NCBI GenBank assembly: GCA_002715825.1
Contig: PBAI01000038.1
Coordinates: 29,142 to 65,371 of the forward strand
DNA: 36,230 nt
Source: Roseibacillus sp.
GTDB taxonomy: Bacteria > Verrucomicrobiota > Verrucomicrobiia > Verrucomicrobiales > Akkermansiaceae
Reading direction: 5' to 3'
The notes under the pieces were generated by a model. That model was not told where the DNA came from. It saw nothing but the letters and a program-made list of their open reading frames with translations, and did not search any database. Positions 1-36,230 of this stretch are shown piece by piece. The translations under genes and the position numbers were made by a program. Numbering within the stretch: position 1 is the first letter of the stretch; each line of letters begins with the position of its first letter.

Positions 1-486
1 AGATTTGAATTCTCCTTCGCGATGGGTGCTTTCGCCGCACTGTTCCATGATATCCTGATCTGTATCGGAATTGTGATCCTTCTGGGCCAGGAACTTACCT
101 TGATTCACGTCGGAGCGTTCCTGACCATTGCTGGATACTCCATCAACGACACCATTGTCGTCTTCGACAGAATTCGGGAATCGCTCAAGATGAAACGAGG
201 TGAAGTAGAGGAGGTAATGAATATTGCTATCAATGCCACCCTGTCCCGCACAATCCTCACCTCGGCTACTACTTTCATCACGGTGCTGGTTCTCTTCATC
301 TTCGGTGGTCCAGCCCTTAAGTCTTTCTCACTCGCCATCATGGTTGGGGTAGTGGTTGGAACGTATTCCTCGATTTTCGTGGCTTCGCCAATCGTCCTGA
401 TCTGGAGTCGCAAGCGGGGCGTCAACCTCCGCCGGGAACTCTTGGATGCCAACCTCGAGGCTCAGGTGAACCCGGCGCGGGGATAG
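1..486 (+). CDS. secF: SecF, protein translocase subunit (5' truncated)
   Basis: The reading frame is open from base 1, so the gene begins outside the window; only the last 161 or so residues are present. SecF works with SecD in the inner membrane and uses the proton gradient to help pull proteins through SecYEG late in translocation. Visible here are the hallmark segment after the periplasmic domain (RFEFSFAMGA, LFHD), the conserved GYSINDTIVVFDRIRE motif with its membrane-embedded Asp residues, and three further hydrophobic segments ending in a short basic tail. It could equally be the C-terminal half of a fused SecDF polypeptide; the upstream sequence needed to decide is not in the window. 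No Shine-Dalgarno-led gene follows closely; the next start is 118 nt away. Confidence 0.95.
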   Translation, partial: RFEFSFAMGAFAALFHDILICIGIVILLGQELTLIHVGAFLTIAGYSINDTIVVFDRIRESLKMKRGEVEEVMNIAINATLSRTILTSATTFITVLVLFIFGGPALKSFSLAIMVGVVVGTYSSIFVASPIVLIWSRKRGVNLRRELLDANLEAQVNPARG

Positions 487-576
487 GTTGCTCCCTTGGG
501 GCTATCCTCCGGGGAATGACGGCACCCAAACCAAGGCTACGGCCCAGAATCAGCCCCAAACATCTGGAAATTCGCC

Positions 577-605
577 CTACCTCTGGTAGCGTCAGGACGC
601 CCTGA
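577..605 (+). promoter_or_regulatory. Two tandem short hairpins ending at the deacetylase start codon
   Basis: The sequence shows two back-to-back inverted repeats: CTACC-TCT-GGTAG (577-589) and TCAGG-ACGC-CCTGA (592-605). The second ends on the A of the ATG at 605. There is no T-run after them, so a standard terminator for secF is unlikely. They could occlude translation initiation or be chance; each stem is only 5 bp. Confidence 0.3.
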
Positions 606-1798
606 TGATGCATCGACACGCCCTCCTTTTTCTTTCAGCGTTGCTGCTTCTGGCTTATCCCTCAGCCTTCGCTCAGGAAGGGGGCTATTCATCATTTTGC
701 GGAGAGTCTGAGCAGACCGGAGAGCCGCACCCTTCAAAAGATGACGGAACCAGAGTCTCCGTCCTTGGATACCATGAGTTCTCCTCCTCTCTGGCGCCGT
801 CGCAGATGCGCATGAGAACGGCAACGTTCAAAAAGCAGATGGAGGCCCTCAAATCTCTCAGACTCCCCGTGATTTCCCTGCATGATTTTCTTGAGTGGAA
901 GAAGGGGAAAAAATTTATCCCACCCCGCGCAGTGATGATCACAATCGATGACGGATGGAAATCCGTTTACACCGAAGCGTTTCCAATTTTGAAAGAACAC
1001 AAGTTCCCCTTCACGGTATACCTCTACAAGGACTACGTGGACGGAGGTGGCCGCGCTCTAACAACACCGATGATCAGGGAAATGCAGAAACACGGGTGCA
1101 CGATTGGAAGTCATTCCGTTTCTCACCCCTTCCCAGGAACGGTGAAGTATCACGCGCGAAAGGGAGAAGCCGCCTACCTTAAATTTCTCAGGCGGGAATT
1201 CGGTGATTCCAAACGGTTTCTCGAAGGACGATTCGGCCAGCCGATCACTACCTACGCTTACCCGGGCGGCTACTTTACCGAGGCGATGTACCCGGTTGCA
1301 GCAGAGTGCGATTACGAATATCTCTTCACGGTATTACCCGGTAAAATTCGTAGAGGACTGGATAATCGGCGCCTGCCCCGCTACATTATTCATGGAAATT
1401 CCGATCTTCACTTTGAACAGGCTACCACCTTTAAAGCGCTCCGTGGCGCAGAAGCACTGAGCGGAGTGGTTGTCCAAACCACCCCTCACCCGGTGAAACC
1501 CGAACCCGGGAGCAGAATCGAATTGCGGCTCCCCTTGATCACTGCCGACCTCTCCGGGGTAGAAAATCTCAATCCTGACTCTATCGTCATGAGGGTGTCC
1601 GGATTCGGCAAAGTGGACCACGAATACGATCCTGCGTCAGGTCACGTGAGCTGGACTGTCGACCGCCGGCTGCGGCACAGGGTTTGTGAGATTAATGTCC
1701 AGTGGCAGATTAAAGGTCGCGCCAAGCACGAACCCCCCATGCGCTGGAGCTTCCTCGTAGAGAGAGAGGCAGCCTATCAGGTCGGGGCCGGAGAATGA
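605..1798 (+). CDS. Exported polysaccharide deacetylase (NodB family)
   Basis: A 397-residue protein with a clear signal peptide (about residues 1-23, hydrophobic LLFLSALLLLAYPSAFA then Q), so it acts outside the cytoplasmic membrane. The NodB catalytic domain spans roughly residues 50-260: TIDDGW gives the Asp pair (D115, D116) and HSVSH gives the metal-binding His pair (H170, H174), followed by the YAYPGGY motif. Such enzymes hydrolyse N- or O-acetyl groups from cell-wall or exopolysaccharides using a divalent metal. About 110 C-terminal residues after the catalytic domain look beta-rich and may be a carbohydrate-binding or Ig-like domain; I do not recognise it. The ATG at 608 is an alternative start. 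No neighbouring polysaccharide genes indicate the substrate. Confidence 0.85.
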   Translation: MMHRHALLFLSALLLLAYPSAFAQEGGYSSFCGESEQTGEPHPSKDDGTRVSVLGYHEFSSSLAPSQMRMRTATFKKQMEALKSLRLPVISLHDFLEWKKGKKFIPPRAVMITIDDGWKSVYTEAFPILKEHKFPFTVYLYKDYVDGGGRALTTPMIREMQKHGCTIGSHSVSHPFPGTVKYHARKGEAAYLKFLRREFGDSKRFLEGRFGQPITTYAYPGGYFTEAMYPVAAECDYEYLFTVLPGKIRRGLDNRRLPRYIIHGNSDLHFEQATTFKALRGAEALSGVVVQTTPHPVKPEPGSRIELRLPLITADLSGVENLNPDSIVMRVSGFGKVDHEYDPASGHVSWTVDRRLRHRVCEINVQWQIKGRAKHEPPMRWSFLVEREAAYQVGAGE

Positions 1799-1894
1799 GC
1801 GGACTTATCTTATTTATTGAGTTATTCGTTCGGAGGAGACACAACCCCTGAGGCGCTCTCTATATTCTAGAAATTAAACTTGCGGACAAATAGT

Positions 1895-3304
1895 ATGTTC
1901 TCCTCCCTTTCTGACACCTTAGACAAGACTTTCCGGAACCTGAGAGGCGTAGGGCGTATTTCCGAAAAGAACATCTCTGAGGCCCTTCGTGAAATTCGTC
2001 TCGCCCTCTTGGAGGCTGATGTCGAATACAAGGTGGCCCAGACCTTCATTGAGGGGGTAAAGAAGAAGGCGGTAGGCGAAGATGTCCTCAAGTCCATCAA
2101 GCCGGGCGAGCAAATCGTTAAAATTTTTCATGATGAACTTACCGCCCTTCTTGGTGGTGACCAAGCTCCCCTTAACCTGAATCCCCCGGCCCGCATACTT
2201 CTCTGCGGCCTGAATGGCGCCGGCAAAACCACCACTGCAGGCAAACTTGCCTTGCGATTGAAAAAAGAAGGACGACGTCCCCTTCTGGTTGCATGTGATC
2301 TTTATCGGCCTGCAGCGATTGATCAGCTGGCCACAATCGCGGAACAGATAGAAGTTCCCTGCTACACTCCCGAGGCGGGAGAAAAAGATGTTCTTAAGGT
2401 CGCAAAGGCTGCCTTGAAATGGGCTGATCAACAATCGGGATCCTGCATCATCTTCGATACTGCTGGTCGACAAGAAGTGGATGACACCCTTGTAAAAGAG
2501 CTTAAAAAGCTTCACGCCTTTCTCAAGCCTGGCGAAACCCTGCTTGTAGCCGATGCGGCAACAGGCCAACAGGCTGTGAAAGTCGCTCAGACCTTTGATG
2601 ACACAGTTGGTCTTAGCGGCATCGTCCTGACCAAGCTTGACGGTGATGCCAGAGGTGGTGCGGCGCTCTCGATGCGAGCAATCACAGGACGACCGATCAA
2701 GTATGTCGGAGAAGGAGAAAAGCTGGATCAGCTCAATGAATTTCATCCAGACCGCATGGCTGGACGTGTCCTCGACATGGGTGACACCATTACGATGGTC
2801 GAGCAGGTTGCCGAACATCTCGACGAGGAAAAGGCCGCCAAGGCCGCGCGCCGGCTCGAGAAAGGGCGCTTTGACTTCAACGATTTCCTTGAGCAGATGA
2901 AAATGCTCCAGAACCTGGGCCCTCTCGAGGGGCTCATGGGAATGCTTCCTGGATTTAACAAGATAAAGAAACAACTTCCGTCTGGCGCACTCGACCCAAG
3001 TCGCATCAAGCATATGGAAGCGATCGTCCTTTCAATGACACCAAGAGAGCGAAGTCGCCCTGAGATCATCAAGGGAACCCGGCGCAAGCGTATCGCAGGC
3101 GGATCCGGCCGCAGCCTTCTGGAGGTCAATCAACTCCTGAAGCAGTTCGGCATGATGCGTAAAATGATGAAATCAAAGGGCAAAATGAAGAACATGATGA
3201 AACAGCTGGGAGCCCTCGGCGGAGGGGGCCCCGGAGATCTGGACTCCATGAAAGATCTGATGGGAGGGATGGGAGGTAAAGGCGGGCCAAAGCTCCCCTT
3301 CTAA
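1895..3304 (+). CDS. ffh: Signal recognition particle GTPase Ffh (SRP54)
   Basis: A 469-residue SRP54 protein. It binds the signal sequence of nascent inner-membrane proteins with its M domain and targets the ribosome to the receptor FtsY. The N domain opens with MFSSLSDTLD; the G domain shows the P-loop GLNGAGKTTT, the DTAGR motif and TKLDGDARGG. The methionine-rich M domain near the C-terminus has KQFGMMRKMMKSKGKMK, preceded by a typical SMTPRER helix, and the protein ends in a Gly/Met-rich tail. I place the start at the ATG at 1895 because family members begin there; an in-frame TTG at 1880 adds five non-conserved residues. A TATATT at 1861-1866 could be a -10 box, but I see no good -35. 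It converges on smc with a 40 nt gap. Confidence 0.97.
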   Translation: MFSSLSDTLDKTFRNLRGVGRISEKNISEALREIRLALLEADVEYKVAQTFIEGVKKKAVGEDVLKSIKPGEQIVKIFHDELTALLGGDQAPLNLNPPARILLCGLNGAGKTTTAGKLALRLKKEGRRPLLVACDLYRPAAIDQLATIAEQIEVPCYTPEAGEKDVLKVAKAALKWADQQSGSCIIFDTAGRQEVDDTLVKELKKLHAFLKPGETLLVADAATGQQAVKVAQTFDDTVGLSGIVLTKLDGDARGGAALSMRAITGRPIKYVGEGEKLDQLNEFHPDRMAGRVLDMGDTITMVEQVAEHLDEEKAAKAARRLEKGRFDFNDFLEQMKMLQNLGPLEGLMGMLPGFNKIKKQLPSGALDPSRIKHMEAIVLSMTPRERSRPEIIKGTRRKRIAGGSGRSLLEVNQLLKQFGMMRKMMKSKGKMKNMMKQLGALGGGGPGDLDSMKDLMGGMGGKGGPKLPF

Positions 3305-3344
3305 GGGGTCTTCGATCACTTACCCGCCAAAAGCCCGGGCTACT

Positions 3345-6300
3345 CTATTCCTCTGCATCGAGGCGCTCAGCTGCGCGCGAAGCCGCACCTTTGGCCTTCC
3401 CCTTGATGGCCGCCGCCGCTGTTAACCGCATCCCGACAGGCTTGGAAACTCCGAACTCTTCCATTGTCACTCCATACATGACATCAGCCCGGTTCATGGT
3501 TCTCTTGTTGTGAGTCACGATGATGAACTGGCTCTGATCCACAAAGCGATCCAGCACCTTGAGGAAGCGTCCGATATTGGACTCATCGAGAGGCGCATCC
3601 AATTCGTCAAGAACGCAAAACGGGCTCGGCTTGACCATGTAGATGGAGAAGAGGAGCGCAACGGCAGTCATCGAGCGTTCTCCGCCAGAAAGAAGCGTGA
3701 TGGACTGCAGTTTCTTTCCAGGTGGCTTGGCTATGACTTCAATCCCGCACTCAAGGGGGTCTCCCTCGTCGAGCAGAATCAAATCTGCCTTGGCGCTCGA
3801 ACCAAACAGCTCTTTGAACATCTCGCGGAAGTTGGTCTGCACTTGCTTGAAGGTCTCAGCAAAAAGAACAGTCGTCTCCGTATTAATCTTTTCGATCACA
3901 TTAAGGAGCTCCTCCTTGGATACAACCAGATCGTCATGCTGACCCTTCACAAAATCATGACGCTCTTCCAACTCCTCAAATTCATCGATCGAGTCGATAT
4001 TGACCGGTCCCATGCTGTCTAATCTTCCTCTGAGCTCGTCGACAGCCAGTTCGATGAACTTCCAATCAGGACCATCCTCCAGATCGACATTCTGGAGTTC
4101 TTCCTCAACTCGCTCCGCAATAGTCCCTTCTTCTTCAACGGGAGAATCTAGATCCTCCCCTGATCGTGATTGCTCCTCATCCATGGTCTCCTCTTCTGTA
4201 GCTGCCTTGTCCTCATCGCTGACAGGTGCCTTTGCCGCAATGGTAGCTCGACGCTTTTCGAGAGAGCGCATCGCTTTTCGCTGCTCCATCATGCAGGCAA
4301 GCAACGCATGCGAATCTGTTTCAAAAGTTTGAAGATCTACCTGGTAGCGCTCCATGATACTTTCGAGAAGCTTCTCGAGTCGCATATCGATCTTTGCGAG
4401 GGCGACCTCCTCTCGGCCCCGTTGCTCACTCGATTGGCCAAGCTTGCGCCGTAAATCCGAGAGAGCCGCCTCGGCGGCATTAATCGCCTGCTGAATCTCT
4501 CTTCGACGAGCACCCACTTCGTCAATTTGCGATTGAACTTTCTCCTCCTGTCTTCCTCGCTCAGCTATTTCCTCCCGGAGACCCTCATCTTCCTGCCCGG
4601 CAGATTGAATCCGCCTTTCAAACTCTTCTATCTCAGAAAGCCGGCGGGTATTAAGCTCCTTAAGCTCGCCAATTCTTGTCTGGATTGGCACTTGCTGCTG
4701 CTCTGCTGCCTCACGGGTTCGACGTTCTACCGCCAACGCCGTCTGCAATTTGCCATGCGCCTCACGCTCTTCGGACTCTCTTCTTCCGAGCTCCTCTGCC
4801 TGCATGCTGAGACGGTTAATTTCACTTTCCACTGTTTCAAGCTTACCGCGGGCTTCTACGAGCTCGTTCTGCAGTCCTGTTCTCAATCCAGCTTCGCTCT
4901 CTTCCCGGCCTTGAATATCCTCCCGCTCGCGATGAACATTTCCCAGCTTGCCCTCGAATGATTTGACCTCCTGTCCCGCCAGCGAAGCTCGTCCACGCAA
5001 GGTGGAAAGCTCGACTTGCTGTCTCTGAAGACGATCTTTTCCCTGCTCCGCAGAGGCAAAAAGCTCATTAACACGATGAGCATTACCATCCATCTTGTCC
5101 GTTTCTTCGCGTAAAACCGCAGCGAGATGCTCTACCTCCTCCTCCAACTCTTTCACCTCTTTACGCCGCTCAAGCATGGATTTCCCAGCATCTCCCTCCG
5201 CTCGTCCTCCCCGAAAAACACCCTCCGCCCTCACAATCTCGCCTGCGAGAGTCACGCAGGACCAGGAAGGGTTCTGTCCTCGGAGCAGATGAGCCGCCGG
5301 ACGATCTTTTACGACGAGGATGTCTTCCAGCAGGCGGGCCACGACCGAGCCCACTTCCTGTTCCGCATCAACACAGTCTGCCACCCAGCACTCTGCTCCT
5401 TCAGGTACAGTCATGAGCTGTCTATCGTGATCGGGAGCAACCCATTCCGGCGCGATCAGAGAAACCTCGCCCTGCCCGGTCTGAGCGAGTTGATCCAGAA
5501 TGGCATCGGCAAGATCAGCATCCCGAACAAGAATCGCCTCAAGGTTGGCGCCCAAGGCCCCTTCCACCGCCCTCTCAAACCCATTTTTTACCTGGATTTT
5601 GCTTCCCAGAACACCACGTAATCCAGGTTGTATCAACCCGGGGTCATCCAGACCGGCCAGGACCCGTTGGGTTCCCTCGTTCAACCCCTCACCCCGCGCC
5701 AGAAGCTGCTGAAGCAACTCGAGACGGGACCGCCGGCCCGTCAGATCCCGATCGAGCTCAGCACATCGCTCCCGGCAGGCCTCAAGGTCACCTCTGGCGT
5801 GCTGGTAAGACCTCTCAGAGGCAAGTTTCTGCTCTTCGATTTGCCTCGTTCGACCTTCTTCCTCCGTAATTCTTTTAGTCAGATCTTTTTCTGTTCCCTG
5901 TAGCTCCACCATTTCCACCTTCAATACTTCCTCCTCCTCGGTGAGGCGCAGGAGGCGCTCTCGATTGGTGGCCGAAGTGAGCTCCGCGCTCTCGATTTTC
6001 GCCTCAGCGGAGGCAAGCACTGCCTCAAGTCTCTTCGATTCTTCGCGAGCCTCATGCAGGCTGCTTGCACTGGTTTCACGCTGGTTTTTCAACTCTTCCA
6101 CCAGATTCGCCTTCTGGGCAAGAGCCCCACTCCGCTCCTCTATTCGTTCATGCAGGACATGCAGTTCATCTTTAGAAACATTGAAGTCGAGTTCCTGCTG
6201 CGCAAGTTTTTCACCCCCAGCCTCCAAGTCACCACGATTCGTCTCAATTCGCTCCTGCAGTTCCCGGCATCGCTCTTCGTTGAAGAGAATTCTGCTTCCT

Positions 6301-7199
6301 GCAGCCTTGGCCGCATTCTGGTGATTCGAAAGTCGCTGACGAAGCTCTGAGAGCTCACCCTCAAGGTTTGTCGCGTTGTCCCTCGCCTTGACAACTTCCA
6401 TTTCAGCTTCGGGGAGACTCTCCTCCAGTGCTGCCCTTTGCTTTTCCAGCGACTTCAAGGACGTCAGCAGCTCTTCCCTTGCAGCAGATTCCTCGCTGAA
6501 TCTTTTCTGGCTGAGATGGGTATCAAGAATTCTGACATCATTCGCGAGTGCTTGATAACGACGCGCTTTCGCTACCTGTCGCTTCAGGGAATTAATCCTT
6601 CTTGCTTGCTCCTCAAGGACATCATGGACTCTAAGTAGGTTTGCTTCCGTATACTCCAGTTTCCGCAGAGCTTCCTTTTTCTCCTTCTTAAACTTCGTAA
6701 TACCGGCAGCCTCCTCAAAAACTTGGCGACGATCCTCCGGTTTTGCACTGAGCAGCAAGTCGATCTTTCCCTGCTCCATGATTGAATACGCTGACCGTCC
6801 GATGCCGGTATCCATGAAGAGCTCATGAATATCGCGAAGACGACACAGCCTGTCGTTGATGCGGTATTCAGATTTTCCATCTCTAAAAACCCGCCGAGTG
6901 ATTGCCACCTCATGATATTCCGTTTTGAGAGAGCCCTCGCACTCCGTAAGATTCAGAGTCACCTCAGCCATGGGCAGAGCTTTCCTCTTGTCCGTGCCGT
7001 TAAAGATGACGTCTGCCATCTCACCACCCCGCAACGCCTTGGCGGAAGTCTCCCCAAGAACCCAGCGAATGGCATCAACCACATTGGATTTTCCACACCC
7101 ATTGGGCCCCACGATACCGGTAATTCCTTCGTGAAACTCAAAGGTGGTGCGTTCTGCGAATGACTTAAACCCTTGGAGAATGAGAGACTTTAAATGCAT
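3345..7199 (-). CDS. smc: Chromosome segregation ATPase SMC
   Basis: A 1284-residue SMC protein that, with ScpA and ScpB, folds and segregates the chromosome. The N-terminal head has Walker A (GPNGCGKSN, residues 31-39) and a QGK-type loop. Long coiled coils flank a hinge of roughly residues 520-680. The C-terminal head has the signature LLSGGERS (about 1170) and Walker B with FCVLDELDAPLDE (about 1196). The start is the ATG at 7199, giving MHLKSLILQGFKSF, the usual family N-terminus; 18 upstream in-frame codons are not conserved in character. It is longer than typical bacterial SMC (about 1180 residues). Part of the excess is a very acidic stretch at about residues 986-1046. The divergent neighbour is an SDR gene. 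Confidence 0.96.
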   Translation of the reverse strand: MHLKSLILQGFKSFAERTTFEFHEGITGIVGPNGCGKSNVVDAIRWVLGETSAKALRGGEMADVIFNGTDKRKALPMAEVTLNLTECEGSLKTEYHEVAITRRVFRDGKSEYRINDRLCRLRDIHELFMDTGIGRSAYSIMEQGKIDLLLSAKPEDRRQVFEEAAGITKFKKEKKEALRKLEYTEANLLRVHDVLEEQARRINSLKRQVAKARRYQALANDVRILDTHLSQKRFSEESAAREELLTSLKSLEKQRAALEESLPEAEMEVVKARDNATNLEGELSELRQRLSNHQNAAKAAGSRILFNEERCRELQERIETNRGDLEAGGEKLAQQELDFNVSKDELHVLHERIEERSGALAQKANLVEELKNQRETSASSLHEAREESKRLEAVLASAEAKIESAELTSATNRERLLRLTEEEEVLKVEMVELQGTEKDLTKRITEEEGRTRQIEEQKLASERSYQHARGDLEACRERCAELDRDLTGRRSRLELLQQLLARGEGLNEGTQRVLAGLDDPGLIQPGLRGVLGSKIQVKNGFERAVEGALGANLEAILVRDADLADAILDQLAQTGQGEVSLIAPEWVAPDHDRQLMTVPEGAECWVADCVDAEQEVGSVVARLLEDILVVKDRPAAHLLRGQNPSWSCVTLAGEIVRAEGVFRGGRAEGDAGKSMLERRKEVKELEEEVEHLAAVLREETDKMDGNAHRVNELFASAEQGKDRLQRQQVELSTLRGRASLAGQEVKSFEGKLGNVHREREDIQGREESEAGLRTGLQNELVEARGKLETVESEINRLSMQAEELGRRESEEREAHGKLQTALAVERRTREAAEQQQVPIQTRIGELKELNTRRLSEIEEFERRIQSAGQEDEGLREEIAERGRQEEKVQSQIDEVGARRREIQQAINAAEAALSDLRRKLGQSSEQRGREEVALAKIDMRLEKLLESIMERYQVDLQTFETDSHALLACMMEQRKAMRSLEKRRATIAAKAPVSDEDKAATEEETMDEEQSRSGEDLDSPVEEEGTIAERVEEELQNVDLEDGPDWKFIELAVDELRGRLDSMGPVNIDSIDEFEELEERHDFVKGQHDDLVVSKEELLNVIEKINTETTVLFAETFKQVQTNFREMFKELFGSSAKADLILLDEGDPLECGIEVIAKPPGKKLQSITLLSGGERSMTAVALLFSIYMVKPSPFCVLDELDAPLDESNIGRFLKVLDRFVDQSQFIIVTHNKRTMNRADVMYGVTMEEFGVSKPVGMRLTAAAAIKGKAKGAASRAAERLDAEE

Positions 7200-7224
7200 T
7201 TGTGTTATTCCGGCGTGCGCGTAA

Positions 7225-7253
7225 AAAATAAATGGTGGCACCCTCTCGAGCAA
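7225..7253 (-). promoter_or_regulatory. Putative smc promoter
   Basis: On the minus strand TTGCTC (7248-7253) and TATTTT (7225-7230) are separated by exactly 17 nt, and transcription would begin about 19 nt before the smc ATG. The fit is to the sigma-70 consensus by eye only. It also supports the 7199 start over the longer frame, whose start would lie upstream at 7253. Confidence 0.4.
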
Positions 7254-7429
7254 GGAAAGAACCCTTTTAACACAATATCTGGTATCTTTTTAAAAAAGGC
7301 ATACGATATCTCGAATTGTCAGGGCTCATGTAATTTGTGCCGCCGGCACCCCGCAACCTCCGTGAATTCGTCGTCATCAACCCTCAGAGTCACGCAAAGT
7401 TTGCCCGGTCCTCGAGTCCCACAGCGCGA

Positions 7430-7458
7430 TTGACCTGTCTTGTATCCACCTTTAGAAC
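7430..7458 (+). promoter_or_regulatory. Putative promoter of the SDR gene, near-leaderless
   Basis: TTGACC (7430-7435), a 17 nt spacer and TAGAAC (7453-7458) precede the ATG at 7467 by only 8 nt. If correct, the transcript would start within a few bases of the start codon. No Shine-Dalgarno lies in between, which suits a leaderless message. Confidence 0.4.
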
Positions 7459-7466
7459 CCGCCCCC

Positions 7467-8249
7467 ATGCCTACATTTCTTTCCGAACTATTTTCCCTGG
7501 AAGGCAAGATCGCGGTCGTCATTGGTGGCACCGGTGAACTCTGTGGAGCGATGGCAGAAGGCCTCTCACAGGCCGGAGCAGAAGTCGTCTTGGTCGGGAG
7601 GAATGAGCAGAAGGCCATTGCGCGTATTGAGGCCATCACCTCCAAAGGCGGCAGGGGACACTTTGTTGCGGCTGATGTAAGTAGCCGAGCTGGCCTCGAT
7701 GCCCTCCGCCACGAAGTCATCGCAAAACATGGAAGGGTCGATATCCTCGTCAACGGCGCCGGAATCAACTCTCCGACTCCGGTTCTTGATATAACAGAAG
7801 AAGAATTTGCCAATATCATTGATATTAATCTGGCGGGAGTTCTCCGGGGATGCCAGAGCTTCGGCAGCTACTTTCTCGAGGAGAAGATCAAGGGATCAAT
7901 AATCAACCTGGGATCTATTTCAGGCCTCAACCCTCTCTCGCGGGTCTTTACTTACTCCGCATCCAAGGGAGCCGTTCACAATCTCAGCCGTAACCTCGCC
8001 CGGGAGTGGGCACCTCACGGAATCCGGGTAAATACCCTTGTTCCCGGATTTTTCCCCGCGGAACAAAATCGCAAAGTTCTCACTCCTGACCGGGTGGCGC
8101 AGATCATGAGTCACACTCCGATGGATCGTTTTGGTGAAGCTCACGAACTGGTGGGAGCGACTCTCCTACTCGCGTCAAATCGAGCTGGCGGATTTATCAC
8201 CGGCACTGAAATGATCGTAGATGGTGGGTTCAACGCTGTAAGCATTTAA
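7467..8249 (+). CDS. SDR family oxidoreductase, mannonate/gluconate-dehydrogenase-like
   Basis: A 260-residue classical short-chain dehydrogenase. The nucleotide-binding region is GGTGELCGA near the N-terminus, in place of the common TGxxxGIG. The NAG-type motif appears as NGAG, the catalytic Ser is in NLGSISG, and the catalytic Tyr and Lys are in YSASK. The C-terminus ends [17 protein letters not shown], as in SDRs that reduce sugar acids. The GGTGELCGA start and the [10 protein letters not shown] segment after PGF resemble proteins often annotated as SDR-type D-mannonate oxidoreductase or gluconate 5-dehydrogenase. The exact substrate cannot be fixed from sequence. The ATG at 7467 gives the standard N-terminus; an in-frame TTG at 7440 would add nine unlikely residues. 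It stands alone between smc and secA. Confidence 0.82.
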
Positions 8250-8516
8250 GCTTTTTTCTCTCGCAGAAGCGCTTCAGAAACCATCGCTGGACACCGTTAA
8301 GCGAATTCTCAGTCAACTGCCGCATGAAAGGCCTTTTTCGGCGTTGTTTAAATCAAGCACATGGAATTTTGTACTACGAACACCTGGATCTGTTTATCCC
8401 CCCGTTTGAAACCTCGGAAACAGGATTCTAACGGTACCGCGCCTTGCCCTTCGCCCTCCCTACGTGTATTGAACAAGCTACTTTAGGACTTTCAGCTCTC
8501 ACAGCTTTCCTGCCTC

Positions 8517-11500
8517 ATGATCAAGTGGATTCTCCAGAAAATCGTCGGATCGAAACACCAGCGCGAACTCAAGCGCATGCGGCCGATGGTAGCCCGAATA
8601 AACCGGATCGAGGAATCTCTGCAGAGCGAGTCCAGAGAGGCGATCCTCAATAAGGTTGAAGGATGGCAGAAGCATTTGCGACGGTATCTGCCCCTCGAAA
8701 CTGCCACCAAGCGTCAGATTGAACAGTTAGACGCCGATCAGCTTTCCGAAATGGCCACCTCCGTGGGGGAGCGCATGCAATCTCTCAGAGATGAGTTTCC
8801 AAGTCTACCAGAGCGCGTAACCCCTGATCCTGAATCCATCGAGAATGCCAAGGAGTCATTCCGCAGCATTGAGGATCGGTTTCCTGAACTCAGGAGGAAA
8901 TATCTCGAGGAAATTCTTCCGGAGGCTTTTGCGGTGGTGAAAAATGCGGCGCGGCGACTTGTAGGAGAGACTGTTGACGTCTGTGACCAACCTCTTGCCT
9001 GGGACATGGTGCATTTCGACGTTCAGCTCGTTGGAGGAATCGCCCTCCATCGCAAGATGATAGCGGAAATGCAAACCGGAGAAGGAAAGACTCTGGTGGC
9101 AACACTCCCGGTATTTCTGAACGCTCTTACCGGACTGGGAGTTCACGTGGTGACCGTGAATGACTATTTGGCACGAAGAGACTCTGAATGGATGGGTGCT
9201 GTCTTCAAATATTTGGGTCTTACTGTGGGCTGTATCCAGAATCAGCAGGCTCCCCCAATCCGAAGAGAGCAGTATTGCTGTGACATCACGTATGGAACCA
9301 ACTCAGAATTTGGTTTTGACTACCTTCGTGATAACGGAATGGCGTCTTCATGCGATGAACAGGTTCAGCGTTCCCACTACTTCGCAATCATTGATGAGGT
9401 CGATTCTATTCTTATTGATGAGGCCCGGACTCCCCTCATTATTTCCGGCCCATCGGTCATGAACTCGTCGACCGAGCAGTATGTTCGGCACAAGGCACTC
9501 GTGGAGCAACTCGTTAAGAAACAGAATCTTCTGTGCAACGAACTGGCTGCTGAAGCTAAGAAACATCTGGAAAACGGGGATGAAGAAGAGGCCGGACGAT
9601 GCCTCTTCAAGATTAAACTGGGACAACCTCGTAACCGCCAGCTCATGCGGTCGATGGAAGACCCCGACCTTCGCCGTCTCGTCCAAAAAAGTGAGTTGTC
9701 GCTTTATCAGGACACTCAGAAAAAAGAGCTTTTTGCCATTAAGGAAGAGCTCTATTTCACCATCGACGAGAAAGGGCACGACGCCGACTTGATGGAGATG
9801 GGGCGCGAGTTCCTCTCGCCGGGTGACCCGGAAGCTTTTGTCCTCCCCGACCTTGTGGAAGCCTTTGCCGAGATCGATGCTAATCCGGAGTTGGACGAGA
9901 AAACGGCACTGGAGGCCAAGGAACAAGTTGAAGCAAGTTTGGATCGCCGGGGTGAAAAAATGCACTCAATCTCACAGCTTCTCAAGGCCTACTGTCTTTT
10001 TGAGCGGGATGTTGAATACGTCGTGCAGGAAAACAAGGTGATCATTGTCGACGAGAATACCGGACGTGAAATGCCGGGCCGCAGATGGTCCGACGGCCTG
10101 CATCAGGCGGTAGAAGCCAAGGAGGGAGTTGAAATTGAGCGTGAGACGCAGACCTATGCTACAATTACGATTCAGAATTACTTCCGTCTCTATGAAAAAC
10201 TGGCGGGAATGACCGGAACTGCTGAAACGGAAGCTGCGGAATTTTCTGATATTTACAATCTCGACGTTCTCCCGATCCCACCTAACGAGCCCAATCAGCG
10301 GGAAGACCGGAACGACCAGGTCTTCAAAACCCGGAGAGAAAAATATAACGCCGTAATTACCGCCATCCAGGAGTGCCATCAGAAGGGCCAGCCTGTCCTT
10401 GTGGGAACGGCTTCGGTAGACGCCTCGGAAACTCTCTCCCGGATGCTCAAGCGCGCTAAGATCCCCCACTCCGTTCTCAACGCGAAATACCACCGCCAGG
10501 AAGCGGAGATTGTCACCAGTGCCGGGCAGAGAGGTGCAGTCACCGTGTCAACAAATATGGCTGGTCGCGGCACCGACATTAAGCTTTCTGAAGGCGTCTC
10601 TGAGCTTGGTGGGCTTATGGTGGTCGGAACGGAAAGACACGAATCCCGAAGGATTGACCGCCAGCTACGGGGACGTTGTGCCCGTCAGGGAGATCCGGGT
10701 GCATCTCAGTTCTTCATCTCCTTCGAAGATGACTTGATGCGTAACTTCGCGGCAGCTGACCGAATGACCAACATGATGGATCGCTTCGGCATGAAAGATG
10801 GCGAAGCCCTCGAGCATCGGTGGCTCAACAGGTCCGTTGAAACCGCTCAGAGAAGAGTAGAGCAACTTCATTATCGACGGCGGAAATACGTTCTCGACTT
10901 CGATGATGTCATGAATAGCCAGCGTGCCGCTGTATACGGCTACAGAAATGAGGCTCTTACCTCTGAAGACCCCCGTGAAATGATCTATGAGATCATAGAC
11001 AAGGTTATTCCTGCAAGATTGGAAGGCTACCTTGAACAAGAAGAAGGTGATAATGCTGACTTCAGCGAATTGATCAGCTGGGTGAATACGACATTCCCAA
11101 TCCAATGGGAACAATCACCATCTACGATAATGAGTATGGGGGGTGATGAAATCAGCACCGTCATCATAAGTAAGGTTAAAGCTGCCTATGAGCTTAAGGT
11201 TCAGGTTGAAGACCCCGCCCTTCTCGATCAGTTGGAAAGGCACATCGTCATGGTGTCCATCGACAAACTCTGGCAGGAGCACCTCTACAATATGGACGCC
11301 CTTCGTGAGGGTGTGGGCTTGAGAGCACAAGGGCAGAAAGATCCTCTCGTTGAGTATAAAAATGAGGCCTATAATCTTTTTGTAACTCTCTGGGACCGAA
11401 TCGAGGAAGAGGTCCTCGCCAATCTTTTCCGAAGTACGACCAACCTTGAGAAGTTTGAGCAGTTTCTGCACAATCTTCCTCTTGAGTTGAATGACGGAGA

Positions 11501-11684
11501 CTCCGCAAACGCCGGCGGAATTCCCAGTCCAGGGGGTGCGCAGGCCGCCGGGGGTGCACGAGGGGAGGGTCAGTTGAAACTGAATATTCCAAAGAGGCGA
11601 CCTAGTATAAAGGTTGGCCGCAATGAACCTTGTCCCTGTGGATCTGGCAAAAAATACAAAGCGTGCTGCGGCCGCCAGGGATAG
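8517..11684 (+). CDS. secA: Preprotein translocase ATPase SecA
   Basis: A 1055-residue SecA, the motor that drives unfolded preproteins through SecYEG. Visible are Walker A (MQTGEGKT, about residue 185), the [19 protein letters not shown] stretch (Walker B), the second nucleotide-binding-fold segments ([26 protein letters not shown]) and the C-terminal zinc/SecB-binding tail [14 protein letters not shown]. It is about 150 residues longer than E. coli SecA. Much of the excess is a charged, helix-rich insertion at about residues 325-400, before the FTIDEKG segment, with a further expansion near 425-485. Insertions of this kind are known from Bacteroidetes/Chlorobi-type SecA. The ATG at 8517 gives the normal N-terminus; no Shine-Dalgarno is present. 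The 267 nt upstream contain no gene and no convincing promoter. Confidence 0.97.
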
Positions 11685-11752
11685 TCTGGCGTATGTGAGA
11701 CGGAACTCGCTGAATTCGCCCGAATTGGGCCATTTTAGGTATAAATCTCGGC

Positions 11753-11781
11753 TTGACGCTCCGGGGAGGTGTCCCTAGGCT
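11753..11781 (+). promoter_or_regulatory. Putative rpsU promoter
   Basis: TTGACG (11753-11758), a 17 nt spacer and TAGGCT (11776-11781) lie 38 nt upstream of the rpsU ATG. The -35 matches the sigma-70 consensus at five of six positions. The predicted leader is about 31 nt and has no Shine-Dalgarno. Confidence 0.5.
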
Positions 11782-11819
11782 CCGCGCCCCCAATCAGTGG
11801 GAAAACTCTGTAAAACTCC

Positions 11820-12098
11820 ATGGCGAACAGTCACGACCGCGGCATTGATGTAAAAAAGGGAGAATCCGTAGATCGGGCTCTCAAGCGGCTAAAGACAAAG
11901 CTCGATACCGAAGGTATCATCGAGGAAATGCGTCGCCGGAGAGCTTTTGAGACTCCTACCCAGAGAAAGGTCCGGAAAGCACGCAGTGCAGTGAAGCGCA
12001 ATCGCGTGAGGTGGCGCTACATCTCCGAATCTGCGGAGAAGAAAATTGAAGAGCGTAAAGCTGCCGCCGCCGATTCAGTTCAGGAAAATCCCGCCTGA
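11820..12098 (+). CDS. rpsU: 30S ribosomal protein S21
   Basis: A 92-residue S21, a small-subunit protein located near the mRNA exit/anti-Shine-Dalgarno region. The family core is plain: ESVDRALKRLKTKL, then MRRRRAFETPTQRKVRK, with many basic residues. An extra C-terminal tail of about 25 residues (EERKAAAADSVQENPA) goes beyond the usual 60-70 residues. S21 in Bacteroidetes has been linked to sequestering the anti-Shine-Dalgarno sequence, which is of interest because few genes here have a Shine-Dalgarno; that link is inference for this organism. It has its own putative promoter and converges on fabF with a 59 nt gap. Confidence 0.93.
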   Translation: MANSHDRGIDVKKGESVDRALKRLKTKLDTEGIIEEMRRRRAFETPTQRKVRKARSAVKRNRVRWRYISESAEKKIEERKAAAADSVQENPA

Positions 12099-12157
12099 GG
12101 ATCTTGTCGGTTTTCACCGATGGGTCGCAGGGGCTTCAGCACCGTCTCAGGGTCTGA

Positions 12158-13408
12158 CTATCCCTCAAAGGATTTCACGATGAGCGTTGCATTGTGACCG
12201 CCAAACCCAAACCCATTGCTTGCAGCCACTCGCACCTTCGCCTCGCGCGCTTCGTTGGGCACGAAATCCAGGTCGCATTCAGGATCTTGATTCTCAAGAT
12301 TAATTGTCGGCGGAAGAACTCCTTCTTTAACTGCCATTATACAGGCCGCAAGTTCCACAGCTCCTGCTGCCCCAAGCAAGTGGCCTGTCATTGATTTTGT
12401 CGAGCTTACCGCCAATCCATTCGTAGCATGATCACCGCATGCTACCTTGATTGCTCTGGTCTCTGCAATATCGCCGAGAGGCGTAGAAGTCCCGTGAGCA
12501 TTCAGATAATCGATTTCATCCGGATTGACCCGCGCATGCTTCATCGCCATCTGCATTGCGCGAGCAGGACCACTCCCATCCGGCGAAGGAGCACTAAGGT
12601 GGTGGGCATCTGCGCTTACTCCATAGCCCGCAAGTTCAGCATAAATCTTTGCTCCACGTTTCTTTGCATGCTCAAGCTCTTCGAGCATCACTACTCCCGC
12701 TCCTTCTCCCATCACGAAGCCATCACGATCGACGTCAAACGGTCGAGAGGCACGTTCAGGCTCGTCATTACGGCAACTTAGCGCCCGCATATTGCTGAAA
12801 CCAGCCAGACCCATATCTCTAATAGAGGCTTCTGCTCCGCCTGCCAGAATAGCCTCGGCGTCGCCGAATTTTATAATGCGCCAAGCTTCACCAACAGAGT
12901 TGTTAGCGGTCGCGCAGGCTGTCACGATTGCCATATTTGGGCCTCCAAAACCATACTCCATGGAGATCATCCCTGTCGCTATATTTGCGATCATCATCGG
13001 AATCACAAAAGGACTGACCCTTGGCGCTCCTTTTTCCGCGTACACCGTATGCTGTTCCACGAGCGTGTGAAGACCACCGATACCGCTTCCCACCATGACA
13101 CCGATCCGGGTCTTATCTACTGACTCAGGATCCATACCGCTGTCATCCATGGCCATTCGGGCAGCGGGAAGGGCAAACTGAGTGTAACGGTCCGATCTTC
13201 TCGCATCCTTAGGATTCGTGTAAAACGGCTTGGGATCAAAACCCCTGACCTCTCCTGCGATCTGGCATGGGAACTCTGAGGCATCACATTGTTCGATTCG
13301 GGTGATCCCCGAGCGCCCCTCCTTGAGACTTTTCCATGTCGTATCAAGATCATGTCCAAGCGGACTGATCGCACCGATGCCGGTTACTACAACTCTGCGT
13401 TCAGACAT
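12158..13408 (-). CDS. fabF: 3-oxoacyl-[acyl-carrier-protein] synthase II (KAS II)
   Basis: A 416-residue thiolase-fold condensing enzyme that elongates acyl-ACP with malonyl-ACP in type II fatty acid synthesis. The Cys-His-His triad is visible: Cys in VTACATANNS (about residue 164), His in NAHGTSTPLGD (about 304), and His in STKSMTGHLLGAAG (about 339). Length and the SNGFGFGGHN C-terminal motif are typical of FabF. The ATG at 13408 begins MSERRVVVTGIG, the standard start. An acpP gene, often adjacent, is not found here. It lies 70 nt downstream of the small zinc-ribbon gene on the same strand and may be read through from the ExbB/ExbD module promoter. Confidence 0.95.
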   Translation of the reverse strand: MSERRVVVTGIGAISPLGHDLDTTWKSLKEGRSGITRIEQCDASEFPCQIAGEVRGFDPKPFYTNPKDARRSDRYTQFALPAARMAMDDSGMDPESVDKTRIGVMVGSGIGGLHTLVEQHTVYAEKGAPRVSPFVIPMMIANIATGMISMEYGFGGPNMAIVTACATANNSVGEAWRIIKFGDAEAILAGGAEASIRDMGLAGFSNMRALSCRNDEPERASRPFDVDRDGFVMGEGAGVVMLEELEHAKKRGAKIYAELAGYGVSADAHHLSAPSPDGSGPARAMQMAMKHARVNPDEIDYLNAHGTSTPLGDIAETRAIKVACGDHATNGLAVSSTKSMTGHLLGAAGAVELAACIMAVKEGVLPPTINLENQDPECDLDFVPNEAREAKVRVAASNGFGFGGHNATLIVKSFEG

Positions 13409-13478
13409 AAGAATTCTTTTCCCTGACTAGGGACTCCATCCCTAAACGTCTGATGGCTCTTGCGCAAGCCTCATCCCA

Positions 13479-13727
13479 TCATCCCAACCGCCGGTCAGGC
13501 CCTGTAAGATTCGAGCTCGCACATTCCGGACATTTCTGCAAATCGCTCGAGCCTGCTCCATCCCGGCGGTAAGAGTGCCCACATACACGGCAATGCAAAC
13601 TATTCTGCTCCAGCTCTCTCTCACACCTTCTCTCACGAATACTTCCCGCGAGCATGAGAATGCCTGCCGAAACCATTGCGACAATTAGAACTAAAGAAAA
13701 AAACTGTGAAAGCTCGATCTCAAACAT
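13479..13727 (-). CDS. Small membrane protein with a zinc ribbon, unknown function
   Basis: An 82-residue protein I do not recognise by name. One transmembrane helix covers about residues 9-29 (SLVLIVAMVSAGILMLAG region), followed by a basic segment and a four-cysteine zinc ribbon: CRVC at 46-49 and CPEC at 66-69, with a 16-residue knuckle between. The ATG at 13727 starts just before the helix; the same frame is open further upstream, but that part overlaps the preceding gene and looks unlike a protein N-terminus. The gap to the upstream TonB-like gene is 8 nt, so it is probably the fourth gene of that operon. The positive-inside rule suggests the ribbon is cytoplasmic. Function unknown; a role in assembly or regulation of the ExbBD-like complex is only a guess. 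Confidence 0.7.
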   Translation of the reverse strand: MFEIELSQFFSLVLIVAMVSAGILMLAGSIRERRCERELEQNSLHCRVCGHSYRRDGAGSSDLQKCPECASSNLTGPDRRLG

Positions 13728-13735
13728 CTTCCAGA

Positions 13736-14557
13736 TTAGCGCGCTTCGACCGTGAAACCTTCCACCCGAATTCTCACACGGCCCCACGCAAGCTCTTCCT
13801 CCCCTGGCACCAGACGCTGCAAACGAAGCCACCGTCCTAGCAATCCATCCAGATCCTGATCATCGGGATCCAGAGATTGACACGTTTGAATCTGCCCCTT
13901 TTCGTCCACGCTGATTATAAACCTCCTATCCAACCCAAGAAGATCTCGAATCCGTAAATTGGCCTCTTCCTCAAGCGTGTTCCCAAGAAGAGCCTCCAGT
14001 GGCCACTCACCGCTGGAGTGGTCCCAACGCTTCCCCAGCTGGCCCTCAACCTGCATATAAACCCGTCCATCGACCTGTGCCGTAGCTTGATCCGCAGTCG
14101 ACGTTGCCGTCTCTCCGGGAAGGTTGCGCTCAAGCGGATTAATAATGGTCGGTAACTGGACCTGCACTGGGAGAGATTCAGAGGGATAAAGAAGGGCCTC
14201 AAACCGTGCTTCCTGCTGGAGGATTTCTCCAAAGGAAGAAACTCGCCTCTCCAATTCGTTATCGACTCTGGGTTCCCATCGCTCCAAATCCGGTGCCTTG
14301 CCATGAGCCCAGGACAGCCATCGGCGGGAGGCCTCACTTCCGGGCGTCAAAACAGTTAAGCTCCCTGCCTCTCTAAATCCCCGACCACCTTCCGCCCCTT
14401 CTACGTTTATCAAAAACGCAAAAGCCCCAAACAGAACCAACCCAAGAAAAACTGCAAACAGGGTTCTTACAAAAGAATTGTCTTCTTGACGCCAGCTGAA
14501 GAGCAAGCCCGCTTTCCTATCCTCAACAATAAGCCGAGTCTTAGTCCACCATCTCAT
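13736..14557 (-). CDS. Membrane-anchored TonB-like protein of an ExbBD module
   Basis: A 273-residue protein with a cytoplasmic N-terminus of about 29 residues, one transmembrane helix (about 30-51, FAVFLGLVLFGAFAFLI) and a large periplasmic part. The last 75 residues have the pattern of a TonB C-terminal fold: a strand (RFIISVDEKGQI), a helix (LDGLLGRWLRLQRLVPG) and a closing strand (GRVRIRVEGF). This assignment is by pattern and is tentative. Its start overlaps the end of the ExbD-like gene by 4 nt (ATGA), so the two are probably translationally coupled. By position it would be the energy transducer of the ExbB/ExbD pair, although the Pro-rich spacer of classical TonB is missing. Confidence 0.6.
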   Translation of the reverse strand: MRWWTKTRLIVEDRKAGLLFSWRQEDNSFVRTLFAVFLGLVLFGAFAFLINVEGAEGGRGFREAGSLTVLTPGSEASRRWLSWAHGKAPDLERWEPRVDNELERRVSSFGEILQQEARFEALLYPSESLPVQVQLPTIINPLERNLPGETATSTADQATAQVDGRVYMQVEGQLGKRWDHSSGEWPLEALLGNTLEEEANLRIRDLLGLDRRFIISVDEKGQIQTCQSLDPDDQDLDGLLGRWLRLQRLVPGEEELAWGRVRIRVEGFTVEAR

Positions 14558-15030
14558 TCGTTCGAAAGCCTTTTCTCCTCCGGAAGAGTCTCTCCCAATC
14601 CACCAAACCCCGTATTTTCCATTTCAAATCGCCCGCCTAATATCACATCAAGACCCACCTCATCCGCAATTATTTCCAGCTCACTGATAAGTCCAAACTT
14701 CATGTTCTGATCGAGCACGGCAACCAGAACCTCAATCCCCCTCTCCTCCTTGAGTCGCATGAGCTCATCAGCAAGATTCTCAAATTGAATTTTTTTTCTT
14801 CCAAGATGAAATTTCGGTGGAGACCCCGCTCGGCCAAAAAGGCTCACTCTTTTCTCAGGCACGATGGTGTCCATCCGCGAGCTGAACTTCATCTTGTTCA
14901 AGGGAACCCCAGCTTGCTCAGCCACTGCGGGAACCAGCGCGAAAAAAATCAGAAGAACTGCAATGATATCCAGAACCGCCAATAGATAAAGGACCGAAGG
15001 CCTTTCTGGAAGCGTCAATTGAGCTTTCAC
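14554..15030 (-). CDS. ExbD/TolR-like biopolymer transport protein (module 1)
   Basis: A 158-residue single-pass membrane protein. The transmembrane helix (about 14-36, VLYLLAVLDIIAVLLIFFAL) carries the intramembrane Asp (D21) that in ExbD/TolR conducts protons. The periplasmic portion contains the usual strand-helix-strand pattern (KKIQFENLADELMRLKEER then IEVLVAVLDQNMKFGLISELEIIADEVGL). It overlaps the upstream ExbB-like gene by 4 nt (15027-15030) and the downstream TonB-like gene by 4 nt. It is divergent from the second ExbD in this window (27024-27503), so it is not a recent duplicate. The protein it energises is unknown. Confidence 0.8.
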   Translation of the reverse strand: MKAQLTLPERPSVLYLLAVLDIIAVLLIFFALVPAVAEQAGVPLNKMKFSSRMDTIVPEKRVSLFGRAGSPPKFHLGRKKIQFENLADELMRLKEERGIEVLVAVLDQNMKFGLISELEIIADEVGLDVILGGRFEMENTGFGGLGETLPEEKRLSNE

Positions 15031-15716
15031 GATTCAACGCTTCTCGACTCCTTTGTTTTGTTCTTCTGGGCCTCGATCTCTTCCCGAAAGGGTAAAATAT
15101 CTATTCCGGATCGTGCATCGACAATGAGGTTCACAACCTCGATTCCTGTCCTCTGTAACCGGTATAAGAGACGCTTCGACTTGCCCAGCATTGTCAGGTA
15201 GAAGACGTAAGACGCTGTCGCGATGCATAACCCTGCTGCAGTTGTTACAAGACTTTGAAAGATGCCACCTGCGAGACTGGCATAGGCTACTTCACCTTCA
15301 GCCTCATTAATTTCAGTAAACGCATCAATTAAGCCCAGAGACGTCCCGAGGAGACCCGCGAGCGGAGCAATAAGGGCGACCCCCAGCAAGGCTCGCAAAT
15401 TTTTCTCAATTCGCGGAACTTCCATACACACCGCCTCATCAGCGATCATGACCAGATCTTTTCGCTCCATGTGATGGCGAATCAGGACGCTATGAGCAAT
15501 TCTTCCTACGGGTCCGCGCAAACGGTTCGCCTGATGAATCGCTTCCGCGAAACCCTTTTGTCGGAGGTGATTCGATATACCCACGAGAAAATCAGCAACG
15601 TTCACCCTGACGCCTTGAAAATAGATAAACCTCTCAATGATGTAGACAACGGCCAGAAAAGCCAAGGCGGCTTGGAGCCAGAGCACCGGTCCACCATACT
15701 GCAAAAGATCCGACAT
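15027..15716 (-). CDS. MotA/TolQ/ExbB family proton channel protein (module 1)
   Basis: A 229-residue protein with the three transmembrane helices of the ExbB/TolQ family: about residues 11-33, a central one in LLGVALIAPLAGLLGTSLGL, and a third in GGIFQSLVTTAAGLCIA. The long cytoplasmic loop lies between the first two. The second and third helices show the family's small-residue, Thr/Gly-rich channel motifs (LLGTSLGLIDAF, LVTTAAGL). I chose the ATG at 15716, giving MSDLLQYGGPVLW, because ExbB-like proteins begin like this and a good promoter lies just upstream. The frame stays open to a GTG at 15815, adding 33 residues that contain that promoter. It is the first gene of the exbB-exbD-tonB-like-zinc-ribbon operon. 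Confidence 0.83.
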   Translation of the reverse strand: MSDLLQYGGPVLWLQAALAFLAVVYIIERFIYFQGVRVNVADFLVGISNHLRQKGFAEAIHQANRLRGPVGRIAHSVLIRHHMERKDLVMIADEAVCMEVPRIEKNLRALLGVALIAPLAGLLGTSLGLIDAFTEINEAEGEVAYASLAGGIFQSLVTTAAGLCIATASYVFYLTMLGKSKRLLYRLQRTGIEVVNLIVDARSGIDILPFREEIEAQKNKTKESRSVES

Positions 15717-15761
15717 CGCATCAGAGTTTACCTCGGACGCCTTTGAATGGCCAGACGTTCC

Positions 15762-15790
15762 GTCATAATCGAGTAATTCTCTGGAAACAA
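15762..15790 (-). promoter_or_regulatory. Putative promoter of the ExbB/ExbD module 1
   Basis: On the minus strand TTGTTT (15785-15790), a 17 nt spacer and TATGAC (15762-15767) precede the chosen ATG at 15716 by 45 nt. It lies inside the longer alternative reading frame and so argues for the shorter protein. Confidence 0.4.
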
Positions 15791-15839
15791 GGCGATCCAT
15801 TGCCCTTGACCCCACCCTAGAGTCGCTTTACCTAGCGAG

Positions 15840-17036
15840 ATGTCATTTGACGAGCTGGGGCTTTCGAGAGAGGTCTTGAAAGCCATTGAAGAGTCTGGAT
15901 ACACTAATCCGACCCCTATTCAGGAGAAAGGGATTCCTCTTGTCCTCGCCGGCCGAGATGTCGTCGGAGCATCACAGACAGGCACTGGAAAAACGGCAGC
16001 TTTCGCCCTTCCGGTGCTAAGTAACTTGAAAGCTATTGGAAAACCTCAATGTCTGGTATTGGAACCAACCCGGGAATTAGCCTACCAAGTTGCGGAATCC
16101 TTCGAGCACTACGGCAAGCATACCGGGTGCCGGGTCGCTCTCCTGCACGGCGGCGTCGGCTACGGCAACCAGGTAGAACAGCTGGAGCGCGGCGCTGACA
16201 TCGTTGTCGCTACTCCAGGGCGGCTTATTGACCTGTTCTACCGAGCAAGCATGCGCTTCGGCGAAATCCAAACGCTGATCCTCGATGAAGTGGACCGGAT
16301 GCTGGACATGGGCTTTTTACCAGACGTCCGAAAAATCGTGAATTTCTGCCCCTGGGATGAGCGACAGACCCTCTTTTTCTCAGCAACGATGCCCCCAGCC
16401 ATTCAGACCTTTGCTGAATGGTGCCTCAAAGATCCCGTTGAGGTGGAAATAGCACGACGTGCGGTCCCCTCCACCGTCACTCATGCGTTTTATCCAGTGG
16501 CAATGAGCCAGCGGGATGAGCTCCTTCTTGCCCTCCTGAACAAAACCGATTTTCACAGTGTGATGATTTTCACTCGCACTCGAAAGGAAGCAGACTCCGT
16601 TGCATCTCTCCTCAGGCAGAAGGGGCTCGACAAGGTAGCTGCAATGCACTCGGACATTAAGCAGACTGATCGCATGAAAGCATTGAAGGGCTTCAAGGAC
16701 GGACTTTACGAAGTCCTTGTCGCCACTGACGTGGCGGCCCGCGGAATTGATATCTCAAATGTCACGCATGTTATCAACTACCGTGTTCCAGAGAACGCAG
16801 AGGATTATGTTCATCGTATCGGAAGAACTGGTCGCGCAGAACAGGAAGGGGACGCATTTACTCTGCTAACGGCAGATGAACTCGACTTTGCAACTTCCGT
16901 AGAGCGCTTCATCGACAAGAAAATCGACCGAAAAAAGCTGGAGGATTTTGAATATGCCTACACTGCTATTCTGGATGACAAGCCCTCCAAGCCCATCCGC
17001 CGTCCCCGTCGTCCCTCGGGACGCCGCCGCAAGTAA
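15840..17036 (+). CDS. DEAD-box RNA helicase (RhlE-like)
   Basis: A 398-residue ATP-dependent RNA helicase. Motifs in order: Q motif (NPTPIQEKGIP), motif I ASQTGTGKT (44-52), PTRELAYQ, TPGRLID, motif II DEVD (about 148), SAT (about 181), ARGIDISNV and HRIGRTGR (about 325). A short basic tail (IRRPRRPSGRRRK) probably adds RNA affinity. The compact core with basic tail is typical of RhlE-type helicases, which act in ribosome assembly or RNA turnover; the specific substrate cannot be told. TTGACC at 15806-15811 with a poor -10 (TACCTA) 17 nt downstream would give a leaderless transcript starting at the ATG; this is weak. The gene is first in a run with ruvC and lipB. Confidence 0.92.
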   Translation: MSFDELGLSREVLKAIEESGYTNPTPIQEKGIPLVLAGRDVVGASQTGTGKTAAFALPVLSNLKAIGKPQCLVLEPTRELAYQVAESFEHYGKHTGCRVALLHGGVGYGNQVEQLERGADIVVATPGRLIDLFYRASMRFGEIQTLILDEVDRMLDMGFLPDVRKIVNFCPWDERQTLFFSATMPPAIQTFAEWCLKDPVEVEIARRAVPSTVTHAFYPVAMSQRDELLLALLNKTDFHSVMIFTRTRKEADSVASLLRQKGLDKVAAMHSDIKQTDRMKALKGFKDGLYEVLVATDVAARGIDISNVTHVINYRVPENAEDYVHRIGRTGRAEQEGDAFTLLTADELDFATSVERFIDKKIDRKKLEDFEYAYTAILDDKPSKPIRRPRRPSGRRRK

Positions 17037-17086
17037 CCGAAAAAGCCTGTATTCCTGTTAGGTTCTGTAATTCTCTTCCTGTCTTC

Positions 17087-17092
17087 AGGGAG
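17087..17092 (+). promoter_or_regulatory. Shine-Dalgarno of ruvC
   Basis: AGGGAG lies 8 nt before the ruvC ATG. It is noted because it is the only well-placed Shine-Dalgarno I found in front of a gene in this window. Confidence 0.5.
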
Positions 17093-17100
17093 TCGTAACC

Positions 17101-17604
17101 ATGCGTATTCTGGCCATCGATCCAGCTATCAGAAACACCGGCTTTGCCATTGTTGAAGGAGATCACAGATCCCAAACCGCCCTTGCTTTTGACGTAATTT
17201 CCATCCCGCGCGCGGTTTCTCAGCCTGGAGCTCTCTCCGCAATTAGAAGTGGCTTAAGTCACCTCATCGAGAAGTGGGAACCCGACGAGGTTGCGGTGGA
17301 GGGCATTATCTACGTGCAATCTCACCGCACCGCTATTTCCATGGGTGCTGCCCGGGCTGCCGCCCTTATCGCAGCCGCAGACCATGGCTTGAATATTTAC
17401 GAGTATGCGCCTCGCAAGATCAAACAAGCCGTCGTTGGCAAGGGCTCTGCAAATAAACAGCAAGTTGCATTCATGGTTCGGGCATTGCTAGGACTTAGCG
17501 AAACTCCAGCGCATGATGCAGCTGACGCCCTTGCTATCGCTCTGGCCCATCTTTTTGCCTCTGACCCTTTAAAGAAGTCTTCTCTTCCACGAACTCAACT
17601 CTGA
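17101..17604 (+). CDS. ruvC: Holliday junction endonuclease RuvC
   Basis: A 167-residue RNase H-fold resolvase that cuts Holliday junctions as part of RuvABC during recombination repair. The acidic catalytic residues are all present: D7 (LAIDPA), E67 (VAVEGI), D139 and D142 (HDAADALAIALAH). The usual DPG near the N-terminus is DPA here, a mild change next to the first catalytic Asp. Length matches the family. ruvA and ruvB are not in the window. A good Shine-Dalgarno precedes the start. It sits 64 nt after the helicase gene and 35 nt before lipB, so all three may be one transcript. Confidence 0.93.
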   Translation: MRILAIDPAIRNTGFAIVEGDHRSQTALAFDVISIPRAVSQPGALSAIRSGLSHLIEKWEPDEVAVEGIIYVQSHRTAISMGAARAAALIAAADHGLNIYEYAPRKIKQAVVGKGSANKQQVAFMVRALLGLSETPAHDAADALAIALAHLFASDPLKKSSLPRTQL

Positions 17605-17639
17605 ATCTATTCAGAAAAAGCTCCCTAAAAAACCTACAA

Positions 17640-18281
17640 ATGATTCCCTGCTGGTTAGGTCCCGATATTCCATATCAGGAGGCTCTCGATCTTCAGGAGG
17701 ATCGTGTCCGCAAGATTCATTCCGGCGAAGCCCCTGAAACAATGTTTCTGCTGGAACATGCTCCCGTATATACCATTGGACGCACTCGGAATCAGAGTAG
17801 CCTTGGAGACTCAACTCACCTCCCGCATCCGGTGTACGAAATCAACCGAGGAGGACAGGCCACCTATCATGGCCCAGGGCAACTGGTAGGCTATCCGATT
17901 CTCAACCTGCGGAACTACGGGCAGGATTTACATGCCTATCTCAGACTCCTTGAGGACTCCCTGATCGCCACTCTTGCAGATTATGACGTGATTGCCCGAT
18001 CCCGGTCAGGATTAACCGGGGTGTGGGTTCAGAATCGTAAGATCGCCAGTATTGGAGTGGGTGTACGAAGGTGGGTAACGATGCATGGGTTCGCCCTTAA
18101 CGTCACAGCGGAATCTCTCCCCCCGTTTCTTCACATCACCCCTTGCGGCCTTGAAGGGGTCACTACTACCTGCCTGCACGACGAAGCTGAGGAATCACCT
18201 TCTACAAAAGAAGTAGGAGAGCGGGTCCTACATCACTTCCGTCTTCAGCTCCAGCTCACCGAGCGCAGCTCTTCAACCTGA
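17640..18281 (+). CDS. lipB: Octanoyl-[acyl-carrier-protein]:protein N-octanoyltransferase LipB
   Basis: A 213-residue enzyme that moves octanoate from acyl-ACP to lipoyl domains of 2-oxoacid dehydrogenases and the glycine cleavage H protein, the first step of lipoate synthesis. Family motifs are EHAPVYTIGR, the RGGQATYHGPGQLVGYP block, the lysine in NRKIASIGVGVRRWVTMHG (about residue 133) and the catalytic Cys in ITPCGLEGV (about 168). Length is normal. lipA is not in the window. The ATG at 17640 gives the typical N-terminus; no Shine-Dalgarno is present. It converges with fusA across 38 nt without a clear terminator. Confidence 0.93.
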   Translation: MIPCWLGPDIPYQEALDLQEDRVRKIHSGEAPETMFLLEHAPVYTIGRTRNQSSLGDSTHLPHPVYEINRGGQATYHGPGQLVGYPILNLRNYGQDLHAYLRLLEDSLIATLADYDVIARSRSGLTGVWVQNRKIASIGVGVRRWVTMHGFALNVTAESLPPFLHITPCGLEGVTTTCLHDEAEESPSTKEVGERVLHHFRLQLQLTERSSST

Positions 18282-18319
18282 CACCGGAAAGCCAATTAAT
18301 TCGGAGGGTCTGAACCTTC

Positions 18320-20410
18320 TTACTTGGCCTTGGCTGCTTTTTCCTCCTCGACCTTCTTGATCACTTCCGCGGAAATACTGTTAGGAGCCGCGGTATAGTG
18401 AGAAAACTCCATGGAAAACTGGCCCCGACCCGAAGTCATGGTCCGTAGATCTCCGATATAGCCAAACATTTCTCCCAGAGGAGCATCTGCCTTGATTCGA
18501 ATCCCCGTCGGCGCCCTATCTTGAGCATGAATCATTCCACGGCGGCGATTGAGGTCACCGATCACGTCTCCAACATTGTCTTCCGGCGTGAACACATCCA
18601 GTTTCATTATGGGCTCCAGCAGCTTGGGTGACGCCTTTGGAATCGACTGGCGATAGGCCGCCCGCGCGGCAAGCTCGAAAGCTACCGCCGAGGAATCCAC
18701 CGAGTGGTGTCCACCGTCAGTAAGTGTCACTTTGAAGTCGAGACAAGGGAACCCAGCCAGAACACCCTTTTCGAGAGATTGCTTGAAACCTTTTTCCACG
18801 GCCGGAATAAATTCCTTGGGAACATTGCCCCCCACCACCTTGGATTCGAATTCGAAACCCGAACCTGGTTCAAGGGGCTCTATCGAGAAGTCAATCTTTG
18901 CATACTGACCGGAACCCCCACTCTGCTTTTTGTGAGTGTAGGAATCATCAATTGCGTTGGTAATGGTCTCCCGGTAGGCGACCTGTGGAGCGCCTACCTC
19001 TGTTTCCACACCGTAGGTCCGTTTCAAGATATCAACCTTGATGTCGAGATGGAGCTCTCCCATGCCCTTAAGAACAGTCTCCCCGCTGTCCTGATCTGTT
19101 TCCACACGGAAAGACGGATCCTCCTTCATCATCTTTGCAAGGGCCACCCCTAGCTTATCGGCTTGTCCTACCTCGGAGGGTGCCACTGCCATCGATATAA
19201 CCGGATCCGGGAACACCATTGGCTCAAGCGTTGCAGGATTCTTTTCGTCACAAAGAGTATGACCTGTCTGCACATTCTTGAGACCAAGTAGAGCAACAAT
19301 ATCCCCGGCCTGAGCCTCCTCCAATTCTTTCCTGTCATCGGCATGCATCTCAACGATACGGCCCACCCGCTCTGTTTTTCCTGTAAAGGTGTTCAGGATC
19401 ATCGTTCCCTTTTGCAACCGACCGGAATACACTCTGGTGAATGTCAGAGCTCCATATTGGTCGTCCATGATTTTAAAAGCCAGAGCCCTTAACGGACGAT
19501 CCGGGTCAACAATTGCAAACTCCCCCGTCTCGTTGCCATCGATATCAATTTCAGGCTGAGCAGGCACCTCGGTGGGGTTGGGAAGGTAGTCCACAATGGC
19601 ATCCAGAATCAGCTGCATTCCTTTATTCTTGAAGGCTGATCCACAGAACGTCGGGAAGAAGGCAAGCCCGATAGTTCCCTTGCGAATTAATGCCTTCAGG
19701 GTATCGACGTCCGGCTCCTCTCCATCGAGGTATTTTTCCATCACATCGTCGTCCTGCTCGACAACCGTTTCAATAAGCTCATTCCTATACTGCTCGACCT
19801 TGTCCACCATGTCCGCTGGCGGGTCCTCAATAGTGAACTTGGTGGGATCTCCGGAATCATCCCAGATCCATGCCTTCCTCGTCAGAATATCAATCACACC
19901 ATTGAAATCGTCCTCGATGCCGATAGGCAAAGTCATTACCAGCGGCTTGGCCGCGAGCACTGTTTTGATCTGGTCTACAACCCGATAGAAATCGGCTCCA
20001 ATTCGGTCCAACTTGTTGACAAGAATCAGTCGAGCGACTGCAGAATCGTTAGCGTAGCGCCAGTTGGTCTCGGACTGAGGCTCAACTCCACCGGAACCGC
20101 AGAAAACTCCAACTCCACCATCCAGAACCTTCAGGGATCGATATACTTCGATGGTGAAGTCCACGTGTCCGGGAGTGTCGATAATATTAAGTTGATGGTC
20201 ATTCCAGAAACAGGTTGTCGCAGCTGACTGAATCGTAATTCCACGCTCCTGTTCCTGCTCCATGAAGTCCGTAGTAGCGGCACCATCATGGACTTCACCG
20301 ATCTTATGGATCTTTCCCGTCAGTTTGAGAATACGCTCGGTAGTAGTCGTTTTCCCTGCATCAACGTGGGCAAAGATGCCAATGTTGCGATATCTTGAAA
20401 GGTCTGACAT
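18320..20410 (-). CDS. Elongation factor G, second-type (fusA2/EF-G2-like)
   Basis: A 696-residue translational GTPase of the EF-G family. The G domain has [15 protein letters not shown] (from about residue 14), the switch region [23 protein letters not shown] and NKLDR. Domains II-V follow, including [28 protein letters not shown] and the C-terminal [12 protein letters not shown]. Features such as [27 protein letters not shown] and [10 protein letters not shown] are, from memory, those of the second EF-G found in Vibrio, Shewanella and Pseudomonas rather than the main str-operon EF-G. It lies alone, without rpsL, rpsG or tuf, which fits a paralogue. I therefore leave the symbol empty; it could also be the only EF-G of the organism. 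The tail EEEKAAKAK is Lys/Ala-rich. Confidence 0.9.
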
Positions 20411-20431
20411 GCTTGAAAATTGGGTTGTCTG

Positions 20432-20460
20432 AAGCTAAGCAGCCGCCGTATCTGCCTCAA
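20432..20460 (-). promoter_or_regulatory. Putative EF-G promoter
   Basis: On the minus strand TTGAGG (20455-20460), a 17 nt spacer and TAGCTT (20432-20437) precede the EF-G start codon by 21 nt. No Shine-Dalgarno follows. Confidence 0.38.
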
Positions 20461-20484
20461 GACGCACGAAAAGTCGAGACTCTA

Positions 20485-20499
20485 GACGTATATTACGTC
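20485..20499. promoter_or_regulatory. Perfect dyad GACGTA-TAT-TACGTC upstream of EF-G
   Basis: Two 6-base arms in perfect inverted repeat are separated by TAT, 24 bases upstream of the putative -35 of the EF-G gene. The position suits an operator for an activator or a dimeric regulator. Nothing in the window identifies the binding protein, and a 12-base dyad can arise by chance. The remaining 150 bases up to the hydrolase gene show nothing else. Confidence 0.3.
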
Positions 20500-20649
20500 G
20501 CTAATTCCACGAAATGCGCCTCTTTTGCCGCCAGCCGCTCAACTATATCACTTTAGATGGGCGAAATATGATGCAATTCTGCGCTTAGTTTGCGTGCAAC
20601 TTTGCACCGGCAAGCCTCTTTCGGATTCCACTAACAGCCGTGCCCAAAG

Positions 20650-21510
20650 TCAGCGCTTATCGGCGGCGAAGCGAAAGGCCTTCTTCCCGGTGAGGTCCGC
20701 ACTGGTGAAAGTTGGGCACCAGTAACGCTCGACATGAGCCACAACAAGGTCCGTTCCTGTGAAATGATCAACTCCAGGCGGCCTTTGCGGATTATACATG
20801 GTATCAGTCATATCCCTCATAAGAGCAACATTCTTACCGAGCTTCACCATCTGCCGAATTCCAAATGGTCTCCCCAGAACGCACATATTCAAGTGAACTC
20901 CACAGAGAATTACATTCTCGACCTTCTTTGCAGCAAGCAGGTTGAAGGTCTCCTGCCCGTGGTCGGTGATGGCATCCCCTTCGAAGATCTCAATCCCTTT
21001 GATCTGCCTCGTCCATGCTTCACGAATCTCACACTTCGGGTCCTTGCAACTGCATCCCATATCAGAATCGTCAATCGGAAGAACTCCCTCAAAATCCGGA
21101 TCAGGCCAGCACCACTTGGTTCCCCAACGATTCTTAGTACTTAGTTTTATCGGCGGTTTCACAAACGGCACATTCTGAGCGTAACGTCGTTGTGGAGTAC
21201 CCTTGTAGAAATCTACAACACTACTTGGGGCATGAATTATAAGAACTCCCTGGTCCCGAACCTTCTTTACCACCTCGTTCAGTGGACCTGTCATCTCTTC
21301 CACACGGCGAGCCGCTGACTTACACCAGTGGTCATCCCACATATCGCAAATGATTAGGGCCGTTTGATCGGCTCTCCATGTCTTTTTCACGGTTACTACT
21401 CGATCCGGCTGCGCCTTGCTTCGGGACTGAAGACTAAGGACGAGCTCTGCGGTGGCCATGGGAGCGAGAAGAACGATGAGTAAGAAACTCGCAGGGAAGG
21501 GTTTAAACAT
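20650..21510 (-). CDS. Exported isochorismatase-family cysteine hydrolase
   Basis: A 286-residue protein with a signal peptide (about residues 1-21, ending MATA), so it works in the periplasm or outside. The rest has the isochorismatase/nicotinamidase fold: catalytic Asp in ALIICDMWDD (D56), a central lysine candidate around residues 118-132, and the nucleophilic Cys in ILCGVHLNMCVLGRPFG (C210). Family members hydrolyse amides or vinyl ethers (nicotinamide, N-carbamoyl compounds, isochorismate). An additional cysteine-rich loop, CSCKDPKC (C153, C155, C160), is not part of the usual fold. Exported relatives occur in Planctomycetes and Verrucomicrobia, by recollection; their substrate is not known to me. 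It lies 129 nt after the hydantoinase-like gene on the same strand; a shared amide-catabolism role is possible but unproven. Confidence 0.78.
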   Translation of the reverse strand: MFKPFPASFLLIVLLAPMATAELVLSLQSRSKAQPDRVVTVKKTWRADQTALIICDMWDDHWCKSAARRVEEMTGPLNEVVKKVRDQGVLIIHAPSSVVDFYKGTPQRRYAQNVPFVKPPIKLSTKNRWGTKWCWPDPDFEGVLPIDDSDMGCSCKDPKCEIREAWTRQIKGIEIFEGDAITDHGQETFNLLAAKKVENVILCGVHLNMCVLGRPFGIRQMVKLGKNVALMRDMTDTMYNPQRPPGVDHFTGTDLVVAHVERYWCPTFTSADLTGKKAFRFAADKR

Positions 21511-21639
21511 GAGAGATGAGGGATAGCAGCTTAGGAAGTCAATTCGCTGGCCGCAATCTTGAATCCAGCTTCACACCCTTGGAGGCGCAAAGGCAGCACC
21601 GTTACAAAGCCTCGCCAATTTCTGGTGAAACTGAACTCA

Positions 21640-24600
21640 CTACACCTTGCCCCACCCTCCTCCGCCCGGGGTCTGTATGAGGACACGTTCGCCGGCCTTT
21701 ACAGCCACGCTGCAAATCGCCGGTAATTCTTCCCTCGTGCCATCAACTCGGACCTTGAACTGCCTCCCCGGCAATCCGGCAGCCCCTCCCTTTTTTCCCC
21801 GGGGGCCCTTCCTCCGTCTCTGAGTCAGCATTGAGACGGTCATGTCCTCGAGAAACTCAAACTCACGTTGGAGTCCACATCCACCGTCCCAGTGCCCGCG
21901 ACCTCCGGATCCGTCTCTCAGCGAAAACCCAAGGATACGCACTGGAAACCGACGCTCCAAGATCTCGGGATCCGTGATCGCGGTATTACTCATGTGCACA
22001 TGCGTCCCGCTCAATCCACACCACCCGGGACCAGCTCCAGAACCACCTCCGATGGTTTCGTAGTACGCGAAGGCTGTATTTCCAAAAAGAAAGTTGTTCA
22101 TTGTCCCCTGGCTGTTGGCCTGCAAATCCAGCGCGTCGAGAAGGACGTCAACAACTCGCTGGCTGGTCTCCACGTTCCCACCGACGACTGCTGGGCAGAT
22201 TGCCGGGTCCTCAGTAAAGACGGGACTGAGAATGCCCTCGGGCGTCTTGATACGAACGTCATCAAGAAGACCCTCGTTCAAAGGGAGGTCGTCACCAACC
22301 CACGCCCGCAGCACATAGAGAACCGCACTCCTCACTATGGCCTCGGTGGCATTCAGGTTCCCCGCATGGACTGGCCCTGAGCCTGAGAAATCAACATGCA
22401 AGCCTTCCTTGGAGCCCCGCAGCAATACTTGAATTCTTGTTCCATCATCAAGAACGTCCTCGCCGTGCCATCTGTGGCCTATGACAGGGGCAAGTTTGGA
22501 CCTCATAACCTGAGACGCATGGTGACGTAACCCCTCCATATTCCGAAGGACGACGTCGCAGGATGAGCCTTGAGCGAGCGCCTGCAGGGCCCTGACTCCA
22601 TGATGATTGCATGCGATCTGAGCAGCGAGATCCGCAAGGTTGTCACCAAGCATTCGGCTTGGGTAACGCGACGACCGAAAAAGATCTTCGATCGCCTTAA
22701 ACCGGCTCCTTCCCGATTCGCAGATTAGAATTGGAGGGATGACGACTCCTTCTTCCTCAAGACAGCGAGCCTCCGCTGGCATGGATCCTGGTGCTTTCCC
22801 TCCAATCTCAGCATGATGAGCTCGGTTTGCGATGAAGCCAATTAAGCCCTCTTCGAAAAAAACGGGGCTTATCAAAGTCACATCGGGAAGATGTGATCCT
22901 CCGAAGGCGGGGTGATTCACCATCACCATGTCTCCGTCCTTCCATTTACGCCCCTCACCGACTTTCCTGACACAGAGGCCAATCGCGCCCAAGTGAACGG
23001 GAATATGAGGAGCGTTCACTACCAGTCTTCCGGCTGCATCGAGCAGGGCACAGGAAAAGTCGAGGCGCTCCTTGATGTTGGGAGACATGGCGGTCCTCCG
23101 TAGTAATTCCCCCATCTCCTCTACAAGACCTTCAAAACGGCAACGGAATAGCTCCGCCTCTATCTCTTGGGACCACCCTGAAGAGAGTGTCCGTAGACTT
23201 GGTGCTATCTGGTCCTGTCGCACCAGATGCATCCCTCCGCGCGAGCCCTTTGCCCAGCTCCAACCGGGTTCAATAACACAAGTTCTGAAAGCATCTTGGA
23301 TGACTTCCATCGTCTCAACCGGCATGGCGGGACCAAACTCCTCCGGGAGAAGCCCTCTCTCAGCAACCCTTGCTACGACCCTCAGTGCTACAAGTTCGAT
23401 CTCTTTTCCAGCCGGAGGGTCATATCCATAGAGCTCTCGATACCTCTCAAGAAATCCCCGCTCTAACTCATCACGCTCTGGTATGACATGCATTTCGAGC
23501 TCCAGCGTGGAGTCCTGTCCCCACAATCGCATTTCACAAAGTATTCTGGCCAACGCTCCCCCTTCGCCCAGCGCCTCCAAGGCCTCCTGAATCAGGGCCT
23601 CGACTCTCTCTACCCATCCTTCGCTGAGAACGTCCAAGCGAGACAGTACTTGGTGCTCAACTATTTTTTCTCTGCTACAATGATGCAGTCCCCTCGCACT
23701 AAGTAACCCTGCATCGCCAGGAATGAGAATCTCTCTGATTCCGATTTTGGCTGCTACCCCACATGCATGCTGAGGGCCGGCCCCTCCGAACGCCACAAGG
23801 GCATAAGTGGATGGATCACATCCTTCTCTGATCGAAACTTTTCGAATTGCCTCTGCCATTCGCTCAATCGCTATCTCACGGAGCCCCTCAAGTAATTGTT
23901 GCTCAGATCCAGGAGACACGCCATCGTGCTCCATTTGAGATTGTAATTCATGTAATCTGGCCCACGCAGCTTCAACGTCGAGTGGTATCCCGGCACGCGT
24001 TGGATCCATCAACCCGAGGAGTAAATTGACATCCGTTACCGTTAGTGGACCTCCCTTACCATAGCATGCCGGACCCGGGTCTGCCCCTGCACTTTCTGGC
24101 CCTACCGCGAGTGCTCCTCCCGACCACTGACAAATTGAACCTCCTCCTGCGGCTACCGTCTCAATCTTAATTGACGGAGCAGCCACTCTCGCAGGACCGA
24201 TTTTCTGCTCGTAACGCAGGATAGGTGCACCATTAATCCGAGAAATATCGCTACTGGTGCCACCCATATCAAATGAGATGACCTTATCGTAGCCGGCAGA
24301 TCGCGCTACCTCCATGGCGCCTCTCACTCCACCAGCCGGACCACTTAACAGACTATCAATTGGTCGATAATCCGCCGCATCCTTGAGCCCTCCCCCACTC
24401 GTTAGCAGCTCAACGCTTCCGTTGTTCATCCCACGGCTGATGGCTGCCACGAAGGAATCCATGACTGGAGAAAGATAGGCATTGGCAGTAGCCGTCTCTG
24501 CCCGCGGGAGAAGTCGAATGGCACTTGTGAGATCGGTAGAGAGCGAGATGGAGGAAATCCCAGCCTCTCGCAGCCAATCTCGCACTTCCTGCTCATGCAC

Positions 24601-25323
24601 AGGATTTGCGTAGCTGTTCAAAAGAGCCACGGCCACAACCTCAATGGAGTCGGCTTTCAACTTCGTGACGAGGTCCACCCCCTCCGCTTTGCTGAGGGGC
24701 TCAACGATCCGTCCGGAAGCGTCGATACGTCCTCTCAATCCGACACAGGAGTCGAACACCGGGTCCTCGAGGCTTTGCCTCAGGTCAAAAAGATGTGGTC
24801 GGCGCTGATCACCAATCCGCAGGAGGTCTTCAAATCCTGCACTCGTAATCAGAACTCCCTTGCGACCCCTGCGCTCTAGCAATGCATTTGTCGCCTTCGT
24901 CGTGGAGACCCTGAAGTCAACATCCGGAAACGGATTCCCAAGCGGAGTAGAGGTGAGAATTCGCAGCGCAAGGACCGGAGCTTCTTCCCCGGTGAACATC
25001 TGGAGAGCATCTCCCCTCGCGAAGGCAGGTCCTCCCTTGATGGAAAGCAGATCCTCCTCAGGATTCCAATCATCAACCACTCCTCCGCCCTCAACTTGAA
25101 AACCTCTTAAAAAATTGCCTGAAACTCCATGAGCTCTCCCAAGCTGGTAACGACCTCCAGCGAGAACCTTCTCAATTCGCACTCTTATGACACTACTGGA
25201 AAGCAGCTTGCAGCGATGTTCGTCACCATCCGGGCTCAGCGCCCAGCCGTCCGTAAATGTGCCACCCGTGTCAACGCGAACCTTCCAACATTCCTCCGCC
25301 CTATGAATGTTCTTCACCGACAT
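21640..25323 (-). CDS. Fused hydantoinase A/B protein (5-oxoprolinase-like)
   Basis: A 1227-residue cytoplasmic protein joining HyuA- and HyuB-type subunits, as in ATP-dependent 5-oxoprolinase, which opens pyroglutamate to glutamate. The HyuA half starts with the ATP-binding VDTGGTFTDGW (residues 17-27) and continues with FDMGGTSSDI (about 350), the GGGSI and GPESAGADPGPACYG motifs, and FGGAGPQHACGVA. The HyuB half starts near residue 700 (FRCRFEGLVEEMGELLRRTA) and has NHPAFGGSHLPDVT, NRAHHAEIGGKAPGSMP and the Gly-rich end TPGGGGWG. Length matches eukaryotic and bacterial fused oxoprolinases (about 1250-1290). Whether the substrate is 5-oxoproline, a hydantoin or N-methylhydantoin cannot be settled. 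The ATG at 25323 is accepted as start though no Shine-Dalgarno is present. Confidence 0.88.
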   Translation of the reverse strand: MSVKNIHRAEECWKVRVDTGGTFTDGWALSPDGDEHRCKLLSSSVIRVRIEKVLAGGRYQLGRAHGVSGNFLRGFQVEGGGVVDDWNPEEDLLSIKGGPAFARGDALQMFTGEEAPVLALRILTSTPLGNPFPDVDFRVSTTKATNALLERRGRKGVLITSAGFEDLLRIGDQRRPHLFDLRQSLEDPVFDSCVGLRGRIDASGRIVEPLSKAEGVDLVTKLKADSIEVVAVALLNSYANPVHEQEVRDWLREAGISSISLSTDLTSAIRLLPRAETATANAYLSPVMDSFVAAISRGMNNGSVELLTSGGGLKDAADYRPIDSLLSGPAGGVRGAMEVARSAGYDKVISFDMGGTSSDISRINGAPILRYEQKIGPARVAAPSIKIETVAAGGGSICQWSGGALAVGPESAGADPGPACYGKGGPLTVTDVNLLLGLMDPTRAGIPLDVEAAWARLHELQSQMEHDGVSPGSEQQLLEGLREIAIERMAEAIRKVSIREGCDPSTYALVAFGGAGPQHACGVAAKIGIREILIPGDAGLLSARGLHHCSREKIVEHQVLSRLDVLSEGWVERVEALIQEALEALGEGGALARILCEMRLWGQDSTLELEMHVIPERDELERGFLERYRELYGYDPPAGKEIELVALRVVARVAERGLLPEEFGPAMPVETMEVIQDAFRTCVIEPGWSWAKGSRGGMHLVRQDQIAPSLRTLSSGWSQEIEAELFRCRFEGLVEEMGELLRRTAMSPNIKERLDFSCALLDAAGRLVVNAPHIPVHLGAIGLCVRKVGEGRKWKDGDMVMVNHPAFGGSHLPDVTLISPVFFEEGLIGFIANRAHHAEIGGKAPGSMPAEARCLEEEGVVIPPILICESGRSRFKAIEDLFRSSRYPSRMLGDNLADLAAQIACNHHGVRALQALAQGSSCDVVLRNMEGLRHHASQVMRSKLAPVIGHRWHGEDVLDDGTRIQVLLRGSKEGLHVDFSGSGPVHAGNLNATEAIVRSAVLYVLRAWVGDDLPLNEGLLDDVRIKTPEGILSPVFTEDPAICPAVVGGNVETSQRVVDVLLDALDLQANSQGTMNNFLFGNTAFAYYETIGGGSGAGPGWCGLSGTHVHMSNTAITDPEILERRFPVRILGFSLRDGSGGRGHWDGGCGLQREFEFLEDMTVSMLTQRRRKGPRGKKGGAAGLPGRQFKVRVDGTREELPAICSVAVKAGERVLIQTPGGGGWGKV

Positions 25324-25435
25324 AGCATAACAAGGACACGCTCAGAGGCCATGACCTTCTTGGCTCCCACCTAGTCGCCCAGACCAACCCGTCCAAATGC
25401 TCCTGCGCCTTTCAGCGATTGAGGCCACATGAAGG

Positions 25436-26332
25436 CTACTTGAGCCTCTCCAACTCTCTCGTGCAGATATAGATCGTTTCCCGCACTCCGGGGGCATACC
25501 CGCCCTCCATGAGGATCCCCAAGGCTGTTCCCTGATACTGAACACAATCAATTACACCACTTGGGGAGTTTACTATCACCGCATCTTCTTTGCCCAATCC
25601 GAGTTTTGTTGCACAGCTTCTCAAACTCCCGAAAGCACCTACCTCAGAAGGATCAATCTCTGCCACGTTGATGATCCCCGGTAAATCGCGCATTCGCTCC
25701 ATGATCTCGAGGTGACTCAACTCATGGTCCACCCCGAAAATTGCCCGCAACTCAAGCTGCTTTGTGCGGTCCGATAGAGCGACTGGAAACTCGTCTGGTT
25801 GCCTTGGCAAAGCTACCCCGGCGCTCCCACGAGCACCTGACTGACTGCCACCTACAGGCTTCGAGAAGTCCCCACGCACATTAGTTTCAATTGGGGAAAT
25901 TGGCACAGCTTGGTTCATTGCGGAAGCAGCCTTTTCCTGTGGCGGGGCCATTTCGCCGAAGGGATCTTCAGAATCATCTGATTTGGTATTCGCACCGCTG
26001 GATGAAGCCTCAACCCTAGATCGGGATGGCACCATTTCCAATGGAGCAAGAGCTGCAGGACCGGAGGGAAATCCATGCATGGGAAATCCAGACCCCCCGT
26101 TTCCGTCAAGTTCTGAACGATCCCCCTCAACGAGCTCAAATGGACTTCCTGAAGCAGGGGCCCGGGAACCTTTTTCATGTCGCAGGGTTTCACGCTCCGA
26201 CAGCACCATTGAATCACTTTGAGAACCGTCTGTATCTACCTGAAATGGACTCTCGTTAGCTCCGCCTCTGTCGGCAGACTCTCCGCCCGGACGTGAGGTT
26301 AATGAATTGGATTGATGATGTGAGTGCGACAT
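25436..26332 (-). CDS. Unknown protein with SPF motifs and a possible roadblock-like C-terminal domain
   Basis: A 298-residue protein I do not recognise. Residues 1-185 are low-complexity, rich in Ser, Gly, Pro and acidic residues, with no signal peptide. They contain a spaced short motif: SPFQV (28-32), SPFELV (63-68) and DPFGEM (123-128). Residues about 192-298 look folded: a strand (ELRAIFGV), a helix (HLEIMERMRDLPGI), a strand (INVAEID), a helix (FGSLRSCATKLGL), strands (DAVIVNSP, GVIDCVQYQGTALGILM) and a final helix. That order is compatible with a roadblock/LC7 (profilin-like) fold, a weak inference. It begins 146 nt after def with its own putative promoter. The disordered part with repeated SPF units suggests a tether for protein partners. 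Confidence 0.65.
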   Translation of the reverse strand: MSHSHHQSNSLTSRPGGESADRGGANESPFQVDTDGSQSDSMVLSERETLRHEKGSRAPASGSPFELVEGDRSELDGNGGSGFPMHGFPSGPAALAPLEMVPSRSRVEASSSGANTKSDDSEDPFGEMAPPQEKAASAMNQAVPISPIETNVRGDFSKPVGGSQSGARGSAGVALPRQPDEFPVALSDRTKQLELRAIFGVDHELSHLEIMERMRDLPGIINVAEIDPSEVGAFGSLRSCATKLGLGKEDAVIVNSPSGVIDCVQYQGTALGILMEGGYAPGVRETIYICTRELERLK

Positions 26333-26353
26333 ACCTTAGAGCGACTAGACACC

Positions 26354-26383
26354 AGAATAAGTATCCTCTCCCGGAAATGTAAA
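26354..26383 (-). promoter_or_regulatory. Putative promoter of the SPF-motif gene
   Basis: On the minus strand TTTACA (26378-26383), an 18 nt spacer and TATTCT (26354-26359) lie 21 nt upstream of the ATG at 26332. Five of six -35 positions fit the sigma-70 consensus. It would separate this gene from the rsmA-tonB-exbBD-def run. Confidence 0.42.
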
Positions 26384-26478
26384 ACCTATTTGATGTGAAT
26401 AACCGGGGTTCATCCAAGCGCGCCAGTCCAATGCGGCTTCGATCAAACATGTGAATTCCTGCAGACCAGCCTTTCCCC

Positions 26479-27027
26479 CTACCTCCGGGCTTTAAGCCTC
26501 TTCAATTCTCCACGCACCATCAGCTTGCCGGCGGCACTCAGTCGATCAACAAAGAGAACTCCATTGAGGTGGTCCGTTTCGTGCTGAATGACCCTCGCCA
26601 GCAACCCGTCGGTCTCGATTTGCAGTTCGCTCCCATCCAGTTGGGGAAAGATTCCATCTACTGTTCCCGGCCTTTGCACCTCGGCACGGACCTCATCAAT
26701 ACTCAGGCATCCCTCTTCCATACGCTCCTTTTGTCCTCCCTTTTTGAAAGTTGGGTTTATAAATACCAGCGGCATTATTTCAGCAACCGATACATTCTCG
26801 CCGTTCACCCTGAGAAAACTCACGCAGTCGGGATCATGAGAGACGTCCACAACTGCCAGTCTAAGATCGATCCCCACCTGAGGAGCAGCAAGACCCACTC
26901 CGTTGGCATCGTGCATTGTTTCAATCATGTCCTTCACGAGATTCCTGATTTCATCTGTGACTTCTTTGACCTCTCTGCAGCGTTTACGCAGAATTGGGTC
27001 TCCAAACTGGGTGATTGGGAGAATCAT
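26479..27027 (-). CDS. def: Peptide deformylase
   Basis: A 182-residue metalloenzyme that removes the formyl group from the initiator methionine of nascent proteins. All three signature motifs are present: GVGLAAPQVG (43-52), EGCLS (105-109, metal-binding Cys) and QHETDHLNG (148-156, two metal-binding His and the catalytic Glu). HETDH replaces the commoner HExDH with I or L at the variable position. The start overlaps the stop of exbD by 4 nt (27024-27027, ATGA), so translation is probably coupled. The usual partner fmt is not in the window; linkage to an ExbBD module is an unusual context for def. Confidence 0.96.
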   Translation of the reverse strand: MILPITQFGDPILRKRCREVKEVTDEIRNLVKDMIETMHDANGVGLAAPQVGIDLRLAVVDVSHDPDCVSFLRVNGENVSVAEIMPLVFINPTFKKGGQKERMEEGCLSIDEVRAEVQRPGTVDGIFPQLDGSELQIETDGLLARVIQHETDHLNGVLFVDRLSAAGKLMVRGELKRLKARR

Positions 27028-27503
27028 GGCTGAAGCGGATCTACAAAGTCAACAGGCTGGGGACGACGAATACGGGCGGGAACGTCCTTGATGTCATACT
27101 GTGCTGCGGTCAAGGCGTCCAGCACCATGAAAAGCTGTGAAAGAGTCGCTCCCTGATCTGCCGCAAGCTCCAGTTTGCGAAGGGGATTTTCCTGACGGAA
27201 TACGAGTAACGCATCGGTGAGAAGGTCAGGACTCGCGAGCTCATAGTTATCAAGGGTAATCCTGCCTCCTGATCCCACCGCGAGCACGGCCCTGCGCTCG
27301 ACGACCTCGGAGGTTTCCATTTCCTTCACCACAGGCAGGGTCACCTTTACAACTGGCCTTGGTTCCGGAGGTATCACAGGACTCTGCTCTTCTTCCGGAA
27401 CTCCACGAGTTACGATGAAAAAGATAAGCAAGATTGTGAGAATATCTATAAGGGGAACAATGGGAACCCTTTCTTTCCTTCGGCCTGTCTCGTAAAATTT
27501 CAT
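27024..27503 (-). CDS. exbD: ExbD/TolR-like biopolymer transport protein (module 2)
   Basis: A 159-residue protein with a basic N-terminus (MKFYETGRRKERV), one transmembrane helix (about 13-33, IVPLIDILTILLIFFIVT) carrying the proton-path Asp D20, a Pro-rich linker and a periplasmic strand-helix domain. It partners the ExbB directly upstream, with one shared base (TAATG at 27503), and would transmit the proton-motive force to the TonB encoded at the head of the group. It overlaps def by 4 nt. It is clearly a different lineage from the ExbD-like protein of module 1. Confidence 0.88.
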   Translation of the reverse strand: MKFYETGRRKERVPIVPLIDILTILLIFFIVTRGVPEEEQSPVIPPEPRPVVKVTLPVVKEMETSEVVERRAVLAVGSGGRITLDNYELASPDLLTDALLVFRQENPLRKLELAADQGATLSQLFMVLDALTAAQYDIKDVPARIRRPQPVDFVDPLQP

Positions 27504-28240
27504 TATCGGCCCGCGTCTGGAAATTGAGAGAATTTCGGCTGACCGTCCATTTTCCCACCACGCTCTGCCTGAGTATCACGGGCTCCAATAATCTCCCCTA
27601 ACAATACCTCCAGGCGAGCTGCCATTGTCTCAATTTTTCTTGTGAAATAACTGTGGGCTACCACTGATGGAACCGCGACTACCATCCCCGCGATTGTGGT
27701 TCCCAGCGCCCGCGCAATCCCCGCACCAATCTTCGCATTGTTGGCACCCGAAGTCAGGTCCTCGGTGTTTCCAAAAATGACAACCAACCCGCTCGCTGTT
27801 CCAAGCAGCCCCAACAAGGGAGCAACGGTAATTACTACGTCAAGAATTGGTAATCCCGCATTCATCCGGACGATTTCTTCTCTCGCGCTTGCCTGAACCG
27901 CCTCCTTTGCCTCCCTCAAGGGGCGATCCTCATTCCTCATGGCTACATCGCACAAACGCGCAAGAGAAGAACCTCCCTCTCTGAACTCTGAACGCAACCT
28001 TTCCAGTTGGTCACTTTCGTGATGCGTCTCGACCAGCTCAACCTCCCCCGCCAAGCGCCCGGGCACGACCGAGGCCTTCGTCAGGGTCAGCAGTTTATAT
28101 ACGATCACCATGAGTGCCAGCACCGAGCATAATATGATCAGGAGCATGAAGAGCCCTCCGTCAGAGAAGAACTTCCAAGTTTTCTGAAGAGCTTCCGGTG
28201 CAACTCCTGATACCGCAAATTGACTAAACGCAGGCAACAT
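27503..28240 (-). CDS. exbB: MotA/TolQ/ExbB proton channel family protein (module 2)
   Basis: A 245-residue inner-membrane protein with three transmembrane helices: about 29-52 (GLFMLLIILCSVLALMVIVY), a second in VVITVAPLLGLLGTASGLVVIF, and a third in ALGTTIAGMVVAVPSVVAH. The LLGLLGTASGLV and GTTIAGMVVAVP signatures are typical for ExbB/TolQ. It forms the pentameric proton channel around ExbD. It lies 1 nt after tonB and shares a base with exbD, showing tight operon structure. The N-terminal stretch before helix one lacks a cleavable signal peptide in the clear sense, though some ExbB relatives have one. Confidence 0.9.
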   Translation of the reverse strand: MLPAFSQFAVSGVAPEALQKTWKFFSDGGLFMLLIILCSVLALMVIVYKLLTLTKASVVPGRLAGEVELVETHHESDQLERLRSEFREGGSSLARLCDVAMRNEDRPLREAKEAVQASAREEIVRMNAGLPILDVVITVAPLLGLLGTASGLVVIFGNTEDLTSGANNAKIGAGIARALGTTIAGMVVAVPSVVAHSYFTRKIETMAARLEVLLGEIIGARDTQAERGGKMDGQPKFSQFPDAGR

Positions 28241-28241
28241 C

Positions 28242-29465
28242 TCAAAAGTGAAAGTTTATATGAAATTCCAGATCCTCTCCATCAAGCTCGTTGATAACCT
28301 CCTCCGGCATTCGGGGCAACTGTGGCTGCTGGACTGCTCTCATGGTAAAACCCTTCTGCATGGCGCTCGCCTGAAAGACGTCAAGGTATCGTAGCCCGGA
28401 AACCTGACCGGCCTTATCCACATAGAAGCGGAGGGTCAGAATTCCCGGAAGAACATGATCCCTGTGCATCACGCAACGCCTCTGCCACTCGGTCTCGATG
28501 ATCCGGTTCACCTGTGCTTTGTATTTTCCGAGAGCTGTTGCCTCTACCTTTAGAGAACTTTGACCTCGGCGACTAATCGTCCCCTCCATCCTCGTCTTCC
28601 GGGCTTCGGTATTAAACCCCGCCCGCTCTGAAGCCTTCTTTAATCGATCTTCGGACGTCTCTTTTAAGCCCTCCTCTACGCTCTCATCGACATCGACATT
28701 TTCCGGTCGGTCTGGATAGTTCTCATTCTTCTGTTGCCGTAAATCTGATTCTTCTCCAGCGGGAACTTCAACAACATCGCGCCCTCGGGGAGGCTCTACC
28801 TCATCATTTGGCGGGACTGGGCTCTCAGGCTCTCGAATCACAGAACCCGTCACCTCCTTCCGGGGCTCTCCGGGATCAGCCTGACCTTCGTTTTCTCCTG
28901 GCGAGAATGTAGAATCGGTGAGAATTCTTTCGCTCCGCTCAGATTCTCTTCCATTCTGAGTCGGAAGGGCTAGCCCGTCAGTTCGAGAAGGAGCTAACTC
29001 ACTGCTCTCTTCGGTATTACGTTCTCCGATAAGAACCGCACCTTCGGGAGTGCTTTCAATCTCCTGCTCCGGCGATGTTTCAGCAAAGCGCTTTGAATTA
29101 ACTTCAGCAGGCTCTGGTAAGGATATGTCGTCAGTTAACCGATCAGAAATTTCGGGGGGTGCACCTGCCTGTTCAAGAGCATCACGCATCGCCATCAACT
29201 CCAATGCGTCCAGCTCAACGAGAGAATCTCTCCCATTATCAGCAGGAGCCTTACTGACGACCTCGATATCCTTCTGTTCCGCCAGAATATTTATTACTGC
29301 TCCTCCAACCATCGCACCGAATGCCATCAGATGTAAAATCACCGCAGCGACTACAGCTATGGCGACACTTTTTTCTTTCGCTGGTCTTGGAGCGAACACA
29401 ACCCAGAGAGTCTCACCCGAGTTTTCCTCACTGGCAACTACCGAACCGCTTTCCATGCTCTCCAA
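28242..29465 (-). CDS. tonB: TonB-like energy transducer with long acidic linker
   Basis: A 407-residue single-pass protein. An N-terminal cytoplasmic part is followed by a transmembrane helix at about 34-60 (VAIAVVAAVILHLMAFG), which includes a His (H45) as in TonB helices. Residues about 65-310 form a long linker rich in Glu, Ser and Asp, unlike the Pro/Lys linker of classical TonB. The last 95 residues (from LGKYKAQVNRIIETEWQ) carry the TonB C-terminal pattern: GILTLRFYVDKAGQVSG, then a helix, then ELDGEDLEFHINFHF. With ExbB and ExbD it would power outer-membrane transporters, none of which lies in the window. Its start lies 28 bases inside the rsmA-Nudix gene. An alternative start is the ATG three codons later. 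Confidence 0.78.
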   Translation of the reverse strand: MESMESGSVVASEENSGETLWVVFAPRPAKEKSVAIAVVAAVILHLMAFGAMVGGAVINILAEQKDIEVVSKAPADNGRDSLVELDALELMAMRDALEQAGAPPEISDRLTDDISLPEPAEVNSKRFAETSPEQEIESTPEGAVLIGERNTEESSELAPSRTDGLALPTQNGRESERSERILTDSTFSPGENEGQADPGEPRKEVTGSVIREPESPVPPNDEVEPPRGRDVVEVPAGEESDLRQQKNENYPDRPENVDVDESVEEGLKETSEDRLKKASERAGFNTEARKTRMEGTISRRGQSSLKVEATALGKYKAQVNRIIETEWQRRCVMHRDHVLPGILTLRFYVDKAGQVSGLRYLDVFQASAMQKGFTMRAVQQPQLPRMPEEVINELDGEDLEFHINFHF

Positions 29466-30787
29466 CAGGAAATAAATCCGGTAGAAAAATCCTCAGGGCG
29501 CCTTGAGAGCCAAGCACAAACCTCCTCAGGAGGCATCCATATGCCAGCCTCAACCTCGGAACAGGGAAAGCGAATTGGGTCCGTTTGGCGGATTTCGAAT
29601 AGGTGCACGAACTCCCAGCCTGTCTCTTTGGTGGGCGGCAAAATCGCTACAGGACTTAATTGCCCTACGTCTTCCCCGCTTATCTTCTGACCGGCCTCTT
29701 CCTCGAGCTCTCTTATTGCACACGACTCATAACTCTCTCCCGAATCGAGGTGCCCACCGACACTTGAGCCCCAGACCCCCGGTTGAGCATCCTTCAGTTT
29801 CGACCTTTTCTGAAGAAACACCTCCCCACGCTTATTCAAAATGAAGACATGGACCGCACGATGAATAAGATTTTCCTGATGGACCACCGAACGTTGCTCC
29901 TGACCAACTACCTGATCTTGCTCATCGACAACATCAAACAACTCGTCATCCCGCTGTGGAATTTTGCTCAGGGGATGCGGATCATAGCATCTGCAAAGCT
30001 CTATCCATTGCGCGAGGTCCAGTTCCTCTGCTCGAGCAGTCTCTGCGACGCCAAGATCAGCAGCTACCTCAGACCATTCTGGCCCAGGTGGCAGGGCCTT
30101 TCGAAGTTGCTTACGCCTCTGTGAAAATCCCCTGCGGACAAGCTCATCAAAAAAGCGAGCATCATAGACCGGCAAATCGTCGCTCCGCGGACTGACCTTG
30201 ACCACAGTTGAATCAATGGCCGGACGCGGATAAAATACACTGGGGCCAATCGTCTTTATTGGATTACTCACCCACTCGCTCTGCATCCTGAGCGAAAGCA
30301 CTCCATATTCCTTGGTTCGGGGCTTCGCTACGATCCGGTCGATTACCTCTCGCTGGAGCATGAGGACCGCTTGACAGATCGGAGACGGTCGCTCGAGAAA
30401 GTTTCGCAAGATCGCACCACCTGCGGAATAAGGCAGGTTCCCGATGAGCTTAACAGGCCCCTCCTTAAACAAGGGCCGCAGGTCAAAGCGGGCTCCATCT
30501 GCATGCACTACGTCAACGGTGTCGTCTTTGGCAAACCGCAGTTGAAGCCAATCCGCGAGCCTTCGGTCAAACTCGACAAGAAGTAATCGGCGCACTCTAC
30601 CGACAAGAGCCTCGCTCAATGAGCCTGTCCCTGGACCTACTTCCACCACGAAATCGTCTGGTCCCGGAGCTAACTGATCGACAATCCACTTAGCGGTATT
30701 TGGGTCAGTGAGGAAATTCTGTCCCAGTTTCTTGGAGGGAACTACGCCCGCTTGCTTGAGGGCCTCCCTGACATCATTCCCGGTCAC
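29438..30787 (-). CDS. rsmA: RsmA (KsgA) rRNA dimethyladenosine transferase fused to a Nudix hydrolase
   Basis: A 449-residue two-domain protein. Residues about 1-278 are RsmA/KsgA, which dimethylates two adjacent adenines near the 3' end of 16S rRNA. Its motifs are KKLGQNFLTD, the SAM-binding VVEVGPGTGSLSEAL, the catalytic NLPYSAGG (about 120) and VFYPRPAIDS. Residues about 290-449 are a Nudix hydrolase of the IPP-isomerase/YfcD-like type: FDVVDEQDQVVG, HRAVHVFILNKRGEVFLQKR, then a complete Nudix box with GGHLDSGES and RELEEEAG (about 342-365). I chose the GTG at 30787 because VTGNDVREALKQAG is the normal KsgA start. The longer frame to an ATG at 30889 would overlap the pgsA start on the other strand. 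The 3' end overlaps tonB by 28 nt. Confidence 0.9.
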   Translation of the reverse strand: MTGNDVREALKQAGVVPSKKLGQNFLTDPNTAKWIVDQLAPGPDDFVVEVGPGTGSLSEALVGRVRRLLLVEFDRRLADWLQLRFAKDDTVDVVHADGARFDLRPLFKEGPVKLIGNLPYSAGGAILRNFLERPSPICQAVLMLQREVIDRIVAKPRTKEYGVLSLRMQSEWVSNPIKTIGPSVFYPRPAIDSTVVKVSPRSDDLPVYDARFFDELVRRGFSQRRKQLRKALPPGPEWSEVAADLGVAETARAEELDLAQWIELCRCYDPHPLSKIPQRDDELFDVVDEQDQVVGQEQRSVVHQENLIHRAVHVFILNKRGEVFLQKRSKLKDAQPGVWGSSVGGHLDSGESYESCAIRELEEEAGQKISGEDVGQLSPVAILPPTKETGWEFVHLFEIRQTDPIRFPCSEVEAGIWMPPEEVCAWLSRRPEDFSTGFISCWRAWKAVR

Positions 30788-30887
30788 GGGGAAATAATGA
30801 GGGAACCATGACCACGGGGCAAGAAACGAGAGACTGGAGATCAAGCACTCGCCACATGCCACTCTCTTGACTAAGTTAAGGCCTGCC

Positions 30888-31469
30888 ATGACTGCGGCAA
30901 CCTACCTTACGCTTCTCCGGACCATTCTGGTTCCGGTATTTGCGGTGCCCGCCGTCTCCTATGGGATGAGCGTAAAATCAGGCAACCCCAATGAGACTCT
31001 CCACTGGTGGGCTGTGGGGATATTTTTTGTCGCCGCAATGACGGATTACGCAGATGGAGTCATCGCCCGTCGCTACAACCAACGAACCCGTTTTGGTGCA
31101 TTTCTTGACCCTTTTGCAGATAAACTTCTCATTCTTACCGCTATTACGATCCTCTTCCTCCTGCCTTGGGGCGATAACTGGAAGATCCCTGTATGGTTCG
31201 TCGGGCTTGTCTTTCTTCGAGATGCCATTGTATGGGGCGGCATTGTAATACTACGCTATTTAAACCGCTCTGTTGAAATAAAACCGCATTGGACAGGAAA
31301 GGCCTGCACAGCTTCGATCATGGTCACCGTCTCATGGACAGGACTGAAAATTATCCCTATCAATCCAATTTATCCTGTCATTGTCACCTCGGTCTTTATC
31401 GTTCTGGCTACCGGTCAGAGCATTCTTCAAGGAGTGCAGATGCTACATCAGCAAAAATCTCGTCCATAA
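30888..31469 (+). CDS. pgsA: CDP-alcohol phosphatidyltransferase (PgsA family)
   Basis: A 193-residue polytopic membrane enzyme. The family motif is complete: D53, D56-G57, A60-R61, G70, D74 and D78 (TDYADGVIARRYNQ then FGAFLDPFADK). These Asp residues bind the CDP-diacylglycerol and metal. The size and N-terminus (LTLLRTILVPVF) match phosphatidylglycerophosphate synthase, which makes the precursor of phosphatidylglycerol and cardiolipin. A different alcohol acceptor is possible, since the family shares the motif. The ATG at 30888 fits; the TTG at 30867 would add seven residues. The gene is 12 nt upstream of der. Confidence 0.85.
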   Translation: MTAATYLTLLRTILVPVFAVPAVSYGMSVKSGNPNETLHWWAVGIFFVAAMTDYADGVIARRYNQRTRFGAFLDPFADKLLILTAITILFLLPWGDNWKIPVWFVGLVFLRDAIVWGGIVILRYLNRSVEIKPHWTGKACTASIMVTVSWTGLKIIPINPIYPVIVTSVFIVLATGQSILQGVQMLHQQKSRP

Positions 31470-31481
31470 AATGAAAGGACT

Positions 31482-32873
31482 ATGAAACCCAGTATTCGGA
31501 AGCCCGTGGTCGCACTTGTTGGACGTCCCAACGTAGGAAAGTCCGCCTTGTTTAATCGCTTGGCCGGTCGCAGCATTTCAATCGTCCATGATGAACCGGG
31601 GGTCACTCGGGATCGGGTCTCTTCGCCCTGCAACCTAACTGCCGTACCCTGTGATCTGGTTGACACAGGAGGCATTGGAGCTCTTGCTGATGCTGACTTC
31701 TCCGACGCAGTCAGCACCGAAGCAGAGATCGCAATTGATACGTCTGACATCATCCTTTTTCTGGTTGATGCTCGGGAAGGATCCACCCCCGTGGATCAAG
31801 CTATCGCCCAGCAACTTCGCAAAGCTGCAGACAAAGTGTGTCTGGTGATCAATAAAAGCGACCATCAGGAACTCGATCATGTTGCGGGAGATTTCGCAGG
31901 ACTTGGACTCGGAGATGGTATTTGCGTGTCGGCAGCCCACGGGAGAAACATCAAACTACTTCTGAGCGTAATTGACAGTCGTCTGACCCCATTTGCTGAA
32001 TCAGTACATGAAGCCGAGGAGGCATCCCGCGTCACAGGCCTTAAAATTGTTGTGATCGGAAGGCCTAATGCCGGAAAATCATCATTGGTCAATGCAATCC
32101 TTGATGACGACCGCACCATTGTTTCCGAGGTTGCCGGCACCACCCGCGATGCGGTTGATATTCCGTACGATCGCGCAGGTGAACGTCACACTCTGATCGA
32201 TACTGCAGGTCTGCGCCAGCGCTCGCGAATGGATACTTCCGTAGAGGTCTTTTCTGCCATGAGGGCAGAGAGATCGATCCGCCGGGCAGATCTCTGCCTG
32301 CTGGTCGTTGATATCGCCGCAGGAATAACCGCTCAGGACCGCAAAATAGCCCGTCTTGTACAGAAAGAACAAAAGCCGTGCATTATTGTTGCCAACAAGT
32401 GGGACCTCTACCATCCCGATGCTCCCAGAAGCGCCCGAATGGAAGAGGCCGAAGAGACGATCAGGAATGAGCTCTTCTTCCTCCACTACGCACCTTTCAT
32501 CTGTGTTTCGGCGAGAGAGAAACAGGAACTGGACAGGATTTTTGCTTCAATAAAAAAGGTCAGGCAAGGGTCACAGAAGATCATGGGGACCGGCGAGCTC
32601 AATCGCCTTCTGAGTGATGCCCTCCGACGGAATCCTCCACCCACCAGTAAGCGGCAACGGAAACGGCTCAAGATTCTTTACGGCACTGCAGCGATTAATG
32701 ACCGATATTCGGCCGTTCCTGTCCCTCTGTATATCTTGTTCGTCAACGACAAGCGCCTTCTTGGTGATACCTATCGGTCTTATCTTGAAAATGCGCTCCG
32801 CAAGGAAAATCCCTCTCTGGGAATTCCAATTAATTTTTCGGTGCGCTCACGCCGAAAACCCGAGAAGCAATAG
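31482..32873 (+). CDS. der: Ribosome-associated GTPase Der (EngA)
   Basis: A 463-residue protein with two tandem GTPase domains and a C-terminal KH-like domain, needed for 50S subunit maturation. Domain 1 has GRPNVGKS (14-21), DEPGVTRDR, DTGG and NKSD. Domain 2 has GRPNAGKS (about 193), EVAGTTRDAVD, DTAGLRQR and ANKWDLY. The KH-like end includes ILYGTAAIND and a basic tail. Length is in the family range. The start at 31482 follows pgsA closely; AAAGGA is present but only 2 nt from the ATG, too near to act as a Shine-Dalgarno. Confidence 0.96.
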   Translation: MKPSIRKPVVALVGRPNVGKSALFNRLAGRSISIVHDEPGVTRDRVSSPCNLTAVPCDLVDTGGIGALADADFSDAVSTEAEIAIDTSDIILFLVDAREGSTPVDQAIAQQLRKAADKVCLVINKSDHQELDHVAGDFAGLGLGDGICVSAAHGRNIKLLLSVIDSRLTPFAESVHEAEEASRVTGLKIVVIGRPNAGKSSLVNAILDDDRTIVSEVAGTTRDAVDIPYDRAGERHTLIDTAGLRQRSRMDTSVEVFSAMRAERSIRRADLCLLVVDIAAGITAQDRKIARLVQKEQKPCIIVANKWDLYHPDAPRSARMEEAEETIRNELFFLHYAPFICVSAREKQELDRIFASIKKVRQGSQKIMGTGELNRLLSDALRRNPPPTSKRQRKRLKILYGTAAINDRYSAVPVPLYILFVNDKRLLGDTYRSYLENALRKENPSLGIPINFSVRSRRKPEKQ

Positions 32874-32976
32874 TTCCAGGAAAGGCGATGGCTCTCGGAA
32901 CGGAACCATCTACATTGAGGCGCCTATTCCTGTGTTGGTCGTTGATCATGCCTCTCGGAGCGTACAGAATGCCCCC

Positions 32977-33972
32977 ATGCCCATACTCGAGGTTAAAAAC
33001 CTGACTACCAGATTCCATACCCGGGCAGGGGTCGTTCATGCGGTAGAGGACATCTCTTTTTCGCTGGATGCTGGACAAACAGTCGGCATCGTCGGCGAAT
33101 CTGGGTCGGGGAAAAGCGTCACCTGTTACTCCCTTTTGGGGCTGATTCCGCAACCGCCGGGAAAAATTCATGGCGGGAGCGCCATATTCCGGGGAAGCGC
33201 AGACCGTAAAGGTGTTGATCTTCTGGGCAGCTCCGAGAAAGAACTATCCGGTATTCGTGGCAAGAAGATCTCGATGATCTTTCAGGACCCGATGACCTCT
33301 CTGAACCCATACCTCAAAATCTCAAAACAACTGATCGAACCGTTGGAGGTTCATGAGAACATAAGTGGGCCCGATGCTCTGAAAAGGGCTATCGTTGCAC
33401 TTGAAGAGGTCGGAATACCTGAAGCATCCAGACGGATTCATGCGTATCCGCACGAATTCTCTGGTGGAATGCGGCAGCGAGTCATGATCGCAATGGCTCT
33501 TATTACCAGACCCGAAATTTTAATCGCGGACGAACCCACAACAGCACTTGACGTCACCGTTCAAAAGCAAGTCCTCGATCTGTTGAAGGAGCGTCAGAAA
33601 GCACTTGGACTTTCCATCATACTTATTACTCACGATCTGGCTGTGGTCTCCGAAAGCTGCGACTTGGTAAACGTCATGTATGCAGGCCGGATCGTAGAAC
33701 ACGCACAGACGAGTGAACTTTTCTCGAGACCACTTCATGCCTACACCCGTTCACTCCTGAAGAGCATCCCGGCTACTCACCAGAGTGGGGAGTCTTTGTA
33801 TACGATTCCCGGAGTTCCGCCAGACCTGTCCCAAGAACCGAATCACTGCTCTTTCACTCCTCGCAACACGATCGGGGATCCGAGCCTCTGCATGACGGAT
33901 GAACGACCTGAACTCAAAGAAGTATCAAAGGGGCACTACGTACAAGACTGCCCGGGTTGCATTGCACCCTAG
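32977..33972 (+). CDS. Oligopeptide/dipeptide ABC transporter ATP-binding protein (OppD-type)
   Basis: A 331-residue ABC ATPase: Walker A GESGSGKS (40-47), Q-loop with [11 protein letters not shown] (Q103), signature SGGMRQR (162-168), Walker [13 protein letters not shown] (from 181) and the switch His in LITHDLAV. The C-terminal OppD/DppD region is present ([13 protein letters not shown], then [17 protein letters not shown] and CPGC). The common PRC of that region is PRN, so one cysteine of the usual set is missing, while a CPGC pair ends the protein. The ATG at 32977 gives [13 protein letters not shown]; the frame is open much further upstream but there overlaps der. Permease and binding-protein genes are absent: the next gene faces the other way. 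Confidence 0.9.
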
Positions 33973-33981
33973 CCGATCCTC

Positions 33982-34413
33982 CTAGACCTCGATTTCCTCT
34001 CCGCCAACATGGAATCCAATTTTTCGCCTTTCCTCCGGCTCTACCTTCTGGGTGTAGCATAGAATTTGGAGGCTGGCTTGATGCGAAACAAACATACAGG
34101 AGGCTCCATCCACGATCCCCTCCACCACGACGCCCGAATGTCCATCTTCTCCTACAGAACGGACCTCTATGGAGCTCCCGTTGGCAAGAATGCATAGAAT
34201 CACTGGCTGCTCATCCTCGGCCAGACGCTCCCGCCACTTTTGCACCCGGTGCGCGAGCCGCTTGACGAATTCTCCTGCGGACTCAAAGCGATGCTGCGCC
34301 TCTGCCGGCATATGAGCAAGAATCTCCCCAATATCAGGCATTCCTGTAATTCCTGGCAGGCTGATATAGGGGCTTCGCAATGACCCTTTTTGCTTGTCTG
34401 CCTCTCCCATCAC
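33982..34413 (-). CDS. Unknown small protein, possible Sm/Hfq-like fold
   Basis: A 143-residue protein without signal peptide or transmembrane segment. An amphipathic helix (about 41-66, HRFESAGEFVKRLAHRVQKW) precedes a beta-rich half: VILCILANGSSIEVRSV (71-87), HSGVVVEG (92-99) and CMFVSHQASLQIL (106-118). By eye this tracks the Sm fold of Hfq: helix, then the strand with an NG turn, a central strand, and a strand with His where Hfq has YKHAIS. The match is weak (H111 and N78-G79), and a tail of about 25 residues follows. The start overlaps the folE2 stop by 4 nt (34410-34413), so it is probably translated with folE2. The ATG at 34410 is a second possible start. Confidence 0.62.
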   Translation of the reverse strand: MMGEADKQKGSLRSPYISLPGITGMPDIGEILAHMPAEAQHRFESAGEFVKRLAHRVQKWRERLAEDEQPVILCILANGSSIEVRSVGEDGHSGVVVEGIVDGASCMFVSHQASLQILCYTQKVEPEERRKIGFHVGGEEIEV

Positions 34414-35189
34414 CCTAGCTCATTTTCGATTTCGGCATAGGCACTATGGTTATGGATGGATTCAAAATTCTCAGCCTCGACCCTGTACCATGAGATTGAT
34501 CCCTGTTCCTCAGACCTACGTGCAACGTTTCTCACCAAGTCCTCTACGAATACCGGATGATCATAAGCTCGCTCTGTTACCGCTTTTTCGTCTGGCCGTT
34601 TCAAAAGGCTGTAGAGCTCCGAACTCGCCGATTCCTCGACAATCTCGATCGCATCCTCAATCCAGATCACCTGCGAAGACCTGATCGAATAGGTGACAAT
34701 GCCTCTTTGATTATGAGCTCCTCGTTCGCTGATGGCCTTGGAGCATGGGCACAAAGTTGTAACTGGCACCATGACCGTGAGGGCAAAGTCCTCCGTCTCA
34801 CCAGCTTCGATTTCGAACCGGACCTCGTAGCAGAGATTGCCCTCTTTCTCTGTTACCGGAGCCCGCTTGGAGCGAAAGAAAGGAAATTGATACGTTACCC
34901 ACGCGGTCTCTGCCCTGAGGCGCCTCTGAAGCTCGCGTGGCACCAGCCCTGGCTCCTTGACGTTCAGGCAGTTTCCATGCTCGTTGAGGACTTCAACAAA
35001 ACGACTCATGTGCGTTCCCCTTTCGTCATGAGGCAGGTTCACAGCCAATGAGACATCCGCAACAGTATGTTGGATCTCGCCATCCCTTCCAACAACCCCA
35101 CATGGGTGCTTCAGAGACTTGATCCCCACCCGATCGATAGGCAGATTCCGGTCGTCCTTTTCGTTCTGCGTGTCAATCAGATCCTGCAT
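34410..35189 (-). CDS. folE2: GTP cyclohydrolase FolE2 (GCYH-IB)
   Basis: A 259-residue enzyme that converts GTP to dihydroneopterin triphosphate, the first step of folate synthesis. The N-terminus MQDLIDTQNEKDDRNLPIDR matches the family start with its DTQ and RNLPI pattern, so I place the start at 35189; the frame is open 18 codons further. The conserved catalytic Cys is in TTLCPCSKAIS (about residue 148), followed by RGAHNQRG. FolE2 is the tunnelling-fold alternative to the zinc enzyme FolE and can use other metals. It follows rpsR after 76 nt on the same strand and overlaps the next gene by 4 nt. No classical FolE gene is in the window. Confidence 0.92.
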   Translation of the reverse strand: MQDLIDTQNEKDDRNLPIDRVGIKSLKHPCGVVGRDGEIQHTVADVSLAVNLPHDERGTHMSRFVEVLNEHGNCLNVKEPGLVPRELQRRLRAETAWVTYQFPFFRSKRAPVTEKEGNLCYEVRFEIEAGETEDFALTVMVPVTTLCPCSKAISERGAHNQRGIVTYSIRSSQVIWIEDAIEIVEESASSELYSLLKRPDEKAVTERAYDHPVFVEDLVRNVARRSEEQGSISWYRVEAENFESIHNHSAYAEIENELG

Positions 35190-35265
35190 CGATCCCATGT
35201 GGGCCAGCCAGACGATCACGCTCCATTGACCCCGACCATTCAAAGTCAGGCATCCAAGGGAGGAA

Positions 35266-35508
35266 TCAGGGAAGTAAGCTTACTGCCCGGGCACGCTTAA
35301 TCTCACGAGTAATCTTACGGTGCATCTTGGCTGAAACACCGGTAACCTTCCGGGGAAGAATTTTTCCCGTCTCAGTGGTAAATTTTGCGAGCACCTTAGG
35401 ATTCAGATAGGTGATCTGTTCGATCTGGAGGTCGAGCCGCTTCCGCGTCATCCTCTTGTTCGCCTTCCGGAATGCAATCCGGCGTTCCTTGGTCTTGGGC
35501 TCACTCAT
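35266..35508 (-). CDS. rpsR: 30S ribosomal protein S18
   Basis: An 80-residue S18. The core is unmistakable: [20 protein letters not shown], then [16 protein letters not shown], then [14 protein letters not shown]. The N-terminal part ([19 protein letters not shown]) contains no cysteine, so this is the zinc-free form. S18 sits on the platform of the small subunit with S6 and S11. It starts 15 nt after the rpmG stop. The order L33 then S18 is the same as in chloroplast genomes. Confidence 0.95.
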
Positions 35509-35523
35509 GATCGGTATCGGTCG

Positions 35524-35697
35524 TTAGCGGAGTTCGCGATGAAGTGTTCTACGCTTCAGGTAGTGATTGAACTTTACTTTCTCGAGCCTCCCCGGTGTCC
35601 GCAGACTTTTCTTGTTACGGGTAGTCGCGTAGCGGGATGGCTGTTTGCCCTCCGCCTTCGCTTCGGTGCATTCGAGAATGATGATGTCGCGTGGCAT
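35524..35697 (-). CDS. rpmG: 50S ribosomal protein L33
   Basis: A 57-residue protein, short enough to be missed by length cut-offs. Family features are MPRDIIILECTEAKAEG, the SRYATTRNKKS segment and the C-terminal LKRRTLHRELR. Of the four zinc-binding cysteines of the C+ form only one (C10) remains, so it is the zinc-independent type. It lies between the DksA-like gene (30 nt upstream) and rpsR (15 nt downstream). No Shine-Dalgarno is present. L33 binds near the E site of the large subunit. Confidence 0.92.
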   Translation of the reverse strand: MPRDIIILECTEAKAEGKQPSRYATTRNKKSLRTPGRLEKVKFNHYLKRRTLHRELR

Positions 35698-35727
35698 AGC
35701 TGCGAAAAGGGCGGAAAACCTAGCGGA

Positions 35728-36230
35728 TCAGGCGCTTCCGTCAAGAGAAACTGCTGAAGATCCAGTTGTGGCTGCCCCGAACCCTATTGCATCAGAGCTC
35801 CGGAATTTCCGGTTAGGATTTTCCTGCTCCCACTTGTGCTGGCATTCTACCGTGAGACGAGCGATTGGCATCGCTTCCAAGCGGGCCTGGGGAATTCTTT
35901 TTCCCGAAATTTCACATATGCCGTAAGATCCGGCCTCAATACGTTCCAAAGCCGCCTGAATCTCCTGCAAGGCATCTTGCTCCTTGGAGAGTAGGTTAAG
36001 CGCAAAATCACGATCGTAGGCATCGCTACCTGCGTCACCCAGATGGGTGCCGCTTACCGATGCCTCTGAGCCCGAGGAGCCGCTACGTAGGGTCTCCTGC
36101 TGAACTCCATCCATCGCGTCCATCAGCTCATCCTGAAAATCGAGAAGGCGCTGGCGCTGCTTTTTCACAAAAAGCGTCAATTTGACGGGTTTTCTTGGAG
36201 CAACCTTCTTCGCGGCGGCCTTCTTCGCGG
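35728..36230 (-). CDS. TraR/DksA-family protein (5' truncated)
   Basis: The frame runs off the window, so the N-terminus is missing. The visible part opens with a Lys/Ala-rich stretch (AKKAAAKKVAPRKPVK) before the coiled coil (FVKKQRQRLLDFQDELMDAM). The DksA-like core follows: GSDAYDRDFALNLLSKEQ, then EIQAALERIEAGSYGICEISGKRI and a final LEAMPIARLTVECQHK. The four-cysteine zinc finger is reduced to two (C in YGICEIS and C in TVECQHK); the other two positions are Ser and Thr. DksA binds RNA polymerase in its secondary channel and works with ppGpp. Whether this one does so is unknown. An in-frame TTG at 36180 is not a likely start given the basic extension. It is first in the rpmG-rpsR-folE2 run within the window. 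Confidence 0.85.
   Translation of the reverse strand, partial: AKKAAAKKVAPRKPVKLTLFVKKQRQRLLDFQDELMDAMDGVQQETLRSGSSGSEASVSGTHLGDAGSDAYDRDFALNLLSKEQDALQEIQAALERIEAGSYGICEISGKRIPQARLEAMPIARLTVECQHKWEQENPNRKFRSSDAIGFGAATTGSSAVSLDGSA

Follow-up and report, generated by a model that had tools for sequence, protein, structure and literature searches.

Four genes, here called A to D, lie on the minus strand between positions 15716 and 13479 of the window, by which we mean the whole 36,230-nucleotide stretch of DNA that we analyzed; all four open reading frames given in the preliminary description are present. The window comes from a Roseibacillus sp. metagenome-assembled genome (MAG) of 3.6 Mb that is 88% complete and 7% contaminated, and the nearest named relatives are MAGs from Roseibacillus and Akkermansiaceae. 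A (15027..15716) encodes a 229-residue ExbB/TolQ-like motor subunit, B (14554..15030) a 158-residue ExbD/TolR-like subunit, C (13736..14557) a 273-residue single-pass transducer, and D (13479..13727) an 82-residue membrane zinc ribbon. A and B overlap by 4 nt, as do B and C, and 8 nt separate C from D. These spacings agree with the preliminary description, which had also placed ATGA at both overlaps; ATGA occurs at B/C alone, and the A/B overlap reads GTGA, B having a GTG start. The promoter-like pair proposed upstream of the module fared worse. Since our promoter scan yielded no minus-strand sigma-70-like site upstream of A, and the number of sites was at chance level compared with shuffled sequence, we regard an upstream promoter as unsupported. 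In the window, the neighbors of the module are a DEAD-box helicase gene and fabF (12158..13408, minus strand), which lies 71 nt behind D on the same strand and had gone unmentioned earlier. As judged from synteny, fabF is a conserved neighbor that probably has no functional part.

Both motor subunits could be assigned from Pfam profiles and key residues. A matched MotA_ExbB (PF01618) with 71.1 bits (E 9.5e-20, cut-off 22.9), in agreement with its earlier recognition as ExbB. B matched ExbD (PF02472) with 20.0 bits (E 7.5e-4), below the curated cut-off of 25.4; its Asp21, in the transmembrane (TM) helix, aligned with the TM Asp of ExbD/TolR, and we take B to be ExbD-like. The essential residues in E. 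coli are the pore threonines of ExbB, Thr148 and Thr181 (T148 and T181), and the TM Asp of ExbD/TolR (Asp25/Asp23) (PMC12905483). The window module keeps all three, with both pore threonines in A and Asp21 in B, and judged by these residues its motor looks intact. A tree of ExbB proteins grouped the 96 module members together, a branch with SH-aLRT 97 separating them from six other Verrucomicrobiota ExbBs that include the second ExbB of the window and those of three other loci of the source genome. The inner order of this tree, which was built by a quick method with few outgroups and has some long branches, mostly tracks family labels.

Of the 96 module ExbBs, 95 have Thr at the T148 position; the T181 position drifts mildly (70 Thr, 16 Ser, and 10 Ala). 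In 38 of 92 tree rows, Asn, Ser, Cys, or Ala stands in place of the ExbD TM Asp; across 106 aligned rows, the position holds Asn in 36 and Ser, Cys, or Ala in 4. Mapping onto the ExbB tree gave at least 13 changes between Asp and other residues. The Asp is retained in the window, in the majority of its relatives, and, from their sequences, in the other ExbDs of the source genome. In some lineages that have lost it, the motor may thus be dead, mixed, or re-wired. A Glu in ExbB making up for the lost Asp is not supported, as the E176 position is not conserved and holds Glu in 4 of the 33 members of the Asn lineages; there was no consistent compensating acid.

C has no Pfam match, TonB families included, and a TonB_C search of the source genome found one other protein alone. 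The protein has a cytoplasmic N-terminal end with an AGLxFxWR motif, a TM helix at about residues 29-49, and a TonB/TolA-like C-terminal domain (CTD) at about residues 162-269. In an AF2 model using 46 natural homologues, the CTD was predicted with confidence (pLDDT 86-96) and comprised strands 162-171, 210-218, 222-228, and 256-269 along with a helix at 234-245. Foldseek gave nothing below E 0.001 for this model, its top match being a TonB CTD at 0.019. With VIA-align, rows 1-22 were all TonB or TolA CTDs (Z 6.6 to 3.4), led by 1tol (Z 6.6, rmsd 3.4 Å over 86 residues), 7zc8 (Z 6.3), and 1u07 (Z 6.1); the first unrelated row, with a Z of 3.4, tied with the lowest-scoring TolA row. An HMM of C run against PDB sequences produced a chance match only and was set aside. 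For 43 of 46 sequences, positive-inside charges predict a cytoplasmic N-terminal end. One TM helix and a TonB-like C terminus had been proposed for C, with structure prediction as the check, and the predicted model does contain a TonB/TolA-like domain. As a model-based assignment, that of C as an inner-membrane protein with a TonB/TolA-like periplasmic end is well supported.

TonB and TolA contact the motor via a Ser-His-Leu-Ser (SHLS) motif in the TM helix (PMC12905483). This motif and its His are absent from the window C, and any His in the TM region was found in just 2 of 46 Akkermansiaceae-type C proteins, at the helix edge. What is kept in place of the His is a cytoplasmic motif with a Trp, GLxFxWR or LxFxW, immediately ahead of the TM helix. 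More distant members differ in this respect: a His falls within the predicted TM helix or adjacent to it in 6 of 8 C proteins from deep relatives and in 3 of 8 from the intermediate set. In profile comparison, the Akkermansiaceae C aligned with the intermediate set across 233 columns (E 1.4e-21), and the intermediate C with the deep-class C at the CTD (E 3.8e-6, probability 87); the direct comparison of Akkermansiaceae with deep-class C was weak (probability 6.5). Since the window's family lacks the TM His and most deep and some intermediate relatives have one, we infer that C descends from a TonB/TolA-type transducer and that the canonical motor contact was lost in the Akkermansiaceae branch.

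D consists of one long helix (residues 6-41 in the model) followed by two cysteine knuckles, CxxC-CxxC, and ends in DRRLG. Cys46, 49, 66, and 69 are invariant in alignments of 47 and of 30 sequences, and the charge bias is N-out/C-in in all 91 sequences, the N-side being lower. These features bear out the earlier account of an 82-residue membrane protein with a CxxC-CxxC ribbon and add that it has one TM helix. Several generic zinc ribbons were returned by Pfam, all below cut-off. In the fold check that had been suggested for D, the helix and the two knuckles were modeled, and a fold look-up with this long helix and short knuckles gave no clear match. The identity of D as a membrane-anchored zinc ribbon, whose ribbon is predicted by the positive-inside rule to face the cytoplasm, is well supported.

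We found C in the source genome and in all 14 other genomes of the same genus, in one of which it is split over two contigs, and more weakly in six genomes of the same family. About 13 kb was read around each C, and every relative locus uncut by contig ends held A-B-C-D-fabF, with varying genes upstream of A. This synteny is still kept where identity to the window's C falls to about 20%. Among 59 named Akkermansiaceae-type loci (Roseibacillus, Haloferula, Luteolibacter, Rubritalea, Persicirhabdus, and Akkermansia-labelled MAGs), 47 held A-B-C-D-fabF, 5 A-B-C-D, 4 A-B-C, and 3 A-B; we take the 12 short loci to be mostly contig-end cuts. The 4-nt A/B overlap was present in 53 of the 59, and C and D share a stop-start overlap in 29 of 52 loci.

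Across the 387 Verrucomicrobiota genomes that our distribution counts cover, a first D profile matched 191 and a broader profile 348 (281 of the 310 good ones), where weak matches near E 1e-4 may be other ribbons. Of the 85 genomes with both genes among the matches listed, 74 have D on the strand of A, 955-1697 nt downstream of it. The 11 exceptions include a family (f9) of the same class as the source genome, which we think is Opitutales, where about 35 kb separates A-B-C from D, which is flanked by rplQ and guaA. Another family (f4) has the set split, with either A apart from B-C-D or A-B apart from C-D. Elsewhere in the phylum, A-B-C-D is followed by guaB, guaA, fabF, or hisD-hisC, and in deep lineages a gene directly upstream of A encodes a secreted-type TPR protein of about 840-880 residues, the start of which resembled a secretion signal by eye. 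The proposed synteny check was thus answered with C and D genes adjoining exbB/exbD in all 14 same-genus relatives, in Akkermansiaceae, and in other classes of the phylum. Recurrence of the four-gene set throughout the phylum means that the association is not a matter of chance, and it is well supported that the module is ancestral to Verrucomicrobiota and was inherited mainly vertically. Taking TPR-A-B-C-D-guaB... as the simplest ancestral order, we regard the place of fabF next to D as a likely remnant of that order and not as a sign of functional partnership. A functional link to fabF or to lipids was considered and set aside as weak, since behind D fabF is swapped for guaB, guaA, or hisD in other lineages. 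Within the phylum, one 0.9 Mb genome (G092) keeps A, B, and D, with C recognized only as a 70-residue fragment; in the sibling genome G113, A is missing and D is matched weakly if at all.

The window contains a second module (26479-29465, minus strand) that encodes a 407-residue TonB/TolA-like transducer, ExbB, ExbD, and peptide deformylase (def). Its ExbB and ExbD matched PF01618 and PF02472 above cut-off, and its transducer is without a Pfam match. Like A-B-C-D, this module combines ExbB, ExbD, and a transducer with a TM helix and a TonB/TolA-like C-terminal end; it differs in gene order, as the preliminary description had pointed out, and also in having the TM His, in belonging to another ExbB clade, and in having no zinc ribbon. 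At 29438-30889 on the minus strand, a single 483-residue frame carries rRNA adenine dimethylase and NUDIX domains. On another contig of the source genome (G000:C26), a row of genes for a TPR protein, ExbB, ExbD, and an 802-residue membrane-anchored PD40 propeller makes up an uncharacterized motor cluster (868-7880 of locus L051). The same contig encodes a 430-residue protein (5822-7114 of locus L211) with a TonB/TolA-like TM helix that contains His and with an OmpA domain; from its sequence, this could possibly be a transducer with a peptidoglycan-binding arm. One ExbB/ExbD locus occurs on both G000:C20 and C27, in opposite orientation and with identical ORF lengths, which reflects either duplication or assembly redundancy.

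Very probably, A, B, and C provide a dedicated motor plus transducer, and there is a good chance that D works with them. We also lean toward A-B-C-D as a whole being a dedicated Exb/Tol-type force-transducing complex of Verrucomicrobiota. In our estimation, the evidence is strong for synteny, the motor subunits, and the TonB/TolA-like arm, moderate for D as a partner, and weak for the physiological role. In the mechanism that we propose, five A around two B would conduct protons, the A/B motor would turn or flex against C, and C would pull on a partner at the peptidoglycan or the outer membrane, with D perhaps capping or regulating the cytoplasmic side of A. The task of the complex would be Tol-like housekeeping of the envelope and not import of a single nutrient. 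We favor this role because of the tolQ-tolR-tolA order, the near-universality of the module, and the TPR neighbor, and hold it as a tentative assignment with a little less than even confidence. The preliminary description had suggested that this may be an unstudied energized envelope complex. We likewise found no prior study; that the complex is energized is what we infer, and the ExbD Asp is lost in many relatives.

Other explanations differ in which part of the module they question. D could be a stable chromosomal neighbor, like fabF, guaB, or hisD, that does something unconnected with the motor, as might be expected from the one family that keeps D by guaA at a distance from A-B-C. However, D tracks C while the genes on its far side change (fabF, guaB, guaA, and hisD), stays with C in the split f4 genomes, and overlaps C stop to start in more than half of the loci, and we find it unlikely that the two are unrelated. 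As for the motor, the assembly might act as a structural scaffold for which ion flow is dispensable in many lineages, or B might pair there with another, Asp-bearing ExbD, and the window member may be still active. The repeated loss of the ExbD Asp and the unconserved E176 position are consistent with such a scaffold, which we nevertheless judge improbable given that the window and the majority of its relatives still carry the Asp, that the T148 position is nearly invariant, and that the T181 position drifts mildly.

The remaining alternatives concern the task. An ordinary TonB system, in which A-B power C, C opens TonB-dependent transporters for nutrients, and D is incidental, would suit the CTD of C, which is equally near TonB and TolA, as well as the four Plug-domain receptors of the source genome, which would then depend on C. 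We consider it quite improbable, as the source genome has a separate strong TonB_C protein, the second module of the window has a transducer that keeps the TM His missing from C, and no receptor gene lies beside the module in the loci whose neighbors were read. A Verrucomicrobiota version of Tol that holds the outer membrane at division is a serious contender, if short of an even bet; the TPR protein encoded upstream would be its CpoB-like partner, and D an extra. Such a version is in line with the A-B-C order, the near-universal presence in the phylum, the TPR gene upstream of A in deep lineages, and the lack of a TolB_N match in the source genome, although this MAG is only 88% complete. Speaking against such a Tol version, pal and tolB are not beside the module, the second transducer of the window may be the TolA instead, and TPR genes flank other motors too, as in the cluster on G000:C26. 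A more speculative and rather unlikely proposal is that the module represents a phylum-defining machine type in addition to the known Exb/Tol/Mot ones, in charge of the Verrucomicrobiota envelope and made of motor, transducer, and zinc ribbon and joined by a TPR partner in deep lineages. Its ribbon would sense or gate from the cytoplasm, and the many lineages without the Asp would work through a different ion path, with a mixed ExbD dimer, or without ion flow.

The preliminary description knew of no described system with a zinc-ribbon member. Our literature search, which covered non-subscription papers and so is not proof, likewise found nothing on a zinc-ribbon Exb/Tol member or on the A-B-C-D set, nor any relevant study of Akkermansia ExbD. 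TolA, TonB, and vWA types, the last with TPR genes in PVC bacteria, are covered by a 2025 survey of periplasmic force transducers whose main text makes no mention of zinc (PMC12204202). A 2025 MotAB study is silent on zinc as well and points to numerous generic ion transporters whose function is unknown (PMC12505986). The module is an ancient variant of the Exb/Tol-type machine and, as far as we searched, unstudied. It would be core machinery of the envelope, seemingly never studied, for the whole phylum to which the gut bacterium Akkermansia belongs. Some species (Tichowtungia) have no recognizable TolA or TonB (PMC12204202), and C-type proteins, divergent enough for Pfam to miss, could fill such gaps. 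With the natural Asp-to-Asn ExbDs and the lost TM His, it can also be tested directly which components the Exb/Tol mechanism really requires.

Comparison with known systems places the module among force transducers of several kinds. The PVC vWA force transducers resemble it in having motor, TPR, and transducer genes in Verrucomicrobia and in being unstudied; their C-terminal domain is vWA, in contrast to the TonB/TolA-like domain of C, and no zinc ribbon is mentioned for them (PMC12204202). With TonB-ExbB-ExbD, the module has in common the motor proteins, a TonB-like CTD (1u07 and 7zc8), and N-in single-pass topology. It differs from that system in that C has no Pfam TonB_C match and, in the Akkermansiaceae branch, no TM His, and in that the module is unlinked to receptors and adds D. 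A search for canonical Tol-Pal in the source genome (88% complete) gave no TolB_N, and OmpA-domain proteins are encoded elsewhere. Compared with Tol-Pal, the module has no adjoining tolB/pal, the window C is without the SHLS His in its TM helix, a zinc-ribbon protein is added, and the ExbD Asp is lost in many members. What the module does share with TolQ-TolR-TolA is the order of motor, motor, and transducer, a broad housekeeping distribution, and the CTD fold of TolA, to which C was matched through 1tol.
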